This document shows positions 1 to 64,000 of a stretch of 64,000 bases of DNA, in pieces. Source of the DNA: Candidatus Altimarinota bacterium (GTDB lineage Bacteria > Patescibacteriota > Gracilibacteria > JAUYGZ01); contig JARGOK010000001.1 of NCBI GenBank assembly GCA_029233985.1, positions 867,096-931,095 on the forward strand, given 5' to 3'. Positions within the stretch are counted from its first letter, which is position 1; every line of letters starts with the position of its first letter. The notes under the pieces are model-generated. The model had not been told where the DNA came from and ran no database searches. It was given only the letters and a program-made list of their open reading frames with translations. A program made the translations under genes and the position numbers.

Positions 1-438
1 GTGGTGATCGAAATTGTGGCTCATTTCTTGGAGAATACTGAAGCTGATCAAGCGATCATCTTTGATGGACTACCTCGGAAAGAGTCTCAACGAGTTTTAT
101 TTGAAGAAGTCGTGAACAAGTTTGCACGTATGCCGGTGGGGATTCTTATACATATTGCTGACGAAGTATCTTTGAAGCGATTAGGAGATCGTCATATGTC
201 AAAGTCTACCGGTAAGATTTACCCAAACAAAGATGCTGCTTTGGCTGAATGTGATGAAGAAGATGTATATCAACGTACAGATGATGTTCCAGAAGCTATT
301 AAGACTCGTTTAGAGACATATCATGCTGAAACCCAGCCGGTGATAGATTGGTACACGTCCGAGGGAAGAATGTTTGAGTTTGATGGAGAAAGAACTGTCG
401 AAGAAGTTACGGCAGAGTTATTGGAAAAATTGGTGTAA
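1..438 (+). CDS. adk: adenylate kinase, 3' part (5' end outside window)
   Basis: Adenylate kinase interconverts ATP + AMP and 2 ADP in the cytosol. The visible 145 residues carry the FDGxPR motif (FDGLPR), a LID-type segment (RHMSKSTGKIYP) without zinc cysteines, the acidic-QRxDD segment (QRTDD) and the C-terminal YHxxTxPVxxWY-like helix. The P-loop half is missing, so the gene starts upstream of base 1. Position 1 is GTG, but that is only where the window begins. It heads the run adk-map-infA-rpmJ-rpsM, the usual order after secY, although secY lies 20 kb away here in the other orientation. The stop is followed 38 bases later by map. Confidence 0.93.
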   Translation: MVIEIVAHFLENTEADQAIIFDGLPRKESQRVLFEEVVNKFARMPVGILIHIADEVSLKRLGDRHMSKSTGKIYPNKDAALAECDEEDVYQRTDDVPEAIKTRLETYHAETQPVIDWYTSEGRMFEFDGERTVEEVTAELLEKLV

Positions 439-476
439 TTATTGAGTTTTTAGAATTATCAGATTATTACAAGTTT

Positions 477-1238
477 ATGTCTAAAGGAGTTATTCACATT
501 AAGTCACCAGAAGAAATTTTACTACTTCGTGAAGGAGGGAAGATTTTACATGAAATCCTTCACAAAACAGCTGCACAAGTGAAGCCTGGTGTGTCTACTG
601 GTGAGCTGAACGAGTACGCAGAGAAATTACTTGATGAACGAGGAGTCGTTGGGGCTTTCAAGGGATATCATGGGTTTCCTGCAGCGATGTGTATTTCCGT
701 TAATGAAGCTTGTGTGCATGGTATTCCTTCTTATGAGTATATCCTGAATGAAGGTGATATTGTGGGATTAGACTTTGGAGTGATTTTCGAAAAATTGATC
801 ACGGATAGTGCTATTACCGTTGCGGTAGGAGAAGTGAGCTTGGAAACAAGGCATTTGATGGATACAACGAAAAAAGCTCTTAAAGAGGGGATTAAGCAGG
901 CCCAAATTGGGAATCATGTGGGAGCTATTGGATCAGAAGTCCAAAAACTTGTTGAGGCTCAGGGCTATTCTGTAGTTCGTGAGTTGATTGGACATGGAGT
1001 AGGATATGAGGTGCATGAGGCACCTGAAGTGCCGAATTTTGGACATAAGAATGATGGACCTTTGCTGAGGGAAGGGATGGTGATTGCTATTGAGCCTATT
1101 GTGAATAGAGGACATTATGCTGTTAAGACTTTGAAGGATAATTGGACAATTGTTTCAAGTGATGGGTCTTTGTCTGCTCATTATGAGCACTCAATTGCGA
1201 TTACGAAAGATGGACCAGTAGTGTTGACGGCGGAGTAG
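477..1238 (+). CDS. map: methionine aminopeptidase, type I
   Basis: Removes the N-terminal methionine from nascent proteins; a cytosolic dinuclear metalloenzyme. All five metal ligands are visible at the expected spacing: D99, D110, H173, E206 and E237, and the substrate histidine H81 is also present. At 253 residues it has normal length for a type Ia enzyme without a zinc-finger extension. The ATG at 477 follows T-rich sequence with no Shine-Dalgarno motif. It lies between adk and infA in a conserved order. A 131-base gap with a plausible promoter separates it from infA, so infA can be expressed separately. Confidence 0.96.
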   Translation: MSKGVIHIKSPEEILLLREGGKILHEILHKTAAQVKPGVSTGELNEYAEKLLDERGVVGAFKGYHGFPAAMCISVNEACVHGIPSYEYILNEGDIVGLDFGVIFEKLITDSAITVAVGEVSLETRHLMDTTKKALKEGIKQAQIGNHVGAIGSEVQKLVEAQGYSVVRELIGHGVGYEVHEAPEVPNFGHKNDGPLLREGMVIAIEPIVNRGHYAVKTLKDNWTIVSSDGSLSAHYEHSIAITKDGPVVLTAE

Positions 1239-1307
1239 TGTAAAGTTTTTTATTGCAATAATAATTTATTTTGTCAAGTTAACCTTTGGCTTTGCAAAAA
1301 AATACAC

Positions 1308-1336
1308 TTGTGTTCTTTTACCTTCTCTCATAAGAT
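1308..1336 (+). promoter_or_regulatory. sigma70-type promoter for the infA-rpmJ-rpsM operon
   Basis: TTGTGT at 1308-1313 and TAAGAT at 1331-1336 are separated by 17 bases. The expected transcription start is near 1343, about 27 bases before the infA start. The call rests only on consensus match and position. Confidence 0.5.
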
Positions 1337-1369
1337 TGTTTAGCTCTGTGTTTAGATAACTTTTTTTAC

Positions 1370-1738
1370 GTGGCGAAACAAGAAAATATACGGGTTGCTG
1401 GGGTAGTGGTAGAAGCCCTCCCTAATGCTCATTTTACTGTTCGTATCGCGGATGAAGGGTATGAAGGACACCAAGTCAACGCACATATCTCAGGAAAGAT
1501 GCGCTTGAATTATATCAAGATCTTGCCAGGAGATGATGTGATACTCGAATTAACGCCTTTTGATCTCACTAAAGGACGAATCGTTTACCGCGGTAAGGAA
1601 AAGAAAGTTGAAGTACAGCCACAGGCTGAAGTCAGCGAAGCGGTAGAAGAATCAGCCATATCAGATAGTGAAGGAGGGAGTCCTGAAACACCAAATGAGT
1701 CCTCTGCGGATTCAAGTGATCAGACTGAGGCTGCTTAA
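1370..1738 (+). CDS. infA: translation initiation factor IF-1 with acidic C-terminal tail
   Basis: IF-1 occupies the ribosomal A site during initiation. Residues 1-77 form the S1-like OB fold ([33 protein letters not shown], the RIVYR end). A 45-residue tail rich in Glu, Ser and Ala follows, making 122 residues against the usual 72. The start is GTG at 1370, chosen because the family begins with MAK(Q/E). The next gene, rpmJ, starts 29 bases after the stop. The tail is low complexity and acidic, matching similar tails on other ribosomal proteins in this window. Confidence 0.95.
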
Positions 1739-1766
1739 TTCATTTCGTCTCTTATTTTTTTGTATT

Positions 1767-1913
1767 ATGAAGAATCGAGCATCAGTAAAAACTATTTGTG
1801 AGCATTGTTTTCTTATTATTCGACGCTCTAAAGGAGGAAACAAAGGAACCATGAAGCCCCGGCGGCGCATTGGTTGTTCGCGAAATCCTCGACATAAACA
1901 AGTTCAAGGTTAA
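1767..1913 (+). CDS. rpmJ: ribosomal protein L36 with enlarged zinc-ribbon loop
   Basis: Small zinc-binding protein of the large subunit. The start at the ATG 1767 gives 48 residues that begin MKNRASVK and end in NPRHKQVQG, both L36 hallmarks. The zinc ligands are C11, C14, C37 and H43. In the standard 37-38 residue protein the third cysteine is at about 27, so this copy has roughly ten extra residues, rich in Gly, Lys and Arg, between the two ligand pairs. An in-frame upstream start at 1668 would overlap infA and is not supported. It sits directly before rpsM as expected. Confidence 0.92.
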   Translation: MKNRASVKTICEHCFLIIRRSKGGNKGTMKPRRRIGCSRNPRHKQVQG

Positions 1914-1940
1914 TCATTATAAATTTTTTACTAGACTTCT

Positions 1941-2318
1941 ATGGCTCGTATAGCTGGTGTAAATATTCCTGGAGATAAGCGGATTGAAATTTCATTGACC
2001 TATGTCTATGGAATTGGTCCAAAACTGAGTAAAGATATCTTGAGTGCTGCTAATATTGATTTGAATACTCGTGCAAAAGATCTCACGCCTGAGCAAGAAA
2101 ATGCTATTCGTAAGCTTGTAGAGGCTGATTATATGGTGGAAGGGGATCTTAGAAGGAATCTTCAGCTGAATGTGAAGCGTCTCCAAGAAATTGGATCATA
2201 TAGAGGTTTCCGTCATCGGAGAAAGCTTCCAGTGCGAGGTCAGCGAACAAAGACAAATGCTCGTACGAAAAGAGGAAAGAAGCTCACAGTGGCGAATAAG
2301 AAGACTGAAAGTAAGTAG
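1941..2318 (+). CDS. rpsM: ribosomal protein S13
   Basis: Head protein of the small subunit that contacts the P-site tRNA. It starts [24 protein letters not shown], carries the helix-hairpin-helix region ([12 protein letters not shown]) and ends in the basic [14 protein letters not shown] tail that reaches the decoding site. At 125 residues it is of normal length. It lies between rpmJ and rpsK in the standard alpha-operon order. No Shine-Dalgarno motif is visible. Confidence 0.97.
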
Positions 2319-2379
2319 GTCTCTTGCAAAGATTTGATATAGACTGTTCCCTGTAATTATTTATCTCACTTAGAATCAT

Positions 2380-2850
2380 ATGGCTGACGAAGCTACCGCA
2401 ACACTCGATAAAAAGGCTAAGGATACTGGAAAAGTATCTGATAAAGCCGCTGCAAAAGATGATGTTGAAGTTGTTGAAAAAAAACCTAAGCGGAAGATCA
2501 AGCGATTGGTAAAATTTGGTCGTGTTTATATTAAGGCTGGATTTAATAATACATTGTTGACAGCTACTGATCCTGACGGAAATGTACTGGCTCGTAGTAG
2601 TGCAGGAGGGAGTGGGTTTAAAGGAGCAAAGAAGTCAACACCCTATGCTGCTCAAGTAGCTGCAGAACGTCTCGCTGAAAAGCTAGAGCAGTTTGGAATG
2701 CAGCATGTTCAGGTCTTCCTGAAAGGAGTAGGTCCGGGGAGAGAGCAGGGGATTCGTGGATTGGCCAAAAATTTTGATGTTGACTTGATTGTTGACCGAA
2801 CAGCTCTTCCTCACAATGGATGTCGACCTAAAAAGCGACGAAGGGTTTAA
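2380..2850 (+). CDS. rpsK: ribosomal protein S11 with charged N-terminal extension
   Basis: Small-subunit platform protein near the E-site mRNA. The S11 core starts around residue 45 (VKFGRVYIKAGFNNTLLTATD) and ends with PHNGCRPKKRRRV. The first ~40 residues are a Lys/Glu/Asp/Ala-rich extension not present in the usual ~128-residue protein; total length is 156. No internal ATG near the core start is a better candidate, so the extension is taken as real. It is followed by rpsD. Confidence 0.96.
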   Translation: MADEATATLDKKAKDTGKVSDKAAAKDDVEVVEKKPKRKIKRLVKFGRVYIKAGFNNTLLTATDPDGNVLARSSAGGSGFKGAKKSTPYAAQVAAERLAEKLEQFGMQHVQVFLKGVGPGREQGIRGLAKNFDVDLIVDRTALPHNGCRPKKRRRV

Positions 2851-2914
2851 TACGTTCTCTCGTCTTTTTATAAAAGAATAGAATTACTCTAATAAGAAAC
2901 TAATTTAACTGTCT

Positions 2915-3532
2915 ATGGCTCGTTACACTGGACCAAAAGCTCGTCTCTGTCGTCGTGAAGGTATTGATCTTTTCGGACGACCTAAGTATGCAAAAATTCT
3001 TGAGCGTCGTGGAGTAGGAGTAGGAATGCATCTTGGAGGTCGCCCTGGAAAGAAATCAGGATACGCTATTCAGCTTCGAGAAAAACAGAAGCTACGGTTT
3101 ATGTTCGTTCTTTCTGAAAAGCAGTTCAAGAAATATTTTGACAAAGCGAATAGAATGAAGGGTGTTACGGGAGATAATCTCATGCAAGTACTCGAAACCC
3201 GTCTTGATAACGCAATATACCGTGCTGGTTTTGGTTTGACTCGTTTTCAGTCGCGACAAATGGCTACTCATGGTCATTTTGAAGTAAACGGACGACGTGT
3301 TGATGTTCCTTCATATAACCTCAGAGTAGGTGATGTCTTTCAGGTTCGATCAAAAACAAAGAATTCAAAATTGTTTGCTAACGTTCTCGAAGAAAACAAA
3401 AATTACAAGCCATCTCGATGGTTAAAAGTGAATACTAAAGAGTTATCAGCAGAAGTAGTAGCTATTCCGACAAGTGATGATTTTGAACAGATCATTGATA
3501 CACAAAAAATTATCGAGTATTATTCTCGGTAA
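2915..3532 (+). CDS. rpsD: ribosomal protein S4
   Basis: Primary 16S rRNA binding protein that nucleates small-subunit assembly. The N-terminus is MARYTGPKARLCRREG, and the S4 RNA-binding domain (LETRLDNAIYRAGFGLTRFQSRQMATHGHFEVNGR) is clear around residues 90-135. The zinc CxxC pairs of some S4 proteins are absent; only C12 remains. At 205 residues it is of normal length. It precedes rpoA by 49 bases. Confidence 0.97.
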   Translation: MARYTGPKARLCRREGIDLFGRPKYAKILERRGVGVGMHLGGRPGKKSGYAIQLREKQKLRFMFVLSEKQFKKYFDKANRMKGVTGDNLMQVLETRLDNAIYRAGFGLTRFQSRQMATHGHFEVNGRRVDVPSYNLRVGDVFQVRSKTKNSKLFANVLEENKNYKPSRWLKVNTKELSAEVVAIPTSDDFEQIIDTQKIIEYYSR

Positions 3533-3581
3533 GAGTTGGTGAGCTCTTTCTCACTGTTTTCTTCTTCCTAATCTTCCTTCC

Positions 3582-4553
3582 ATGCATATCATTCAGGCTG
3601 AAATTGGAATCCCACAGGTTGTTATCGAAAAACTGTCGGATAACCATGTTCTCGTTACTGTTGAGCCATTGCCACAAGGGTACGGAATGACACTCGGAAA
3701 TGCTTTGCGACGAGTTTTATTGTCTTCTGTTCCTGGTGTTGCTATTACAGGAATCAAAATCGATGGTGCTAAGCATGAATACGCTGTAATTCCTGGAGTA
3801 AAGGATAGTGTTCTTGATTTCATTTTGAACTTGAAAGGAGTTGTTTTTAAGATGCATGACAAAGAGCCCGTATCAGTAGAATTGAAAGTCACTGGTCACA
3901 CTGGTGATGTGACAGCTGGAATGATTACTTGTCCTACAGGTGTTGAAGTATTGAATCCTGACCTTGTGATTACTTCACTTGATAATAAAAAGGTGAATCT
4001 TGATGTTCAGATCTTTTTAAGAAAAGGAGTTGGATACCAAGCTATTGATAATACAAAGAATACTGACCCTGACCTTATTATTACTGATTCTATCTTTACT
4101 CCTGTGAGAAAGGTACGATTTGATGTTGTTAGTACCCGTGTTGGGCAGATGACAAATCTCGATAAACTTCAGCTCGAAATTCTTTCTAATGGGTCTTTTG
4201 ATGCTTCTGAGTCTCTGAAGTTTGCTTCTGATATTCTTGGTTCATACTTTGGATATTTCAACCAAGCTGGAACACCTGCAGATGCTGAATTTATGACAAC
4301 TGCTCATGACATCATGGCAAAACAACAAGTAGAGGAAGAAAAAGCTGCACGTACTGAATATACCCCAATTGAGATTTTGAACCTGAGTCCTCGTACATTG
4401 AACGCTTTGATTAATGGAGGTATTGGTTCGATTGAACAATTGACCCACTGTTCTGATAGTAAGATCGCAAACCTTCGTGGTTTTGGTAAAAAAGCGATGG
4501 ACGAAGTAAATGATGCTCTTCAAAAAAGAGGACTTGGTCTTCTTGATGACTAA
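3582..4553 (+). CDS. rpoA: RNA polymerase alpha subunit
   Basis: Assembles RNA polymerase as a dimer and contacts promoter UP elements and activators. The N-terminal domain carries the conserved GYGMTLGNALRRVLLSSVPG and VPGVKDSVLDFILNLKGV-type segments. The C-terminal domain (TPIEILNLSPRTLNALINGGI, LRGFGKKAMDEV) is complete. At 323 residues it is close to the family norm. Its last codons contain the -35 box of the next gene's promoter. Confidence 0.97.
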   Translation: MHIIQAEIGIPQVVIEKLSDNHVLVTVEPLPQGYGMTLGNALRRVLLSSVPGVAITGIKIDGAKHEYAVIPGVKDSVLDFILNLKGVVFKMHDKEPVSVELKVTGHTGDVTAGMITCPTGVEVLNPDLVITSLDNKKVNLDVQIFLRKGVGYQAIDNTKNTDPDLIITDSIFTPVRKVRFDVVSTRVGQMTNLDKLQLEILSNGSFDASESLKFASDILGSYFGYFNQAGTPADAEFMTTAHDIMAKQQVEEEKAARTEYTPIEILNLSPRTLNALINGGIGSIEQLTHCSDSKIANLRGFGKKAMDEVNDALQKRGLGLLDD

Positions 4554-4591
4554 TAAATAATCTTGTATAATATGCATCCTGTCGGGATGCA
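4543..4591 (+). promoter_or_regulatory. promoter with adjoining hairpin upstream of rplQ
   Basis: TTGATG at 4543-4548 and TATAAT at 4566-4571 are exactly 17 bases apart, a near-consensus sigma70 promoter that begins inside the end of rpoA. The expected start, about 4578, falls in a 7-bp hairpin (arms 4573-4579 and 4585-4591, loop of five). The hairpin has no T-run, so it is not an obvious terminator. It may stabilise the rplQ message or insulate it from rpoA. Confidence 0.6.
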
Positions 4592-4617
4592 CTCTGTTAG
4601 TTCTTAATTTCATAGTT

Positions 4618-4968
4618 GTGAGACATAGAAAAAATCGTGGAAAACTTGGACGGAAGGCTGATCATAGAAAAGCTCTTCTCCGTAATCTAGCGACATCGTT
4701 TGCCCTCCATGGGAAGCTAACGACGACTGTTACTAAAGCACGTGCATTGATTGCATATTATGAACGTTTGATAACGCTCGCTAAACGTGCAGATAATATG
4801 AATGCTATTCGTATGATTCAACGTCATTTGTTTACCATTGAAGCTCAAAAAGCTTTCATTGAGCAAGTGAAAGGTCTTGATGGAAAGAATAGTGGATACC
4901 TTCGACTGACAAAACTCGGTTACCGAGACGGAGATGTTGCTCACATTGCTCAAGTAGAACTCTCATAA
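4618..4968 (+). CDS. rplQ: ribosomal protein L17
   Basis: Large-subunit protein near the exit tunnel. The family signature MRHRKNRGKLGRKADHRKALLRNLATSF is at the N-terminus, and the C-terminus (YLRLTKLGYRDGDVAHIAQVEL) is complete at 116 residues. The start is GTG at 4618, fixed by the conserved MRHR opening. It follows rpoA and its own promoter, and continues into rplM after 36 bases. Confidence 0.96.
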   Translation: MRHRKNRGKLGRKADHRKALLRNLATSFALHGKLTTTVTKARALIAYYERLITLAKRADNMNAIRMIQRHLFTIEAQKAFIEQVKGLDGKNSGYLRLTKLGYRDGDVAHIAQVELS

Positions 4969-5004
4969 TTTGTCTCTTTATACTCAACGTCAATTAATTT
5001 AGAT

Positions 5005-5436
5005 ATGAAAACTTCAATCCCAACAAAAGATCAACAAAATGCACGAAAATGGTTCATTGTAGATGCTGAAGGTAAGGTTCTTGGTCGTCTGGCCACTGAA
5101 ATTGCTGATATCATCCGAGGTAAGCACAAGCCAACATTTACTCCCCATATGGATATGGGAGATCATGTAATTGTTATTAATGCAGATAAAATTGTTGTGA
5201 CTGGTGCCAAGCTTGATCAAAAAAAATACTACTCACATAGTGGTCATCCTGGTGCTCTTAAGACAACAAATCTCCAAACCATGCTCGAACGGAAGCCTCT
5301 TAAGGTTCTCGAACATGCTGTCAGTGGAATGATGCCAAAGAACAAGCTTCGAGCTGTTTTCTTGAAAAAACTCCACTTGTTTGAAGGTGCTGAGCATGGA
5401 CATGAAGCTCAACAGCCTGAAGTTCTCGAAATTTAA
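5005..5436 (+). CDS. rplM: ribosomal protein L13
   Basis: Early-assembly large-subunit protein. It shows the segments KWFIVDAEGKVLGRLATEIA, GDHVIVINADKIVVTG, KKYYSHSGHPG and VSGMMPKNKLR. At 143 residues it is of normal length, with a short Glu/His-rich end. It is followed by rpsI after 22 bases, the common rplM-rpsI pair, here fused to the alpha operon. Confidence 0.97.
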   Translation: MKTSIPTKDQQNARKWFIVDAEGKVLGRLATEIADIIRGKHKPTFTPHMDMGDHVIVINADKIVVTGAKLDQKKYYSHSGHPGALKTTNLQTMLERKPLKVLEHAVSGMMPKNKLRAVFLKKLHLFEGAEHGHEAQQPEVLEI

Positions 5437-5458
5437 TCACTTTTTTCTTTTTTCTCCT

Positions 5459-5854
5459 ATGTCGAATCAATATCATTATGCTACTGGTAAACGGAAGACC
5501 TCGATTGCTCGAGTTCGTGTTCATATGAATGGATCTGGTAAGATCGAAATCAATGGAAAGCCAGCTGCTGATTACTTTACTGTAGACACGCAACTTGGAA
5601 CTATTAAAGAACCATTGGAAACTGTCGAGCAGATCAATAATGTTGATGTCACTGTTGTGGTATCAGGAGGTGGAGACACTGGACAGGCGCAAGCTATTCG
5701 ACATGGTATTGCTCAAGGGCTTGTAAAGCTTGATCCTGACTTCCGTCCTGCTCTTAAAAGAAAAGGGTTTCTTACTCGAGATGCTCGTAAGGTTGAGCGG
5801 AAGAAACCAGGTCTCAAGAAGGCTCGGAGAAGTCCACAATGGGCTAAGCGTTAG
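5459..5854 (+). CDS. rpsI: ribosomal protein S9
   Basis: Small-subunit head protein whose C-terminal arm contacts P-site tRNA. The start at 5459 (MSNQYHYATGKRKTSIARV) matches the family and gives 131 residues; a start at 5381 would overlap rplM. Conserved features include GGGDTGQAQAIRHGIAQGL, the RRSPQWAKR end, and the final Lys-Arg of the tail. It is the last gene of this operon, followed by a strong terminator. Confidence 0.96.
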   Translation: MSNQYHYATGKRKTSIARVRVHMNGSGKIEINGKPAADYFTVDTQLGTIKEPLETVEQINNVDVTVVVSGGGDTGQAQAIRHGIAQGLVKLDPDFRPALKRKGFLTRDARKVERKKPGLKKARRSPQWAKR

Positions 5855-5878
5855 GCACTTATTCAAATATTTTCTTTT

Positions 5879-5911
5879 AGAGTCTGGGGAGTATATCCTC
5901 AGGCTCTTTTT
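5879..5911 (+). terminator. Rho-independent terminator after rpsI
   Basis: A 12-bp stem (arms 5879-5890 and 5896-5907, including two G-T pairs) closes a five-base loop and runs into a T-run at 5907-5911. It ends the alpha-type ribosomal operon. Confidence 0.85.
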
Positions 5912-5940
5912 GTTGCATATTCTGTTTTATAATCTATAAT
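5912..5940 (+). promoter_or_regulatory. promoter region with two TATAAT boxes
   Basis: Two perfect TATAAT boxes lie at 5928-5933 and 5935-5940, immediately after the terminator. GTTGCA at 5912-5917 sits 17 bases before the second box and is the best -35 candidate. This likely drives the orphan gene starting at 5965. Confidence 0.55.
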
Positions 5941-5964
5941 GGGGCCTTAGATTTTGATCATTTT

Positions 5965-6501
5965 ATGGAAAATTCATCTTCTCCTTCACAGACAGGTACT
6001 GAAAATGATTTCTCTCTTATGAGCATAGAATCACGCGATTATAAAGCTGCACATGAGAAGTTTCATGCTGACTATTTAGAACTCCAAAATGATATTTTGT
6101 ACCTGTATTCCCTTCAGGGACTTCAAGTGATTGATGTTGCTGCTGATATTGATCATCATATAGATCTTTTGTTGATTGATATTGTTCATATTGAAAGTAC
6201 GTTTTCGTTTGGTACGGAAAAAGTTTTGAGATCTAATATTCATGATTTTCGCCAGTTGTTTGAAACGCTCTTGAGCTCTCATGTTTTGTATCTTCACTAT
6301 AGAGCACTAGAAATCGCAGTTTGTACTTTTGAAGATTATAATTTTGAACAGCTCCCTCCTTATAGTATTGAGACTGAGAGACGTAAGGTTTTATTGGAAA
6401 TCGATTGTTTGCGGATTCGATTTCATTCTCTCCCACTTGATAGAAAGTATTTGAATTCGTTTCGTGAAAGAGTGCATAGACGAAGAGATGAGTTTCGATA
6501 A
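5965..6501 (+). CDS. orphan helical protein, 178 residues
   Basis: I do not recognise this protein. The ATG at 5965 lies 25 bases after a TATAAT box. The sequence is strongly helical and rich in Leu, His, Arg and Asp (for example LYSLQGLQVIDVAADIDHH), with no signal peptide, membrane segment or known motif. The last 30 residues are Arg-rich. It overlaps the next gene by 14 bases, so the two are probably translationally coupled. Likely cytosolic; the function is unknown. Confidence 0.6.
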   Translation: MENSSSPSQTGTENDFSLMSIESRDYKAAHEKFHADYLELQNDILYLYSLQGLQVIDVAADIDHHIDLLLIDIVHIESTFSFGTEKVLRSNIHDFRQLFETLLSSHVLYLHYRALEIAVCTFEDYNFEQLPPYSIETERRKVLLEIDCLRIRFHSLPLDRKYLNSFRERVHRRRDEFR

Positions 6502-7048
6502 ATATAGTAATTTTTTTTATATGAATGAGATACCAGTGCGAGAAGAGGAAGATGATTCATTAGCTTTTCTGACCTCGAAATACCAAATGATTCATGCTCA
6601 GTTTATTGCTGTTGAAATGCGGGTTTCTGATTTACAACATGAAATGTCTGAGCGTGCTTTTAAGATTTTTAGTGAGATGCAACAAATGACCGACTCTCTC
6701 GAGAAAAATATTGCAGATTTTGAAGGGCAACATGGAGATGAGGAGTCTTTTCGGAATCGATTGTGTGTTCTTTTAAAAAGAATAGATCTTGCTCAGCCTC
6801 CTGTACTAAAGAAAATTTCTGGTTTGCGAATGCAAATAGAGCTTTTTGAAGCGTATCAAAATCCACAAATTGATTTTGAAAATGCAGAAAGAGTCTATCT
6901 GAATTTACGGAAGAAGATTGTTTGTTTTTCTCAGTATTTTCGAAAACGAAGACAGTTGATCTTAGCCAAGATGACCTTTCGTTTGGTTGAAGAGCTAGAT
7001 GCACTTTGGGCCGAGAAGTCTTATCTGCCTCCTGACAAAGAAGCTTAG
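6488..7048 (+). CDS. orphan coiled-coil protein
   Basis: I do not recognise this protein. The ATG at 6488 is preferred over an in-frame start at 6464, because it overlaps the upstream gene by only 14 bases; another ATG exists at 6521. The 186 residues are mostly long amphipathic helix (FIAVEMRVSDLQHEMSER, then DSLEKNIADFEGQH) with a basic patch near KYFRKRR-like sequence. There is no signal peptide or known domain. It overlaps the end of cca on the other strand by four bases. It is paired with the preceding orphan, which suggests a shared job. Confidence 0.55.
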   Translation: MSFDKYSNFFYMNEIPVREEEDDSLAFLTSKYQMIHAQFIAVEMRVSDLQHEMSERAFKIFSEMQQMTDSLEKNIADFEGQHGDEESFRNRLCVLLKRIDLAQPPVLKKISGLRMQIELFEAYQNPQIDFENAERVYLNLRKKIVCFSQYFRKRRQLILAKMTFRLVEELDALWAEKSYLPPDKEA

Positions 7049-8151
7049 CGTGCTGCACTATCTGCTTTTCCGATCGGCGAGTTTTCTTCTTCGAGATGAT
7101 TGAGAACATGGTCTTTGATAGTGGCGGTCCGGTCTTTCGACCATTTGAGGTACTTGCCGATTTTCTCGACCATCTCTGCTCCGATTTCTGAGTGGTAAGG
7201 GTAGTTTGATTGTGTGTCGCGTTTCCAAAGCCTTTTAATGGTTTCTCGCCAACCGATGATAGTGAAGTACTGTTTTTTTATAGTTTTATCGATTCGTGCA
7301 AAAGGTTTTCCAACATCATGAAGAAGTGCTGCCCAGCGGATGATAGGGTCGGCTTCGACTCTTTGAACAGTGATTTTAGTATGCTCATAGAGGCTATGAC
7401 GATGGTAAGGGGAGTTTTGGTCATAGTGGTATTGGATCCATATTTCAGGCAAGATAAAACGCATGAGTTGTGTTTGGCAGAGCATATCGAGACCACGATG
7501 AGGATGATCTGATTTGAGGATCTTGTCCATTTCACTGGTCCAGCGTTCTTTTGAGATATTCAGAATTTTGAAAGCGTGTTCTGAAATTGTATCTTCGGTA
7601 TCGCGAGTAGAGATAAAGCTAAACTGTGATGCTAAACGACAAGCACGGAGCATTCTGAGAGGGTCTTCGTTGATCCTGATGGCGGGTTCGCCCACAAATC
7701 GGATATTGCCTTGTTTGATATCGGCGTAGCCTCCAAAAGGGTCGATGAGTTTGCCTTTGTCCCCAACAGCTATGGCATTGACCGTAAAGTCCCTACGGGA
7801 GAGGTCTTGAGTGATATCGTTTACAAATTTGACCTTAGGCTTGCGAGACTCATTGTATTCTTCAGTTCTGAAAGTTGTTATTTCTATGGGCTCCTTGGGG
7901 ATATTCATTTCTTTAGGAGCCTTGTGATGATATTTGAAGGCTAGTGTTCCGAATCGTTTTCCCATAGTGAGGGGTTTGAGGCCAGCTTTTCGAATGGCAG
8001 CTTCAATTTCTTCTGGTTGGCTTGGTGTTGCAAAATCGAGGTCATTATGGGGCTTTTTCATTATCATGTCTCTCACTGATCCGCCTACAAGGTAGAGTTT
8101 GATGCCGAGAAGGTCTTGGAAATGGTGGACAATTTTTTGGAAGTCTTTCAT
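7045..8151 (-). CDS. cca: CCA-adding tRNA nucleotidyltransferase with HD domain
   Basis: Adds or repairs the 3' CCA of tRNAs. The class II nucleotidyltransferase head is clear: LVGGSVRD at residues 21-28, the metal-binding DLDF at 37-40, RRDFTVNAIA at 119-128 and EDPLRMLRACRLA at 162-174. An HD phosphohydrolase-type segment, LLHDVGKP, begins near 276. At 368 residues it is shorter than enzymes of 400-480 residues and ends soon after the HD domain. The tRNA-Ala gene in this window already encodes CCA, so repair is a likely role. A bacterial poly(A) polymerase is the alternative, less likely with this HD arrangement. Confidence 0.9.
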   Translation of the reverse strand: MKDFQKIVHHFQDLLGIKLYLVGGSVRDMIMKKPHNDLDFATPSQPEEIEAAIRKAGLKPLTMGKRFGTLAFKYHHKAPKEMNIPKEPIEITTFRTEEYNESRKPKVKFVNDITQDLSRRDFTVNAIAVGDKGKLIDPFGGYADIKQGNIRFVGEPAIRINEDPLRMLRACRLASQFSFISTRDTEDTISEHAFKILNISKERWTSEMDKILKSDHPHRGLDMLCQTQLMRFILPEIWIQYHYDQNSPYHRHSLYEHTKITVQRVEADPIIRWAALLHDVGKPFARIDKTIKKQYFTIIGWRETIKRLWKRDTQSNYPYHSEIGAEMVEKIGKYLKWSKDRTATIKDHVLNHLEEENSPIGKADSAAR

Positions 8152-8310
8152 GGGAAAAGGAGTACTATTACGACTTTTAAGATGGTTAGTAATGAAGATC
8201 TTTACGCATTTCTTGGATAGTTTTGAAGAAGAGAGTGTTGGAGGTTGTTATTTTTGTATCATTATATTGGTCATGCCCATGCTCATAAATCAGTTATTCC
8301 TCTAGTTTCA

Positions 8311-8688
8311 TTATTCTAACTCCATCAGCTGATGGTTTTTATAACGAATTTTAAGACGGTCGATGATGGCGAAAGCGATGAGAGAAGGTATCATGGAGGT
8401 ATTCTCTACACTCATGATCTTTTCTTTAATGTAGTCTTCTGGGACGTCGATATCGTAGAGGACTTGGTAAACATCAAAGAGACTGCGGTTGAGGAGCCTG
8501 TTTATTTTAGGGAGGATCGCTTGAGTGATGGTGTTTTCGATTTTAGAGCAGGTTTCGGGAGTCATGTCTTGGGAGTTGAATTCGCTGAGGTCGAGATGAT
8601 CTTTGATGAGGTTCATTCGGTATATTTTATCAGCGATTTGCTGATAGATGGAGAAAGGGTTTAGTTTGGGGTTTTTTGCGAGTTCCAT
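8311..8688 (-). CDS. orphan protein, ~125 residues
   Basis: I do not recognise this protein. The reading frame is open from 8736, but that TTG lies inside the terminator of the upstream lipoprotein gene. I therefore place the start at the ATG 8688 (MELAKNPKLNPFSIYQQ). The product is a mostly helical acidic protein with no signal peptide or membrane segment. It is isolated between cca and a lipoprotein on the same strand. Confidence 0.5.
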   Translation of the reverse strand: MELAKNPKLNPFSIYQQIADKIYRMNLIKDHLDLSEFNSQDMTPETCSKIENTITQAILPKINRLLNRSLFDVYQVLYDIDVPEDYIKEKIMSVENTSMIPSLIAFAIIDRLKIRYKNHQLMELE

Positions 8689-8720
8689 GATGAGAGAAGA
8701 GTATAGGGATACTTTATCAG

Positions 8721-8750
8721 AAAAAGGCCCAATCAATTGAGCCTTTTTTT
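8721..8750 (-). terminator. terminator of the lipoprotein gene (bidirectional)
   Basis: Arms AAAAAGGC (8721-8728) and GCCTTTTT (8741-8748) form a perfect 8-bp stem, extended inward by four more pairs after one mismatch. A T-run follows in both directions. It lies just past the stop of the gene at 8767. Confidence 0.8.
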
Positions 8751-8766
8751 GATGGTGTGTTGGAGA

Positions 8767-9294
8767 TTATTTTGAAACCTCGAATGTTTTCATGATTTTT
8801 TCGTAGGTTTCTTTGTTCTCTTCCAAATAGTATGCGCCAGCTGTGTATCGCATATCGTTTGAAACAAGTGAGAAGTATGGAGTTCCAGCTCCTGGTCCTG
8901 TCGATACAGCGTAAGCCCAGGTGTTATTGAGGAATGTTTTGAGAGATTTATACTTTAGAAACTCTTCTTTGGAGTTCAGAAGATCTTCAGTTGTGTCTGG
9001 AGCGGTGTTTGAGATCATAAATTCGAGTTTCCTGACGTTTCCTTTAGCTGTGTTTTGTACTGGTGGGTAGAGAACAAAATGTGTTAGTCCAGCTGCATCA
9101 AGATCCCTTTTAAGTCCATCATCGACAAGTCTCCAGTCATTAGGGTAAGAAAATGAAAGATTGTGTTTTTCTGATGTATATGGAGTCCAATTGCTGAGAT
9201 CGAGTTGTTTAGCAGGTTGTCCGATCGATGAGCATCCACTGAGTACTAGTGATAAGGAAATGAATATCCCTGAGTAGAGTGAAATCTTTTTCAT
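8767..9294 (-). CDS. predicted lipoprotein, 175 residues
   Basis: Residues 1-20 form a typical signal peptide and end in the lipobox LSGC, with lipidated C21, so the protein is expected on the outer face of the cytoplasmic membrane. The mature part is about 155 residues, with segments such as NLSFSYPNDWRLVDDG and FVLYPPV that resemble PsbP-like or other small extracytoplasmic folds. No catalytic motif is visible. It is monocistronic, followed by a strong terminator, and divergent from trmD. Confidence 0.75.
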   Translation of the reverse strand: MKKISLYSGIFISLSLVLSGCSSIGQPAKQLDLSNWTPYTSEKHNLSFSYPNDWRLVDDGLKRDLDAAGLTHFVLYPPVQNTAKGNVRKLEFMISNTAPDTTEDLLNSKEEFLKYKSLKTFLNNTWAYAVSTGPGAGTPYFSLVSNDMRYTAGAYYLEENKETYEKIMKTFEVSK

Positions 9295-9411
9295 ATGAAA
9301 GAGTGTTATCTGAAATAAATGTTTTCTAGAATATAATACGGTCCTTCTTAGGAAATATTACATGTTCAATTAAAAAAATTGGACATGCAATGATATGTGC
9401 TTCAACTGTGC

Positions 9412-9417
9412 TATAAT
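9412..9417 (+). promoter_or_regulatory. TATAAT -10 box for trmD
   Basis: A perfect TATAAT lies 26 bases before the trmD ATG at 9443. No convincing -35 is present at the right distance. Its position rules out the in-frame ATG at 9395 as the main start. Confidence 0.45.
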
Positions 9418-9442
9418 GAATGCTGATATTGTTAATATTTGT

Positions 9443-10099
9443 ATGAATTTTACGGTTTTATCATTGTTTCCGGAGATGTTTGAGTCGTTCCAACGCGATT
9501 CTATTGTTGGACGAGCCGTGAAGGAAGAAAAAATCAATTTTGAGCTGATGAATATTCGTGATTTTGGAATTGGTAAGCATCGTCAGGTGGATGATACGCC
9601 TTATGGTGGTGGGGAAGGTATGTTGATGATGTGTGAACCGCTCTTTACTGCGTTTGAGAACGTAGAATGTAAAACTAAAAACGTAAACAAAAGAAGAATA
9701 ATATACATGACACCACAAGGAGAAAGCTTTACTCAGCAGAAGGCGGCTGAATTGGCAGAATATGATGAATTGGTGATTTTGTGTGGTCGGTACGAGGGTG
9801 TAGACCAGCGGGTGAGGGATGAACTGATTGATGAAGAGATTTCGATTGGGGATTATGTGCTCACAGGTGGAGAGATCCCGGCGATGGTGGTGATGGATAG
9901 TGTGATTCGATTGCTTCCTGGAGTGCTGGGGAAAGAAGGATCTCATGTGAATGATTCTTTTTCAGAGGCTTTTGATGGGAAACGTGAGCATCCGCATTAT
10001 ACCAAGCCGGCTGATTTTAATGGAATGAAAGTACCTGATGTGCTTCTCTCTGGAAACCATGCGGAGATTGAGAAGTGGAGGAGGGAGAATTTACGATGA
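9443..10099 (+). CDS. trmD: tRNA (guanine37-N1)-methyltransferase
   Basis: Methylates G37 next to the anticodon and prevents frameshifting. The start at 9443 ([16 protein letters not shown]) matches the family and lies just downstream of a TATAAT box; total length is 218. The SPOUT knot is visible: PYGGGEGM at 53-60, [11 protein letters not shown] at 114-124, and [11 protein letters not shown] at 134-144 followed by LPGVLG. D171 in NDSF corresponds to the catalytic aspartate. The protein is slightly short at the C-terminus. It ends with TGA and overlaps the convergent gene on the other strand by nine bases. Confidence 0.95.
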
Positions 10100-10915
10100 T
10101 TGGAGTGTTATTTTATTGAAATACTTGTCAAAGGCGATCCGAATGAATTCGGATCTTTTGATATCTATACCTTCATTATCTCTCATATGATGAATAATAT
10201 TTCTTAGCCGCCCTTCTGTTTCAAGACTGATTCTGAGTTGTTCTTTCTGCAATGACTCATCTCCATTTGCTTGCCCTTTTTTCATGCCTAATTGGAATGG
10301 TTTTTTCTTGTTGGTTGGTGCTTCCACAACGTTGTATCTTTTTTCTAAGAGGTCTAAATGTTGAATAATTGCAGCTTCAACAAGCCCTGATAGTTTTAAT
10401 GTCCTATCAGTCTTTTGCATTCTTTTCCATTTGTATATTTGGTCAGGTCTGAAGTATCCAGATATAGGAGTGTTTTTCTTCGAGACTTTCTTTTTTGGTG
10501 TATCCATTATTATTACAGGCTTTTTTTTCTTCGAAGTTTTCTTTTTAGGAATATTAACAATGATTGAGGGGGTTTCTTTAGATATTGCCTCAAGGAGCGA
10601 GTCACGAATAAAGGTTCCTATACTATATTTGATTTTTTTTATTTCTAGAAATGATATGGTGTCCTGTACTTTATTTGCTAAGGAAGAATTGATGGTTACA
10701 TCAAAACTATCGCTGCCATTTCCTTCTCTTAGTTTTGAAATTGATTGTTTTGATTTTGGAAATTTCTTTCCGTGATTGTGGGAAATTTCTAATTTTTCTA
10801 TTTTCCTTCTTATAGCTGAAGTGAGGAGTTTTGGAAATGAAGCATTATTGTCTTCCAGAAAAACTATAATTGAGGTTTGTTCTCTTTCGCCAAGCTTGAG
10901 TTGTACGTTTTTCAT
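10091..10915 (-). CDS. tandem ribbon-helix-helix-like DNA-binding protein
   Basis: By eye the 274 residues contain three clear and one short copies of a strand-helix-helix pattern typical of Arc/MetJ repressors. Copies lie at about residues 13-43 (short), 69-113 ([11 protein letters not shown], then [12 protein letters not shown]), 150-193 (ISGYFRPDQ, then [13 protein letters not shown]) and 225-269 ([10 protein letters not shown], then [13 protein letters not shown]). Copies two and three are joined by a Lys-rich linker holding the repeated motif PKKKTSKK / PKKKVSKK. Normal family members are single-domain dimers, so this would be a covalently linked array. Its promoter region carries a matching inverted repeat. 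The fold assignment is an inference from pattern alone. Confidence 0.6.
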
Positions 10916-10930
10916 GGAAATTTTATCTAG

Positions 10931-10984
10931 AATGATGCGTATCTTTTTGGCGCATCATTATATGTTGTTTTTTTTGTTTTTCAA
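10931..10984 (-). promoter_or_regulatory. promoter with overlapping inverted-repeat operator
   Basis: On the minus strand, TTGAAA (10979-10984) and TATAAT (10957-10962) are 16 bases apart. A perfect 9-bp inverted repeat, AATGATGCG (10931-10939) and CGCATCATT (10951-10959), overlaps the -10 box and the expected start site and ends 15 bases before the gene. This is the classic position of a self-repressor operator. It could also form an RNA hairpin, but no T-run follows on the minus strand. Confidence 0.6.
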
Positions 10985-11040
10985 TAGTTTTGCTTGCTGT
11001 GCTTTATTTCTTGAGTTTTCATTTGGAGATTGGTATTTAA

Positions 11041-11073
11041 AAAAAACGCTTCATATTATGAGGCGCTTTTTTT
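11041..11073 (-). terminator. terminator of the Tat lipoprotein gene
   Basis: An inverted repeat with arms around CGCTTCAT and ATGAGGCG, flanked by A and T runs of six to seven, lies eight bases after the stop of the upstream minus-strand gene. It has one mismatch and can work in both directions. Its arms resemble the operator half-site seen at 10931-10959. Confidence 0.7.
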
Positions 11074-11080
11074 AAATTTT

Positions 11081-12442
11081 TTAGCGGGTGTTATTGTGCA
11101 TGGCATTTAGAATGTCTGGTCGACCAGCTATTCCTTGGCTGGGTCTGGCGAGGAGATTGCTGCCTTCGAAGACTTCGACGAGGAGTTTTCTGGTGGGTGC
11201 TACTGCTAGTCTTGCAATTTCTAGGTCGTTGATGGCATTGATTCCATCGGGAATGAGGCTGCTCCCTTGGAAAGCTGGCAAAAGAATGTGTTGTTCTTCG
11301 AGGTTGATACCAGCATTGGTAAGTCGTTGGAGTTGGTTGATGACGAAGTCTTGGTAGCTTGTGTGATAGGGCCCATATTGAGCGATTACGCTAGGATCAC
11401 TTGTATCTAATCCTGCTGCATGAGCTACTGCATCAGGAAATCTTTCATAAAATGCTAGAGCGAGTTTTGCTCCTGCGTTTATGATTTGTTGAGCAGCAGT
11501 GATACTGAGGAGGTTTTTTGGGGATTGTGCAAAGAGGCTGGTAGCTTTTGGGAACCAATCTTGATTGATAATACCAATGCAGTATACAAAGATCTCGAAA
11601 TTTCGTCCTCCCATAGTCTGGATAAGGTCTGCAATATTGGTTGCTGAAGCACTGTTGATATCAGCAGGGTTCATGAGATCGTCGGCGTCGTAAGTCGGGT
11701 CGAGGATATCTTCTGCATCGATCACAATTCCGCTCCCCATCGCTGGATACCCTGATAATGGAGAGGTAGGTTCTGTTTGTATTCTACTAGCTAGTCCAAA
11801 TCGATCTACTCCAGTGTCGGCTACTTGTCTGATGAGCACTTGGACATTAGTTTTTATAGTGTTGTCTGAGAGAAGGACTTTTCCGGGACTATTGGGGTTT
11901 GTGATGGGAGAGGTGTCTTCTTCGGTGACGGAAAGACGAAGATAAGGGGTCAGCCGAATAAAGCCTGGAGGGAGATTTCCTGCAATCTCTATATTTCTCA
12001 GCATCGTTAGCAGTGGTTGGAAAGCAATATTTGCGACGGTTTGGATACCACTATTGGAATTAAGGCCGACATCCATTCCATCTGGTGTAACGTTTCCAAG
12101 AAGATAAATTGGAATGCGACGATTTCCTCGTTTGAGTTGTTCGATAATTTCAGCTTGGACTTCTGGGCCTGGATTGGATACGTCCGCGAGCGTGTTAAAA
12201 CCAAAAATTGTACTGTATTCAGCAGTGGTTGGTACTGTGCTAGGGATTACAAAGGCCCCAGGGCTTGGAGGAGGTTGTGGAGTAGGTGGTACTGATCCAG
12301 GTGTGGATGATTGAGAGCTTGATGAATTGGTATTTGGGACTTGTCCTCCACAGCCCGATGCTAAGCTAAAGAGCGACGCACCTGCTATTTTCAAAAAGTT
12401 CCGTCGATCATAATTTGTTTCAGTTTCTGGATAAGATTTCAT
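11081..12442 (-). CDS. Tat-type lipoprotein of unknown function
   Basis: The N-terminus has a twin-arginine motif DRRNFLK (residues 12-18), a short hydrophobic stretch and a lipobox SGC with C31. This suggests folded export and lipid anchoring. A Ser/Pro-rich linker (about 34-68) precedes a ~385-residue domain that I do not recognise. Segments such as GFIRLTPYLRLSV, GIVIDAEDILD and ARLAVAPTRKLLVEVFEG might fit a barrel-like glycosidase fold, but this is weak. The start ATG 12442 is chosen because the promoter -10 box at 12468-12473 makes the GTG at 12466 unlikely. The gene stands alone. Confidence 0.6.
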   Translation of the reverse strand: MKSYPETETNYDRRNFLKIAGASLFSLASGCGGQVPNTNSSSSQSSTPGSVPPTPQPPPSPGAFVIPSTVPTTAEYSTIFGFNTLADVSNPGPEVQAEIIEQLKRGNRRIPIYLLGNVTPDGMDVGLNSNSGIQTVANIAFQPLLTMLRNIEIAGNLPPGFIRLTPYLRLSVTEEDTSPITNPNSPGKVLLSDNTIKTNVQVLIRQVADTGVDRFGLASRIQTEPTSPLSGYPAMGSGIVIDAEDILDPTYDADDLMNPADINSASATNIADLIQTMGGRNFEIFVYCIGIINQDWFPKATSLFAQSPKNLLSITAAQQIINAGAKLALAFYERFPDAVAHAAGLDTSDPSVIAQYGPYHTSYQDFVINQLQRLTNAGINLEEQHILLPAFQGSSLIPDGINAINDLEIARLAVAPTRKLLVEVFEGSNLLARPSQGIAGRPDILNAMHNNTR

Positions 12443-12467
12443 GTAGAGTGTTAATAGATTGGGCACT

Positions 12468-12497
12468 ATTATAGCATGGATCGTTATTTTATATCAA
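12468..12497 (-). promoter_or_regulatory. sigma70-type promoter for the Tat lipoprotein
   Basis: On the minus strand, TTGATA (12492-12497) and TATAAT (12468-12473) are 18 bases apart. The transcript should start near 12461, about 19 bases before the chosen ATG. Confidence 0.6.
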
Positions 12498-12498
12498 T

Positions 12499-12804
12499 AT
12501 GCCCCTTTCTTTTTATATGGATGCATTTTTTCATTCAGCTCGTGAGCTTTTATATTCTGAAGATGTTTTGTATCTGAATATCAAGGTCATTCCTAAAGCT
12601 CAAAAAACGTCTTTTGTGGAACTGATGGAGGGAACTGAAGGAGAGCAGATTTTGAAGGTAAAGGTGGCAGCGGTTCCTGAAAAAAGCAAAGCGAATAAGG
12701 CGTTGTGTGATTTTTTGGCGAAGGAGCTTGGTGTCTTAAAAAGACAAGTCTCTGTTGTGAGAGGTCAAACGAGCCAGCGTAAGGTGATTAAGATTCATCT
12801 TTAA
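12499..12804 (+). CDS. DUF167 (YggU) family protein
   Basis: The 101 residues match the small DUF167 family: LYLNIKVIPKAQKTSF, then LKVKVAAVPEKSKANKALCDFLAKELGV, and QVSVVRGQTSQRKVIKI at the end. The molecular role of the family is not established. The start could be the ATG at 12499 or at 12517; the conserved part begins well after both. The stop overlaps the convergent membrane-protein gene by four bases. Confidence 0.82.
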   Translation: MPLSFYMDAFFHSARELLYSEDVLYLNIKVIPKAQKTSFVELMEGTEGEQILKVKVAAVPEKSKANKALCDFLAKELGVLKRQVSVVRGQTSQRKVIKIHL

Positions 12805-13502
12805 ATGACTCCAAGGCTGTTGAGGACCCCTGTAGAAAGGGCGGTGACAATGCATGCTGCCATCACGATTCCAAGGAAAATATAGAAAAGAGCTTTTCCC
12901 ATTGGGATATTAAAGAGGAATGCTAAGAGTGATCCAGTCCAGCTTCCTGTTCCAGGGATTGGGATCCCTACGATGAGGATCAGTGCTAGTCCACCCCAAC
13001 GGTAAAATTTGTCGCTATGTTGTGCGCTGACTTTTGCATAAAACCAATGAATGATGCTTTTCTCTTCTATGGCTGCTTGGTAGGCTTTGTGAGCGACCAA
13101 GTACATGATGTAGGACCAAAGAGGGATTACGATGAGGACAGCGAGGTACCAGATGAAATTTGAGATGTTGTATTGGTAGAGTACGCCTTGTCCAAGACCT
13201 GTAAGCAGAATAACGAGGAGATAGAGGAGTTGCATCCGGTTGTTTTCTACGAAAACATCATGGAGCCAGAGAACGGTTGAATTGATACGTGGTGCAGCAT
13301 GCTCGTGAAGCCACTCTGTGAGTTGAGGAAGGCACCAAAGAATGATGATATTGGGAACCATATTCCCAAGTATTGCAGCTATAAAAACAAACCAAATAGG
13401 GAGTTCTGGATGTCGTGCTAGATAGAAGGGAATTGTAGCTCTGAGCTCCGTAATGGGGAGCATGGACCAAAAGGCGATGTTGGTGAAAAGGTTTAAGCTC
13501 AA
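12801..13502 (-). CDS. small multidrug export (COG2426) family membrane protein
   Basis: A 233-residue protein with about five to six membrane segments. The family's hallmark motifs are present: PITELRATIPFYL near residue 16, and GIPIPGTGSWTGSLLAFLF near 184. Members are annotated as putative small multidrug exporters, but transport has rarely been shown. A plausible promoter lies upstream (TTGCCC, 17 bases, TATGAT on the minus strand at 13596-13624). It is convergent with the DUF167 gene. Confidence 0.8.
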   Translation of the reverse strand: MSLNLFTNIAFWSMLPITELRATIPFYLARHPELPIWFVFIAAILGNMVPNIIILWCLPQLTEWLHEHAAPRINSTVLWLHDVFVENNRMQLLYLLVILLTGLGQGVLYQYNISNFIWYLAVLIVIPLWSYIMYLVAHKAYQAAIEEKSIIHWFYAKVSAQHSDKFYRWGGLALILIVGIPIPGTGSWTGSLLAFLFNIPMGKALFYIFLGIVMAACIVTALSTGVLNSLGVI

Positions 13503-13595
13503 GACGAAAGGATGATAGAGGATTGAGAAGGACTGCTACGACTACAAAGATACCCAGAACTGAGGAGGTCTTTTGTATCTCTCTTAACGAGTTTT

Positions 13596-13624
13596 ATCAT
13601 AGTGTGAAATGAAGCTTTGGGCAA
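13596..13624 (-). promoter_or_regulatory. candidate promoter of the COG2426 gene
   Basis: On the minus strand, TTGCCC (13619-13624) and TATGAT (13596-13601) have a 17-base spacer, about 95 bases before the gene. Confidence 0.4.
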
Positions 13625-13660
13625 TTCGGAGTTGACTTGTTAGAGGATGACTTTTGGGTA

Positions 13661-13689
13661 TTGTCAAAGATGTGGTGAGTTGATACTGT
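13661..13689 (+). promoter_or_regulatory. candidate promoter of dnaN
   Basis: TTGTCA (13661-13666) and TACTGT (13684-13689) have a 17-base spacer. The leader of about 90 bases includes a 14-base perfect palindrome (CCCCTTAAAAGGGG, 13717-13730). No DnaA-box cluster is visible nearby. Confidence 0.45.
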
Positions 13690-13784
13690 GAGTGTGTTCA
13701 TCTCTCTGACTCCTAGCCCCTTAAAAGGGGAATTGAGCCTCCTTTCTTTCTTGATTATTTCAAAATTTTTCTAATCCCTTCCTC

Positions 13785-14894
13785 ATGAAATTCCAGTGTA
13801 AACAATCAGACTTGAGCCATGCTCTTGATGTGGTTGCACATGTGATCGATACGAATGTGACGTTACCGGTTTTGAATAATATTTTGTTGAGAGCTGAGGA
13901 TGGGAAGGTGTATTTTTCAGCGACGAATTTGGAAATGGCAGTGAATTATTGGATGGAGGCTGAAGTGATGATGGAGGGGGCAGTTACTGTGCCGGCCAAG
14001 CTCTTGTCGGGATACGTGAGTTTGCTCAAGGATGATCAGCTGGAGTGTGCTTTGGGTGAAGGGCTGACTTTAGCGATTACTTCTGCTGGGTCGAAGACGC
14101 AGATAAAGTGTATTGCCGCTGAGGAGTATCCTTCAATTTCGCCAATAGAAGAACTTGTGAAGATTGATCTTCCTTTGGCAATAGTTCCTGAATCGATTAA
14201 TCAGGTGAGTTTTGCTTCTTCTTCGACGAGTACACGGCCGGTTTTGGCTGGAGTATACTGTGAAGTCGGTAAGAGTACTCTGACGATGGTAGCGACGGAT
14301 AGTTTTCGATTGAGTGAAAAGAAAATCACTTTGGATCAGCCTGTTACGGGTGAGGCGAATTGTATTGTCCCTACTCGAGCTGTTGCAGAGTTAGCTCGTT
14401 TGTGTGGAAAGGTTTCTGGTATTGAACGAGTAGAGATGGCGCTTGGGAAAAATCAAGTGATGTTTACTGTAGGAGAAGTTCAGCTCTATAGTCGCTTGAT
14501 TGAAGGAAACTTTCCAAATTATCGTCAGATTCTTCCTGATGAAGTAAAAACATCGACGACTTTGTATACCGCTGACCTGACTCGTGCTGGGAAACGGATT
14601 AATCTTTTTGCGAAAGAGAATAATAATAAGGTGTTGTTTGATTTTCAAAAGGATAGCTTGGATCTTTCGACGCCTGCAACTCAAGTGGGGACAGAAGAAG
14701 GAGAGCTTCCGATTAGTTTGGATGGGGAGCCTGGACAAATTGCCCTGAATAGTGAGTTTGTTCTCGATCTTCTAGCTCATCTCGGATCTGATCAGGTCGA
14801 TATTGGAATGAATAATAGTACCTCTCCGGCGGTGTTTCGCCCAGTGGATACGGATGATTTTTTGCATATTATTATGCCTTTAAAGCTTCAATAA
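13785..14894 (+). CDS. dnaN: DNA polymerase III sliding clamp (beta)
   Basis: Ring-shaped processivity factor that tethers the replicative polymerase to DNA. At 369 residues it has normal length for three repeated clamp domains. Visible landmarks are the N-terminal MKFQCKQSDLSHALDVV, the second-domain RPVLAGVYCEV and ATDSFRLSEKKI, LIEGNFPNYRQILPDE, and the C-terminal AVFRPVDTDDFLHIIMPLKL, including the usual P-L-(K/R)-L end. It is not next to dnaA or an evident origin. A short nonamer repeat and an ArsC-like gene follow. Confidence 0.95.
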   Translation: MKFQCKQSDLSHALDVVAHVIDTNVTLPVLNNILLRAEDGKVYFSATNLEMAVNYWMEAEVMMEGAVTVPAKLLSGYVSLLKDDQLECALGEGLTLAITSAGSKTQIKCIAAEEYPSISPIEELVKIDLPLAIVPESINQVSFASSSTSTRPVLAGVYCEVGKSTLTMVATDSFRLSEKKITLDQPVTGEANCIVPTRAVAELARLCGKVSGIERVEMALGKNQVMFTVGEVQLYSRLIEGNFPNYRQILPDEVKTSTTLYTADLTRAGKRINLFAKENNNKVLFDFQKDSLDLSTPATQVGTEEGELPISLDGEPGQIALNSEFVLDLLAHLGSDQVDIGMNNSTSPAVFRPVDTDDFLHIIMPLKLQ

Positions 14895-14928
14895 GACGAT
14901 TAAGATTATTCTGATTATTAAGACTATT
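14893..14928 (+). repeat. four tandem 9-base units between dnaN and the ArsC-like gene
   Basis: Four consecutive imperfect nonamers of the type AAGAYTATT (first unit AAGACGATT) fill the 39-base spacer, starting on the dnaN stop codon. No coding capacity is implied. Confidence 0.5.
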
Positions 14929-14933
14929 AGGAA

Positions 14934-15284
14934 ATGAGTGAGTATATTATTTATCACAATCCGCGTTGTCGAAAGAGTCGAGAGACCTTGGCACTGTTGC
15001 AAGAAAAGGGGATTGAGCCGGTTGTTCGCTTGTACCTGGAGGACGTTCCAAAGGTAGATGAATTGGAGAAGATTGCCGTGATGTTGGGTATGAAGCCGAT
15101 AGAGTTTACTCGGCGAGGGGAGACGGTTTTTAAGGAATTGGGGCTTTCGAAGGAGACTTCTGATGAGGAGCTCCTGGCTTGTATGGCGGCTCATCCTATT
15201 CTGATGGAACGGCCGATTGTGGTGAAGGATTTGAAGAAAGCGGTGATAGGGAGACCACCTGAGAATGTGCTAAAAATATTGTAA
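14934..15284 (+). CDS. arsC: ArsC-family reductase
   Basis: A 116-residue protein of the glutaredoxin-like ArsC/Spx superfamily. The residues used by arsenate reductase are present: C12 in HNPRCRKS, R60, R93 in MERPIVV and R107 in IGRPPE. The single active cysteine with a CxxS arrangement fits the ArsC branch and differs from the CxxC of Spx. No other arsenic genes are nearby, so the true substrate is uncertain. It lies 39 bases after dnaN and may be cotranscribed with it. Confidence 0.8.
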   Translation: MSEYIIYHNPRCRKSRETLALLQEKGIEPVVRLYLEDVPKVDELEKIAVMLGMKPIEFTRRGETVFKELGLSKETSDEELLACMAAHPILMERPIVVKDLKKAVIGRPPENVLKIL

Positions 15285-15308
15285 GAGTCTTATCTATGGG
15301 CATGTATC

Positions 15309-15336
15309 TTGCTTTTTTTTATAAAACTAGTACAAT
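15309..15336 (+). promoter_or_regulatory. candidate promoter of the 328-residue orphan
   Basis: TTGCTT (15309-15314) and TACAAT (15331-15336) are 16 bases apart, and the gene's ATG is at 15363. Confidence 0.5.
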
Positions 15337-15362
15337 TTATCCTTAAACTTTAAGTAATTTTT

Positions 15363-16349
15363 ATGGCTGGTCTTTCAGAATCCCTTCGATTTGAAGATGA
15401 TAAGGAGCTTAATGAGTCGATGAAAAAACTTATGCTTCAGTTTAAACAAGAAGTTGCGAGTAGCCCATTTCAAACTGTTCCACCACTACCGTTTGGAGAA
15501 GATGTGGAGATGGCAACGTCTATGGATGGTGGTGAATTGAGAGCGGCTGTGAGTCTGAGACATGATGATATGATGATTCAGCTAATTACTACCAAGACAA
15601 ATATTCTGGCTCTGGTGAAAAATGTCCAACGGTATATTGGCCAGATGGAGCTTTTTGTGAAAGGTGATGTCGATCAAAAGCGTGGATTAGCTGCTTTAGT
15701 TGCTACAGGAGATCGGTACTATGATGAATTTCAACGAAGGCCAAAGGTTCTTTTTGATTTTGTGAAACGTGAGAAGTTGGATCGAGCAGCTGCAAAGAAG
15801 TGTTATTATGTACCACAAATATGCGCCATTATGTATTCTATATTAGATGGCAAACATTCTGACGATACGATTATGAAGACCTATGAATTGGGATACTTTT
15901 TGCTACAGGAAACAACAACTAAAGAAGTGGAATCAGGAGCTCGAGTACCACGAAAAAGTGAAGAAATGAATGATGTTGAAGTGTGGATGTCTGTTCTTAT
16001 TCTTCGCATGACGTATGAAAAAATGAGTACTGCACATGATGTTTATGCACGATTGGATAAAGAAGATAATGATATGAGGCGTCGATTGATTAGAGAGAAA
16101 GCACGTGGCCGAATGCACTATGATTCACAAATTGCTGAGCCTTTTCATTCACTTATTGCCACCAGTAAGCAAGGATATGTATTCCAAGCCCGAGATGAAT
16201 TAATGAAGATTTTGAAAACAAAAGCTGAGTCAGGTCGTATTGCTCCAATACCAAAATCATTTAAAGAAGCGATGGCTGAACTAACTATTGTTCAGGATTT
16301 GAAATTTCAGCATCTGCTTACTTGTTTTGTCGACCTTATTCTTGGGTAA
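15363..16349 (+). CDS. orphan soluble protein, 328 residues
   Basis: I do not recognise this protein. It is all-helical by appearance and has no signal peptide, membrane segment or catalytic motif. Residues 1-30 are acidic (LRFEDDKELNESMKKLMLQF), a central part is Lys/Arg-rich (KREKLDRAAAKKCYYVP), and the C-terminus (TIVQDLKFQHLLTCFVDLIL) is hydrophobic. It has its own candidate promoter and T-rich sequence before the ATG. Codon and base composition match its neighbours, which suggests a lineage-specific gene, not a recent arrival. Confidence 0.6.
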   Translation: MAGLSESLRFEDDKELNESMKKLMLQFKQEVASSPFQTVPPLPFGEDVEMATSMDGGELRAAVSLRHDDMMIQLITTKTNILALVKNVQRYIGQMELFVKGDVDQKRGLAALVATGDRYYDEFQRRPKVLFDFVKREKLDRAAAKKCYYVPQICAIMYSILDGKHSDDTIMKTYELGYFLLQETTTKEVESGARVPRKSEEMNDVEVWMSVLILRMTYEKMSTAHDVYARLDKEDNDMRRRLIREKARGRMHYDSQIAEPFHSLIATSKQGYVFQARDELMKILKTKAESGRIAPIPKSFKEAMAELTIVQDLKFQHLLTCFVDLILG

Positions 16350-16482
16350 GCCTTCCTCTTGAGTTTTTTTGTCAGTTTGATACTCTTTTTGAGCTCCTTT
16401 AGAGGAGTTTGACATCTTATTTGTGCTCTAAACCAATAGCTTTTCGCTGTTGGCCTTAAGATGTGGTGAATTCTTATTTTTT

Positions 16483-19400
16483 ATGAACTTTTTTCCACCA
16501 GACCTCCATCGGAAACACATTGATCATTTGCTCGAACATCGGCGGTTGACGCTTTCTGGAACAGGAAATCGGAATGCAAAGGCGCATTTTCTTGGTGAAG
16601 TGATGAAATATTCTAATCCTGAGCAATTGAAACGTTCAGGCGATGGTATAAAGACGCTATTGTGGGTGGTGGAGGATGCTCGAGATGCCGAAAAAACAGC
16701 TGCAAATATGAAGTTTTGGACTTCTTTGCCTGTGCATAATTTTGCTTTGCAGGATGATGAAAAATTGTCGGATCTGCACAAAATGTTGCGGTTGTATGCC
16801 TTCCTTAAGGATGAAAGAAAAGTGGTGGTGATTGATCCTCAGTCTTTGCTTTCGTCATATTGTTCTCGTCAAGAGCTTGAAAAAAAGACTTTGAACCTAA
16901 AGGTGGGACAAGTTTTTGATAGCATGGAGGTGATCAATGCCATTTTGGATATGGGATATGAATTTAGTGATGACGAGTACCTGATGCCGGGTTCGTATTG
17001 TAAACAAGGTGGTCTTCTTAATGTGTTTTTGCCAACGATGGCGTCGCCAGTTAAGATTGAGTTGGATGGAGTAAAGATTGCTGGATTGTATGAGTTTGAT
17101 CAAGAGAATAAGCAAGTGGCTCGTAAACATAAAGAATTACAGATTGTTCCTTTGAAATTTGAAAGAGAGACCGCTGATTTTATGGAGTACTTGCATCGGG
17201 ATTGCCTTTTAATAAATGATGAAGTTGATTTATCGCCTGAGTTTTTGTTGCGTATGCAGGAATTTGAGGAAGAACAGCTTGTAGCTCAAAATACAAAACC
17301 AAAGAAAGAAGATGTGAAGAAAAAAAAGGTCAAAAAAATGGAAAAGAGCATAGAAGAACAAGAAAAACCTGCACTTGTTACTTTTACGTCTTTTCCAGAA
17401 GAAGAAGACACGCATTATTTTTATTTGTATTATTTGTCGATCCTGAAGTTTCAGGATGTCTTTGATTTTCTTAATGACCTGAGAGAAAAGCAAAAAGGAG
17501 GATGGAAAGTAATGATTTTCTCGAAGCATCTTGAGGAACTGAAGCCGATTTTAAGTGAAGAAAAAATTCGGTTTTCAACTGCACAAAATATCGATGAGAG
17601 CTGTTTCCTTCATCTTGAAGATTCTCATCATCTGACGTATGTTCCACAGTCTTTTCAAAACCCTGATTTAAAGGTCGCTATTTTGACAGACCGAGAGATT
17701 TTTGATTTTCGTCAAATTCGAAGAAAGGTTACAAAAATTCAACGAAAGGTGAATTTGGAGTTTTTGCAGAGTTTGAACGAAGGAGATTTTGTCGTTCATG
17801 TGGATCATGGGATTGGAAAGTATATTGGGATTGATCAACAAGAATTTGATGGAATGAAACGTGAGTATCTCAGAATTTCTTATGCTGAAAATGACAAACT
17901 GTATGTGCCGATTGATCAAGCGGAGAAAGTGAATAAATTTGTGGGAATTGGAAGTGAAGAACCAAAACTGACCCGATTGGGATCAGGAGAGTGGGCGACC
18001 GTACAAAAAAAAGTGAAGAAAGAAACGCAAGAGATGGCAAAAGAATTGCTTTTGCTCTACTCAAAGCGTGAAATGGCTAAAGGCTTTGGAGCTTTTCCAG
18101 ATGATGATGTGCAAGAACAGTTTGAAAAAACTTTTCCATACCAAGAGACTCCTGGCCAATTGAGAGCTATTGTTGATGTGAAAGGAGATATGGAAAAAGA
18201 GAAGCCAATGGACCGATTGGTGTGTGGAGATGTGGGGTTTGGAAAGACAGAGGTGGCTATGAGAGCAGCCTTTAAGGCAGTGAGGAGTGGGAAGCAGGTT
18301 GCGGTAATTACGCCTATCACTATTCTTACAGATCAGCATTTCAAAGGATTCAATGCTCGTATGAAGCCTTTTGGAGTGAAGGTAGAAATGCTTTCGAGGT
18401 TTCGGTCTGCTGCTGAACAGCGGGCTATTTTAAAAGATATTTCTGCTGGTAAGATTGATATTATTGTCGGGACTCATCGTTTGCTTCAGCCAGATATCAA
18501 GTTTAAGGATTTGGGGCTTGTGGTGATCGATGAAGAGCAGCGTTTTGGAGTGAAGCAAAAAGAAAAACTAAAAGATTTGAGGACTTCAATAGATATTTTG
18601 ACCCTGACGGCGACACCTATTCCGCGGACTTTGAATATGAGTCTAAACAAACTGCGTGATATTACTATTATTTCTACACCACCACCTGGACGTTTGCCTA
18701 TTATTACGGAGGTTCGACGTTTTGGTGATAGTTTGATCAAGGAATCTATTGAACGTGAAGTCGCTCGTGGAGGACAGGTATATTTTTTACATAATAGAGT
18801 TCAGACTATTGAATCTATGGCGACTAAGCTGAAGAGTATGTTTCCTCAGCTGAGGATTATTGTCGCTCATGGGAAGCTCAAGCCGACGGATCTAGAGGAA
18901 CGTATTATGGCTTTTAAGAAAAAGGAATACGATGTGTTGGTCTCATCTACGATTATTGAAAATGGGATTGATTTACCGAATGCGAATACCTTGATCGTGA
19001 ATAATGCGGAACAATTTGGACTTTCTCAGTTGTATCAATTGCGAGGACGGATTGGACGGGGAAAGAGGCAAGCCTATGCCTATTTCCTGTATCACGCACA
19101 AAAGCTCAAGTCTGATGCAAAACGTCGCCTCAGGGCTATTGTTGAGGCTTCTGAGCTCGGTGCAGGGTTTCAAATAGCAATGCATGATCTGGAGATTCGT
19201 GGAGCTGGTGATATTCTTGGAGCGAGTCAGAGTGGGACTATTAGTGTGGTGGGGGTGAATCATTTTGTGCGTCTGCTGCAGCAAACGGTAAATGAGCTAA
19301 AGGCAGGGAAGGAGGTGACTCAGGAATTAGAAGATTTGGAAAAAATAACCATTGATTTGCCGATTACCGCCTTTATTCCAGATGTGTATATTGAAGAGAG

Positions 19401-19881
19401 TCGTGAAAAAATTAATGCGTATCAGCGTTTTTCTTCAGCTACTCGACTTGAAGACCTTGCAGAGTTGGAACAAGAATTTGATGAAGATTATGGCCCAATG
19501 CCAAAGGAAGTAAAAAACCTCATGAAAGTCCTTGAGCTGAAAATTCATGCTCGGAACGCTGATATTGTTGCTCTTAGAAATGTTGTGGGAGAGAAAGGTA
19601 AAAAGCAGATTGTACTGACTATGGGAAAAAATATGAAGCCACAGCAGATTGGAAAATTGTTGGATTATGAGCCGAAGTGGCAGATTACTGGGACGAGTCT
19701 CAAAATTCCGATGCAGTCCTTAGGTTTTGATTGGTTACAAAAATTGAAGAAGAGTTTGGAGGTGATGAGTAAAAGGATACAGAAGAAGAATCCTCAAAAT
19801 AAAGAGGGGAGTAAGGATGGGAAAGCAAAGAAGAAGAAGAATGTTGAGATGCATCAAAAGAAGTCTAAAAAAACCGCCTAG
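16483..19881 (+). CDS. mfd: transcription-repair coupling factor
   Basis: ATP-driven translocase that removes stalled RNA polymerase and recruits UvrA to lesions. The ATG at 16483 (MNFFPPDLHRKH) is preferred over a TTG at 16450; length is about 1132. The N-terminal UvrB-like region is followed by a Lys-rich insertion (about 272-290). The RNA-polymerase-interaction domain starts near 428 (LNEGDFVVHVDHGIGKY), Walker A is GDVGFGKT near 581, Walker B is DEEQ near 682, and the RecG/Mfd-type LRGRIGRGKR lies near 852. The C-terminal 30 residues are almost all Lys, Asn, Glu and Gly. The nucleotide excision genes themselves are not in the window. Confidence 0.95.
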   Translation: MNFFPPDLHRKHIDHLLEHRRLTLSGTGNRNAKAHFLGEVMKYSNPEQLKRSGDGIKTLLWVVEDARDAEKTAANMKFWTSLPVHNFALQDDEKLSDLHKMLRLYAFLKDERKVVVIDPQSLLSSYCSRQELEKKTLNLKVGQVFDSMEVINAILDMGYEFSDDEYLMPGSYCKQGGLLNVFLPTMASPVKIELDGVKIAGLYEFDQENKQVARKHKELQIVPLKFERETADFMEYLHRDCLLINDEVDLSPEFLLRMQEFEEEQLVAQNTKPKKEDVKKKKVKKMEKSIEEQEKPALVTFTSFPEEEDTHYFYLYYLSILKFQDVFDFLNDLREKQKGGWKVMIFSKHLEELKPILSEEKIRFSTAQNIDESCFLHLEDSHHLTYVPQSFQNPDLKVAILTDREIFDFRQIRRKVTKIQRKVNLEFLQSLNEGDFVVHVDHGIGKYIGIDQQEFDGMKREYLRISYAENDKLYVPIDQAEKVNKFVGIGSEEPKLTRLGSGEWATVQKKVKKETQEMAKELLLLYSKREMAKGFGAFPDDDVQEQFEKTFPYQETPGQLRAIVDVKGDMEKEKPMDRLVCGDVGFGKTEVAMRAAFKAVRSGKQVAVITPITILTDQHFKGFNARMKPFGVKVEMLSRFRSAAEQRAILKDISAGKIDIIVGTHRLLQPDIKFKDLGLVVIDEEQRFGVKQKEKLKDLRTSIDILTLTATPIPRTLNMSLNKLRDITIISTPPPGRLPIITEVRRFGDSLIKESIEREVARGGQVYFLHNRVQTIESMATKLKSMFPQLRIIVAHGKLKPTDLEERIMAFKKKEYDVLVSSTIIENGIDLPNANTLIVNNAEQFGLSQLYQLRGRIGRGKRQAYAYFLYHAQKLKSDAKRRLRAIVEASELGAGFQIAMHDLEIRGAGDILGASQSGTISVVGVNHFVRLLQQTVNELKAGKEVTQELEDLEKITIDLPITAFIPDVYIEESREKINAYQRFSSATRLEDLAELEQEFDEDYGPMPKEVKNLMKVLELKIHARNADIVALRNVVGEKGKKQIVLTMGKNMKPQQIGKLLDYEPKWQITGTSLKIPMQSLGFDWLQKLKKSLEVMSKRIQKKNPQNKEGSKDGKAKKKKNVEMHQKKSKKTA

Positions 19882-19927
19882 AAAGCCTTTACAACAGCCT
19901 TAAAAATCGATACATTACTTGGGCCGT

Positions 19928-20004
19928 GGGGCTATAGCTCAGTTGGCTAGAGCGCCTGCCTTGCACGCAGGAGGTCAAGAGTTCGAGTCTCTTTAGCTCC
20001 ACCA
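19928..20004 (+). tRNA. tRNA-Ala (anticodon UGC), CCA encoded
   Basis: A full cloverleaf can be drawn. The acceptor arm is 19928-19934 with 19994-20000 (one G-T pair). The D stem is GCTC/GAGC. The anticodon stem is CCTGC/GCAGG with loop CTTGCAC and anticodon TGC at 19962-19964. The T stem is AAGAG/CTCTT with loop TTCGAGT. The discriminator A and CCA end are in the DNA at 20001-20004. It follows mfd by 46 bases. Confidence 0.97.
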
Positions 20005-20070
20005 CTGCATACATCTTGATTTTGGTAGAAAGAGATCGATTTTAATTGGTGGTGTTTTTTATATTATAAA

Positions 20071-20101
20071 AAAAAGGCGCTCAAGTTGTGAAAGCCTTTT
20101 T
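20071..20101. terminator. bidirectional terminator between tRNA-Ala and a minus-strand gene
   Basis: AAAAAGGC (20071-20078) and GCCTTTTT (20094-20101) form an 8-bp stem with a 15-base loop. Runs of A and T flank it in both directions. Confidence 0.6.
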
Positions 20102-20155
20102 AGTTTTGAATTTCTCTCCATGATCCTCTGTATTCGATATGGAGTGGTTTTTCTA

Positions 20156-20404
20156 TTATGATCCTTGATTGGGGATGAATCGTCCAAAGGTGGCCATGAG
20201 AAAGCCATCTAAGGTGCCTGTGAGATACATGATCGAGAGAAAGCACATCGCAAGGCCTGCAAGCAGGTAAGCGTGATAAGTGCCTCCTATGCCGAGGTAT
20301 TTTTCAGCCCATGCAAAGTTTCCTGAAACACGTTGAAACCATTCGCGGTAGCGAATGAGGGTGAGTCCGAGACAAAAGTAGAAAAGAAAGTAGAGAAATC
20401 GCAT
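20156..20404 (-). CDS. small membrane protein, 82 residues
   Basis: I do not recognise this protein. Residues 1-18 (MRFLYFLFYFCLGLTLIR) and about 43-66 (HAYLLAGLAMCFLSIMYLTG) are hydrophobic, so two membrane segments are likely. The short loop between them is basic and aromatic (YREWFQRVSGNFAW). It is monocistronic, between the secY terminator and the tRNA. Function unknown. Confidence 0.55.
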   Translation of the reverse strand: MRFLYFLFYFCLGLTLIRYREWFQRVSGNFAWAEKYLGIGGTYHAYLLAGLAMCFLSIMYLTGTLDGFLMATFGRFIPNQGS

Positions 20405-20464
20405 GGAGTAAGGTCTAGAGAATGATGCTTCTATTATGGCAGGTTTGCTTTGGAATTTCTAATT

Positions 20465-20515
20465 TCTAAAAAAACTAAACTCTATAAGAAATTCTTATTA
20501 GGAGTTTAGTTTTAG
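20465..20515 (-). terminator. terminator of the ribosomal protein/secY operon
   Basis: An 11-bp perfect stem (20472-20482 with 20502-20512) is extended inward by ATAA/TTAT pairing. On the minus strand it runs into seven T residues. It lies 24 bases past the secY stop. Confidence 0.85.
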
Positions 20516-20538
20516 AATTTATTTTTTGGATATTTTTT

Positions 20539-21840
20539 CTACCCTTCTGTTTTCATGTATTTGTCGTAGTCTTCTTGCATGAGTTGTGTGTTGACCTGAC
20601 GAACAAGTTCAGTCACGACACCTACAATAATAATGATTCCAGAACCAGACATGAGGAGTTGGACTGTTCCAAAGTTCATGTCTTGGAAGACTCTTTGTAG
20701 GAGGATTGGACCAGATGCAAGACCTCCAATGAAGACTCCTCCCCATAGGTTTAGACGGTCTGATACGTTTGCGAGGTATTGAGTGGTTTCTTTTCCTGGA
20801 CGAACTCCAGGGATGTATCCACCACGTTTTTGGATGTTTTCTGCAACTTCTTCAGGATTGAAAGTAATCGATACGTAGAAATATGTGAATGCGATTACGA
20901 AGATAAAGAGAGAAGCGATGTAAACTCCACTGAGCTGGTTTCCTCCAAAGTTATTGAGGATCCAGTCAGCTGCAGGATGACCTCTGAAAAACTGAGCGAC
21001 AAGACTTGGAAAAGTGATGACTGATACTGCAAAGATGATCGGTATCATTCCTGCTTGGTTGACCTTGATCGGAAGACCTCCTTTATTTATTCCTCTATTT
21101 GCTTGGCCAGAGTAGGTGATTGGAATATTTCGATACCCTTCGGCAATGAGTACAACAAACATTGTCAGGAGTAGTGTTACAATTGTGATCAATATAAATG
21201 GTAGGTATTTGGTTTCATCATAAATTGCCAGTCCGAGGGTTTGACCGACGATAGAAGGAACGTTTGCTACGATTCCAGCGAAGATAATGAGAGAAATTCC
21301 ATTACTGATACCTCGTTCGGTGATGATTTCTCCTAGCCACATCAGAAAGACTGTTCCAACAGTAATACTGAGCATGAGTGGAACAACTACCATTGGATTA
21401 TAGACATCGGCAATAAGGGTTGTTCCAGCTTGAGCAGCTGAATTGTTGAGAAGAAGAATCATTCCATAACTCTGAAGAAGAGCGAGAGGAAGGGTGAGGT
21501 ATCGTGTCCATCGATTGATAGTTCGACGTCCTGCTTCACCTTCTTTGCTTAGAGCTTCTAGTTTTGGAATTACTACGGTCATCAATTGTAGGATGATCGA
21601 GGCATTGATATACGGTGAAATTCCCATCAACATGATAGAAAAGTTTTCTGAGCTTCCTCCTGTAAATGCTGAAAAGACTCCGAGGATCTGGTTTTGTTCA
21701 AAGACGACCTTTACAGCTTCAGTGTCGACTCCAGGAACACTGACTGATGCAGCGAAACGGTATACGAGGATTCCGAAGAGGGTAAAGAGGATTTTGTATC
21801 TGAGATCTTTATTGTTCCAGATTTGGATGAGTTTTTTCAT
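20539..21840 (-). CDS. secY: preprotein translocase channel subunit SecY
   Basis: Ten-helix channel of the Sec translocase in the cytoplasmic membrane. It begins KKLIQIWNNKDLRYKILFTLFGILVYRF and shows GISPYINASIILQLMTVV, GEIITERGISNGISLIIFAGI, the cytoplasmic ITYSGQANRGINKGGLPIKVNQAGMIPIIFA region and NPEEVAENIQKRGGYIPGVRPG. At 433 residues it is full length. It closes the operon; adk-map, which normally follow secY, start the window 20 kb away in the opposite direction. Confidence 0.97.
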   Translation of the reverse strand: MKKLIQIWNNKDLRYKILFTLFGILVYRFAASVSVPGVDTEAVKVVFEQNQILGVFSAFTGGSSENFSIMLMGISPYINASIILQLMTVVIPKLEALSKEGEAGRRTINRWTRYLTLPLALLQSYGMILLLNNSAAQAGTTLIADVYNPMVVVPLMLSITVGTVFLMWLGEIITERGISNGISLIIFAGIVANVPSIVGQTLGLAIYDETKYLPFILITIVTLLLTMFVVLIAEGYRNIPITYSGQANRGINKGGLPIKVNQAGMIPIIFAVSVITFPSLVAQFFRGHPAADWILNNFGGNQLSGVYIASLFIFVIAFTYFYVSITFNPEEVAENIQKRGGYIPGVRPGKETTQYLANVSDRLNLWGGVFIGGLASGPILLQRVFQDMNFGTVQLLMSGSGIIIIVGVVTELVRQVNTQLMQEDYDKYMKTEG

Positions 21841-21875
21841 AGAAGAAAGTGGTAGCTTATTAGGTTTTGATGTTC

Positions 21876-22397
21876 TTAGCTGGCTTCTTCAGTGTTTTCT
21901 TCATCTTTTTTTACTGGAGCTGCATTACTAAGTGGTTTCTTTCGCTTGGTTATCTTAGGGGCTTTCTTTGTTGAGGTAAAGCTTCCTCCTGCTTTTGTGA
22001 TCTTGTCGATAGCAGACTGGCTTGCAGCTGTGAGTTCAACTTTTATAGCTGAAGTAATCTCACCTTGTCCGAGAACTTTTATCGGTAATGTTTTCTTTCG
22101 AACAATTCTTTTTTCAAGAAGCGCTTCTTTTGTAATTGTCTTGAGACCAGATTTTTCAAGATCAGAAAGGTTTACTACTTGGTATTCTACTTGGTTGATA
22201 TTTCGAAATCCTCTGTATTTTGGAAGCTTTTGAAAGAGAGGAGTTTGACCTCCTTCAAATCCAACTCGGATGGTTTTTCCAGCACGAGACTTTTGTCCTC
22301 CGTGACCACGACCACAGGTTTTTCCTTGGCCAGCAGCAATACCACGTCCGATACGCTTCTTAGGTTTTTTGTACTTTATAAGGGTGTTGAGTTTCAT
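21876..22397 (-). CDS. rplO: ribosomal protein L15 with C-terminal extension
   Basis: Large-subunit protein with the Gly/Arg-rich N-terminus (KKRIGRGIAAGQGKTCGRGHGGQKSRAG) and the GFEGGQTPLFQKLPKYRGF segment. The core ends near residue 145; the remaining ~28 residues are a Lys/Glu/Asn-rich tail, giving 173 residues in total. It follows rpsE directly: L30 (rpmD), normally between them, is absent. Confidence 0.96.
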   Translation of the reverse strand: MKLNTLIKYKKPKKRIGRGIAAGQGKTCGRGHGGQKSRAGKTIRVGFEGGQTPLFQKLPKYRGFRNINQVEYQVVNLSDLEKSGLKTITKEALLEKRIVRKKTLPIKVLGQGEITSAIKVELTAASQSAIDKITKAGGSFTSTKKAPKITKRKKPLSNAAPVKKDEENTEEAS

Positions 22398-22441
22398 GAG
22401 AGTGGAAGTTGATGGTTTATAGTTTTTTGTTGATAGCTAGT

Positions 22442-23146
22442 TTAGTCTGTTTTTTCTTCTGTTTTAGGTGCTTCAGTTGGTGTAGTGGTTGGTTCTTCGG
22501 TTTTTACTGGAGCTGCATTTGCTTTTGGCGCTTCTGTATTAGGAGTAGTTTTTTTGTCTTGAGGAGCTGCTTTTTTTCTTCCATTATCAAATCTTTTCTT
22601 TTTCTGGAATGATTGTTGTGGAGGTCGTACTTGTTTCTTTTCTTTTGGAACACGGAGTGCTTCTTCTGGGAGTTCTTTTTCGTAGAGTGAGTGAAGTGCT
22701 TTCATTGTTGCTTTAGCAAGATTAATTCGGTTGTTTGAACCGAGTGATTTTGCCAAAATATTGTTTACACCAGCCATTTCTAGGATTTTTCGTGTAGAAC
22801 TTCCAGCTTTAATACCTGTACCTTCACTTGCTGGGATCATAAGGATAATACTAGCCTTAAATTTGCTCTTAATCTCAAAAGGAATTGTTTCCTTTACCAT
22901 TGGTACTTGAATAATGTTCTTTTTTGCTTTTGTAACCGCTTTTTTGATCGCTTGTGACACTTCTGTTGATTTTCCAATTCCGATACCAACTTTTCCTCGT
23001 CGGTTTCCAATGATGACAGTTGCACGAAATCGAAGACGTCGTCCACCTTTTACCACACGGGTAACACGATCGACTTGAAGAACTTCTTCTTCGAATTCTT
23101 TTTTTTCTTTCATCATTCTTGGTCTGGAGTTGGGACGTTTAGCCAT
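22442..23146 (-). CDS. rpsE: ribosomal protein S5 with long C-terminal tail
   Basis: Small-subunit protein that contributes to decoding accuracy and mRNA unwinding. Core landmarks are RVVKGGRRLRFRATVIIG, GKVGIGIGKSTEV, PASEGTGIKAGSSTRKILEMAGV and SNNRINLAKATMKAL. From about residue 176 a 58-residue tail rich in Lys, Pro, Ala, Thr and Glu follows (234 residues against ~165). It sits between rplR and rplO. Its upstream spacer is five consecutive heptads. Confidence 0.96.
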   Translation of the reverse strand: MAKRPNSRPRMMKEKKEFEEEVLQVDRVTRVVKGGRRLRFRATVIIGNRRGKVGIGIGKSTEVSQAIKKAVTKAKKNIIQVPMVKETIPFEIKSKFKASIILMIPASEGTGIKAGSSTRKILEMAGVNNILAKSLGSNNRINLAKATMKALHSLYEKELPEEALRVPKEKKQVRPPQQSFQKKKRFDNGRKKAAPQDKKTTPNTEAPKANAAPVKTEEPTTTPTEAPKTEEKTD

Positions 23147-23149
23147 GGT

Positions 23150-23184
23150 GAGTTGGGAGTTAGGAGTCTGTAGTTAGGAGTTTA
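23150..23184 (-). repeat. five tandem heptads (GAGTTAG type) in the rplR-rpsE spacer
   Basis: Read on the plus strand, the 35 bases divide exactly into five 7-base units of consensus GAGTTRG. They fill nearly the whole intergenic spacer between rplR and rpsE. Confidence 0.75.
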
Positions 23185-23529
23185 TTAGAATTTTAGGCCT
23201 GCTTCACGAGCTGCGTCAGCGAGAGCCTTTATACGACCGTGGTATTTGTACCCGTTTCGGTCGAAGACACATGAACTGATTTTTGCAGAGAGAGCTGATT
23301 CTGCGAGTTGCTTTCCGACATTTTGAGCTTTTTCGGTCTTAGACCCTTTACTTTCCTTAATGTCGTTTGCAGAAGCAATGGTTTTTCCTGTTGTATCGTC
23401 AATCAGTTGAGCAGAAATGTTGAGGTTACTTCGGAACACCACAAGACGTGGTTGATCTGGAGTTCCAGTGACACGAGAACGAATTCGTGCTTTTCTACGT
23501 TCGCGATTGAGGACTTTCTTTGGTTTCAT
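23185..23529 (-). CDS. rplR: ribosomal protein L18
   Basis: 5S rRNA-binding protein of the central protuberance. It shows RRKARIRSRVTGTPDQPRLVVFRSNLNISAQLIDD, the AQNVGKQLAESAL helix and the VFDRNGYKYHGRIKALADAAREAGLKF end. At 114 residues it is complete. It lies between rplF and rpsE. Confidence 0.96.
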   Translation of the reverse strand: MKPKKVLNRERRKARIRSRVTGTPDQPRLVVFRSNLNISAQLIDDTTGKTIASANDIKESKGSKTEKAQNVGKQLAESALSAKISSCVFDRNGYKYHGRIKALADAAREAGLKF

Positions 23530-23572
23530 GAGAATGGTTTAGAGTTGATTGTTTATAATGTCAGTTTGATTT

Positions 23573-24118
23573 TTATTTAGCTGCCTTCTTACCTTGCTTC
23601 ATTGCGACGTATTCGTCTTGGTACCGTACTCCTTTTCCTTTATATGGCTCTGGTTTTCGGTATTCACGGATTCGTGCTGCTGTTTGTCCAACAAGTTGCT
23701 TGTCGAATCCTTCGATATGCATAAGGTTTTTGTTGTCTTCGTCCGCACTAATTGTTATTCCTTCAGGGATAGGGAAGTCTACTGGATGAGAGAACCCGAG
23801 CTGAAGATTGAGTGTTTTTCCACTAATATTGAAACGATATCCTACTCCTCGTACTTCGAGACTTTTTTTGAATCCGTCTGTTACACCTGTGATCATATTC
23901 CCAAGAATAGATCGCGTTGTTCCATGGAGTGATCGGTTTTCTTTTGCATCGTTTGGTCTCGTAACAGTAATAGTTGCTCCTTCAATAGTTACCGTAATAC
24001 TTGGGTGATGCGTGAAGGTGAGTTCACCTTTTTTCCCTTTAACGGTAATCGTATTGTCATTTGAGGTGACAGTGACTCCTGTAGGGATTGTGATGGGAAG
24101 TTTTCCGATTCGTGACAT
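23573..24118 (-). CDS. rplF: ribosomal protein L6
   Basis: Two-domain large-subunit protein near the factor-binding site. It begins MSRIGKLPITIPTGVTV, contains NMITGVTDGFKKSLEVRGVGYR and ends in the diagnostic PEPYKGKGVRYQDE segment with a basic tail. Length 181 is normal. It lies between rpsH and rplR. Confidence 0.97.
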   Translation of the reverse strand: MSRIGKLPITIPTGVTVTSNDNTITVKGKKGELTFTHHPSITVTIEGATITVTRPNDAKENRSLHGTTRSILGNMITGVTDGFKKSLEVRGVGYRFNISGKTLNLQLGFSHPVDFPIPEGITISADEDNKNLMHIEGFDKQLVGQTAARIREYRKPEPYKGKGVRYQDEYVAMKQGKKAAK

Positions 24119-24122
24119 TGTA

Positions 24123-24150
24123 TAAATTTAAAGCGTAAAGCGTATAATGA
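24123..24150 (-). repeat. heptad repeat in the rpsH-rplF spacer
   Basis: Two exact copies of AAAGCGT (24130-24143) are flanked on each side by an A/T-rich 7-base unit, filling most of the 36-base spacer. Confidence 0.55.
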
Positions 24151-24154
24151 ATGA

Positions 24155-24541
24155 TTAGTGTATTTCACAGAGGACCTCACCTCCAATGTTCATTTTTCTG
24201 GCATCGTCTCCTGTCATTACTCCTTGAGAAGTAGAGACAATAGAGATTCCGTATCCACGAACGACTGGATAGATCTCACCAGCTTTCTTATAGATTCGTT
24301 GACCAGGCTTAGAAATTCTTTTCAAGTAAAGCTTTCGTTCGGGAGAGAGAGAGACAAGAATTGATTTTTCGTGAGCTTTTTCTCCAGATACTTCTGTGAA
24401 GTCTTTGATGAAGTCTTTATCTTTCATCACTTGTAGAATGTTTTTCTTTGCTTTTGAGCTCGGAACTGACATCTTTGAGAGTCCTGCCATATTGGCATTT
24501 CGGATTCTTGTGAGAAGGTCAGCTATAGGATCTGTGTTCAT
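24155..24541 (-). CDS. rpsH: ribosomal protein S8
   Basis: 16S rRNA central-domain binding protein. It begins MNTDPIADLLTRIRNANMAGL and ends with the family block VVRGYGISIVSTSQGVMTGDDARKMNIGGEVLCEI. At 128 residues it is complete. It lies between rpsN and rplF. Confidence 0.97.
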   Translation of the reverse strand: MNTDPIADLLTRIRNANMAGLSKMSVPSSKAKKNILQVMKDKDFIKDFTEVSGEKAHEKSILVSLSPERKLYLKRISKPGQRIYKKAGEIYPVVRGYGISIVSTSQGVMTGDDARKMNIGGEVLCEIH

Positions 24542-24589
24542 TTTTTGAGAGTTAAACTTTTAGGAGAGGAAATATATGAAGAGAAAGGT

Positions 24590-24814
24590 CTACCACGATG
24601 CTTTTCTAAGTCCCATGATCATATCGTCCGCAGCAAATTGACGAATACAGATACGACAGAGACCAAATTTTCTAATAAACCCACGTGGTCGTCCGCAACA
24701 GTGACACCGATTGTAGACTCGTGTTGGAAACTTTGGTTTGCGGCCATCTTTGAGTGCGTTTGCGAGTTTTTTTTGTCGCTTTGCACATTTGACTATTTGA
24801 GATGTTTTTGCCAT
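24590..24814 (-). CDS. rpsN: ribosomal protein S14, zinc-binding type
   Basis: Small-subunit head protein. The start at 24814 ([16 protein letters not shown]) fits the family and gives 74 residues; a longer frame upstream overlaps rplE. Zinc ligands C37, C40, C53 and C56 are intact ([22 protein letters not shown]). It is a little longer than the usual 61-residue zinc form. It lies between rplE and rpsH. Confidence 0.94.
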
Positions 24815-24817
24815 ATC

Positions 24818-24838
24818 GAGTGAGGAGTTAGGAGTTAA
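24818..24838 (-). repeat. three tandem heptads in the rplE-rpsN spacer
   Basis: Three adjacent 7-base units of the GAGTTAG type on the plus strand, in the 37-base gap between the two genes. Confidence 0.65.
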
Positions 24839-24851
24839 CTTTTTATGATTA

Positions 24852-25478
24852 TTATTCGGAGGTTTCTTCTGTATTTTCTTCATTTGCTTTCTCAGCTGGT
24901 TCTTCAGTTGCTTCTTCTTCTTTTTTTGCTACCACAATAGGTTTTCTGAAGGGGAAGTTGAGAGCTTTGAGGAGTGCTCTAGCATGTTCGTCGTTGTCTG
25001 CTGATGTAATGATGGTGATGCTCATCCCGTGGACATGACTGAGGTCATCTGGGTTTACTTCTGTGAAGATAGAACAATCTTTGATTCCAATACTGTAGTT
25101 TCCTTGTCCATCAAAAGCTTTTGGTGTGAACCCTTGGAAATCACGAATACGTGGGAAAGCCACGTTGATCATTCGGTTTAAGAAAGACATCATTCGTTCT
25201 TTTCTGAGTGTTGTTACAATCCCTGTTGGCATTCCGATTCGGAGTTTGAAATTTGAGATCGCCTTTTTAGACATTGTTGTAACTGGTTTTTGACCTGTGA
25301 TGGCAGAAATATTGTCAATAATATCGCTATAATCTTTTGTTACCTTGAGTCGTGATCCGATTCCTACATTTACCACGATCTTCTCAATACGAGGTGATGA
25401 CATGATATTGCTCAGCTCGAGCTCTTTTTGGAGCTTTGGAAGGATAACTGATTTATAATTTTCTGTGAAGTTTTGCAT
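24852..25478 (-). CDS. rplE: ribosomal protein L5 with acidic tail
   Basis: 5S rRNA-binding protein of the central protuberance. It shows [53 protein letters not shown] and the C-terminal [19 protein letters not shown]. After about residue 181, a 27-residue tail of mostly Glu, Ala and Thr brings the length to 208 against ~180. It lies between rplX and rpsN. Confidence 0.97.
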
Positions 25479-25491
25479 TGTTCTAGTTAAT

Positions 25492-25512
25492 TAGCTTGTA
25501 GCTTGTAGATTA
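25492..25512 (-). repeat. heptad repeat in the rplX-rplE spacer
   Basis: Two exact copies of TAGCTTG followed by a related TAGATTA, in perfect 7-base register, abut the rplX stop codon. Confidence 0.6.
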
Positions 25513-25821
25513 TTAAGAGAGAGCCTCACCACTTTTCTTTGCGAATCGTTCCTTCTTTCCATCTTTTAGAATTCGGTATCCGACTCTACTTGGCTTATTT
25601 GTCTTTGGACATATTACCATGAGGTTTGAAACATCAATGGGGGTTTCTCGTTGAATTTTTTGCCCAGGACCATTTGCTGATTTCTTGATATGCTTGGTAT
25701 GCATATTTACATCTTTAACCAATATTTTATTGGTTTTTTTGTTGATCTTCAGGACTTCACCTGTCTTTCCTTTACTTTTCCCTGTGATCACAACGACTTG
25801 GTCTCCTTCTTTGATTTTCAT
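25513..25821 (-). CDS. rplX: ribosomal protein L24
   Basis: Assembly-initiating large-subunit protein. It begins MKIKEGDQVVVITGKSKGKTGEVLKI (a KOW motif), continues VLVKDVNMHTKHIK and contains DVSNLMVICPKTNKPSRVGYR. At 102 residues it is complete. Its upstream spacer toward rplN contains a GGTTTAT/GGTTGAT heptad run at 25821-25848. Confidence 0.96.
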   Translation of the reverse strand: MKIKEGDQVVVITGKSKGKTGEVLKINKKTNKILVKDVNMHTKHIKKSANGPGQKIQRETPIDVSNLMVICPKTNKPSRVGYRILKDGKKERFAKKSGEALS

Positions 25822-25888
25822 GGTTATGGTTTATGGTTGATAGTTTTTGGCTTGCTCGCACACTGGCTGTGGAGTTGATAGTTATCGA

Positions 25889-26257
25889 CTATACAACTTC
25901 TGGTGCTTGAGAAATAATTTTTTGGTAACCTTTTTCACGAAGTTCACGAGCAATTGGTCCGAACACACGAGTTCCTTTAGGGTTTCCGTCTTTGTCGACG
26001 ATTACTACTGCATTGTCATCAAATCGGAGCGCTGTTCCATCCTTCCGCTTGATTGATCTTTTTGTTCTGACCACAACGGCACGTTGGATAGATTTTCTTT
26101 TGACAGCACCACGAGGTGAAGCTGATTTGATCGAGATGACAACGATGTCTCCAACTCGAGCATAGCGTCGTTTTGATCCTCCTGGGACTTTGATGACATA
26201 AGCTATTTTAGCTCCTGTATTGTCAGCGACGATGGCGATAGATTGTTGTTGTAACAT
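25889..26257 (-). CDS. rplN: ribosomal protein L14
   Basis: Large-subunit protein at the subunit interface. It begins MLQQQSIAIVADNTGAKIAYVIKV and contains GDIVVISIKSASPRGAVKR and KDGTALRFDDNAVVIVDKDGNPKGTRVFGPIARELR. At 122 residues it is of exactly standard length. It lies between rpsQ and rplX. Confidence 0.98.
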   Translation of the reverse strand: MLQQQSIAIVADNTGAKIAYVIKVPGGSKRRYARVGDIVVISIKSASPRGAVKRKSIQRAVVVRTKRSIKRKDGTALRFDDNAVVIVDKDGNPKGTRVFGPIARELREKGYQKIISQAPEVV

Positions 26258-26293
26258 GGGGATAGATTCTTAGGTTTTTAGGGACTTAGCTTA

Positions 26294-26587
26294 TTAAGCG
26301 GTTGTTTCTTCTGGTGTTGTTGATCCTTTTTCTTTTTTCTCTTCTCCTTTGACTGCCTTTCCATTGATTTCTACTACAGACCAACGCTTGAGCTTTGATG
26401 TAGGACGATATTCGGCAACTGTTACCGTATCTCCTTCTTGCACTTGGTTGTTTTCATCGTGTGCGTAGAATTTCTTTGATGTTCGGTATCGCTTTTTGTA
26501 TTTTGGATGTTGCTTGTAAGTGTGCACAGTGATGATCACTGTTTTATCCATCTTGTTTGATGTTGCGGTACCTGTCTTGGTTCTCAT
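26294..26587 (-). CDS. rpsQ: ribosomal protein S17
   Basis: OB-fold protein that binds 16S rRNA. It shows SNKMDKTVIITVHTYKQHPKYKKRYRTSKKFYAHDE and GDTVTVAEYRPTSKLKRWSVVEI. The first residues are shortened (MRTKTGTATS), and a 15-residue Lys/Glu/Thr tail is added; total 97. It lies between rpmC and rplN. Confidence 0.95.
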   Translation of the reverse strand: MRTKTGTATSNKMDKTVIITVHTYKQHPKYKKRYRTSKKFYAHDENNQVQEGDTVTVAEYRPTSKLKRWSVVEINGKAVKGEEKKEKGSTTPEETTA

Positions 26588-26612
26588 TGTGAGAGGAGTT
26601 AGGATCTAGGAA

Positions 26613-26849
26613 TTAAGAGTTTGCTTTTTCAGCTTTTGCTTTTGCAGCTTCTGCTCGCCGATGTTCTGTTTGAACAGTTTTTATACGAGCTGATTGCTTT
26701 TTGAGTTCTTTGAGATTGCTCGTTGTTTTAAGGTTTCCGTGAGAGTTTTCAAAGAGTTCTCTTTTGTAGGTGCTCTTTGTTTCTTCCAATTCTTTTTGGA
26801 GGCTTTTATCGTCGAGCGCACGGATTTCTTTGATAGTTTTTGTAGACAT
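26613..26849 (-). CDS. rpmC: ribosomal protein L29
   Basis: Two-helix protein at the exit tunnel. It begins MSTKTIKEIRALDDKSLQKELEETKSTYKRELFENSHGNL and has the LKELKKQSARIKTVQTE helix. Its 78 residues include a short Lys/Ala-rich tail. It lies between rplP and rpsQ. The following spacer and its own stop region carry a GAGTTAG-type heptad run (26596-26616). Confidence 0.93.
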   Translation of the reverse strand: MSTKTIKEIRALDDKSLQKELEETKSTYKRELFENSHGNLKTTSNLKELKKQSARIKTVQTEHRRAEAAKAKAEKANS

Positions 26850-26875
26850 CTTATTTGCGTAAAAGGGAATAGGTA

Positions 26876-27295
26876 CTAACGAACGTGAGGTTTTGCGAAT
26901 TTACAGGTGACGGGAAGTTTTTGTGTTGCGAGTTCGAATGCTCTTCTCGCAAGCTCTTCATCTACTCCTGCCATTTCAAAGAGAATTGCTCCTGGCTTTA
27001 CTGTTGCAACATAGTATTCAACAGTTCCTTTTCCAGACCCCATTGGTACTTCGGCTGATTTTTGAGTAATGGCCTTATGAGGGAATATTCTAATCCAGAT
27101 CTTTCCTTTACGATTCATGTGACGAGTCATAGCTCGCCGTGCAGCTTCGATTTGTCGTGAAGTGATCTCACCTTTTACCATTGTTTTTAGTCCGAATTCT
27201 CCAAACGAAACGGCGCTTCCACGGTAGGCTTTTCCCTTCATTCCGTTACGGTTTCTATGGAGCTTGCGGTATTTTTGTTTCTTAGGTATGAGCAT
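26876..27295 (-). CDS. rplP: ribosomal protein L16
   Basis: Large-subunit protein near the A-site tRNA. It begins [37 protein letters not shown] and contains [29 protein letters not shown] and [18 protein letters not shown]. At 139 residues it is complete. It lies between rpsC and rpmC. Confidence 0.98.
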
Positions 27296-27342
27296 GTGAA
27301 CTGTTCAATTAGTGAGTGAGATAGTGTAGCATATGGAGACTC

Positions 27343-27987
27343 TTATTCAATCTGATCGCTTCGGTAAATGTTTCCTTTGTAAATCCATACTTTGATACCA
27401 ATAGCACCGTAAGTTGTTCTGGCAGTAGCTCGTGAATAGTCGATATCAGCTCTAAAGGTATGCAGTGGAATGTTTCCTTCTTTGAAGTATTCGTTCCGTG
27501 CAATTTCTACACCATTGAGGCGACCGCTGACAAAGACTTTTGCTCCGATTGCTCCAGCGTCGATGGCTTTTTGCACTGCTTGTTTTGAAGCTCTTCTGTA
27601 TGAGATACGTCGTTCTATTTGTCGAGCGATACTTTCACCTACGATAGCAGCACTGAGGTCTGGTTTTTTGATTTCTTTGATATTGATTGCGATGGTCTCT
27701 TTGAATTTTTTCTTGAGTTTCTCTTTTAATTTTTCGATTTTGTCTCCTTGTTTTCCAATGATAATTCCTGGTTTTGAACTGTGGATGATGATTTCAACAT
27801 TCTTATTTGATCGTTGAATTTCAATCTTTGCAATTCCAGCGTCTGGAAGAAGTCTCATGATCTCAGCTCGGAGTTCGATATCACGCTTCAAGAGTTGAGC
27901 GTATTTTTTCTTACGAGCAAACCATTTTGATGGCCACTTGTGAGTGATACCTATTCGAATCGATTTTGGACTGATTTTTTGACCCAT
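27343..27987 (-). CDS. rpsC: ribosomal protein S3
   Basis: Small-subunit protein at the mRNA entry channel. It begins MGQKISPKSIRIGITHKWPSKWFA. The KH domain has IIHSSKPGIIIGKQGDKIEKLKEKL, and the C-terminal domain has ESIARQIERRISYRRASKQAVQKAI and GRLNGVEIARNEYFKEG. At 214 residues it is complete. Four GAGTTAG-type heptads precede its start. Confidence 0.97.
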   Translation of the reverse strand: MGQKISPKSIRIGITHKWPSKWFARKKKYAQLLKRDIELRAEIMRLLPDAGIAKIEIQRSNKNVEIIIHSSKPGIIIGKQGDKIEKLKEKLKKKFKETIAINIKEIKKPDLSAAIVGESIARQIERRISYRRASKQAVQKAIDAGAIGAKVFVSGRLNGVEIARNEYFKEGNIPLHTFRADIDYSRATARTTYGAIGIKVWIYKGNIYRSDQIE

Positions 27988-27990
27988 GGA

Positions 27991-28018
27991 GAGTGTGGAG
28001 TTAGGAGTAGGGAACTAG
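27991..28018 (-). repeat. four tandem heptads in the rplV-rpsC spacer
   Basis: Four adjacent 7-base units of the GAGTTAG type on the plus strand occupy nearly all of the 34-base gap. Confidence 0.7.
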
Positions 28019-28021
28019 GAA

Positions 28022-28516
28022 TTATTTTGTTTCTTTGTTAGGTTGATCTTTTTTTGCTTCTGCTTTTACTTCTTTTTTTTCAACTGGTTTTGCAGCCGTT
28101 TTCTTTTCAGCTTTTGGCTCTTCTTTTTTTGCAGTCGTTTTCTTGGATGGCTTCTTTTCTTCCTTTTCGTCTTTCTTGTCTGAGATGTCAGCGTTGAGAC
28201 CTACTTCTACAAGAATATTACTATTTCTCTTGAGGATACGGTGATATCGACCTTTTGAGATCGGAAGGCCGCGCTTGTAGGTGATTCCTTTAGTGACTCG
28301 AATTGTTTTGATCACGAGCTTGTCTTCATCTTGTTGAAAGTTGTTCTTTGCATTTGCTACTGCTGAAGTAATGATCTTAAAGAGAACTTTTGCTCCCTTC
28401 TTTGGAGTAAACTTCAGTTGGTTTAGCGCTTCCTTTGCATTCATTTGCTTTACCATTCCAGCTATCAATACAGCTTTTTTTGGCGAGATTCGAACGTTTT
28501 TTGAAGATGCTTTCAT
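28022..28516 (-). CDS. rplV: ribosomal protein L22 with Lys/Glu tail
   Basis: Large-subunit protein lining the exit tunnel. It shows VRISPKKAVLIAGMVKQMNAKEALNQLKFTPKKGA and VTKGITYKRGLPISKGRYHRILKRNSNILVEV. The core ends near residue 112. The last ~50 residues are almost entirely Lys, Glu, Ala, Pro and Thr, giving 164 residues against ~110. It lies between rpsS and rpsC. Confidence 0.96.
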   Translation of the reverse strand: MKASSKNVRISPKKAVLIAGMVKQMNAKEALNQLKFTPKKGAKVLFKIITSAVANAKNNFQQDEDKLVIKTIRVTKGITYKRGLPISKGRYHRILKRNSNILVEVGLNADISDKKDEKEEKKPSKKTTAKKEEPKAEKKTAAKPVEKKEVKAEAKKDQPNKETK

Positions 28517-28543
28517 TGTCTAGGGTTTAGGTTCTTAGAGGTA

Positions 28544-28795
28544 TTAATGTCCTTTGAATTTTCGTGTTGGAGCGAATTCTCCGAGTTTGTGTCCTACCAT
28601 GTTGTCTGTAACGAAAACTGGTATGTGTTGTTTGCCATTATGGACTGCAAGTGTTAGCCCAATCATGTCTGGAGTAATAGATGATCGACGCGCCCAAGTT
28701 TTTACAACTTTTTTTTGACCACTTGCTACCATAGCAAGAACTTTCTTGTTGAGCTTTGGGTCTATATAAGGGCCTTTTTTTGAAGATCTAGACAT
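28544..28795 (-). CDS. rpsS: ribosomal protein S19
   Basis: Small-subunit head protein that contacts S13. It begins [19 protein letters not shown] and contains [52 protein letters not shown] in overlapping family blocks. At 83 residues it is complete. It lies between rplB and rplV. Confidence 0.98.
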
Positions 28796-28833
28796 TGAGA
28801 CAGTTTAAAACGTAAAAGTGAGAATTGAAATTA

Positions 28834-29676
28834 TTATCGGACCATCTTTCCTTTTCTGTTCTTGACGATAAGACGGTTGGTATCTTTTCTTCGTCGGGTT
28901 TTCTTTCCAAGAGCTGGAAGTCCCCACGGGGTCTTTGGATGCTTCATTCCAATTGGACAAGCTCCTTCTCCTCCTCCATGTGGATGATCACAAGGGTTCA
29001 TAGCCTTTCCACGAACTTGTGGACGCCGACCCATATGTCGTTTTCTACCTGCTTTTCCGATCTTAATGAGGCTATGGTCAGTATTGGAGACTTTTCCAAT
29101 ACTTGCGTAACACTCTTTGTTGACCATTCGAATTTCTTTTGATGGAAGTTGCACTTGAGCCCAGTCTCCATCGAAACCGATGATCTTGGCGCTGTTTCCA
29201 GCTGATTTTACAGCTTGACCTCCTCTTCCTGGATGAAATTCAAGATTGTGAATTTCGTATCCTACAGGAATGTTTCCAATGTGGAGTCTGTTTCCGATTT
29301 TAATCTTTGTTTTTTCACTGGTCATTACTGATTCTCCAGCTGTAATTCCTGCAGGTGCCAAATGGTACTTTCGGTCTCCATTTTTGTAGAGAACAAGCAT
29401 AATGTAGGCTGTTCGTCCTGGATCGTATTCTACCGACTCTACAACTCCTGGTATTCCAATGTTTTTCTTCATTTTGAAATCAGTATCACGGTACTTTCGT
29501 GCGGCACCTCCACCTCGATGTCGAATAGTGATTGTCCCACGGTTGTTCCGTCCTGAAATTCTGTTCTTACCAGTTACCAACTTTTTGTTTGGCTTTGACG
29601 TTGTGAGCTCGTCGAAACTGTATCCGCTCATCTGTCGTCGTCCTGGGGTTGTTGGTTTGTACTTTTTGAGAGCCAT
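28834..29676 (-). CDS. rplB: ribosomal protein L2
   Basis: Large-subunit protein at the peptidyl-transferase periphery. It begins MALKKYKPTTPGRRQMSGYSF and shows SGRNNRGTITIRHRGGGAARKYR, HNLEFHPGRGGQAVKSAG, GRRPQVRGKAMNPCDHPHGGGEG and PWGLPALGKKTRR. The functional histidine in the HPHGGGEG loop is present. At 280 residues it is complete. It lies between rplW and rpsS. Confidence 0.98.
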   Translation of the reverse strand: MALKKYKPTTPGRRQMSGYSFDELTTSKPNKKLVTGKNRISGRNNRGTITIRHRGGGAARKYRDTDFKMKKNIGIPGVVESVEYDPGRTAYIMLVLYKNGDRKYHLAPAGITAGESVMTSEKTKIKIGNRLHIGNIPVGYEIHNLEFHPGRGGQAVKSAGNSAKIIGFDGDWAQVQLPSKEIRMVNKECYASIGKVSNTDHSLIKIGKAGRKRHMGRRPQVRGKAMNPCDHPHGGGEGACPIGMKHPKTPWGLPALGKKTRRRKDTNRLIVKNRKGKMVR

Positions 29677-29717
29677 AGGGGAGGTAATTAGGTTCTGAGC
29701 TTTTTAGATGAAGTGAT

Positions 29718-30005
29718 TTACTTAACGAGTTTTGTGAGGTCTAGTTGTGCTCTTTTCTGGAGTGTTACAAGCGCTTTTTTTCCCATACTTCGCTTGGTGT
29801 GAATTCGTGAACCCTTGAGTTTTCTTACTTTTGGTCGAATTCTAATAATGTTTACGTTGGCTACCTGTACTCCATAGAGTGTTTCGATTTCTTTTGCAAT
29901 TTCTATTTTGTTGGCATCTGTCCCTACAAGGAAGGTGTAGGTTCCTATATCTTGTCCTTTGTGACTTTTTTCAGTAACGAGCGCTTTTTTAATGATTGTT
30001 TTCAT
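29718..30005 (-). CDS. rplW: ribosomal protein L23
   Basis: Exit-tunnel protein that docks SRP and trigger factor. The start at 30005 (MKTIIKKALVTEKSHKG) is chosen; the longer open frame reaches into rplD. Its 95 residues show YTFLVGTDANKIEIAKEIETLYGVQVANVNI and the basic LKGSRIHTKRSMGKKALVTL. It lies between rplD and rplB. Confidence 0.95.
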   Translation of the reverse strand: MKTIIKKALVTEKSHKGQDIGTYTFLVGTDANKIEIAKEIETLYGVQVANVNIIRIRPKVRKLKGSRIHTKRSMGKKALVTLQKRAQLDLTKLVK

Positions 30006-30014
30006 GGAGAGTAG

Positions 30015-30042
30015 GCAGTTAATAGTTTGCAGTGAGCAGTTT
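30015..30042 (-). repeat. four tandem heptads (GCAGTTA type) in the rplD-rplW spacer
   Basis: Four adjacent 7-base units of the type GCAGTKA, one drifted to ATAGTTT, fill the spacer in exact register up to the rplD stop. Confidence 0.65.
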
Positions 30043-30684
30043 TTACTTTTTTTCTGACAAGAAGACTTCTTCTGTTTTTTGGATGGCATCACCAATAAAC
30101 ATCAGTCCGTCGTATTTGAGACAGTCAGCGATATTGAGGTAGTTAGTTGTGATTGTTTTTGTGTTTGGGAGATTGTTGGCGGATTTTTGAATGGTTTCGT
30201 TTTTTTCTGATAGGACAATAAGAATATTTCTTTTGTCAGCCATTGGTGGAAGATTTTTTAAAACTTCTGCGAATGCTTTTGTTTTCATCTCTCCATCATA
30301 TTTGTCTAGACAGAAGACAGCGTTTTCCTTTGCTTTAATGCTTAGCGCAGAAAAAAGAGCTTTTCTTCGTTGTTTTTTTGGCATATCAGTCTTCCAGTTT
30401 CGATTTGAACGTGGTCCGAAGGTTACTCCTCCAGATCGGAAGAGGTTTGCGCTTTTTGCTCCATGACGAGCTGAACCAGTTCCTTTTTGTCGGTAGATTT
30501 TTCGGGTAGAACATCGAACTTCTCCACGAGTCTTGGTGTGAGCAGTTCCTTGTCGAGCGTTACCTTGCTGACGATGGAGTGCTTGGCTCATGAGGAGTTC
30601 ATTTGGTTCAATACCGAAAATCTTTTCGTTTGCATCAGTAGAACCTACTTTCTTGCCGTCTTGTGCGTAAACATCGAATTTCAT
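30043..30684 (-). CDS. rplD: ribosomal protein L4
   Basis: Exit-tunnel protein; in other bacteria it also represses the S10 operon. It shows QALHRQQGNARQGTAHTKTRGEVRCSTRKIYRQKGTGSARHGAKSANLFRSGGVTFGP, which is the conserved long loop in overlapping blocks. A Ser/Lys end completes 213 residues. It lies between rplC and rplW. Confidence 0.96.
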   Translation of the reverse strand: MKFDVYAQDGKKVGSTDANEKIFGIEPNELLMSQALHRQQGNARQGTAHTKTRGEVRCSTRKIYRQKGTGSARHGAKSANLFRSGGVTFGPRSNRNWKTDMPKKQRRKALFSALSIKAKENAVFCLDKYDGEMKTKAFAEVLKNLPPMADKRNILIVLSEKNETIQKSANNLPNTKTITTNYLNIADCLKYDGLMFIGDAIQKTEEVFLSEKK

Positions 30685-30726
30685 TGTGATGGGAGTATAA
30701 GGACAGTTAGAGTAAGAGTAGTGTGT

Positions 30727-31320
30727 TTAGTACTTGATGAGGACAGCGCCACCTCTTGGACCTGGCACAGCTCCTTTTATTGCGACGAGCTTGTTTTCTA
30801 GGTCAACTTTTATTACGGGTACGTTGTGTCGTGTTTGCTGATCGTTTCCGTATCGTCCAGGCATTTTCTTTCCTTTTTTGATTCGTCCTGGTTTTGCACA
30901 CGCCCCTACTGATCCTGTTCGACGTCCTCCTTTCTTTGCCTTTGAGGCATGTCCATGAGATGCCGGTGATCCGTGAAAGTTGTGTCGTTTGATTCCTCCT
31001 GAGAAACCTCTACCCTTGGTAACTGCTGTTACCGTTACTTTTGCTACTTCTCCTTCTGTAAGGAGTGCAACGCTGAGAGTGGCATTCATCTCTGGGAGCT
31101 CTGAGAACCGGAATTCTTTTTGTGTTCTGAATTTTTTGGTCTTGGTTGGTTTTTTAAGTGGTTCAACACCTAAAACAACGGCTTCATATCCGTCCTTATC
31201 AACTGTCTTTACTTGAGTGACAGTTGCGTCTGGCACGGATATCACAGTGACGGGTATAACTTGTCCGTCTTCCTGGATCACGCGTGTCATGCCGACTTTT
31301 TTTCCAATTAATCCTGGCAT
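30727..31320 (-). CDS. rplC: ribosomal protein L3
   Basis: Large-subunit protein near the peptidyl-transferase centre. The start at 31320 (MPGLIGKKVGMTRVIQEDGQ) matches the family and gives 197 residues; the longer frame reads into the leader. It contains VTKGRGFSGGIKRHNFHGSPASHGHASKAKKGGRRTGSVG and MPGRYGNDQQTRHNV. It is the first gene of this operon; S10, which usually precedes it, is at 50365-50700. Confidence 0.96.
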   Translation of the reverse strand: MPGLIGKKVGMTRVIQEDGQVIPVTVISVPDATVTQVKTVDKDGYEAVVLGVEPLKKPTKTKKFRTQKEFRFSELPEMNATLSVALLTEGEVAKVTVTAVTKGRGFSGGIKRHNFHGSPASHGHASKAKKGGRRTGSVGACAKPGRIKKGKKMPGRYGNDQQTRHNVPVIKVDLENKLVAIKGAVPGPRGGAVLIKY

Positions 31321-31436
31321 GGTGATGTAGTTAGAGGTTGATAGATTCTGGTTGGATTCTTTGGAAGGAGTAAACCTTCTCCGAACCGCCAGATAGGCCC
31401 TTTGCAGGGCGAAAACGTAACGCATATTTTATATGC
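31321..31436 (-). promoter_or_regulatory. structured leader of the rplC operon
   Basis: About 116 bases of transcript precede rplC. Hairpins visible on the minus strand include GCATAT/ATATGC with a three-base loop, GCCCT/AGGGC with a GCAA loop, and GGAG/CTCC. This is the place where L4 regulates S10 operons in some bacteria, but no known leader is recognised here. Confidence 0.4.
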
Positions 31437-31442
31437 CAAGAT

Positions 31443-31471
31443 AATTTACCAACCCATGAGTCAGGCGTCAA
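31443..31471 (-). promoter_or_regulatory. promoter of the S10/spc ribosomal operon
   Basis: On the minus strand, TTGACG (31466-31471) and TAAATT (31443-31448) are separated by 17 bases. It is the only strong match upstream of this 11-kb operon. Confidence 0.6.
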
Positions 31472-31565
31472 GGTAAAATGTGGGCCTGTAGCATTTTTTA
31501 GTACACTTTCTTTTATCTCTTGATAAAGAAGTTATAGTAGTCCTACATTCCTTACCTTTATATAT

Positions 31566-33287
31566 ATGGATACTTTTGTTTTTCTTTTAGGATGGACTGG
31601 CCTGATTTTGGGTTCAATCCTTGTTTTTGCACTGATTTATGACCGATTTTTTCAACGTAAGAACCTTGTGATTGCTAATTTTCCGCTTGTTGGGAGGTTT
31701 CGATATCTGTTTCATGAGCTTCGACCTTTGTTTCGACAGTATTTTGGTGACGATGATAGTTGGGTCCCAAGAATTATCATTGATTGGATTCTTTCTGTTT
31801 CAGAAGGCAAGACGGGGTATTTTTCTTTTGATAAATTTGATACGACTGAGCATTTGCATGATGGACATCATCAGATGGTGCATTCGCCAAGTCCACTCAA
31901 CGAAGATGAGACAAAACCTTTGTACCCGACGATAGGACCAAAGAGAAAGCACCCTTTGCAGTTTCAAACCTTCTTTTATAGAAGTGCGATGAGTTTGGGG
32001 TCTATTGGTTTTGAAGCTACCACAGCTATGTCTGCAGCTTGTGTGGAAGCAGGAGCTGCTTTTAATACTGGTGAGGGGAGTCTGTCTATTCATCATTTGC
32101 CTCGTGTGAAGTTTTCGAAAAAACATAAATGGATGAAGTTTCATCAGGTTTCATCTTTTTGGAAGGTTTTTTACCGCATGACTCCAGGTAAACGGATGGA
32201 AACATATGTGGTGGATTTCTTTGCTTGGATGGTTATTCCAAAGGAACGTGTGCAAGGAAAAAAGCATAGTATGAGAGATTTGTATCTTTTTGATGAGGAA
32301 GCTTTTGTGTTTTATACTATCGATTGGAGTGCTCCGCTGGAAGTGTTTCCAAAGCCGGAGGATTTGTCTGATGAGTATGGTCGGATTATTTTTCAAGTGG
32401 GGTCTGGTATGTATGGACTGAGAAAAAAGAAGGCAGATGGAGCTTTTGAGTTTGATTTTGATCGTTTTCAAAGAGTAGCGAGTTTTTGCCGTGCTATAGA
32501 AATAAAACTCGCTCAAGGAGCAAAACAAACTGGAGGGATTTTGAAAGCTTCTAAAAACACTCCTGTTATCTCGGAAATCCGAGGTGTTCACCCTAATATC
32601 GACTTGGTTTCGCCAAATCGTTTTCCTTTTTTGGAGAAGGGGAAGGAATCAGAGTTTTTTGATTTCTTGGAAAAATTGAGTGATTTGGCTGGTGGAAAGC
32701 CTGTGGGGATGAAAATCGTGGTATCGGATGAAAAGAATATCGAAGGTTTTGCAAAAGCTCTAAAAGCTCACCCTAAAAAAGGCCCTGATTTTATTACTCT
32801 TGATGGTGGAGATGGTGGTTCTGCGACAGCTCCTATAGCTTTGGGGATCTTGTTTGGTCGTCCTATTTACGAAGCTTTGGTCATCGCAAATAAAGTCTTG
32901 AATGAGTATGGAGTGAGAGACCGTGTAAAAGTATTTGCTTCTTCGAAGCTCTATGCTCCGCATATGTCGGCTCGAGCGATGGCATTGGGAGCAGATGCAA
33001 TAGGAAATGCTCGGTCTATTATGATTGCTGGAGGCTGTATACGTGCTGGTCTTTGTTCAGGTGAAAAGGCTGCTTGTCCGGTTGGGATGGCGACTTTGAA
33101 TAAATCGAAGACGCGGTCTTATGCGCAGACTATCGAGAAGAAAATCAGTCAGATATCTAATTATATAACAGCACACAACAAAGGATTGATTCAGGTGGCA
33201 GCTATTTGTGGGCTTGAAAGCCCTCATTTGTTGAGTGAAGAGCATCTGATGGACCCACTTGATTCGATGATCCAAATTGGGCATTAG
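31566..33287 (+). CDS. FMN-dependent glutamate synthase-like protein
   Basis: A 573-residue protein with one N-terminal membrane segment (about 5-25), followed by the FMN-binding glutamate synthase domain. Visible blocks are ITLDGGDGGSATAPIA, ALGADAIGNARSIMIAGGC and a cysteine cluster CIRAGLCSGEKAACPVG that fits the 3Fe-4S site of the family. The amidotransferase half and the small GltD subunit are absent here. It therefore belongs to the stand-alone FMN branch, whose electron donor and true reaction are not certain. It is divergent from the ribosomal operon. Confidence 0.85.
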   Translation: MDTFVFLLGWTGLILGSILVFALIYDRFFQRKNLVIANFPLVGRFRYLFHELRPLFRQYFGDDDSWVPRIIIDWILSVSEGKTGYFSFDKFDTTEHLHDGHHQMVHSPSPLNEDETKPLYPTIGPKRKHPLQFQTFFYRSAMSLGSIGFEATTAMSAACVEAGAAFNTGEGSLSIHHLPRVKFSKKHKWMKFHQVSSFWKVFYRMTPGKRMETYVVDFFAWMVIPKERVQGKKHSMRDLYLFDEEAFVFYTIDWSAPLEVFPKPEDLSDEYGRIIFQVGSGMYGLRKKKADGAFEFDFDRFQRVASFCRAIEIKLAQGAKQTGGILKASKNTPVISEIRGVHPNIDLVSPNRFPFLEKGKESEFFDFLEKLSDLAGGKPVGMKIVVSDEKNIEGFAKALKAHPKKGPDFITLDGGDGGSATAPIALGILFGRPIYEALVIANKVLNEYGVRDRVKVFASSKLYAPHMSARAMALGADAIGNARSIMIAGGCIRAGLCSGEKAACPVGMATLNKSKTRSYAQTIEKKISQISNYITAHNKGLIQVAAICGLESPHLLSEEHLMDPLDSMIQIGH

Positions 33288-33365
33288 ATCGTGTTTTCAG
33301 TGTTTTTGGCACTAAAGCTGCTAGATATCTAAAATGTGAGGAAGAGAGCATTTTTATGCTTTTCC

Positions 33366-33393
33366 TTGACTTTTTAGCTTTAACGGTTACAAT
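33366..33393 (+). promoter_or_regulatory. strong promoter of a short intergenic transcript
   Basis: TTGACT (33366-33371) and TACAAT (33388-33393) are 16 bases apart. No gene starts close downstream; instead a terminator follows about 145 bases later. Confidence 0.6.
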
Positions 33394-33399
33394 GGGCTC

Positions 33400-33545
33400 G
33401 AAAATTTCTTATTTGCTGCATATGTCTCAGACATTTGTCCATCTCAATCTCATTATTACTCGCCTAGCTTTGCAGCTCGTGAGGTGTGATTAGATGAATT
33501 GTAAGAATACAAATTCACTGAGATCGCCTCACAGGCGGTGTTTTT
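33400..33545 (+). ncRNA. candidate small RNA or attenuator leader
   Basis: The stretch lies between a strong promoter and a terminator. Pairings visible are GCTGCA/TGCAGC (33415-33420, 33471-33476), a hairpin TGTC/GACA (33423-33433), and a 9-bp bulged hairpin at 33495-33517. The segment GTGAGGTG (33479-33486) can pair over 8 bp with CGCCTCAC (33525-33532), which would break the terminator stem. A 23-codon reading frame starts at 33422. I could not match it to 6S, SRP, tmRNA or a known riboswitch. Confidence 0.45.
33523..33545 (+). terminator. terminator of the intergenic transcript
   Basis: ATCGCCT (33523-33529) and AGGCGGT (33533-33539) form a 7-bp stem with a three-base loop, followed by GTTTTT. 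Half of the stem can pair alternatively with 33479-33486. Confidence 0.65.
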
Positions 33546-33583
33546 GTTCAATGTCCTTTGAAATACTGAATTGAATAGGGAGT

Positions 33584-33678
33584 CCACTCTTTATCACTTT
33601 TCTCCACTGTGGAGGGATTCAATACATAGTGTGTTGTTGTGATAAGGAGTGGTTCTCTCTGTTGAAATATGGAGAGAA
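33584..33678 (+). other. structured leader before an orphan gene
   Basis: A 14-bp stem with one G-T pair (33584-33597 with 33639-33652) encloses a small hairpin (CTCCA/TGGAG). It is followed by a second hairpin, TTCTCTC/GAGAGAA (33653-33659, 33672-33678). ATTGAAT and ATTCAAT segments could add a further long-range pairing. It ends 33 bases before the ATG of the orphan gene, suggesting a 5' leader. Confidence 0.5.
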
Positions 33679-33710
33679 TACAGTTTTATGTGTAGAACTA
33701 AGGAAACATC

Positions 33711-34085
33711 ATGAAAAGCTTTGATCTGAAAACAGAACTGTCCAACACCCTGCAATGGGTAGTTGAGGGGCATCCGATTCAGTACAATCGGATTTACAAA
33801 GTAAGCAAGCACTTACGTGCATTAGCTTGTGGTTGCACAAGAACCTATAAACAAGCTAATCTGAGTGCTTGGAATGTGTGGATGGAAGAAGATCTTTTTT
33901 TCCACCTCAATTGTCCTAATAACCAGATTATTTTCAGAAAAGTACAACTAATCAAAGCTGGTGCAAGTTTCGTACCAGCGTCAAATGATTACAATGACTC
34001 ACGAAAGGTTGGAAAACTTAATTGTGGGAAAAAAGGGAGGATTATTATCCGTGAGAGTGCACGGATAATAAAAAGTACTCACTAA
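33711..34085 (+). CDS. orphan Cys-containing protein, 124 residues
   Basis: I do not recognise this protein. The ATG at 33711 has an AAGGA Shine-Dalgarno match six bases upstream, unlike nearly every other gene in the window. The product is basic, with cysteines in ALACGCTR, HLNCPNN and KLNCGKKG, no signal peptide and no membrane segment. A perfect 11-bp terminator follows. The leader structure, ribosome site and terminator style suggest a self-contained unit of possibly foreign origin. Confidence 0.55.
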   Translation: MKSFDLKTELSNTLQWVVEGHPIQYNRIYKVSKHLRALACGCTRTYKQANLSAWNVWMEEDLFFHLNCPNNQIIFRKVQLIKAGASFVPASNDYNDSRKVGKLNCGKKGRIIIRESARIIKSTH

Positions 34086-34110
34086 AGCAATTTTTCAACA
34101 GAAAGAACAA

Positions 34111-34147
34111 GGCACGGGTCCACAGGACCCGTGCCGCTCATTTTTTA
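34111..34147 (+). terminator. strong terminator after the orphan gene
   Basis: GGCACGGGTCC (34111-34121) and its exact complement (34125-34135) enclose a three-base loop. A T-run starts at 34141. It is far more GC-rich than most terminators in this window. Confidence 0.88.
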
Positions 34148-34197
34148 TTCAGTATTTATACGCTATACTTGTAGTGTTTATTTGTCATACTATTACT

Positions 34198-34578
34198 ATG
34201 AAAACAGTTGTTTCTAGCGATGCAGCACCAGCTGCTGTAGGGCCTTATTCTCAAGCGATCAAAGCGAATGGGATGTTGTTTTGTTCTGGGCAGATCCCTT
34301 TGGATCCGGTGACGAATGAGCTGGTGTCTGGTGGAGTGGAGCAGCAGACGGATAGAGTGCTCGAAAACCTGAAGATTGTTTTGGAGGCGGCTGGTTCTTC
34401 GATGGAAAGCGTGGTGAAAACGAGTATTTTTTTGAAAAATATGGATGATTATTCTGTGGTGAATGAAGTGTATGGGTCGTATTTTCCAGGAGATGCTCCG
34501 GCGAGAGAGTGTGTGGAAGTGTCGAGGTTGCCGAAGGATGTCTTGGTGGAGATCAGCGTGATAGCTTTGGCTGAGTAG
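34198..34578 (+). CDS. ridA: RidA family enamine/imine deaminase
   Basis: Hydrolyses reactive enamine/imine intermediates made by PLP enzymes. The start at 34198 (MKTVVSSDAAPAAVGPYSQAI) fits the family, giving 126 residues. Conserved blocks are GPYSQAIKANGMLFCSGQIPLDP, KTSIFLKNMDDY and the catalytic APARECVEVSRLPKDVLVEI with the key arginine. It stands alone, followed by the acidic repeat-motif protein. Confidence 0.92.
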   Translation: MKTVVSSDAAPAAVGPYSQAIKANGMLFCSGQIPLDPVTNELVSGGVEQQTDRVLENLKIVLEAAGSSMESVVKTSIFLKNMDDYSVVNEVYGSYFPGDAPARECVEVSRLPKDVLVEISVIALAE

Positions 34579-34611
34579 AGGTTTTTTATTTTTTTAAATT
34601 GATAGAGTGTT

Positions 34612-36354
34612 ATGAGTGAGTCTTCATCAGATTGGATTGATTCGTTTTTTGATGAGTATGATGCACGATCGGAAAATGAGCAGAATGCTGCTGAAAATGT
34701 AGAGTCTTTTGAGAAGCAAAAAAGAGCTTCTGAACCAAAAGCTGAGACGTTTTTTGATGAACTGTATTTCAATACTCATCAGGATAGTGGGGATCTTCCT
34801 CAGAAAACATCAGATGATCTGAAGAGTATTCGTACAGAAGTGTCTGATCGTGTAGAGGAGCTATTTGATGAGATGGGGTTTGTTGATGATTTCTTGCTTG
34901 AAGGAGCATTGCCTCATGTGGATGATGGTTCTTCTGTGTCTTCATCTGAGCACTTTGCTGATAGACGAAGAGATCTTTCTGGAATGATCGAGACGAATAC
35001 TGAGATTTCTGATGATTTGCGGATGGTTACAGAAGAAGGGATTGGTCATCGTTTAGGGGCTGATTCTGTCATGGAAAACCCTTTTGATAAGAAAGTGACA
35101 AATGAGGAGTTTGAGGCGTTTTTTGATGAAGCTTTTTCTGATTGTGATGGGAGTGAAGATCATCCTCTGCGAGAAGTTTCGATTGTTTATGCAGATGAAT
35201 TTGAGCAGCGAGCTTTGGTTCAAAAATCTCGGAAGTATGATGAATTTTTGAGTGCAGTTGGTTCTGATATCATTAAGATGGAAATCGCTGACAGAACTTT
35301 TAATGCTCGGGTGCTTCGGGAGCTCGCGCAGTCTGATAATCATCGTATTCGACTCAAAGTGGCTTCAAATGCTAAAACCCCTTTTGATGTTTTAGAGATG
35401 TTTGCTCAGTCAAACGAGTACTTTGTTTTGGGAGCTGTTATGAAACATCCAAAGACCACTATGGAGCTTCTTTTAGAGATGAAAAAACGCTTTGAGGCTG
35501 GAAGTGATCTTGATTGTATTGTGAATTTGAGAAGAATGAATAGTTTTTTAGAAGAAATGAAAACAACAGCTCGGCAAGATATTGAAACTAATAGGCCCCC
35601 TTTTTCCGATTCTCGCCATCAGCATGTGCCCGAGAAACGCTCAATAACGGTATCGGAGCGTGTTGCAGAATTGTTTGATGAGATGGGGTTTGTCGATGAT
35701 TTTCGCTTGAGTGTGCCGATGAAGAGTGTTTCCGGATGTGCTCAATTTGGTGACCCTGTTTTGTCGATGGGTATTATAGAGCTTCTTGCTGATGATGATC
35801 ATGCATCAGTAGTCCTGGATGTGGCGAATGACTCTGTACCTGATGACAATTGTAATGATGATGATTTGATGTCCTATCTTGCTCCTCAAATAGAAGCGCT
35901 TGACAAGTTTTTGAGTCGTCGCGATGATTTGCGTGTATCTGATACGCGATCTCCTCATATTCGAAATCCTGAGATTCATCGTCAGTTGCAAAAAATACTT
36001 CGAATGATTGATACTTGGGAGGCGTCTTTGTCAGATTATGTGGCGGAAACTTTTCTCAATGATATTGATGATCATGCATTTCAAAAACAGCATGAGCTTT
36101 TTCAGAGTAGCGTAGAGGATGATCTTAGGAATGTGGATCGTGAAATGACTGATCACCAAAAACATTTGTACTCTTTGATTATTCCAGAAGCACGCAAGCA
36201 TCAATTAGGAAGGAATACTTTCAAAGTGTTGTCTACGCGTGAAAACCGGCCAGTTCTTTTTGACTCGCCAGCCGATATTTCTTTGGATGTGTCCTCTTGT
36301 ATAGAGGATTTATTGGATGAAGGATCTGATGAGGCCTTTTTTTTAGACGTGTAA
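34612..36354 (+). CDS. acidic protein with repeated F-F/L-D-E motifs and LRV-like segment
   Basis: I do not recognise the full protein. The 580 residues are acidic and probably largely disordered. A short motif recurs six times: SFFDEYD (~12), TFFDELY (~47), ELFDEMGFVDDF (~83 and exactly again ~353), AFFDEAF (~169) and DLLDEGSDEAFF (~566). Residues about 235-293 (LAQSDNHRIRLKVASN, AKTPFDVLEMFAQS, MKHPKTTMELLLEM) resemble leucine-rich-repeat variants. There is no signal peptide, so it is likely cytosolic. Repeated identical short motifs separated by disordered sequence suggest a multivalent binding scaffold; this is inference. Confidence 0.6.
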   Translation: MSESSSDWIDSFFDEYDARSENEQNAAENVESFEKQKRASEPKAETFFDELYFNTHQDSGDLPQKTSDDLKSIRTEVSDRVEELFDEMGFVDDFLLEGALPHVDDGSSVSSSEHFADRRRDLSGMIETNTEISDDLRMVTEEGIGHRLGADSVMENPFDKKVTNEEFEAFFDEAFSDCDGSEDHPLREVSIVYADEFEQRALVQKSRKYDEFLSAVGSDIIKMEIADRTFNARVLRELAQSDNHRIRLKVASNAKTPFDVLEMFAQSNEYFVLGAVMKHPKTTMELLLEMKKRFEAGSDLDCIVNLRRMNSFLEEMKTTARQDIETNRPPFSDSRHQHVPEKRSITVSERVAELFDEMGFVDDFRLSVPMKSVSGCAQFGDPVLSMGIIELLADDDHASVVLDVANDSVPDDNCNDDDLMSYLAPQIEALDKFLSRRDDLRVSDTRSPHIRNPEIHRQLQKILRMIDTWEASLSDYVAETFLNDIDDHAFQKQHELFQSSVEDDLRNVDREMTDHQKHLYSLIIPEARKHQLGRNTFKVLSTRENRPVLFDSPADISLDVSSCIEDLLDEGSDEAFFLDV

Positions 36355-36444
36355 GGAAATGAGTAGGTGCAAGGTGTGCTTATTGTATTCGAAATGTATG
36401 ACTGCTGTGGTATTATGGCTTTCTGTAAGGCTTTTTTTGTCGCT

Positions 36445-38151
36445 ATGGATTTTTCAAAAATAGATGTCACGACTCACCAAAAAATTGCAAGAATGATTGT
36501 CTTGGAAGCGATTGATCGTACCTTTAAGAATCGTGATCATTTTCAGAAGTTTCGAAATAAGATTATTAAACGTGAGAAAGGAGTGATTTTTCATAATTTG
36601 TATTTTGTAAAGGCTTATGAGGATTTGGTAAAGGAGGGAAAAATCGAAGAAAATGAGGACTTTGCCGGATTGATAAAGAAACGTTCGGTACGGACCATGA
36701 GTGGTGTGGCTCCTGTGACAGTCATGACCAAGCCTTGGCCTTGTCCAGGGAAATGTACGTATTGTCCGACTGATGTACGGATGCCAAAGAGTTATTTGCC
36801 AAGCCAGCCTGCTGCACAAAGAGGATTTCGACAGCGTTTTGATCCGTATGCTCAGGTGTATGTTCGCCTGAAGGCTCTTGAGATGACTGGACATAAGGTC
36901 TCAAAAGTAGAATTGCGGATTTTAGGAGGGACCTGGTCTTCGTACAAGAAACAGTATCGGACATGGTTTGTGAAGAGGTGTTTGCAAGCGATGAATGAGT
37001 ATGGTCGAGTGAGGAGTGAAGAGTTTGGAGTTGGGAGTAGAGAAAGAACGGTAACAAATAGAATTGAGAGTCGATATGGTGTGGATAAAGTAAATACTTT
37101 GATGGTGAAAAGTATTGGAGGTCCGAGTGTGTGTTTTGATGAAGTAGTGAAGGAGAATGAGACCGCGAAAGTGCGGTGTATTGGGGTGAATATCGAAACT
37201 CGGTCAGACCATATTGATGTGAAAGAAATCCAGCATCTTCGTCGCTTAGGTGTTACGAAGATCGAAATGGGAGTGCAGACGACTGATGACAAAGTGCAAG
37301 AGCTCACACGTAGAGGTCATGATCTTCAATCTGTAAAGGATGCGACTGTGCTAATGAAAGATGCAGGGTTTAAACTGAGTTTTCATATGATGCCAAACCT
37401 TCCGGGGTCTACAATAGAACTAGATAAACGAATGATTGGTGAACTGTTTTCTGACTCTGCGTATCAACCTGATTATCTCAAAATTTATCCTTGTGTCGTT
37501 ATTCCTCGTACTTCATTGGCTGTGCAGTATCGCAGAGGGGATTATCATCCTTATGATGATGAGACACTTTTTGATATTTTGTATGAAAATATGAAAGATA
37601 TACCAGAGTGGTGTCGTGTAGATAGAGTGGCGCGAGATATTCCGGCAGATGATATCGAGGCAGGGTTTAAAATCTCCAATATTCGACAGTTTCTCGAACA
37701 AAAACTTGAGAAAGAAGGGATTCCTTGTCGTGATATTCGAACAAGAGAGATTCAAAATCTTTCGTATGAAATGTCTGATGTGGAGCTTGTAGAGAGAGTG
37801 TATGCTTCAAGTGGCGGAAAGGAGTTTTTTTTGAGCTATGAAGATATTCAACAAGATCGGCTCATTGCTCTTTTGAGGCTGCGTTTTCCTGGAAAGACAT
37901 TTTTGAAAGAATTATCTGGTGCGGCACTTATACGTGAAGTCCATGTATATGGTCAGCAGACGGCTGTTGGAAAATCTGGGAAAACAAAACAGCATGTGGG
38001 TTGGGGCACAAAGCTGATGAAAGATGCGGAAGATTTGGCAAAGAAGGCTGGGTACAAAAAGCTTGCTGTTATTGCAGGAATTGGAACTCGCGAATACTAC
38101 AAAAAATTTGGGTACCGACTGGAGGGGACGTATATGCTCAAAAATATTTAG
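36445..38151 (+). CDS. elp3: Elp3-type tRNA wobble-uridine carboxymethyltransferase (radical SAM + GNAT)
   Basis: Elp3 starts cm5U34 synthesis in tRNA using SAM radical chemistry and acetyl-CoA. The start at ATG 36445 (MDFSKIDVTTHQKIA) gives 568 residues. The radical SAM motif CPGKCTYCP lies near residue 100, GVNIETRSDHI and MGVQTTDDKV further on, and a GNAT domain occupies the last ~100 residues (GTKLMKDAEDLAKKAGYKKL, GTREYYKKFGYRL). Residues ~188-201 (RVRSEEFGVGSRER) are encoded by a run of DNA heptads and look inserted. The gene overlaps the convergent neighbour by four bases. Confidence 0.92.
   Translation: MDFSKIDVTTHQKIARMIVLEAIDRTFKNRDHFQKFRNKIIKREKGVIFHNLYFVKAYEDLVKEGKIEENEDFAGLIKKRSVRTMSGVAPVTVMTKPWPCPGKCTYCPTDVRMPKSYLPSQPAAQRGFRQRFDPYAQVYVRLKALEMTGHKVSKVELRILGGTWSSYKKQYRTWFVKRCLQAMNEYGRVRSEEFGVGSRERTVTNRIESRYGVDKVNTLMVKSIGGPSVCFDEVVKENETAKVRCIGVNIETRSDHIDVKEIQHLRRLGVTKIEMGVQTTDDKVQELTRRGHDLQSVKDATVLMKDAGFKLSFHMMPNLPGSTIELDKRMIGELFSDSAYQPDYLKIYPCVVIPRTSLAVQYRRGDYHPYDDETLFDILYENMKDIPEWCRVDRVARDIPADDIEAGFKISNIRQFLEQKLEKEGIPCRDIRTREIQNLSYEMSDVELVERVYASSGGKEFFLSYEDIQQDRLIALLRLRFPGKTFLKELSGAALIREVHVYGQQTAVGKSGKTKQHVGWGTKLMKDAEDLAKKAGYKKLAVIAGIGTREYYKKFGYRLEGTYMLKNI
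37007..37041 (+). repeat. five tandem heptads inside elp3
   Basis: The 35 bases divide into five adjacent 7-base units of consensus GAGTKRG, the same type as in the ribosomal-operon spacers. A sixth degraded unit would make 42 bases, exactly 14 codons, keeping the frame open. Confidence 0.7.
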
Positions 38152-38918
38152 GCTTTTTTTCTTTCTCGATAGTTTTGAAAAGAAGAAAGTCTTGTATTGA
38201 TGTTTTGATCAATTCGATGTGTTTCTTGTCTGTTTTCGCTTTTTTTTGGCGGGAGAAGACTGAGTTGGTAATTGACTGACCAGAGTATCCAAAGTGAAAG
38301 GTTTTGTATTAATAGTGTTTTTTGTGGTGTGAAATCATTCGCATGAATTTGGTCATGTGGTTTTACTGAGCGTCCTGCATAGTGCTTTTCAGCTCCATAA
38401 ATTTTGTCAAAAAATGCTCCATCACATGTGCTATATGCATTTACCGGTATTGGTGCATCGTTTGTTGCTTTTTTTATTTCTGCAATATGCTGAGTCAGTG
38501 TTCGTTGTGTTTTTTTTCTATTCTCTTTGTCTGAGTGGTGTTCTCTATAATTAATATCACTCATGATACTGAGTGCTTTGTTTCCTCGTGTATTGTACGC
38601 AGTTTTTAAATATTTTATAGCGTCATCTGGGTGACTAAAAGTTTTGGCCGTCAGCTCTATGTCTTTTGGGATTGTGACCCCATGTTTAAAACTTGTCTTT
38701 TTTCTGAAATCTTTTTGTTTTTTATTTGATGATATAGGGAGATGTATGCCTTCGATGGAAAGAGGGGTTCCTTTTTGAATAATGACCCCATCGATCATTT
38801 TTTTTATGCTTTTTCTAATACGCTCTTCGTCGTCCATGACAATAACGAACAGCTCACCTGATTGGAGTATTTGTGCGTGGTCACAAATATCTTGTTGTTG
38901 AATATAGGAAGGTATCAT
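38148..38918 (-). CDS. orphan protein with receiver-like features
   Basis: The 256 residues include LFVIVMDDEERIRKSIKKMI near residue 23, which resembles the acidic pair at the start of response-regulator receiver domains. ALSIMSDINY near 115 resembles the phospho-aspartate strand. The spacing between them is longer than in ordinary receivers and is filled with Lys-rich sequence. No output domain or partner kinase is visible; the C-terminus is basic. It could be a diverged receiver or something unrelated. Confidence 0.45.
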   Translation of the reverse strand: MIPSYIQQQDICDHAQILQSGELFVIVMDDEERIRKSIKKMIDGVIIQKGTPLSIEGIHLPISSNKKQKDFRKKTSFKHGVTIPKDIELTAKTFSHPDDAIKYLKTAYNTRGNKALSIMSDINYREHHSDKENRKKTQRTLTQHIAEIKKATNDAPIPVNAYSTCDGAFFDKIYGAEKHYAGRSVKPHDQIHANDFTPQKTLLIQNLSLWILWSVNYQLSLLPPKKSENRQETHRIDQNINTRLSSFQNYRERKKA

Positions 38919-38987
38919 AATAACTGTAAAGATGAGCTTAGATTAGCACTTTGCTCATTACAGAATGATGAAGAATCGCAGAAAAAT

Positions 38988-39605
38988 TTACTCTACTGTT
39001 GTAAATAGATCCTTATCTGAAAACCTTCTTTTTGGGTATGCTGGTTCTTCTTCTCGATATCCTATTGCAAGTGTGACAGTGGTTTTGAGATGCTTGGGGT
39101 TTTCCAAGAGTCTGTCATATTCATCTGGAGTTATTCCTTCCATTGGACAAGAATCTATTTGGAGCTCTGCACAGGCTGCCATGGCAAACCCTAGAGCAAT
39201 GTATACTTGTTTTGCTGCCCAGTTTTGAATCCATTCTTCAGATTTCCCCTCGATGAATCCTCGCATCATTCCTTCGTATTGTGAGAGTTGTTCTTTTTTT
39301 TCAGGGTCACTATTAGAGGCGAGTTCAATCAATTGGTCGATTCGAGAAGTAATATCAGTTCGTGCAGAGAAGACGAGATAATGAGAACAGTCTGAAGTTT
39401 GTGATTGATTCCAAGAATGTTCTTTGAGCTGGTCTAGGAGTTCTTGATTTGTAATGACATGGACATGAAATGCCTGGAGACCAAATGAACTTGGGCTCAT
39501 ATGGATAGACTCGAGGATTTTATTGAGGTCTTCGTTAGACACTTTTTTTTTGGGGTTGAAAGCTTTGGTGGCAAAACGCCAGTTGAGGTTTTTTAAAAAG
39601 GACAT
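38988..39605 (-). CDS. nitroreductase-family NAD(P)H oxidoreductase
   Basis: FMN-dependent oxidoreductase of the NfsB type. It begins FLKNLNWRFATKAFNPKKKVSNEDLNKILE with the phosphate-binding R-(Y/F)-(A/T) region, then MSPSSFGLQAFHVHVI, WAAKQVYIALGFAMAACAELQIDSCPMEGI and the LAIGYREEE end. At 205 residues it has normal length. Substrates may be quinones, nitro compounds or flavins and cannot be told from sequence. It stands alone. Confidence 0.88.
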   Translation of the reverse strand: MSFLKNLNWRFATKAFNPKKKVSNEDLNKILESIHMSPSSFGLQAFHVHVITNQELLDQLKEHSWNQSQTSDCSHYLVFSARTDITSRIDQLIELASNSDPEKKEQLSQYEGMMRGFIEGKSEEWIQNWAAKQVYIALGFAMAACAELQIDSCPMEGITPDEYDRLLENPKHLKTTVTLAIGYREEEPAYPKRRFSDKDLFTTVE

Positions 39606-39731
39606 AGAAACAAGGTTTAGGAGGTAGCTTTTTTAGAGTACCAGGATATGTGTTGGTCGTCAGTAGGCTTTGCTGCAGGGTTGTCAACGAAACTTGATTT
39701 AATCCAGAGAGGGTGGTGATAAGATGTATTT

Positions 39732-41111
39732 ATGAACAGAACTCGAATTGTCAGTACGATAGGTCCTGCTACTGCAGATTATGATTCTTTGGTGGCATTG
39801 CATGCTGAAGGAATGAATGTTGTTCGATTGAATATGTCTCATGGAGATGAACGTTTTTATCAAATGGTTGTGAAAAATCTTCGAAAACTCAATAAAGGAC
39901 TATTGAATCCTGTTGGTCTTTTGTGGGATCTTCAAGGACCAGAAATTCGTACCGGAGATCTTCTTGAGCCGATTTCTGTGAAAAAAGGGGATCGATTGGT
40001 GCTTTCGAGTCGTCCAAAGACTGAACTAGGGAGAGTGATCGTGCCAGTGAGTTATGATCAGTTTGCTGAGGAAGTATCTCGAGGTGATATTCTTTTAATA
40101 GATAATGGGTCGATCAAACTGAGTGTTCTTCAGGTGATGGGAACTGAAGTGAGGTGTGAGGTGCACAATAAAGGTATTATTACTTCACGTCGTCATTTGA
40201 ATTTGAGTGGTAAGAAAACACGTTTGCCGAGCATGGGGACGAAAGATCTGAAGGATCTTGATCTGGCAGTGAAATTGGGTGCTGATTGGATTGCTCTTTC
40301 ATATGTTCGCGATGCAAAAGATATGGTGAAACTCAAAGCAGCACTGAAAAAGAAAAAAAGTGATGCATTTGTGATGGCTAAGATCGAAACAGCACAGGCA
40401 GTTGATCATTTTGAGTCTCTTTTGGAACAATCTGATGGGATCATGGTAGCACGTGGAGATCTTGGGGCAGAAATGCCTTTTGAACAGGTCCCTCGGCTTC
40501 AGGCAGAAATAGTGGAATGGTGTCGGAGAGTCGGGAAGCCAGTGGTGATCGCTACTCATATGCTCGAGTCAATGATGAAGAGCCCTCAACCAACTCGTGC
40601 AGAAGCGAATGACGTGGCTTTTGCTGTGTCTCAAGAAACTGATGCCACGATGCTTTCTGGAGAGACAGCGGTGGGGGAGTATGCGAGCTTGTCTGTCCAA
40701 GCGATGCGAAAAATTGTCTTGGCTGCTGAAGATTCATGGCTGCTTTCTATAAAAGTTCCACGAGATGTTGAAGGTGATTTTGAAGAACTATTGTTGTCTG
40801 CTGCTTCTCTTTCTGATCAAGTCGATGCAGAGGCTGTCATTGTTTTTACTCGATCGGGGTATACGGCTCTGAGATTGAGTCATCATCGTCCAAAAGCATC
40901 TTTGATTGCGGTCAGTCATTCAATGAAGACTTGTCAAAAATTGTCCCTTGTTTGGGGAGTGCAGGCTTTCCACAATTCTATGCGAGGTGATTTTTCGAAA
41001 AGATTGCAGAAGTCGATATCGTATCTCTTGAAACAAGGAGTGTTGTCTAAGGGACAAAAAATTGTTGCTGTGGATCATGATGGGCTTTCGGTACAGTTGG
41101 TGGTGGTTTAG
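39732..41111 (+). CDS. pyk: pyruvate kinase
   Basis: Last step of glycolysis, phosphoenolpyruvate + ADP to pyruvate + ATP. It begins RTRIVSTIGPATADYDSL and shows GMNVVRLNMSHG, the catalytic lysine in FVMAKIETAQAV (about 217), GIMVARGDLGAEMPFEQVP and ATHMLESMMKSPQPTRAEANDVA. The C-terminal domain (AVIVFTRSGYTALRLSHHRP) is complete at 459 residues. It is the only glycolytic enzyme in the window and lies upstream of superoxide dismutase. Confidence 0.95.
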   Translation: MNRTRIVSTIGPATADYDSLVALHAEGMNVVRLNMSHGDERFYQMVVKNLRKLNKGLLNPVGLLWDLQGPEIRTGDLLEPISVKKGDRLVLSSRPKTELGRVIVPVSYDQFAEEVSRGDILLIDNGSIKLSVLQVMGTEVRCEVHNKGIITSRRHLNLSGKKTRLPSMGTKDLKDLDLAVKLGADWIALSYVRDAKDMVKLKAALKKKKSDAFVMAKIETAQAVDHFESLLEQSDGIMVARGDLGAEMPFEQVPRLQAEIVEWCRRVGKPVVIATHMLESMMKSPQPTRAEANDVAFAVSQETDATMLSGETAVGEYASLSVQAMRKIVLAAEDSWLLSIKVPRDVEGDFEELLLSAASLSDQVDAEAVIVFTRSGYTALRLSHHRPKASLIAVSHSMKTCQKLSLVWGVQAFHNSMRGDFSKRLQKSISYLLKQGVLSKGQKIVAVDHDGLSVQLVVV

Positions 41112-41183
41112 GAGGGGGGACAGGGTTGCTATGATAGGTTTGTTTGATACTATGAGTGTGTTTGAATTATTAATTATTTGATT

Positions 41184-41771
41184 ATGGCAAAAGTACATGA
41201 AGCAGTAGATTTCTCTTCTTTGTTGGGGAATTTGGATGGAATAAGTGATGCTCAGCTAGAAGCTCATTTTGGGCTGTACAATGGGTATGTGAAAAAATTG
41301 AATGAGATAGAAGAAAAGTTAGAGAGTACAGATAAAGCTTCAGTAAATTATTCATTTGGAGAATACAGTGAACTAAAGCGTCGGTATGTGGTGCCTTATA
41401 ATGGGACATACCTTCATCAAATGTATTTCGAAAACTTGGCTCAGGATGGAGGTGAAATGAGTGACGAATTGGGAAAAGCAGTAAGTGAGACGTATGGTTC
41501 TGTGGATGAGTACTGGGCTGATCTCCGATCTTCAGCAGCATCTACTCCAGGATGGGTATTGACGTGTAAAAATACTCGTGATGGTCGTGTGATGAATCAT
41601 GTAGTGTATGAACATCATGTAGGGCTGCCTGCTGATCAAGAGATCCTAATGGCTCTGGATTGTTGGGAGCATGCGTTCATGATTGATTATGGTACGAAGA
41701 AAGCACAGTATCTCGATGCGTTTGTGAAGAATGTTGATTGGGGAGTGGTGAATTCTCGTTTTAAAGTATAG
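41184..41771 (+). CDS. sodA: Fe/Mn superoxide dismutase
   Basis: Removes superoxide. The start is ATG 41184; a TTG six bases earlier is unnecessary. Metal ligands H28, H78, D159 and H163 are all present (LEAHFGLYNGYV, YLHQMYFENL, ALDCWEHAFMIDYG). At 195 residues it has normal length. The metal (Fe or Mn) is not evident. A strong terminator follows. Confidence 0.94.
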   Translation: MAKVHEAVDFSSLLGNLDGISDAQLEAHFGLYNGYVKKLNEIEEKLESTDKASVNYSFGEYSELKRRYVVPYNGTYLHQMYFENLAQDGGEMSDELGKAVSETYGSVDEYWADLRSSAASTPGWVLTCKNTRDGRVMNHVVYEHHVGLPADQEILMALDCWEHAFMIDYGTKKAQYLDAFVKNVDWGVVNSRFKV

Positions 41772-41822
41772 AAGAATGAGTGGGATGAAGATTTTCAGGA
41801 TTGCTATGATTTCAAAGATAAT

Positions 41823-41860
41823 AAAAACCCCCCAATCGCTTGCGCGGTTGGGGGGTTTTT
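41823..41860. terminator. bidirectional terminator between sodA and the SLH gene
   Basis: A stem of about 17 bp (arms 41823-41839 and 41844-41860, with a six-base C/G block) has a four-base loop and A and T runs on the two sides, so it can stop both converging transcripts. Confidence 0.9.
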
Positions 41861-41897
41861 GAAAGTTTCTCTTCAGTTTGTGTTACATGTTTTTTGA

Positions 41898-44027
41898 CTA
41901 GTTGACGGCTGAACGAGCCACTCCAGTCACAGGAAGTCCGTTGAACTTGCTGGTTTGATTCATGATCGAAACATCATTATCTATGAGTGCTAATGAGACG
42001 TTTTGAGTGAGTGACATTTGAAAAGAAGCATTCTGTCCTGGAGTTACACTAGTGACGTTGCAGTAGACGGTGTACACTCCACCTCCTCCTTGGAGTCTTT
42101 TCCCTGGAAGAAAATCATTTTCACTAAACCGGACAAATGCTGTGTTGGCAAGGTCTTGAGCAGCAAGATTTGCAAATTGAGAAGCTGCTCCATTGTTTGC
42201 AGCATTGAACGGACCGACTTTAGTAGCGAGAATACTGTTTGATACATCTCTGAGCTCACATTGGTCTATTTTTACAGCATTACTCGTCTTTGTGGTTTCG
42301 AACTCAATGAATGTATTGTTGAGGGCATCTCCGACTTCTACAGTCCCTACTCCTGTTTTATTCATTTTGAATTTGAACATGTCTTGGAGACTTGCTGAAA
42401 GGAGATCTGAAGAAATCGATCCACCAGATGCAAAGCTTACAGCTGCTTGTTGGATGATGAAATCATTTCCATTTTCTATTTTTTGTGTAGAAGGGTTCAC
42501 TTCTTGGTTTGATGCTGTAGTAATGCTTCCTTGCTGATTTGTTTGGAAAGCATTTTCTGCTAGTTGAATCCGAAATGTTTGACCAGCTGTTGCTCCTCCT
42601 GTGATGACTTGATTGGCATATACTTGGATACTGACGACATATGGGATGTCTTTTTTTAAGGTGTGTTGGATGTTTTCAAAGAAAATTTTATCGTCTGAAA
42701 TATTTGTAGATGTACTATGTACTACTCCATCTATAATGACTTCAGCTTTAGAAATCATTTTGCTCGCCTTATCTGAACTTGAACCCATGATAACATCAAC
42801 AACAAAATCATTGAGCGTTGTGTCGCTTGTTTCACTTTCTATTTTGAATATTAGAGGGTTTACCTTGTTTGTGTTGGCTGAGTTTTGTGCGATATATGAT
42901 GTTCTTTCTTGTGACTGAAGAGATAATTTGATCTCATTGTATTGTGCCGTAGAAGTGGACCCAGTGTTGGTCGAAGTAGACCCATTGTTGTTTGAGGTCG
43001 AGGTGTTTGATGTGGATCCTGTGTTGTTTGAAGTGGTATTACTTCCGGTTGATCCAGTGTTGCTTGAGCTTGTATTGTTTGAGTTTGAAGTATTGGATGA
43101 TGATCCGTTACTATTTGAACTTGAGTTGTTTGAGCTTGTATTGCTGGATGTTGACCCGCTGTTACTTGAATTTGAAGTATTGGATGATGATCCAGTATTG
43201 TTTGAGCTGGTGTTGTTTGATGAAGAATTAGAAGTATTTGAGCTCGAATTGGTGGATGATGAAGTGTTGTTGCTTGAGTTTGAAGTATTGGATGATGATC
43301 CAGTGTTACTTGAATTTGAAGTGTTGGATGTTGACCCCGTAGTATTGTTTGATTGGAATGGGGTATTTTTTACGTATTGGTAAATCGCTACCGCTACTTC
43401 ATTTCGAGTGAGTTTTGTTTCTGGACGAAGGTTTGATGTTCGGTGAGGGAAAATGTTGTGTTTTTCTGCCGCACCAGCGTATTTGTAAAACCAACTGTTT
43501 TTGTGCCCATCGAGATCTTGGTAGTTGTTTGGAATCCAAGTTTTAAAATTGAATGTGAGAGCGATCATTTTGATGAACTCAGCTGTGAGCACTTGGTTTG
43601 CAGGACGAAATGTACCATCTGAATATCCATTGATAATTCCTAAGTCTGAAGCTTTATTGACGTACTTTGTGTACCATTCATTTTCAATCACATCCCTGAA
43701 AATATTGCTTGTGCTGAGACTACTGACTTCTACACCCTTTGCGAGAAGAAGAAACTTTGCAGCTTCTGCACGGTTTACAGGACGGCTTCCCTTGAATTCT
43801 CCATCAGGGAAACCTCCAATGATACCTCTGTAAAAAAGTTCTGCAGCCGCTCTACCAGCGATGCTATTGATGTTTGTATCGCTAAAAGGATTGTCTTCTG
43901 GGTTGAAATTAACGTTTACTTCTTGTTCGAATCCTGCGAAGTTGCTTGAAGCAAGGACAGGACTGAGTGCTGATGTGAGCATCAGTACTCCTACTGAAAG
44001 ACTCGTGAGTTTTTTTGTAAATGACAT
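41898..44027 (-). CDS. SLH-domain surface protein with Ser/Asn/Thr linker
   Basis: A 709-residue secreted protein with an N-terminal signal peptide (cut near ALSPVLA) and three SLH repeats at about 45-220 (GGFPDGEFKGSRPVNRAEAAKF, INGYSDGTFRPANQVLTAEFIKM, LRPETKLTRNEVAVAIYQY). SLH repeats anchor proteins to the cell wall. Residues ~225-365 are almost only Ser, Asn, Thr and Gly, a flexible stalk. The C-terminal domain ends in GLPVTGVARSAVN, similar to the end of the third SLH protein. It is the last of three SLH genes in a row on this strand. Confidence 0.88.
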   Translation of the reverse strand: MSFTKKLTSLSVGVLMLTSALSPVLASSNFAGFEQEVNVNFNPEDNPFSDTNINSIAGRAAAELFYRGIIGGFPDGEFKGSRPVNRAEAAKFLLLAKGVEVSSLSTSNIFRDVIENEWYTKYVNKASDLGIINGYSDGTFRPANQVLTAEFIKMIALTFNFKTWIPNNYQDLDGHKNSWFYKYAGAAEKHNIFPHRTSNLRPETKLTRNEVAVAIYQYVKNTPFQSNNTTGSTSNTSNSSNTGSSSNTSNSSNNTSSSTNSSSNTSNSSSNNTSSNNTGSSSNTSNSSNSGSTSSNTSSNNSSSNSNGSSSNTSNSNNTSSSNTGSTGSNTTSNNTGSTSNTSTSNNNGSTSTNTGSTSTAQYNEIKLSLQSQERTSYIAQNSANTNKVNPLIFKIESETSDTTLNDFVVDVIMGSSSDKASKMISKAEVIIDGVVHSTSTNISDDKIFFENIQHTLKKDIPYVVSIQVYANQVITGGATAGQTFRIQLAENAFQTNQQGSITTASNQEVNPSTQKIENGNDFIIQQAAVSFASGGSISSDLLSASLQDMFKFKMNKTGVGTVEVGDALNNTFIEFETTKTSNAVKIDQCELRDVSNSILATKVGPFNAANNGAASQFANLAAQDLANTAFVRFSENDFLPGKRLQGGGGVYTVYCNVTSVTPGQNASFQMSLTQNVSLALIDNDVSIMNQTSKFNGLPVTGVARSAVN

Positions 44028-44218
44028 AAGTAATGAGGTTAGGTGTTTTGAAAATATGTGTGTGTTGATCTGATCACAGTTCTTTACGAGGTGATTTGGA
44101 AAGTGTTACAAATAAAAGTTGATGATGCCTTTAAATGAATGAAGTTATGGCTTTAGAATGAGGTTTTTTGGATGTTGGTCTGTTCTTGTAAACTGCTTTT
44201 CTGAATTGTTTTATGTTG

Positions 44219-46675
44219 TTAGAGAGAAATACTCTCAAGGATTTCTTTATACTTTGATGGAATATTTTCTGATTGAGTATTGAATTGAATTTGGTAATAC
44301 TTGTTGTCTTTTTTTGCTGTGATTGTCATCGTTTGGTCTCGATTGGAGTAATAGGTTTTTGCTGATATGCCTGAGATACGAATACTTTGATGGTCTAGGT
44401 TTTGCGTGTTTGTGAAGTTTTCTGAGTCATTGATTTTTATAGAGAAAAACTCTGAGCTGTTTTTTTTGTTTCTAAATTGGATGTATTCCAAATCTGGCCC
44501 TATTCCATGTGAGGCATTAAAACGGTATCCTGTTAGGCAACTGATGGAAAAATTGAGTGGTTGATTTGCATAACTTCGGCATTCATCATCTGGAATACTT
44601 GCTGAGATGGGGAGATTTTGTGAGGAGATCGAGCGGTTTTTAAGGTACTGATAGATGGCCACAGCGATTTCGTTCCGTGAGAGTGGGGTAGTGGGTCTGA
44701 GATGTGTCTTTCTGTGAGGGAAGAGTTCGTATTTTTGTGCTGCTCCTGCATATTGCCAAAACCATGCGTTTGGGTACTCGCTTTCGTCTTGATATGAATA
44801 GCTGAGGTTTGTTTGAAGATTAAAGGTAACAGCTATCATTTTGAGGAATTCCGCTGTTATCACTTGGTTTGCTGGTCGGAAAGTTCCATCGTTGTATCCC
44901 TTGATGACTCCGATTTCTGCAGCGCGTTCGGTATACTTGGCGTACCATTCACCTGGAAGAGTGTCTGAAAAGCGGCTGTTTGAGATACTTGAAGGAACAT
45001 CGTAGCCACGTGCCAAGAGGAGAAACTTCGCAGCTTCGGCACGGTTTACCGTTCGACTCCCTTTGAATTCTCCGTCTGGAAACCCTCCAATGACGTTTCT
45101 TCGATTGAGTTCTGCAGCAGCGCTGCCAGCGAGACTAGTTATTTTTGTATCTGAGAATGGGTTTTCATTGGCTTTGAATTTTACTTTTACTTCTTCTTCG
45201 TACTCTACATTTCCAGGAGTATTCACCTGAATTTGTGTGACAGGTGTTGTTGGCTGAGGAAAAGATGTGATTTGAGCTTGAAGTCTTCTTGCCCTGAGTA
45301 CTCCGGGATTTGTAAAGTAATAACTTATATTAGTCCAGTTGCGTTCGTGCACCTCAGAGATGGTTATTATATTGTTGTCGAGATTGAGGTTGAATTCGAT
45401 ATTTTGAGTATTGAATGCAGGATTAATTTGTGTGTATGATCTCGTAAAAGAATAAATAGTGCATTTCTTCTGCGCTGTGCTTGTGTTTTTTAGGCTTGAG
45501 ATGTCTAATATTAGTTTGACTTCTTTGGAGGCTCCTGCGGCAAGATTTCCATATCTCACAACACCAGTTGTCTCATTGTTGTCATCACAAATTATAATAC
45601 CAGACCAATTACCTTCTTTGCCATTGACTGCTGCTGTTTCTGAAAATGTTGTTTTTCCAATGTTTTTGATATTTGTGTTAATGAGGAGTACGTCTCCTGT
45701 GACTCGACTTCCAAATTCGTTGATGTATGAGTAGTTGTTTTCTATCCAGGGTGTTTTGCTCATAGATGTGAGCTTGATATCGGCGATATCTGATGCTTTA
45801 TTGATAGCTGTCTGAGTTGGTTCCACATTGAGAATTTTTCCAACTGCTAGGTTTTGTAGGTCGGCTTCTACAAGAATTTCTGCAGATGAGAAAATTTCTA
45901 AAATAATTTCTTTTTGATTTCGTCCGAGTTCTCTTACGGCATTTTCAGACCCAGATCGTATTTGTACATCCCAGCTGATTGCATTGCAATCGTTTGAACG
46001 ACTATAGGTTTTTTTGTCCAGGAGGCTGATGGTTACTTGATTATTGGACTGATAGGTTTCTTGGATATAACAGTCTTGAGTTCTGGAGGTATTACTCGAT
46101 ATAAGAACACAGTTCTTTCCTGATTTGCTATATCCAGATAGGCAACTAAAGGTGTCATTTCTATTCCAAGCCCCATTTTTGAAAACATCGATACATGTGG
46201 TCGGTGTGAAATTTGCAGGAGGATTGATGCAGCTGATAAATCTTCCTTGCTTTGGAGCTTTTATAGTTACCGTCACAGGGTTTGTTTGCTGATCTGTATT
46301 GTTGGCATTAGTTGCGGTAATGCTTACTTTCCCAGAAAAATTTCTTGCTTCGCATCGGAGTTGAAAGAGGTTTGCGTTGCTTTGGTCTTCAGAACAAGCT
46401 GTTGGATTGTGGTCTTGCCCATGGAGTCCATTGCTCTCTAGGGTACTTATGCTCCAGTTTACTTTGGTCCAATTCGGGCTGTAGGGTTTGTAGATACTGA
46501 CATAAAAGTTTTCTGTGAATGTGACTTCTATATTTTTGTCATCTCCATTTTGTGAGATGTTAGATTTGAGAATGTCATAAAATCCTGTTTCTGCTGAACT
46601 GTCGTGAATAACCGATATTTGACCGAGAATTAAGATTGAAAATAGGATAGAGAGACAGTTTTTGAAGAGTGACAT
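44219..46675 (-). CDS. SLH-domain surface protein with central SLH block
   Basis: An 818-residue secreted protein with a signal peptide (first ~28 residues). The N-terminal half is Cys-containing and Ig-like in texture (VSITATNANNTDQQTNPVTVTI; DVLLINTNIKNIGKTTFSE). Three SLH repeats lie near residues 505-680 (GGFPDGEFKGSRTVNRAEAAKF, IKGYNDGTFRPANQVITAEFLKM, LRPTTPLSRNEIAVAIYQYL). A ~130-residue C-terminal domain follows. Unlike its neighbours, the SLH block is central. It is likely bound to the cell wall. Confidence 0.87.
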   Translation of the reverse strand: MSLFKNCLSILFSILILGQISVIHDSSAETGFYDILKSNISQNGDDKNIEVTFTENFYVSIYKPYSPNWTKVNWSISTLESNGLHGQDHNPTACSEDQSNANLFQLRCEARNFSGKVSITATNANNTDQQTNPVTVTIKAPKQGRFISCINPPANFTPTTCIDVFKNGAWNRNDTFSCLSGYSKSGKNCVLISSNTSRTQDCYIQETYQSNNQVTISLLDKKTYSRSNDCNAISWDVQIRSGSENAVRELGRNQKEIILEIFSSAEILVEADLQNLAVGKILNVEPTQTAINKASDIADIKLTSMSKTPWIENNYSYINEFGSRVTGDVLLINTNIKNIGKTTFSETAAVNGKEGNWSGIIICDDNNETTGVVRYGNLAAGASKEVKLILDISSLKNTSTAQKKCTIYSFTRSYTQINPAFNTQNIEFNLNLDNNIITISEVHERNWTNISYYFTNPGVLRARRLQAQITSFPQPTTPVTQIQVNTPGNVEYEEEVKVKFKANENPFSDTKITSLAGSAAAELNRRNVIGGFPDGEFKGSRTVNRAEAAKFLLLARGYDVPSSISNSRFSDTLPGEWYAKYTERAAEIGVIKGYNDGTFRPANQVITAEFLKMIAVTFNLQTNLSYSYQDESEYPNAWFWQYAGAAQKYELFPHRKTHLRPTTPLSRNEIAVAIYQYLKNRSISSQNLPISASIPDDECRSYANQPLNFSISCLTGYRFNASHGIGPDLEYIQFRNKKNSSEFFSIKINDSENFTNTQNLDHQSIRISGISAKTYYSNRDQTMTITAKKDNKYYQIQFNTQSENIPSKYKEILESISL

Positions 46676-46800
46676 GAAAAATAATTATTGATTAAAATTG
46701 ATTTCATTGTTTAATACGATTTTGTCACAAAAACGTTACAGCTATTTTAGCCTGAAATAATTGTGCTCAAAAGAGAGTGATCTGGACAACTCACTTCTCT

Positions 46801-49440
46801 TTAGTTATTTGATGTCCGTGTGGTACCTGTGAGGGGAAGTTTTTTGATGTTTTCGATTCCCGTAAGGGGAGTGAGCGTGTTTCCAGAATCGATTAGGAAT
46901 TGTTGGGTTCCGCCATCGATTGAAACTTGTACTGAACTTCCTGAAGGAATATTAGAGGCGCTACAGAAAATGGCATAGTTTTCTCCGTTAGATTCCATTA
47001 GCTTGCCAGAACTAAATGTGTTTGAAGTGAATGTCCCGTAGATTAGCCCGGCAGTGCTGAGGTCTGCTTCTGATACGGGAGTGAGTCCAAAAGGATCTGT
47101 GGAGAATTGTCCTGAAGAGGTAGATGTGATCGTCGCAACAACAGAGTTGAATTGGTCTCTGAGTTCACAACGGTCGATCAGGAGACCAGAGTTTTTGAGG
47201 ATTTTGATCTGCAGTTGGGATTTTGGAAGGCTGCTTCCGACTTCTATGTATCCAGTTCCAAATTTTGAAAAGGTGAAATTGAGGAATTCTAGGAGCCCTA
47301 CGGAAAGATTCGTACCAGTAGTTTTGCTGGATTCGAAAAGGGGGGCAGCTTCTGTTATGATGAGTTTTTGTCCGCTTTCTGCGCTTGAGCTAGGATTGAA
47401 TTCTTGACCAGCAAAACCCTGCACGCTTCCATTGTTTGGTGTGGTGAAAGCATTCGCAGGAATAAAAAGCCTGATGACGTCGCCTGATACGACTGAGCCA
47501 GATTTAACTTCATTTGGTGTTATGATGACCTGAAAGTTGTAATTTATAGATTGTCCTAGCTCAAAATTGATATCTCTAAACTGGATCCTATTGTTGAGGA
47601 CTGCTGAAGATTGGGCGATAATTTTTCCATCGATGCGGAACTCAGCTTTTTTTATAAGACTGCTGATCGATTTTGTGTTTGTTTTTCCTGGTGCAAGGAT
47701 TTTCTTTGTGATTTTTCCGTTCGTGCCATCGGTAAAGAGAAGGGAATCGTTTGTTGGAGTGCTTATTTTTTTGAACCGAAGAGCAATGGACCCTGATTGA
47801 GCTAATGAAATCTCATAAAGGTTTATTCCTGTGATATTTGATATTGAGGCAGCTACCAGTTGTGTTGAGTTGTTTGGAGTGATATCTACGCTTGCTGTTC
47901 CATCATTGCAGACATTGTCGCTACCACCACCAGCAGTAAAGAGAATGGTGCAGGTTCCTAGTTTTATAGATGTCCCATTTTGAGGCATTTCTTTGATGAT
48001 GATGAGAAATTCTTCAAGTTGTGATGTGTCTCCAAGGACATCAAAGTCTTTTAAGACTGATTTGACTCCTGGTGATTTGAAATTGAAATCCAAGCCGAGA
48101 GCTTCGGTGATAATGTTTGTTTGGTATGAGATGTACCCATTTTCTATTTGGAGTTTTTCGGGAGCTAAAGGGTAGTTTGTTGGATATCCATTTGCCGTTG
48201 TGTTTTCAGTTGTTGTTTCTGGTTTGTTTCCTTGAAAAGTGATTTCAGGAATTATAATGCTTCCAGCTAGCATATCGAAGCTGTAGTCATTTGGAAAAAG
48301 GATTTCTATGCCTTTTTCTGGAATAATGATCTGTATTTTTTTTCCCACAGATCCACTTTTTATATTTGCTGAGACGGTAAATCGGTTTGGAATATTCTTT
48401 GTAAGTGGTTCTGAAAGGATGAAATTTATTTGTTCATTTTGTACTGTTGATGTAGCAAGAATAGTATCACTGCCTTCTTTTTTTAGCGTGAAGTTTTCGA
48501 TACTTATTTTACTAGGATTGTCGATGAGAAGAGTGATTTTATTGAGTTCTTCTGCGTCTATGCTCGGATTGAATTCTAGGCTCATAAAAGTATTTTCTCC
48601 AAAGTAGATGTTTTGTAAGATGGATTCTGCACTGAACTGGAGCTGTGGTTCTGGTGATGATGATATAGGTGAAGATTCGATTGTTTCACTAGAAGTCTCT
48701 TCTGGAGTTGTTTCCGGCGTATTTGATGTTGTGTTGGGTGAGGTGGTCATGTTTAAAGAAGGCCGAGGAAATGGGCCATTTTTAAGATACTGATAGATTG
48801 CTACAGCCATTTCGCTACGTGTCACACTCACAGTTGGTCTGAGTTTTTTTGTTCGATGTGGGAAGAGATCATATTTTTGCGCAGCGCCAGCATATTTCCA
48901 AAACCATCCGTCACCATATTCGTCTTTGTCTTCATAGGTATAGGGAAGATCTGTTTCGAGTTGGAAGGTGAGAGCGAGCATTTTGAGGAATTCGGCAGTG
49001 ATGACTTGGTTTGTGGGCTTGAAGGTCCCATCTGGATACCCTTTTATGATTTCGAGCTCAGCACATTTGAGTACATATTTGGCATACCACTCGGAGTTGA
49101 TGACATCAGGGAAAGGGTTTGCTGGGAGTGTTTCGGAAATTATTTGATTTCGGGACTCGAGGAGAAATTTTGATGCTTCGGCTCTGTTGACAGGATTGTT
49201 TCCTTTGAATTCTCCATCTGGGTATCCTTTGAGAACTCCTCTGACATTTAGTTCTGTGGCTGCTTTTCCAGATAGACTTCGGATATTGTTGTCTGGAAAA
49301 GGGTTTTCAGCTTCAGTAAAAAAGACTTCTACTCGGTCTTCATAGTTTCGAAGAGATTGAGCAAAAGATGGAGAGATTAGGAGTGCCATTAGACTAAGAG
49401 AGCACAATCCTTTGAGAAATAGAGAGGGAGTTTTTTTCAT
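46801..49440 (-). CDS. large SLH-domain surface protein
   Basis: An 879-residue secreted protein. The start at 49440 (MKKTPSLFLKGLCSLSLMALL) gives a good signal peptide ending near SPSFAQ; an upstream open stretch overlaps the methyltransferase gene. Three SLH repeats lie near 40-215 (KGYPDGEFKGNNPVNRAEASKF, IKGYPDGTFKPTNQVITAEFLKM, LRPTVSVTRSEMAVAIYQYL). A Thr/Glu/Ser-rich linker follows, then ~600 residues of beta-rich sequence, ending LPLTGTTRTSNN like the 709-residue paralog. It starts eight bases after the methyltransferase stop, so the two are probably cotranscribed. Confidence 0.88.
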   Translation of the reverse strand: MKKTPSLFLKGLCSLSLMALLISPSFAQSLRNYEDRVEVFFTEAENPFPDNNIRSLSGKAATELNVRGVLKGYPDGEFKGNNPVNRAEASKFLLESRNQIISETLPANPFPDVINSEWYAKYVLKCAELEIIKGYPDGTFKPTNQVITAEFLKMLALTFQLETDLPYTYEDKDEYGDGWFWKYAGAAQKYDLFPHRTKKLRPTVSVTRSEMAVAIYQYLKNGPFPRPSLNMTTSPNTTSNTPETTPEETSSETIESSPISSSPEPQLQFSAESILQNIYFGENTFMSLEFNPSIDAEELNKITLLIDNPSKISIENFTLKKEGSDTILATSTVQNEQINFILSEPLTKNIPNRFTVSANIKSGSVGKKIQIIIPEKGIEILFPNDYSFDMLAGSIIIPEITFQGNKPETTTENTTANGYPTNYPLAPEKLQIENGYISYQTNIITEALGLDFNFKSPGVKSVLKDFDVLGDTSQLEEFLIIIKEMPQNGTSIKLGTCTILFTAGGGSDNVCNDGTASVDITPNNSTQLVAASISNITGINLYEISLAQSGSIALRFKKISTPTNDSLLFTDGTNGKITKKILAPGKTNTKSISSLIKKAEFRIDGKIIAQSSAVLNNRIQFRDINFELGQSINYNFQVIITPNEVKSGSVVSGDVIRLFIPANAFTTPNNGSVQGFAGQEFNPSSSAESGQKLIITEAAPLFESSKTTGTNLSVGLLEFLNFTFSKFGTGYIEVGSSLPKSQLQIKILKNSGLLIDRCELRDQFNSVVATITSTSSGQFSTDPFGLTPVSEADLSTAGLIYGTFTSNTFSSGKLMESNGENYAIFCSASNIPSGSSVQVSIDGGTQQFLIDSGNTLTPLTGIENIKKLPLTGTTRTSNN

Positions 49441-49448
49441 ATGGATAT

Positions 49449-50234
49449 TTAGGACCGCTGACGAAGAGCTTCGTAGGTAATAATACTTGCGGAGATAGCT
49501 GCGTTTAAAGAGTCCGCAGTTCCGTACATTGGTATTGTAACCTTCTCGTTGGCAGTGTTCATCCATTTTTCGGTTAATCCTGCTTGCTCTGAGCCAATAA
49601 TGATGGCGCAAGATTCTCTGTAGTCTATGTTGCTATAGGGTGTTTGTGAATCTGGACTAGTGATGATTTTTGAGATTTTTTGAGTATTGAGCCATGAGAG
49701 TGTTTTTTCCGAAGAGGCAACTGCAAGAGGAACAGAAAAAAGTGTTCCCGTGCTTGCTCTCACAACATTAGGGTTCCAGACATCTCCTGTAGAGTCACAG
49801 AGAATGAGTGCGTCTACTCCAGCACCATCTGCTATCCGTAACAAGCTTCCGATATTTCCTGGTTTTTCAAGTCCTTCTGCGATGAGGACGAGTGGGTTAT
49901 CAGGGAGTTTCAGGTCTTCCAAAGGTTTTTTTGGCATTGAGGCCAAGGCTAATATTCCTTGAGAAGAATCTCGATACGACATTTTCTCTATTACTTTTTT
50001 TGAGGTTTGGATGAGTTCAATTGATTTCCCCCGAATCTTGTCTAAAAACTCAGATTGGTTCATCATGAGTTCTTCACAGAAAAATATTTGGTTGATAGGC
50101 CAATTGCACGAAAGCGCACGAGATACTTCTCGTACGCCTTCTATGATCATGCGGTTTTGTTTCCGTCTTTCTTGGGCTGATTTTCTCAGCTTTATGATGT
50201 TTTTGAGAATTGGGTTTTGGAGGGAGGTAATCAT
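49449..50234 (-). CDS. SpoU-family RNA 2'-O-methyltransferase
   Basis: SAM-dependent ribose methyltransferase of the TrmH/RlmB type. Motif 1 is EGLEKPGNIGSLLRIADGAGV, motif 2 is CAIIIGSEQAGLTEKW and motif 3 is VTIPMYGTADSLNAAISASII; together they form the knot. An N-terminal substrate-binding domain (about 1-95) is present, giving 261 residues. The target (23S rRNA or tRNA) is not evident. It precedes the SLH protein with an eight-base gap, an odd partner for it. Confidence 0.9.
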   Translation of the reverse strand: MITSLQNPILKNIIKLRKSAQERRKQNRMIIEGVREVSRALSCNWPINQIFFCEELMMNQSEFLDKIRGKSIELIQTSKKVIEKMSYRDSSQGILALASMPKKPLEDLKLPDNPLVLIAEGLEKPGNIGSLLRIADGAGVDALILCDSTGDVWNPNVVRASTGTLFSVPLAVASSEKTLSWLNTQKISKIITSPDSQTPYSNIDYRESCAIIIGSEQAGLTEKWMNTANEKVTIPMYGTADSLNAAISASIITYEALRQRS

Positions 50235-50255
50235 GAGTTGAATACGAATATCGAT

Positions 50256-50350
50256 CCGAATCTTCCCCCTATTTCTTGCTTATATCCGAATCACCCGAAT
50301 GTGTTTATTTGTGTTATTCGGATAGGGGGTGGTTTCTTGTAGAGATTCGG
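50256..50350. repeat. nested inverted repeats between rpsJ and the SpoU gene
   Basis: Three nested pairs share one axis: CCGAATC/GATTCGG (50256-50262, 50344-50350), CCCCCT/AGGGGG (50265-50270, 50324-50329) and ATCCGAAT/ATTCGGAT (50284-50291, 50316-50323). The words CCGAAT and ATTCGG recur several times within it. It may act as a terminator or processing site for rpsJ mRNA; no long T-run follows. Confidence 0.6.
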
Positions 50351-50364
50351 ACCGCAATTCGCTA

Positions 50365-50700
50365 TTACAGCATTTTGATTTCTACGTCTACACCTGCTGG
50401 GAGATTGAGGTTTGAGAGAGAGTCAATAGTGTTTGCAGTGTATTCTGTGATGTCGATAAGCCGTTTGTGAGTTCTGATTTCGAATTGCTCACGAGCGTCT
50501 TTATTGACAAATGTTGATCGGTTGACAGTTACTCGTTCGATCTTTGTTGGCATTGGAATAGGCCCGGTCACGAGTGATCCAGCACGTTCGGCTGTATCGA
50601 TGATGGTTTTTGCGCTTTCGTCGACAATTTTGTGATCGAAAGCACGTATGATCACTCTGATCTTTTGCTTTGCAGAAGCTTTTTTTTCTTCTTTAGCCAT
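50365..50700 (-). CDS. rpsJ: ribosomal protein S10
   Basis: Small-subunit head protein, also used in antitermination with NusB. The core starts [31 protein letters not shown] and shows [35 protein letters not shown]. The first ~11 residues are a Lys/Glu-rich extension; total 111. Normally it heads the S10 operon before rplC, but here it is alone, downstream of tuf and a terminator-bearing leader. Confidence 0.96.
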
Positions 50701-50754
50701 GGGAGAGGGAGTTAATGATGAATAGATTATGGTCGAACGTTTGGTTTCAACTCA

Positions 50755-50781
50755 TAAAAAAACAGTGGGATCGCCACTGTT
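50755..50781 (-). terminator. terminator upstream of rpsJ
   Basis: On the minus strand AACAGTGG and CCACTGTT pair around a five-base loop and are followed by five further T residues. It lies in front of a gene rather than after one, which suggests regulated readthrough. Confidence 0.7.
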
Positions 50782-50893
50782 GTGTCCGAAGCGAATGCTT
50801 CAGTTTGTGAGTGACGAGTTTTGTCCCTTTGCCTTTCGTTTATCTTAAGGCTTTTAGTCGGGACACTTCGACGTCAAAAGCGACGGTCGGAGC
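50755..50893 (-). ncRNA. structured RNA ending in a terminator just before rpsJ
   Basis: A promoter on the minus strand (50900-50927) would make a ~140-base RNA. Pairings visible are TGTCCC/GGGACA (50822-50827, 50860-50865) enclosing GCCTT/AAGGC (50831-50835, 50847-50851), then GAAGC/GCTTC (50788-50792, 50797-50801). Last is an 8-bp terminator stem (50774-50781 with 50761-50768) followed by a T-run at 50760-50756. It ends 55 bases before rpsJ, so it could be an rpsJ attenuator or a free small RNA. I do not recognise a known family. Confidence 0.45.
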
Positions 50894-50899
50894 CTTGCT

Positions 50900-50933
50900 A
50901 TAGTACCAATATTTTGTTGTAATGCAACAAAAT
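50900..50933. promoter_or_regulatory. minus-strand promoter overlapped by an inverted repeat
   Basis: On the minus strand, TTGCAT (50922-50927) and TACTAT (50900-50905) are 16 bases apart. A perfect 9-bp inverted repeat, ATTTTGTTG (50911-50919) with CAACAAAAT (50925-50933), covers the spacer and -35. It also lies just upstream of the plus-strand orphan gene, so one regulator could control both directions. Confidence 0.45.
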
Positions 50934-50948
50934 AACCTGATATTTCTT

Positions 50949-51317
50949 ATGGATCATTATCAATTTGACCACCTCGAAGAAAACCCAGAACAATATATCT
51001 TTCGGCCATTAGTGAACTTTGAGGTAGATGGTATTGAACTCAGGAATAACGAATTTTATGATATCCTCTTTGTTTCTCGTCAGGTTATTCTTATCACTTT
51101 TAGAGATTGTTCTTATGATTACCCGTCACAGGTGAAATTGTCTGTCCCAGCAAATTTGGCTTTTGATGGACAGAAAGTTTTTATCCATGTGTGCCTTGAG
51201 CTCATGATTGATGATTTGAACAGTGGAGAAGATCCTTATATAACAATGTCAAATGATTTGAACTCACAGAAAGAACTCGTCATACCAGATTATATTGATG
51301 AGGTATATCTGGATTGA
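50949..51317 (+). CDS. orphan acidic protein, ~122 residues
   Basis: I do not recognise this protein. I choose the ATG at 50949 (MDHYQFDHLEENPEQY); an upstream ATG at 50922 lies in the loop of an inverted repeat. The sequence is strand-rich and acidic (FYDILFVSRQVILITFRD, VKLSVPANLAFDGQKV), with no signal peptide or membrane segment. It is convergent with the TspO-like gene. Confidence 0.5.
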   Translation: MDHYQFDHLEENPEQYIFRPLVNFEVDGIELRNNEFYDILFVSRQVILITFRDCSYDYPSQVKLSVPANLAFDGQKVFIHVCLELMIDDLNSGEDPYITMSNDLNSQKELVIPDYIDEVYLD

Positions 51318-51333
51318 TTCTGTGGTGATCTTT

Positions 51334-51726
51334 TTAAGCATTTAAGTATGTCACGGTGAGCTGAAGCACTGTTGCAAAGATGACCCAAGCGAGGTAGGGG
51401 ATATTTGCATATGCTACCCACGGGAGCTGAGGTTTGATAGACTTGATGGCCCATACTAAAGTCCCTAACACGAAAAGGATATCCAGTGATGCCAAGAGGT
51501 TGTTTTGAAGTCCGAATTGAATAGGCGTAAACGCAAAATTGAAGAAGAGATTTAATGCAAAGGGAATGGCTGTTTTTTTAGGGATGTCTTTTTTATAGGC
51601 TTTGTAAAAGACTGTTGTAAAGGATGCGACAATGATGACATAAAGAATGGTCCATACTGGTCCAAAGAGCCATGATGGAGGTGCCCAAAATGGTCTGATG
51701 AGCTCTGCATAGTATGTTGATTCCAT
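51334..51726 (-). CDS. TspO/MBR family membrane protein, short form
   Basis: TspO proteins are five-helix membrane proteins that bind tetrapyrroles and lipids. The hallmark RPFWAPPSWLFGPVWTILY is at residues 11-29, and NLFFNFAFTPIQFGLQN and PWVAYANIPYLAWVIFATVL follow. The protein has 130 residues and begins just before the hallmark, so the usual first membrane helix is missing. No upstream in-frame sequence supplies it. It lies downstream of the tuf terminator. Confidence 0.82.
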   Translation of the reverse strand: MESTYYAELIRPFWAPPSWLFGPVWTILYVIIVASFTTVFYKAYKKDIPKKTAIPFALNLFFNFAFTPIQFGLQNNLLASLDILFVLGTLVWAIKSIKPQLPWVAYANIPYLAWVIFATVLQLTVTYLNA

Positions 51727-51800
51727 TTTTGAATATGTAAGGGGGTATTGCCACTAGTTTAATGTATTGAGTTGTAATTTTCTTCTTTTTTTCCTTTACT

Positions 51801-51832
51801 AAAAAGCCCCATTCTTGCGATTGGGGCTTTTT
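51801..51832 (-). terminator. terminator of tuf
   Basis: AAAAAGCCCCA (51801-51811) and TGGGGCTTTTT (51822-51832) form an 11-bp stem with a ten-base loop, 24 bases past the tuf stop. Confidence 0.85.
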
Positions 51833-51856
51833 AAGTTTTTTTTGAAGAGTGAGTTC

Positions 51857-53044
51857 TTACTTAAGGATCTTGGTAACAACACCAGCTCCTACTGTTCGTC
51901 CTCCTTCACGGATAGCAAAACGAGTTCCTTCGTTTACCGCGATAGAGTTTCCAAGAACAACGTTTACCTTGAGGTTATCTCCAGGCATTACCATTTCAGT
52001 ACCTTCTGGAAGGTGAACTTCACCTGTCACATCAGTTGTACGGATGTAGAATTGAGGTTTGTATCCTTTGAAAAATGGAGTGTGACGTCCTCCTTCTTCT
52101 TTTGTGAGAACATAGATTTCTCCTTCGAATTCTGTATGAGGAGTGATTGTTCCTGCTTTAGCAAGGACCATTCCACGTTCGATTTCTTCACGTTCGATTC
52201 CTCGAATGAGAAGACCAACGTTGTCTCCAGCTTGACCTTGGTCGAGAAGTTTTTTGAACATTTCTACCCCAGTAACAGTAACTTTTCGTGTTTCACGAAT
52301 ACCTACCATTTCTACTTCTTCATTTACTTTTACAACTCCTGTTTCGATACGTCCAGTAGCAACTGTTCCACGTCCCTTAATAGAGAACACGTCTTCAACA
52401 GGCATAAGGAAGTCTTTGTCGAGTTCTCGTTGTGGTTCTGGTACGTATGTATCGAGAGATTTGAGAAGTTCTTTGATTGGTTCAGCATCTGCACCACTTG
52501 GGTCCTCGAGAGCTTTGAGAGCTGATCCTTTGATAACTGGTGTGTCGTCTCCAGGGAATTCGTATTTGTTGAGAAGATCACGGATTTCCATTTCTACGAG
52601 CTCAACGAGTTCTGCATCGTCTACCATGTCAGTCTTGTTCATAAAGACAATGATGTATGGAACATTTACCTGACGTGCGAGAAGGATATGCTCACGAGTT
52701 TGTGGCATTGGTCCATCAGCAGCAGAAACTACGAGGATAGCAGCATCCATTTGAGCTGCACCTGTAATCATGTTTTTTACGTAATCAGCATGACCTGGAC
52801 AATCTACATGAGCGTAATGACGAGTCTCAGTACTGTACTCTACATGCGAAGTAGCGATCGTGATCCCACGTTCTTTTTCTTCTGGTGCGTTATCGATTTG
52901 ATCGAAAGCTTTTGCTACTCCACCTCCCATTACAGAAGCAACGGTAGTGATAGCTGCGGTCAAGGTTGTTTTACCATGATCAACATGACCAATGGTACCT
53001 ACATTTACATGAACCTTGTCGCGTACAAAGACGTTTTGTGCCAT
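51857..53044 (-). CDS. tuf: elongation factor Tu
   Basis: GTPase that delivers aminoacyl-tRNA to the ribosome. G motifs are GHVDHGKT near residue 19, DCPGHADY near 80 and NKTD near 135. Domain 2 and 3 landmarks include [40 protein letters not shown] and [24 protein letters not shown]. At 395 residues it is full length. Its usual partners fusA, rpsL and rpsG are not in the window. A minus-strand TATAAT lies at 53071-53076. Confidence 0.98.
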
Positions 53045-53070
53045 ACTGAGCTGAATAAAATGATAAAAGT

Positions 53071-53076
53071 ATTATA
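53071..53076 (-). promoter_or_regulatory. TATAAT -10 box for tuf
   Basis: On the minus strand a perfect TATAAT lies 27 bases before the tuf start. A TGC just before it may act as an extended -10, as no -35 match is visible. Confidence 0.45.
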
Positions 53077-53327
53077 AGCATTGTTAGCGGAAAGATGGTA
53101 TCATTGGGTAATTGGGGTGTCAAATGATCATTGTGTCAATTTTTGTATCAGGGAGGTGATAGGAACTTTTTGAACCGTCATAACGAGGTGAGTTTTGGGA
53201 TAAATGATAGGTTTCTTTGTTCTTAAAGCAGTTCTCGCCTTCATACGTTTTGAATGACTTGGGAATTATGAGGGGGATGTCTTTTTCTGTTATAATGATG
53301 GTGTTTTGCTTTTGATGTTGCTTCTTC

Positions 53328-54404
53328 ATGAATACTTTTGGTCATTTGTTTCGGATAACAACCTTTGGAGAGTCACATGGAGGAGCTGTGGGAGTGGTTC
53401 TTGATGGTTGTCCGGCTGGTTTGAAATTGGAGGTGAAGGATTTTTTTCAAGACTTGGCACGACGTCGCACTGGTCAGAGCTCTATTACTTCAGCTCGCCA
53501 GGAGATAGATGAGGTTGAGATTCTTTCCGGTGTGTTTGAGGGGAAAACAATAGGGTCGCCGATTCTTTTGATGGTGAGGAATAAGGATGCGAGATCGAAC
53601 GACTATAAGAGGATAAAAGACACGTACCGCCCTAGTCATGCCGACTATACATATGATGCTAAATATGGAGTTCGGAATTGGACTGGTGGGGGTCGTGCTT
53701 CTGCCCGAGAAACAACAGCGAGGGTGATGGCTGGCGTGGTGGCAAAAAAAATATTAAAAAAGGTCTGTGGAATGAATGTTTTGGCGTATGTGGATCGAGT
53801 GGGTCTTATTGGTGGATCTATTGATCCGATGAAAGTAACCTTGAAAAAAGTAGAGGCAAATATCGTGCGGTGTCCCGATGCGAAGTTGGCCAAGGAAATG
53901 ATTGAGCGAATAAAAGAAGTGCAAAAAGAAGGTGATACAATTGGTGGAACGGTGAGTTGCATTGTGAAGAAAGTTCCAGTAGGTCTTGGAGATCCAGTAT
54001 TTGCAAAAATAAAAGCTTCATTGGCACAAGCGATGATGAGTCTTCCAGCAACGATGGGAGTCGAGTTTGGATCAGGTTTTGGTTCGCTGGGGATGATTGG
54101 GAGTGAACACAATGATGTGTTTGAGTCAGTTTTAGGTGAAATTAAAACGAAGACGAATTTTTCTGGAGGGATACAGGGTGGGATCACCAATGGGATGCCA
54201 GTGGTGTTTCGGACGGTGTTTAAGCCAGTTTCGACGATTTTCAAAACACAAGAGACAGTGACAAAGAAAGGAAAGAAAACGAAGCTACTGATGCCGGGTC
54301 GTCATGATCCTTGTGTGGTCCCGCGGGCGGTGGTGATGGTGGAGGCTATGACGGCTTTAGTTATGGTAGATGCGTTGTTGAGGCAAAAGAGTGTGCAGAT
54401 TTAA
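53328..54404 (+). CDS. aroC: chorismate synthase
   Basis: Last enzyme of the shikimate pathway, converting EPSP to chorismate with reduced FMN. It shows FRITTFGESHGGAVGVVLDGCPAGL, RRRTGQSSITSARQEIDEVEILSGVFEGKTIGSP, RPSHADYTYDAKYGVRNWTGGGRASARETTARV and MPGRHDPCVVPRAV, all family hallmarks in overlapping blocks. At 358 residues it is complete. No other aromatic-pathway gene is in the window. mutY starts nine bases after its stop. Confidence 0.96.
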   Translation: MNTFGHLFRITTFGESHGGAVGVVLDGCPAGLKLEVKDFFQDLARRRTGQSSITSARQEIDEVEILSGVFEGKTIGSPILLMVRNKDARSNDYKRIKDTYRPSHADYTYDAKYGVRNWTGGGRASARETTARVMAGVVAKKILKKVCGMNVLAYVDRVGLIGGSIDPMKVTLKKVEANIVRCPDAKLAKEMIERIKEVQKEGDTIGGTVSCIVKKVPVGLGDPVFAKIKASLAQAMMSLPATMGVEFGSGFGSLGMIGSEHNDVFESVLGEIKTKTNFSGGIQGGITNGMPVVFRTVFKPVSTIFKTQETVTKKGKKTKLLMPGRHDPCVVPRAVVMVEAMTALVMVDALLRQKSVQI

Positions 54405-54412
54405 AATCTAAA

Positions 54413-55585
54413 ATGAAACACATAAAAAATGAGGATTGGTATTGGTTTCTTGATCAGATCAAGGGATGGTATCACCCTGATCATCGAAAGCTTCCCTGGA
54501 AGGATATCGATAATGCGTATTATGTGTGGGTGAGTGAAGTGTTTCTTCAGCAAACGCAGGCAGATCGGGTAGTAGAGTTTTTTATACGGTTTACGTCACG
54601 ATTCCCTACGGTGGAAAGGTTGGCGAAAGCGAGTTTTGAAGAAGCGTTGCCGTACTTTAAAGGCTTGGGGTTTTATGAGAGGTTGAGGAGGATGATAGAG
54701 ACTTCGCAGGCTGTTGTTGAAAAATTCGATGGAATTTTTCCCAATGATATTGAGCAGCTTGAATCTTTGCCTGGGATTGGCCCTTATACAGCACGTGCAG
54801 TTGCTTCATTTGCTTATGGGCAAAAAACAGTGGCACCTGACACGAATGTTGCTCGTATACTCAGTCGGTTTTTTGAGCCGGTGAAAGTGCTTGACGAAGA
54901 GAAGGCTCATGTAAAAGCGAAGGCAAAGGAGATTAAATGGGTGATGAAAAGGCTTGATTGGTTTGATGAGCACTACCCAGAAGACATGAGTTTAAATCAG
55001 GTGTTGATGGATTTTGGTTCTCAAATTTGTAAGGCCAGGGACCCGAAGTGTTCAATTTGCCCTTTGATAAAACAGTGTGCTTATGGGAGAGATCCATCAC
55101 AATTTGAGAAAATCCAAAGCACAAAATTTAAAATTCAAAAAGAGCGAATTCCACAGGGATATGAGAAGGTTGTGGTGGGGGTGCTTATTCAAGAGAAGAG
55201 AGTCTTAGTTTCTCGGAGAAAGGCAGGACAGACTTTTGCGGGACTTCTCGAGTTCCCGGGAGGGAAGGTTGAAGAGGGGGAGGATTTGAGGGGAGCGATG
55301 CAGCGGGAGTTTCGGGAGGAAGTGGGAGTTGAAGTATCCGTTCGTCCGCCTTTCGAAAAAATGGCGCTTCATCGGCAAAAGAAGGTATTGAATTTTCATC
55401 GGTGTCGAATACTTCAAATCCAAAATCCAAAGCTCAAAATCCAAAAAAACTTTCCTTCCGGAAAAGTGATGCAGGGTATGGAAGATCAAGAGTTGATGTG
55501 GATTGATCAAAGAGACTTGGATCCGAAGGAGTTTTTGCCGGCGAATAAGGGTGTGATTGAGTCTTTGAAGAAGAGTCGGATGTGA
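54413..55585 (+). CDS. mutY: A/G-specific adenine glycosylase with Nudix domain
   Basis: Removes adenine mispaired with 8-oxoguanine. The start at ATG 54413 gives 390 residues. Catalytic E42 (VSEVFLQQTQ), the helix-hairpin-helix LPGIGPYTARAV (119-130), D143 (APDTNVARIL) and the 4Fe-4S cysteines C206, C213, C216 and C222 are all present. The C-terminal recognition domain keeps a complete Nudix box (283-305). Two peptide stretches, 233-242 and 334-346, are encoded by AAATCCA-type DNA heptads and look inserted. Stop is TGA. Confidence 0.94.
   Translation: MKHIKNEDWYWFLDQIKGWYHPDHRKLPWKDIDNAYYVWVSEVFLQQTQADRVVEFFIRFTSRFPTVERLAKASFEEALPYFKGLGFYERLRRMIETSQAVVEKFDGIFPNDIEQLESLPGIGPYTARAVASFAYGQKTVAPDTNVARILSRFFEPVKVLDEEKAHVKAKAKEIKWVMKRLDWFDEHYPEDMSLNQVLMDFGSQICKARDPKCSICPLIKQCAYGRDPSQFEKIQSTKFKIQKERIPQGYEKVVVGVLIQEKRVLVSRRKAGQTFAGLLEFPGGKVEEGEDLRGAMQREFREEVGVEVSVRPPFEKMALHRQKKVLNFHRCRILQIQNPKLKIQKNFPSGKVMQGMEDQELMWIDQRDLDPKEFLPANKGVIESLKKSRM
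55110..55137 (+). repeat. four tandem heptads (AAATCCA type) inside mutY
   Basis: Four adjacent 7-base units of consensus AAATYCA encode a Lys/Ile/Gln-rich stretch just after the iron-sulfur cluster, in the linker to the Nudix domain. Confidence 0.65.
55416..55450 (+). repeat. five tandem heptads (AAATCCA type) inside mutY
   Basis: Adjacent 7-base units, three of them exact AAATCCA, encode the Ile/Gln/Lys-rich peptide at residues ~335-346, inside the Nudix domain's later part. Confidence 0.7.
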
Positions 55586-55805
55586 CATGCTTTTTGTCTT
55601 TATAAAAGCATTGGTTTGCCTATTGAAATTCAAGTGGTTGTCTCCTGGGATTCTGTAATATATTTGAGAACTTCTTTCTCCACTGACTGTTAAGGTTGCT
55701 GATGGATTTTGATGTTTTTCAATGTTTGTTGTTTCAGCTTCTATTTTGTTGTAACAAATTGACGATTCTTCCGTACTTATTGTCTTCAGTCATTAATATT
55801 TTTTT

Positions 55806-56216
55806 ATGAAACGTCTTTCTTTATTCTTTTTAGCAGTTCTTGTTGCTTTTCAGATATTCAGCCCTGCTTTTGCTTTTGTGGAGAGTTTTAATGGGAATGT
55901 GACGCTTTCGGAAGGTGTTGTTGAGCCTTTTAATGGAAATGTAGCTCCTTCAGAGGGCATTGCACCTTTTCGTGGGAGTATTGCTCCATCAGAAGGACTC
56001 TTTGCACCGTTTAATGGTGTGGTGATCCCACCTGACTTTGAAGCTAGGTTGGGGATGGATTGTCCTGAAGCTCGATCACAATGTATTCGAATGGTGTATC
56101 GTAATGTATATCAGTCTCTTCGGAAATCTTTGTCTCGACAAGAACTTCAAAAAAGTCGCACTCTTTTAAAGCGGATTATTTGGCAGTATAAACGGAATAT
56201 GATGCGTTCTCGATGA
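55806..56216 (+). CDS. small secreted protein with tandem 13-14-residue repeats
   Basis: I do not recognise this protein. Residues 1-23 are a clear signal peptide ending AFA. Residues 27-77 hold four repeats of the form PFNGNVAPSEG plus 2-3 residues (first SFNGNVTLSEG, third PFRGSIAPSEG, last truncated to PFNGVVIPPD). The remaining ~55 residues contain two cysteines (MDCPEARSQC) and a basic helix. It is likely exported by Sec, and may be surface-bound or free. It is monocistronic. Confidence 0.65.
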   Translation: MKRLSLFFLAVLVAFQIFSPAFAFVESFNGNVTLSEGVVEPFNGNVAPSEGIAPFRGSIAPSEGLFAPFNGVVIPPDFEARLGMDCPEARSQCIRMVYRNVYQSLRKSLSRQELQKSRTLLKRIIWQYKRNMMRSR

Positions 56217-56228
56217 TGAGCAATTCTC

Positions 56229-56636
56229 TTAGTGAAGGCTTTTATCATACAGCTCGACCATCTGTTGAAGAAACCACATTTTATATCCCACGATTCCGAC
56301 AAGGAGGACGATAGTAGGCCAGAGGAGCTGTGAGTATGCAGAATAGATAAATACGAGGAAGACGATGCCTCCAATGGTTCCTGTTATTTTGAGTTTGTTC
56401 TGATTTTTTTTGCTCTTGAGATAGAGTTGTTCTCCTAGTACTGCTCGGCTCATCCAGGCTTTATTGTGAGATGGAGGTGAGAAAAGAATAGGGTTTATAA
56501 TGGTGTAGACGATCAGACTTACGATGAGAACCCATGCTTTTTGCCAGAGAGCGGGCGCAAGAACGAAAATGATTAAAAAGCGAGTCCACCCACTCCAAGG
56601 GTTGCTGTGTCGTTTCCAAGTTTGAGGTTTCATCAT
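56229..56636 (-). CDS. small membrane protein (DUF6653-like)
   Basis: A 135-residue protein with about three hydrophobic segments (FLIIFVLAPALW, WVLIVSLIVYTIINPILF and GGIVFLVFIYSAYSQ). Near the N-terminus, RHSNPWSGWTRF resembles the start of the DUF6653 family, which I assign from memory and with caution. Function is unknown. It lies downstream of the antiporter gene on the same strand and may be cotranscribed with it. Confidence 0.6.
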   Translation of the reverse strand: MMKPQTWKRHSNPWSGWTRFLIIFVLAPALWQKAWVLIVSLIVYTIINPILFSPPSHNKAWMSRAVLGEQLYLKSKKNQNKLKITGTIGGIVFLVFIYSAYSQLLWPTIVLLVGIVGYKMWFLQQMVELYDKSLH

Positions 56637-56684
56637 GAGTAGAAGTGTTTTTATTGTCTAGAAGGAAATGAGTGAATGGTCGGG

Positions 56685-57740
56685 CTATCCTCTCATAAAG
56701 AGGTAGCTCATGTAGCCAATGTAGCTCATGATAAAGACGATTCCTTCGGTTTTTGATAGGGTGAACTCATCGTTTTGAAACTTGTAGAGCCACCAGCGAT
56801 CTTCTTGGTTTTTTGTGGCGATGAAGAGAAAAAGAAGGAATGTTGCCAGAGCACAAACAAAAATATCTGCATTGAGGACGGGATTGAAAGGGAGTGGGTT
56901 GATGAGTGCTGTTAGCCCAAGGACCCAGAAAATATTGAAGAGATTTGATCCGACGACATTTCCGATAGCGATATCGCTATTTTTTTTGTATGTGGCTATG
57001 GCTGAGGTGGCGAGCTCTGGAGCTGAAGTACCCAGTGCGAGTATAGTGAGACCGACAAAAGACTCGCTGAGTCCAAACATCGAGGCTATTCCAAGAGCTC
57101 CATTGATAACTAATTGACCACCAATAGATAGACCTATGAGTCCTAAGAAGATATACCCGATACTTTTTTTTGTAGACATAGTCTGCATGTCTTCTGATAT
57201 TTCTTGAGCATCTTCGGCAATAGCGTCCGGGATGGTTGGGTTTTTGGCGATTCCGAATGAATAATAGATAAAGATAATGAAAAAGAGCATCAGAGCTATT
57301 CCATCAGATCGAGTGAGTCCAGAGAATTGTGCACCATCGAGGAGAGTATCATTTGCCAGAGCAAAAAGAGCGATGACGGCTAAAAGATTGAGAGGGATTT
57401 CTTTCCAGATGGTTCCTTTTGAAACTGACAGGGGATAGATAAAAGCACATACCCCTAGAATAAGGAGTATATTTGAGATATTTGAGCCAATAACGTTTCC
57501 GATTGCGAGATCTGTTGCGCCCTGGAATCCTGAAAGCACTGTTACGAGGAGCTCTGGAAGAGATGTTCCAAAGGCGACGATAGTTAGCCCGATAACAAGT
57601 TCACTGATATGAAAACGTTTTGCTATGGAAGAGGCACCTTCTACGAGATAGTCAGCTCCTTTTATGAGGGCAATGAATCCAATTGGAAGAAGGAGAGAGG
57701 CGTGGAGTGGGGCTGTGATGAAAGTAATGAATTCAGACAT
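56685..57740 (-). CDS. calcium/sodium antiporter (CaCA family, YrbG type)
   Basis: A 351-residue membrane protein with the two inverted alpha-repeats of cation/Ca2+ exchangers: VIGLTIVAFGTSLPELLVTV with AIGNVIGSNISNILLILG in the first half, and VGLTILALGTSAPELATSAI with AIGNVVGSNLFNIFWVLG in the second. The transport glutamates in the PEL motifs are present. A cytoplasmic loop of about 30 acidic residues separates the halves. It likely exports Ca2+ in exchange for Na+ or H+. Confidence 0.9.
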   Translation of the reverse strand: MSEFITFITAPLHASLLLPIGFIALIKGADYLVEGASSIAKRFHISELVIGLTIVAFGTSLPELLVTVLSGFQGATDLAIGNVIGSNISNILLILGVCAFIYPLSVSKGTIWKEIPLNLLAVIALFALANDTLLDGAQFSGLTRSDGIALMLFFIIFIYYSFGIAKNPTIPDAIAEDAQEISEDMQTMSTKKSIGYIFLGLIGLSIGGQLVINGALGIASMFGLSESFVGLTILALGTSAPELATSAIATYKKNSDIAIGNVVGSNLFNIFWVLGLTALINPLPFNPVLNADIFVCALATFLLFLFIATKNQEDRWWLYKFQNDEFTLSKTEGIVFIMSYIGYMSYLFMRG

Positions 57741-57894
57741 ATGATTGTGATTTCAGACTGGTAAAGGGCTGGATTTTTATGTTTATGATTGTCCTTATCT
57801 AACTAAATCATTGCTTTTTTCTCAACCAAAACTGTAAAAATGATGCAAATTTAGATTGTTTTTCCACATAATAGTTTTTTTGCAATAAAACCTT

Positions 57895-57923
57895 TTGGTT
57901 TTTAGCCTTTTATCACATATAAT
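57895..57923 (+). promoter_or_regulatory. promoter of rpoB-rpoC
   Basis: TTGGTT (57895-57900) and TATAAT (57918-57923) have a 17-base spacer. Confidence 0.65.
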
Positions 57924-57929
57924 AGTTCG

Positions 57930-58060
57930 GCCTTGATTCTGCGTATATATATGGATCGAGTGTCGTGTGTCCGGATGAGTTACTGTTATACACACGCGGT
58001 AAAAATACCTGTTTTTAGTGAACAGGCTTCTTTTCTTGTATTTCTAACCTCTGCCTTTCT
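57930..58060 (+). promoter_or_regulatory. rpoB 5' leader with two hairpins
   Basis: The ~130-base leader contains a 7-bp stem CGTGTGT/ACACACG (57964-57970, 57990-57996) and a 6-bp hairpin CCTGTT/AACAGG (58008-58013, 58021-58026) followed by T-rich sequence. This could be a weak attenuator. The L10/L7/L12 genes that often precede rpoB are absent. Confidence 0.35.
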
Positions 58061-61000
58061 ATGGCTAAATCACAGTCTTCAACTGGCACGCAAGGGAGTG
58101 GATTTAAAATATCCACTGTTGAAAACCTTGTCGATGCTCGTAAAACCGCGCTTGATCGATCTACTTCTGTAGACCAAGCTGGGCGGTATTTTTTTACATC
58201 TGCGGATGAGTATCCGTTTCCGAACTTGATTGAGATCCAGTTGGATTCTTATCAATGGTTTCTCGAAGAAGGTATTCGTGAGCTTTTTGACGAAGTTTCT
58301 CCTATTATTGACTTCTCTGGTAAAAAGATTGAATTACATTTTCTTGATCATTCTTTTGAAACTCCAAAGTATGATCCTGAAACAGCAAAGAAGCGAAACT
58401 TATCATATGAATCAACATTGAAGGTTCATGTGCGTCTTGTGAATAAAGAAACTGGCGAAATTAAGGAGCAAGATATTTATCTTGGAAATATTCCTTTGAT
58501 GACCGATAAGGGAACTTTTGTAGTGAATGGTATTGAGAGAGTGGTTGTGAATCAATTGGTGAGAAGTCCTGGTGTGTTTTTTGGAAGAAATGCCTCTTTT
58601 CCAAAACATTACACAGCTAAAATCATTCCTAAGAGGGGAGTGTGGCTAGAGCTTGAAACAGACAAGAAAGGAATTATTCATGTGAAAATTGACCGCCGAC
58701 GAAAGGTCTACTTGACCTCACTGCTTCGAATCTTTGGATATGAAACAGACAAGGAAATCTTGAATCTTTTTGCTGATCTTCGACAAGAAGGACAGCCTGA
58801 TTTTATCTTGAATACTCTTGAAAAAGATACAGCGAAGACTTCTGAAGAAGCTTATCAAGCTATTTACCGAAAGCTCCGACCTGGTGATATGGCGACTGCT
58901 GCGAATGCAAAGCAATTGATTGATAGTATGTTCTTTGACTTCAAGCGATACGATATGTCTGTGATTGCGCGATATAAGATGAATAAACGATTTGATATTG
59001 ATTTGCCTCATGATATTGAGCATCGAGTATTCCAAGTCTCTGACTTGGTTCATATCTCTCGTCACCTTATCGATTTGAACAATGGTAATGGAAAGCCAGA
59101 TGATATTGATCATCTCTCCAATCGTCGTGTTCGGAGTGTAGGGGAATTGGTTCAGAATAAGTTCCGAATCGGACTTCTTCGAACAGAGCGTATTGCTAAG
59201 GATCGAATGACCGTCCTTGAGCTCGATACTGTGACTCCTACTCAATTGATCAATGCACGACCTATTACTGCAGTGATGAGAGAATTCTATGCGAGTTCTC
59301 AGTTGTCTCAGTTTATGGATCAAACCAATCCTTTGTCTGAGCTTGCTCATAAGCGACGTCTTTCGGCGATGGGGCCTGGTGGACTTTCTCGTGAGAGAGC
59401 TTCATTTGATGTCCGTGATGTGCATACTTCGCATTATGGTCGTATTTGTCCGATTGCTACTCCCGAAGGACCGAATATTGGACTTGTCGTTCATTTAGCG
59501 ACTTATGCCAAGATTAATGAGTTTGGGTTTATTGAAACACCATTCCGGACAGTTGCTCATACAGTTCCAAATAAAGAGAGTGAACTCGTAGGTCGTATGG
59601 CTGGTGAAGATATTTCAGATGATAAAAAGAAGGTGATTGTGAAAAAAGATGTAGTGATCGATAAAGCGATTGCTGCAAAAATTGCTAAAGTGAAGCAGTA
59701 TAAAGATGGTGTGCCTGTTCGTGCGTATTTAACAGATACCGTAGAATACTATGATGCTGATGATGAACAAAACTTGACCATTGCACAATCGAATACAGAA
59801 ACTGATGAGTTGCGACAGATTGTCGAAAAACAAGTAGCGTCACGTGAAAAAGGTGAACCTATTCAAGCGCATGTGAATGAGATCACTCATATGGATGTTT
59901 CACCAAAGCAGATTATCTCAGTGACGACTTCTTTGATTCCATTTCTCGAGCATGATGATAATACTCGTGCTTCAATGGGAACAAATATGCAACGTCAAGC
60001 GGTTTCCCTCATCAATCCTCAGTCTCCATTGGTAGGAACAGGTATGGAAGGGTTGGCTGCCCGGAGTTCTGGACATGTGGTGGTGGCAGAAAAAGATGGA
60101 ATTGTTGAATCTGTGGATGCAGGTCAAATGGCTCTTCTTTACAAGAATGGAGAAAAGAAAATCTACAATATCTCTACTTACCACCGTTCAAATCAAGCAA
60201 CATCATTGCATATGAGACCAACTGTTGTGGTCGGACAAAAGGTGAAGAAGGGTCAAGTTTTGACTGATGGTCCTGCTATTCGTGATGGAGAATTGGCACT
60301 TGGTCAAAATCTGATGGTGGCATATATGTCATGGGAAGGATACAACTTTGAGGATGCGGTGATTGTTTCCGATCGTGTATACAGAGAGGGTGATTATGAT
60401 TCTATTCATATTGAGTCGTATACGGTAGATGTTCGAGATACAAAACTTGGTCCGGAGATCGTTACTCGCGACATTCCAAATGTTGGTGAGGATAAGCTTA
60501 AAGACTTGGATAGTGAAGGAGTGGTACGGATTGGAGCCTTTCTGAAGGAAGGGGATATCTTGGTTGGAAAAATTACTCCGAAGGGAGAAACTGATCTCAG
60601 CCCAGAAGAGCGTCTTCTCCAAGCGATCTTTGGTGATAAGGCAAAAGATGTAAAAGATACATCACTTCGTCTTCCTGGAGGTACTGGAGGAAAAGTTGTT
60701 GATATTCAAATCTTTTCTCGTGCTGATGGAGATGATCTTTCACAAGGGATTATCAAGCAGATCAAAGTCTACGTTGCTCAAATGAGAAAAATCCAGGTTG
60801 GAGATAAAATGGCTGGTCGGCATGGAAACAAGGGAGTGATTTCTCGAATTGTTCCTCAAGAAGACATGCCTTATCTCCCAGATGGAACACCTGTAGATAT
60901 TATTTTGAATCCATTGGGAGTTTCTTCCCGTATGAATATTGGGCAGATTCTCGAAACCCATTTGGGATGGGCTGCGAATGTTCTTGGGTTTAAAGTGGCT

Positions 61001-61681
61001 ACCCCAGTTCTCAATGGAGTGCCTATGAGCATTATTGATCAACTTTTGGCTGATGCTGGTCTTCCAGAAGATGGAAAAATTCAGTTATGTGATGGAAAAA
61101 CTGGTGAACTCTTTGATCATAAGACATGTGTCGGAATGGTATATATGTTGAAGCTTCTTCATTTGGTTGAAGATAAGATTCATGCTCGGAGTGTTGGTCC
61201 ATACTCACTCGTGACCCAACAACCTCTTGGAGGAAAGGCTCAGCATGGAGGACAGCGTTTTGGAGAAATGGAGGTTTGGGCTCTCGAGGCTTATGGTGCG
61301 GCTCATGCACTTCAAGAAGTCTTGACGATCAAGTCTGACGATATCTTTGGTCGATCGAAGGCATATGAATCGATTGTAAAACATGAAGAAATTCGAAAAC
61401 CGTCCACACCAGAATCTTTTAATGTCTTGGTTCGAGAATTGCAATCTCTTGGTCTTTCCGTTGATTTGATGGATAGAACTAGTGGAGAGCATGTAGAAGT
61501 CGAAGAAGTGATCGAAACATCTGATGAAGATGCCGACATCGTAGAATCTGCTTCTCGAGACAAGGTGAAAGAGATGGTTGGTGGTGAGGCTGGTGTAGTA
61601 GATGAAGGAATTGAAGCTTCTGATAGTTTGGATGAAATGGAGATGGAAGAGGAGAAAGTAGAGGCTCCAGTTGAGGAATAA
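58061..61681 (+). CDS. rpoB: RNA polymerase beta subunit
   Basis: Catalytic subunit of RNA polymerase. At 1206 residues it lacks large lineage inserts. Landmarks are [32 protein letters not shown], the rifampicin-region [65 protein letters not shown] near 916, and [20 protein letters not shown]. The last ~60 residues are an acidic tail. The ATG at 58061 is not preceded by a Shine-Dalgarno motif. rpoC follows after 45 bases that contain two exact TTCCTTG heptads. Confidence 0.97.
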   Translation: [1206 protein letters not shown]

Positions 61682-61726
61682 TTCCTTGTTCCTTGTTTTA
61701 TTTGAATTTTTTAATCCTGAAATGGT

Positions 61727-64000
61727 ATGCAAAAAGACAATCGTAAGCAACAAAAACACTTTGATGCTATCTCGGTATCGATTGCTTCTCCTGATCACAT
61801 TATGAAATGGTCAAACGGTGAAGTAACCAAGCCAGAGACAATCAACTATCGAACTCAAAAACCAGAGCGTGACGGACTTTTTTGTGAGAGAATTTTTGGT
61901 CCAACAAAAAACTGGGAGTGTTATTGTGGAAAATATAAGAAAATTATCTACAAGGGAGTTATTTGTGAAAAATGTGGAGTAGAAGTTACTCGAAATTCTG
62001 TTCGTCGTGAGCGAATGGCTCATATCGACTTGGCAGTCCCTGTGGCACATATTTGGTTCCTCAGAAGTACTCCGAGTCGTATTGGTCTCCTTTTAGATCT
62101 TCCGATCAAGTCTCTAGAACAAGTCGTTTATTTTGCGGCGTACATCATCAAATCTGTTGATGAAGAATCAAAGGAAGCTGTCAAGTTGCAGCTTGATGAG
62201 GAGTATCAGACGTACACCAAGAAAACGAAGGAGGCTCTGAAGCTAAAAATCAAAGAAGCAAAGGCTCAGATCGAAGATAAAAATGATCTTGAAGAAACTC
62301 TTCAGCGTCTCGATGATGAAGGAGTTGAACAGCTCGATGAGCTAGCGGATTCTTATGACCGTGCGAAGGGTGAGCTCAAATCTATTATGGTGAATGCAGT
62401 GATTTCTGAGCTCGAATACCGAGAGCTTTCGATGAAGTTTGGTCATGTGTTTACCGCTGGAATTGGTGCAGAAGCACTTCGAGATATTATCGAAGGTATG
62501 GACTTGGCTGAGTTTATTGCACTTCGTGAAGAAGAATTGAAGACAGCTACTGAAATGAAGCAGAAAAAAATCTTCAAACGGATTCGTTTGGCTGCCTCTT
62601 TGCAGAGAAATGATATTCGTCCTGAATGGATGATTATGAAAGTACTCCCTGTCATTCCACCGGATTTGCGTCCGATGGTCCAACTCGATGGAGGACGATA
62701 CGCCGCGAGTGATCTGAATGATCTCTACCGACGTGTGATTAATCGGAATAACCGTTTGAAAAAACTGATGCGCCTGGGAGCTCCAGAAGTAATTTGTAGG
62801 AATGAAAAACGAATGCTTCAAGAAGCTGTTGATACACTTTTGAACAACTCTGTACGATCTGGAAAGGCTGCCTTTACGAGTAATGATCGACGAAAACTCC
62901 GGTCTCTTTCTGATATGTTGAAAGGAAAACAAGGTCGGTTCCGACAAAATCTTCTTGGGAAACGTGTGGATTATTCTGGACGTTCGGTAATTGTGGTTGG
63001 TCCTCAGCTCAAGTTGCATCAGTGTGGAATTCCAAAAGAAATGGCACTGAAACTTTTCAAGCCTTTTGTGATTGGAAACCTGATCGAAGATGGTTTGGCT
63101 CATAATGTGAAAAATGCTGAACGTGTTATTACTGCTGGGCGAAAAGAAGTTTGGGATATACTGGAAAAAGTAACACAAGACCATTATGTCCTCTTGAATC
63201 GTGCGCCTACACTTCATCGTCTTAGTATTCAGGCATTTCAGCCAGTATTGATCGAAGGTAAGGCTATTCAGATTCACCCTCTAGTATGTGCTGCGTTTAA
63301 TGCGGATTTCGATGGTGATCAAATGGCGGTCCATGTGCCTCTTTCAAAACTTGCTCAACGTGAAGCCAAACGATTGATGAAGTCTTCTGTGAACCTTCTT
63401 AAGCCTTCTGCTGGAGAGCCGATCACAAATGCAACACAAGATATGGTGATGGGGTGCTACTTCCTCACACGTGCTCTTCCTGGAAAACCTGGAGAAGGTA
63501 AGGTCTATCGAGATATCGAAGCTGCAATGATGGATTATGAACTCGGAGGAGTACATCTTCAGGCTCAAATAAAGGTTCGTATGGACCTTGGAAATGGTGT
63601 TGAGCATGTGGAAACCTCTCTTGGTCGTTTGATCTTTCATGAACGTATTACACTTCCTGTTGAGCTTCCTTTCAAAAACTATGATTTTAAAAAGGGTGAA
63701 TTGAAAGATTTGGTAGCGGAGTGTTTTAACGAACGGACTCATGAACAAACAGCCTTGATGTGTGATGCTATTAAAGATATTGGATTTGATTTTGCTACAA
63801 AATCAGGTTTGACTGTAGCAGCATCAGATATGTTGGTGCCTGATGGTCGAAAAAAGATTATCGACGCTGCATCTCTTGTGGTGAAAAAGAATAATGATTT
63901 CTATTGGAAAGGATGGGTTACAGCTGATGAGCGATACCGATACAATCTCGGTGTTTGGACAAAAGCAAAGAATGATATCACAAAGACTTTGGTTGATACT
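61727..64000 (+). CDS. rpoC: RNA polymerase beta' subunit, 5' part (3' end outside window)
   Basis: The frame is open from ATG 61727 to the window end, 758 codons. It begins MQKDNRKQQKHFDAISVSIA and continues with the typical SPDHIMKWSNGEVTKPETINYRT region. Zinc-finger cysteines are C65, C67, C80 and C83. The catalytic motif NADFDGD is at 525-531, with D527, D529 and D531 binding the Mg2+. A Lys/Glu-rich helical region lies near 150-225. The gene is truncated only by the window edge. Confidence 0.97.
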   Translation, partial: MQKDNRKQQKHFDAISVSIASPDHIMKWSNGEVTKPETINYRTQKPERDGLFCERIFGPTKNWECYCGKYKKIIYKGVICEKCGVEVTRNSVRRERMAHIDLAVPVAHIWFLRSTPSRIGLLLDLPIKSLEQVVYFAAYIIKSVDEESKEAVKLQLDEEYQTYTKKTKEALKLKIKEAKAQIEDKNDLEETLQRLDDEGVEQLDELADSYDRAKGELKSIMVNAVISELEYRELSMKFGHVFTAGIGAEALRDIIEGMDLAEFIALREEELKTATEMKQKKIFKRIRLAASLQRNDIRPEWMIMKVLPVIPPDLRPMVQLDGGRYAASDLNDLYRRVINRNNRLKKLMRLGAPEVICRNEKRMLQEAVDTLLNNSVRSGKAAFTSNDRRKLRSLSDMLKGKQGRFRQNLLGKRVDYSGRSVIVVGPQLKLHQCGIPKEMALKLFKPFVIGNLIEDGLAHNVKNAERVITAGRKEVWDILEKVTQDHYVLLNRAPTLHRLSIQAFQPVLIEGKAIQIHPLVCAAFNADFDGDQMAVHVPLSKLAQREAKRLMKSSVNLLKPSAGEPITNATQDMVMGCYFLTRALPGKPGEGKVYRDIEAAMMDYELGGVHLQAQIKVRMDLGNGVEHVETSLGRLIFHERITLPVELPFKNYDFKKGELKDLVAECFNERTHEQTALMCDAIKDIGFDFATKSGLTVAASDMLVPDGRKKIIDAASLVVKKNNDFYWKGWVTADERYRYNLGVWTKAKNDITKTLVDT

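Follow-up and report, generated by a model that had tools for sequence, protein, structure and literature searches.

Between a glutamate-synthase-like gene (31566-33287; Glu_synthase in the Pfam search) and ridA (34198-34578; Ribonuc_L-PSP in the same search) lies a gap of 910 nt, and the question raised by this locus is what the gap encodes. The locus belongs to a 64-kb window, by which we mean the whole stretch of DNA that was analysed, in a genome of 1.66 Mb (5 contigs, 97% complete), whose class relatives have small genomes and ridA genes with in-frame TGA codons, which suggests Gracilibacteria. An earlier note had read positions 33366-33546 as a short transcript with a strong promoter and a terminator that excludes, and is excluded by, a competing helix, i.e. 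as an attenuator, riboswitch or leader-peptide switch possibly controlling an orphan gene at 33711. The elements of this layout are present, but they are statistically weak when taken alone, and a larger structured region around 33711 had been missed.

Terminator-like hairpin and competing helix of the reported element

GTGAGGTG (33479-33486) pairs over 8 bp, including one G-U, with CGCCTCAC (33525-33532), which contains half of the terminator stem. An inner hairpin of roughly 9 bp lies between the two partners, and the terminator-like hairpin of 7 pairs and the 23-codon frame from 33422 are found as described (Table 1). In addition, CGCCT (33461-33465) pairs with AGGCG (33533-33537), forming an outer helix that is absent from the earlier account. 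Because this helix adds to the 8-bp pairing, both halves of the terminator are engaged in one three-way structure in the computed fold. At equilibrium, the terminator hairpin (33523-33539) has a probability of ~0.18 and the competing helix of ~0.82; in this fold the two are thus mutually exclusive, as had been proposed.

The element as a whole (33399-33547) has a minimum free energy (MFE) of -39.1 kcal/mol (z -2.1), and 4 of 200 shuffles were as low. The terminator and its competitor share sequence, as expected of an attenuator; however, equally strong disruption of the terminator occurred with 19 of 300 shuffled upstream sequences. Among the 12 terminator-like sites in the window, two have a hairpin probability below 0.2. 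The promoter was confirmed only as a site: it agrees with the consensus at 10 of 12 positions, but such promoter-like sites number three, against 4.0 +/- 1.7 in shuffles, which is the chance level. The 23-codon frame (33422-33493) is probably a product of chance.

A terminator and a competing helix that exclude each other are the common layout of transcription attenuators and riboswitches, and 33455-33547 resembles them in this respect; unlike them, it has neither a match to a ligand-binding family nor a convincing downstream gene. The earlier note had recognised no family, and the covariance search against Rfam that it proposed agrees, giving nothing at the gathering score and weaker matches that were sub-threshold and at chance level. 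No riboswitch model in Rfam matched, and no copy of 33399-33547 was found elsewhere in its own genome or in the other 352 genomes of the class. All the parts, their mutual exclusion and a z of -2.1 can be cited for a switch complete in itself, whether attenuator, riboswitch or leader-peptide switch, or for an independent small RNA of ~145 nt; set against the shuffled upstreams, the chance-level promoter, the doubtful gene downstream and these searches, such an element appears improbable.

The hairpin could also serve the gene on its left, with 33523-33547 as the 3' terminator of the glutamate-synthase-like gene and the preceding stretch as its 3' untranslated region. It is the first + strand terminator-like site past the stop codon at 33287 in our scan. 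However, within its surrounding sequence the hairpin has a low probability (0.18), and the structured core downstream, 33562-34156, would be left unexplained; we regard this use of the hairpin as unlikely.

Table 1. Predicted features of the gap between the glutamate-synthase-like gene and ridA.
Feature	Position	Strand	Support
Promoter-like TTGACT-16-TACAAT; start predicted at ~33400	33366-33393	+	10/12 consensus matches
23-codon frame (MSQTFVHLNLIITRLALQLVRCD)	33422-33493	+	no run of regulatory codons by eye
5' three-way-junction domain: outer CGCCT/AGGCG helix, AGCT hairpin, GTGAGGTG x CGCCTCAC, inner hairpin	33455-33547	+	MFE -32.9
Terminator-like hairpin; competes with the three-way domain	33523-33539	+	7 pairs, 4 of them G-C, followed by GTTTTTGTTC
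Large structured RNA core (predicted), 595 nt, 39% GC	33562-34156	+	MFE -208.0 kcal/mol, z -11.1
Outer closing helix, 5' strand; 13 pairs with 34143-34156	33562-33575	+	mean pair probability 0.80
14-bp helix around two hairpins (33599-33617, 33620-33636)	33584-33652	+	mean pair probability 0.97, 0.89, 0.92
10-bp hairpin	33653-33678	+	0.75
124-codon ORF within the core; probably not a gene	33711-34085	+	
Multi-branched domain; hairpins 33743-33765, 33773-33792, 33806-33871, 33877-33909	33718-33943	+	helices 0.45-0.98
8-bp hairpin GCTGGTGC/GTACCAGC	33957-33979	+	1.00
12-bp perfect hairpin	34042-34071	+	0.96
11-bp GC-rich hairpin, terminator-like on both strands; T-run begins 5 nt past the stem	34111-34135	+	1.00
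Outer closing helix, 3' strand; overlaps the T-run that follows hairpin 34111-34135	34143-34156	+	fold, inverted repeat

Folding of the core and the orphan reading frame

A search for repeats near the element led to nested inverted repeats across 33561-34157. The MFE of the core is -208.0 kcal/mol, whereas the mean of 60 dinucleotide shuffles is -141.5 (sd 6.0) and their lowest value -154.2; as in large ornate ncRNAs, a stretch of several hundred nucleotides folds far past shuffled sequence (z -11.1 over 595 nt). Relative to the shuffle mean, the core lies at -64.1 kcal/mol on the + strand and at -55.2 on the - strand. The same difference averages -2.3 (sd 7.5; lowest -20.0) in 76 other 595-nt pieces, which were taken on both strands at 38 positions of a fixed grid, one of these positions overlapping the neighbourhood of the core. 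In 200-nt windows of the + strand, z ranges from -2.3 to -6.4 over 33500-34199 and is near zero for most neighbours, while the windows at 33100-33399 also give values of -3.0 to -3.7. The count of perfect helices does not single out the core, which has 12 helices of at least 9 bp versus 3-19 in 14 flanking pieces. From these folding statistics, the core is probably a large structured non-coding RNA.

The + strand folds better than the - strand (MFE -180.1) by 27.9 kcal/mol; 1 of 100 shuffles attained a difference as large, and 9 of 100 attained its excess of 14 G-U pairs. It counts against an ncRNA that the - strand, at 55 kcal/mol below its shuffle mean, also folds well; for this reason the palindromes may have originated at the DNA level.

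In the predicted structure, the long hairpins mostly have pair probabilities above 0.85, and lower values (0.14-0.72) apply to the long-range joints of domains 33683-34088 and 33718-33943. The two ends contain a perfect inverted repeat of 11 bp (33561-33571 / 34147-34157). Since the outer helix occupies the T-run that a terminator at 34111-34146 would need, the 3' end and the closing helix are in conflict. The closing helix ends 41 nt before the start codon of the adjacent ridA (34198), which is on the same strand, and the core might be read as an unusually large cis-acting leader of this gene. However, the GC-rich terminator-like hairpin intervenes, the ridA genes of two other genomes (G001 and G002) have no such leader, and the usual cis-regulators are far smaller than the core; a role as ridA leader is very improbable in our judgement.

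For the ORF at 33711-34085, searches of Pfam, NCBIfam, PHROGs, PADLOC, genome contigs (41 pattern stretches), viral contigs (18) and phages turned up no relative. The only plasmid match covers 33 residues (E 0.8), the best match in PDB has an E-value of 0.15, and the best non-self match among 99 genomes (own included; E 0.0039) contains an internal stop. Because the ORF has no relatives in these searches and is located within a 595-nt region of extreme RNA fold, a gene under separate control is improbable here, and the suggestion that an attenuator governs it is not supported. Its own MFE of -115.7 was reached by none of 100 synonymous-codon shuffles (z -4.3) and by none of 100 dinucleotide shuffles (z -6.3), and a repeat run with 30 synonymous-codon shuffles gave z -5.2. 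In the same test, 45 pieces of 16 other genes have a mean z of -0.35 (sd 1.2); one of them reached -4.7, which argues against the ncRNA reading.

The ORF might nevertheless be a real gene, lineage-specific or foreign, with an mRNA structured by accident or selection and 33399-33710 as a structured leader. When the gap was shuffled 2000 times, a + strand ORF of at least 124 codons appeared in just 11 cases, suggesting that the ORF may be real. In addition, AAGGA is found upstream of its ATG, the start is unpaired in the fold of 33545-34165, and the hairpin at 34111-34135 comes after the stop codon. The codon score, intermediate between real and wrong frames, is compatible with a gene, 4.8% of real-gene pieces lying below it and 4.8% of wrong-frame pieces above it. 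Against a real gene stand the lack of a relative in any collection searched and a fold that goes past synonymous shuffles (z -4.3 to -5.2). The single-sequence AlphaFold2 model of the product is also poor (mean pLDDT 35.9), which is weak evidence for one sequence without an alignment. Moreover, the upstream motif is atypical here: AGGA, GGAG or GAGG precedes the start in none of 29 other long ORFs of the window (a subset of the 37 used for the codon score, with starts taken from the longest ORF), and 10.5% of all 12-nt windows contain one of these motifs. We judge an accidental frame more likely, and a real gene rather unlikely.

Many leaders of the long ORFs in the window are pyrimidine-rich or A/T-rich. 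Together with the absence of the motif from all 29, this suggests Shine-Dalgarno-independent initiation in this genome.

Known RNA families and the proposed reading

A search of 33250-34250 against Rfam, extended to E 10, gave no match to OLE, ROOL, GOLLD or HEARO, and none to a group I or group II intron model. A search of the literature, with subscription journals mostly outside it, found no large ncRNA described from Gracilibacteria or Patescibacteria. A hidden housekeeping RNA was considered as well and rejected, because no SRP-type motif was seen by eye and no SRP, RNase P or tmRNA model matched (the last also by ARAGORN). With the small bacterial SRP RNA model of Rfam, 11 of 14 control genomes gave matches and the own genome gave none.

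The best reading of these comparisons is that the core would be of the same kind as the large ornate RNAs, while falling in none of the OLE, ROOL and GOLLD families. OLE (ornate, large, extremophilic) RNA is described as ~600 nt long and elaborately folded, with a function not established (PMC9723947, PMC12054373), and the core is also ~600 nt long with an elaborate predicted fold. However, OLE comes mostly from Gram-positive Bacillota, whereas the core has no Rfam match and is known from one sequence. ROOL and GOLLD are reported as large multi-branched ncRNAs of unknown function (PMC12286853); the core, too, is large and predicted to be multi-branched, but differs in lacking a match to Rfam. 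According to the same source (PMC12286853), phages and prophages encode GOLLD, often close to tRNA islands. In contrast, the single tRNA of our window (ARAGORN) is 13.4 kb from the structured element, and ribosomal-protein genes adjoin the element. A long ncRNA of L. salivarius is described as 520 nt long, confined to one species, megaplasmid-borne and expressed, and the annotated gene LSL_1885 that overlies it is thought there not to be real (PMC5643018). As predicted from its sequence, the core shares with this RNA the large structured form, the narrow distribution and the doubtful ORF on top; it differs in that the L. salivarius RNA is expressed and lies on a megaplasmid, the core being known as sequence alone.

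We favour, with moderate confidence, the reading that the + strand of 33562-34156 specifies a multi-branched structured ncRNA of ~595 nt, closed by the 13-pair outer helix; the reported element would belong to it as 5' domain or leader, and the ORF would be accidental. The sequence elements and the excess folding of the + strand are what the analysis shows, whereas transcription, the ends of the RNA, its lack of translation and its role are inferred. With a transcription start near 33400, the 5' domain and the core would share one transcript, driven by a promoter of a kind that occurs at chance level. The element at 33399-33547 would most likely be the 5' domain of the large RNA, or else a leader of the same transcript. 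As the three-way fold takes both halves of the 33523-33539 hairpin, transcription would mostly continue into the core, with termination or processing near 34140-34160. The ORF at 33711-34085 would be an accidental frame that is presumably left untranslated. By analogy with what is known or suspected for OLE, ROOL and GOLLD, the RNA might act in trans as a stable scaffold, in an RNA-protein particle or an RNA oligomer, although we hold this role to be doubtful. We also suggest, tentatively, that the locus could represent a new class, namely an ornate ncRNA of ~600-745 nt from a candidate-phyla-radiation bacterium, in which an alternative terminator at the 5' end gates synthesis and a spurious gene is called over the RNA.

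Distribution of the region and its neighbours

DNA searches recovered the region from its own genome. The stretch 33290-33720 gave its own match only in 99 genomes (own included), and in 322 genomes of the phylum no match of 33395-34165 other than its own had an E-value of 1e-4 or less. For 33545-34165, no homolog was found in 353 genomes of the class, with at most two candidates scored per genome; some match at E <= 1 was obtained in 285 of them, nearly all of ~17-60 nt and spread over different parts of the query. The best non-self match (G031, L015 1501-1543; 43 nt, 86%, E 1.4e-6), to ~33898-33938, lies upstream of an unrelated gene with no other similarity at that locus, and was taken as chance, its E-value notwithstanding. 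Phages and plasmids gave short matches only (7 and 4 records, E 0.2-0.8). In viral contigs, two exact 16-base patterns were met at 38 and 14 loci, none of which extended in a check that compared 93 loci and excluded the window's own copies.

Covariation among homologs is the standard proof of RNA structure, and that these searches turned up no homolog counts against the ncRNA reading. The covariance models used here (R1, R2 and R3) were single-sequence models, each built from one sequence entered twice. With R2 and R3, searched in the class or the own genome, the window alone matched. R1 found its own locus on both strands and a further genome (G054, E 1.1e-4); this match was rejected as a homolog, being a palindromic intergenic repeat without an Rfam match.

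G002, from the same family, has rplC next to ridA, with a gap of ~380 bp that does not contain the element, suggesting that the stretch was inserted here or lost in G002. In G001, ridA is in another place and the region is absent. The G002 gap contains a 15-bp inverted repeat (L032 1972-2085); the fold around it is ordinary (z -0.17) and has no Rfam family. As far as the collections searched extend, the stretch appears to be lineage-specific.

The region could also be a DNA-level fold-back element, i.e. a miniature mobile element or its remnant with terminal inverted repeats at 33561-33571 / 34147-34157. The perfect 11-bp repeat, the many internal palindromes, the well-folding - strand and the G002 gap, where the stretch was gained here or lost there, are in line with this origin. 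However, the structured stretch is single copy in its genome, no target-site duplication was seen by eye, and just 1 of 100 shuffles reached the margin of the + over the - fold; we consider a fold-back element quite improbable.

Only a small number of large structured RNAs without an assigned function are known from bacteria, and they are normally found by comparison of many genomes. Under the preferred reading as a structured ncRNA, the candidate has so far a single uncultured bacterium as its source; a lineage-specific RNA without relatives would be missed by comparative pipelines and annotated as a hypothetical protein. The L. salivarius RNA is a precedent on two counts, being narrowly distributed and lying under a gene call that is doubtful (PMC5643018). 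If the candidate is real, it provides a concrete molecule for probing, and single genomes from poorly sampled lineages could be screened for orphan ORFs whose fold exceeds that of synonymous-codon shuffles. If it is not, the case advises caution with strongly structured orphan genes.

The glutamate-synthase-like gene, which adjoins the structured region, has a match in 2 of 12 relatives searched. Since it is missing in most of them and lies next to the region, the two may have arrived or been lost jointly. On the other side, 34612-36354, next to ridA, encodes a 580-residue protein with no Pfam family at the cut-off and none in NCBIfam. In two genomes of class family f15, G016 (L038) and G025 (L041), ridA contains 6 and 5 in-frame TGA codons, respectively, which fits a recoded TGA, as expected.

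Follow-up and report, generated by a model that had tools for sequence, protein, structure and literature searches.

Background

The closest described system to the arrays reported here is that of the GGGNATC repeats of Xanthomonas and Nostoc, dispersed G-rich heptamers which form tandem 7-nt units with one variable position (PMC4692102). They are located antisense just upstream of genes or in sense orientation at stop codons, and their position is conserved between related species while the length of the array differs; some form inverted pairs. In Xanthomonas, 89-93% of them are intergenic, with an even distribution between the strands and no preference for the leading or lagging strand, and their GGG tracts form G-quadruplexes (PMC4692102). 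A second system are the TAACTGA heptamers of marine Beggiatoaceae, Cyanobacteria and Bacteroidetes, a single fixed heptamer which is mainly intergenic and in many cases directly upstream of start codons (PMC4679880). The best-documented case of repeat DNA lying in frame within conserved proteins comes from Rickettsia. In PMC2229807, which cites Ogata et al. 2000, the Rickettsia palindromic elements are described as stem-loops of 105-146 bp with terminal inverted repeats, which are fused in frame into numerous genes for conserved proteins and also occur between genes.

Here we describe an array of G-rich heptads within the elp3 gene of a Candidatus Altimarinota bacterium and the repeat family, GGAGTNN, to which it belongs. 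Like the Rickettsia elements, GGAGTNN arrays lie in frame within conserved protein genes; unlike them, they consist of short tandem heptads without a palindrome. With the TAACTGA repeats they share the heptamer array, the position of many arrays 5' of start codons and a patchy distribution across phyla, but the sequence is a different one. The family can be filed with the heptameric simple-sequence repeats, from which it departs in two respects tested here, its richness in coding regions and its strand polarity; its unexplained trait is the combination of a fixed core and a random spacer. The Patescibacteria (CPR) would add an independent case of in-frame repeat DNA, with a simpler element, with many essential hosts (PriA, UvrC, IleS, GuaA, NrdA and Elp3) and with matched sites in three genera, and would offer a natural experiment on the entry of repeats into genes. 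With a probability of roughly 55%, we consider the elp3 array to be a copy of a lineage-specific G-rich repeat, (GGAGTNN)n, which grew as DNA and was kept where it was tolerated.

The heptad array within elp3

The window, that is the whole stretch of 64,000 nt analysed here, contains an elp3 gene (Table 1). Its product matches the TIGR01211 ELP3 profile with 547.5 bits (cut-off 350) and the Elp3 structure PDB 6iaz with E=7.6e-122. Besides the ATG start, an upstream in-frame GTG at 36367 is possible. The array reads GAGTGAG, GAGTGAA, GAGTTTG, GAGTTGG and GAGTAGA, followed by a degraded GAAAGAA, and encodes residues 188-201 (R188-R201, RVRSEEFGVGSRER; numbered from the ATG). The original prediction of five tandem heptads and a degraded sixth inside elp3 proved exact in its coordinates, and the peptide of about 14 residues assigned to them agrees with the direct reading. 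The consensus proposed at that time, GAGTKRG, is too narrow: it is found exactly in units 1 and 4 only, and GAGTNNN fits all five. On the genome-wide scale, the family is best written GGAGTNN.

Over the five units, 23 of 25 positions match the GGAGT core. When the whole window was subjected to 200 dinucleotide shuffles and both strands were scored, the core score did not exceed 20, and a score of 23 was reached in 0.35% of synonymous-codon shuffles in which the Elp3 protein was held fixed. A chance origin of the elp3 array is excluded. The second, equal-best site of the window is the array at 23149, and arrays at S5/L18, near L5 and at S3/L22 confirm that the repeat type in elp3 is the one seen in the ribosomal spacers.

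Table 1. Coordinates of the elp3 gene, its linker and the heptad arrays in the window
Feature	Position	Strand	Basis
elp3 CDS (tRNA U34 radical SAM/GNAT enzyme), ATG start	36445..38151	+	ORF list, TIGR01211, PDB 6iaz
Heptad array in elp3, sense	37007..37048	+	direct reading, shuffle tests, genome-wide family
Variable Elp3 linker holding the array, ~residues 187-229, between AMNEY and NETAK	37003..37131	+	
Array of five units in the S5/L18 spacer, immediately 5' of the ribosomal protein S5 gene and antisense to it	23149..23181	+	
Array of three units near the L5 gene, immediately 5' of a start codon and antisense to the gene	24817..24835	+	
Array of three to four units in the S3/L22 spacer, immediately 5' of the S3 gene and antisense to it	27990..28015	+	

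Genome-wide family and distribution

Genomes were searched with the motif GGAGTNNGGAGTNNGGAGT at no more than one mismatch, and the reversed motif of identical composition served as control. The genome of the window (G000) has 45 such places against 0 for the control. The family sample comprises three genomes, the other two being the sister genera G001 (48 matches against 3) and G002 (119 against 2). Within the 60 class relatives searched, a more distant genome (G007) has 23 matches against 0, and almost all others have zero or few. A four-unit pattern was found in 15 of 380 phylum genomes, mostly a few times each, and the family is missing from most of these 380 Patescibacteria genomes. The elp3 repeat is in frame and lineage-specific. 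Outside the phylum, the GGAGT core with a 7-nt period is, among the matches listed, frequent in Cyanobacteria and also present in Bacteroidota, Chloroflexota, Planctomycetota and others. In 204 kb scanned without bias for other cores of period 7, the power was too low to place GGAGT first.

The survey of arrays allowed two mismatches and gave 82 matches against 8 for the control, so chance may account for as many as about 10% of the weakest arrays surveyed. G000 has about 38 GGAGTNN arrays. For the comparisons below, the array loci of G000, G001 and G002 were fetched and gene calls were based on ORFs.

The Elp3 linker across relatives

In solved Elp3 structures the segment from AMNE to NETAK is short and the linker almost absent, compared to about 43 residues in the Elp3 of the window. 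Across the class the length of this linker is very variable. An in-frame TGA was seen in some of the class relatives compared, which suggests the class Gracilibacteria. Heptads are found in the same loop of G000, G001 and G002, genera whose Elp3 proteins are about 75% identical. The G001 linker contains GAGTTCG, GAGTTCG, CAGTTTG and GAGTTCC, and that of G002 has two heptad runs flanking a CCCGCCACGGCGGG hairpin. The nearest outgroups, G027 and G036, have an Elp3 that is 66% identical over the protein, and no heptads were detected in these two or in the other class members aligned. Because the heptads are family-wide and the outgroup linker is of equal length without them, the array can be assigned to a permissive linker.

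Two observations had been named in advance as evidence against a repeat that entered the gene: a heptad peptide conserved in distant Elp3 proteins, and the peptide without the DNA repeat in relatives. The peptide is absent from the other aligned class relatives and from the solved structures, and G001 and G002 have both peptide and repeat. The idea of a clean insertion of six heptads, or 14 codons, has to be given up. From anchor to anchor the linker measures 219 nt in G000, 207 nt in G001, 267 nt in G002 and 219 nt in G027/G036, and neither 21 nor 7 divides the differences of 12, 48 and 60 nt. The elp3 array is probably a neutral passenger from the family ancestor which has since been edited in an already variable linker.

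Host genes and shared sites

Elp3 is one of many conserved hosts. In G000, family searches identified PBP1C, IleS, Fmt, Pth and UvrC (three arrays), an RmlA-like protein carries an array at its C-terminus, and alignment with orthologues of known identity revealed PriA (three arrays), GuaA and EpmA as further hosts. Hosts in G001 are AroC, tRNA CCA nucleotidyltransferase, HflX, PriA, GuaA, NrdA, RsmE and MutY; those in G002 are PriA, UvrC, EpmA, RsmE and Elp3.

Many positions recur between genera. A PriA site just before the Walker A motif is common to G000 and G001 and another, after LLGSATPS, to G000 and G002; two UvrC sites are common to G000 and G002, the GuaA site to G000 and G001 and the RsmE site to G001 and G002. 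The EpmA site occurs in all three genera, with a GCAGT variant in G001. Heptads are absent from those outgroup orthologues of PriA, UvrC, GuaA and EpmA that were available. At UvrC site 3, G000 is longer than G001 by exactly 21 nt, which equals three heptads. Such shared sites point to old inheritance, in which case the arrays would have a common ancestry, or possibly to permissive hot spots.

Since 7 equals 1 modulo 3, all three frames are read within an array, and each strand therefore encodes one repeating heptapeptide (about VRSSEFG in sense and about ELRTPNS or ELQTPNS in antisense orientation) with most frames open. Accordingly, sense arrays translate like VRSSEFGVGS and antisense arrays like TPNSELQTPNS. 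These peptides are unrelated, and only the DNA motif is common to both. As both coding directions are used, the shared object is DNA, neither peptide nor mRNA, which makes for a clean DNA-level argument. A role in the mRNA, whether as SD-like GGAG or as a site for CsrA or cold-shock proteins, cannot apply to both array orientations, and a role of the peptide was rejected on the same ground. For annotation this is a warning that translated repeats can turn up in predicted proteins as odd peptides, for example SSEFGVGS or TPNSELQ.

Two genes contain a pair of arrays in opposite orientation, PriA of G002 (L163:2883-2908 and 2982-3049) and PBP1C of G000 (L120:2966-2998 and 3039-3064). In the PriA pair the NN order is TG-GA-TC-TT in both arrays, which suggests an inverted copy. 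A separate observation concerns the IleS ORF of G000 (L121:4-2880, minus strand; C3 about 730000-732900), where residues 570-743 match a histidine phosphatase (CobC/ribazole phosphatase-like). The match sits between the two IleS parts, so that this aminoacyl-tRNA synthetase carries an inserted domain.

Fixed core and random spacer

Core statistics were taken from units not used for detection. Each core position is kept at 71-100% in G000, G001 and G002. In the 98 interior units of G002, mismatches at core positions 1-4 number 1, 0, 1 and 2, that is 4 in 392 GGAG positions, and T is replaced 10 times. The spacer behaves differently: adjacent NN are identical in 9 of 77 cases in G000 (10.1 expected) and in 12 of 98 in G002 (14.6 expected), which is about chance. 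They are partly homogenised in G001 (27 of 64; 16.8 expected). In other phyla, arrays have the same core and period, but the NN are homogenised as slippage predicts; among the matches listed, cyanobacterial and others, 423 of 596 adjacent NN are identical where 99 are expected. Identity at a distance of two units is in weak excess (12 of 44 in G000, 5.9 expected; 18 of 78 in G002, 12.1 expected), a hint of 14-nt duplications in these two genomes.

Plain slippage fits the other phyla and in part G001, but not G000 or G002, where neighbouring NN are not alike as they would be in a slippage microsatellite; pure slippage was rejected for these two. With NN at chance and the core kept, slippage is insufficient, and either a constraint on GGAG or a low-fidelity extension must be added. 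The near-invariant core with its random spacer is a signature for which models of repeat growth have to account. Of the active expansion proposed in the original prediction, nothing is visible in G000, where neighbouring NN differ, but near-perfect GGAGTTA runs do occur in the sister genera, in G001 and at a contig end of G002.

Placement and strand polarity

Of the 38 arrays in G000, 24 are inside ORFs, which include many conserved genes of known identity, and a depletion in coding regions was not found. Within genes, 18 arrays are antisense and 6 sense. A further 11 lie directly 5' of starts, all antisense, and the remaining 3, all sense, at stops. GGAGTNN resembles GGGNATC in the dispersal of its tandem 7-nt units over many loci, in its orientation at starts and stops, in having sites common to related species at which the length differs, and in the occurrence of some inverted pairs. 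It differs from the intergenic GGGNATC in that most arrays are inside genes. Unlike GGGNATC with its four GGG tracts, the core here is GGAG, and a third G is present only where NN ends in G (4 of 24 in G000, 22 of 65 in G002).

A further difference to GGGNATC is the strand polarity. GGAGT is on the G-rich strand in all 27 arrays where |GC skew| is at least 0.1 and in 34 of 38 overall, independent of gene direction. On contig C5, all 22 arrays are on the minus strand and their host genes run in both directions. This placement on the G-rich strand, whichever way the gene is read, argues for a DNA-level element that is tolerated by proteins. In the first part of contig C3 (0-720 kb; G000:C3:1-720000), where GC skew is near zero, array density is five-fold lower than elsewhere, with 0.7 per 100 kb compared to 3.5-3.6 in the skewed rest; this may reflect a rearranged replichore or another cause.

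Known polar words such as Chi and KOPS are unusually skewed. The single GGAGT word is skewed 2.7-fold, within the range of other words of composition 3G1A1T (1.4-6.1), and this lack of unusual skew speaks against a word of the Chi or KOPS kind. A skewed composition could in itself be enough to favour the G-rich strand for seeding, and polarity by itself is therefore no proof of a process linked to the replication fork.

Possible origin of the arrays and alternatives

In the reading we prefer, that of a lineage-specific repeat grown as DNA, the arrays would arise and grow probably via tandem duplication linked to replication, with the GGAG(T) core serving as repeated microhomology and with growth on the G-rich (leading-sense) chromosome strand. 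They would survive only where added DNA is tolerated, that is just before starts, at stops and in those parts of housekeeping proteins that form loops or linkers, and within genes only variants free of frameshifts and stops would persist.

A doubtful alternative is that the GGAG(T) core at 7-nt spacing is selected as a DNA site, with the G-rich strand as the one that is read, whether at the fork or on the chromosome; the arrays would then be landing pads with multiple sites and NN a free spacer. The near-invariance of GGAG beside random NN in G002 is in line with this, as are the polarity that tracks GC skew and not transcription, the DNA motif as sole common feature of sense and antisense genic arrays, and the maintenance of the same sites in genera whose Elp3 proteins are about 75% identical. 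Against it stand the ordinary skew of single GGAGT words, the lack of a candidate binding protein and the different sets of sites between genera. A process of the family or a selected DNA function might write or keep GGAG on the G-rich strand every 7 nt, with a random spacer dinucleotide and right through essential genes. We regard this as unlikely; if true, the family would be a replication-polar 5+2 degenerate repeat and not a slippage microsatellite.

It is also rather unlikely that the arrays were seeded locally and independently from a G-rich background, with orientation and density following the supply of GGAG-like seeds in skewed DNA. The low density in the skewless part of C3 would be explained in this way. 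At UvrC site 2, G001 (L461) has a CAACCAA-type heptad where G000 and G002 have GGAGTNN arrays, as if any heptad were accepted; a similar run is present in L151. However, the core is the same everywhere, the reversed motif of equal composition is nearly absent and outgroup genomes are without arrays.

The original prediction also suggested that the element is mobile, which is unproven: no transposase linked to the family, no target duplications and no constant termini were seen, and common terminal inverted repeats were not found by eye in the flanks of the G000 arrays. A transposition-like spread by REP/RAYT or a palindromic element, with the heptads as part or target, is very unlikely. It could draw on the arrays of G001 that abut GTAGAGACGCATAGCTATGCGTCT-type palindromes and on the CCCGCCACGGCGGGCAGGC hairpin with flanking heptads that EpmA and Elp3 of G002 share. 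On the other hand, most G000 arrays are without a palindrome, and the heptads are shared between genera while the hairpins differ. REP/RAYT systems combine a 5' GTAG palindrome with a Y1 transposase, which is not the case for the GGAGTNN family; a REP/RAYT origin was rejected as the Y1 transposase (Y1_Tnp) is missing from both palindrome-bearing genomes, G001 and G002, and occurs once in G000. Finally, a selected function of the heptad peptide in Elp3 and further proteins is highly improbable, even though arrays recur in a matching loop of all three genera, given that one DNA motif yields VRSSEFG or ELQTPNS by direction, both of which are used, and that the peptide is missing from all other Elp3 examined.

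Further observations

The palindromes GTAGAGACGCATAGCTATGCGTCTGTAC and GGTAGAGACGTTTTG..CAAAACGTCTGTAC directly adjoin heptad arrays of G001 at L144, L147, L153 and L162. In G002, the CCCGCCACGGCGGGCAGGC hairpin flanked by heptads is common to EpmA, Elp3 and other loci (L164, L165, L168 and L172) and is also found within coding sequence. A consistent association of palindromes and heptads was looked for in other phyla and not found. Within the window, positions 43058-43334 contain a longer tandem array with periods of 36, 51 and 108 nt (TRF), possibly coding repeats.
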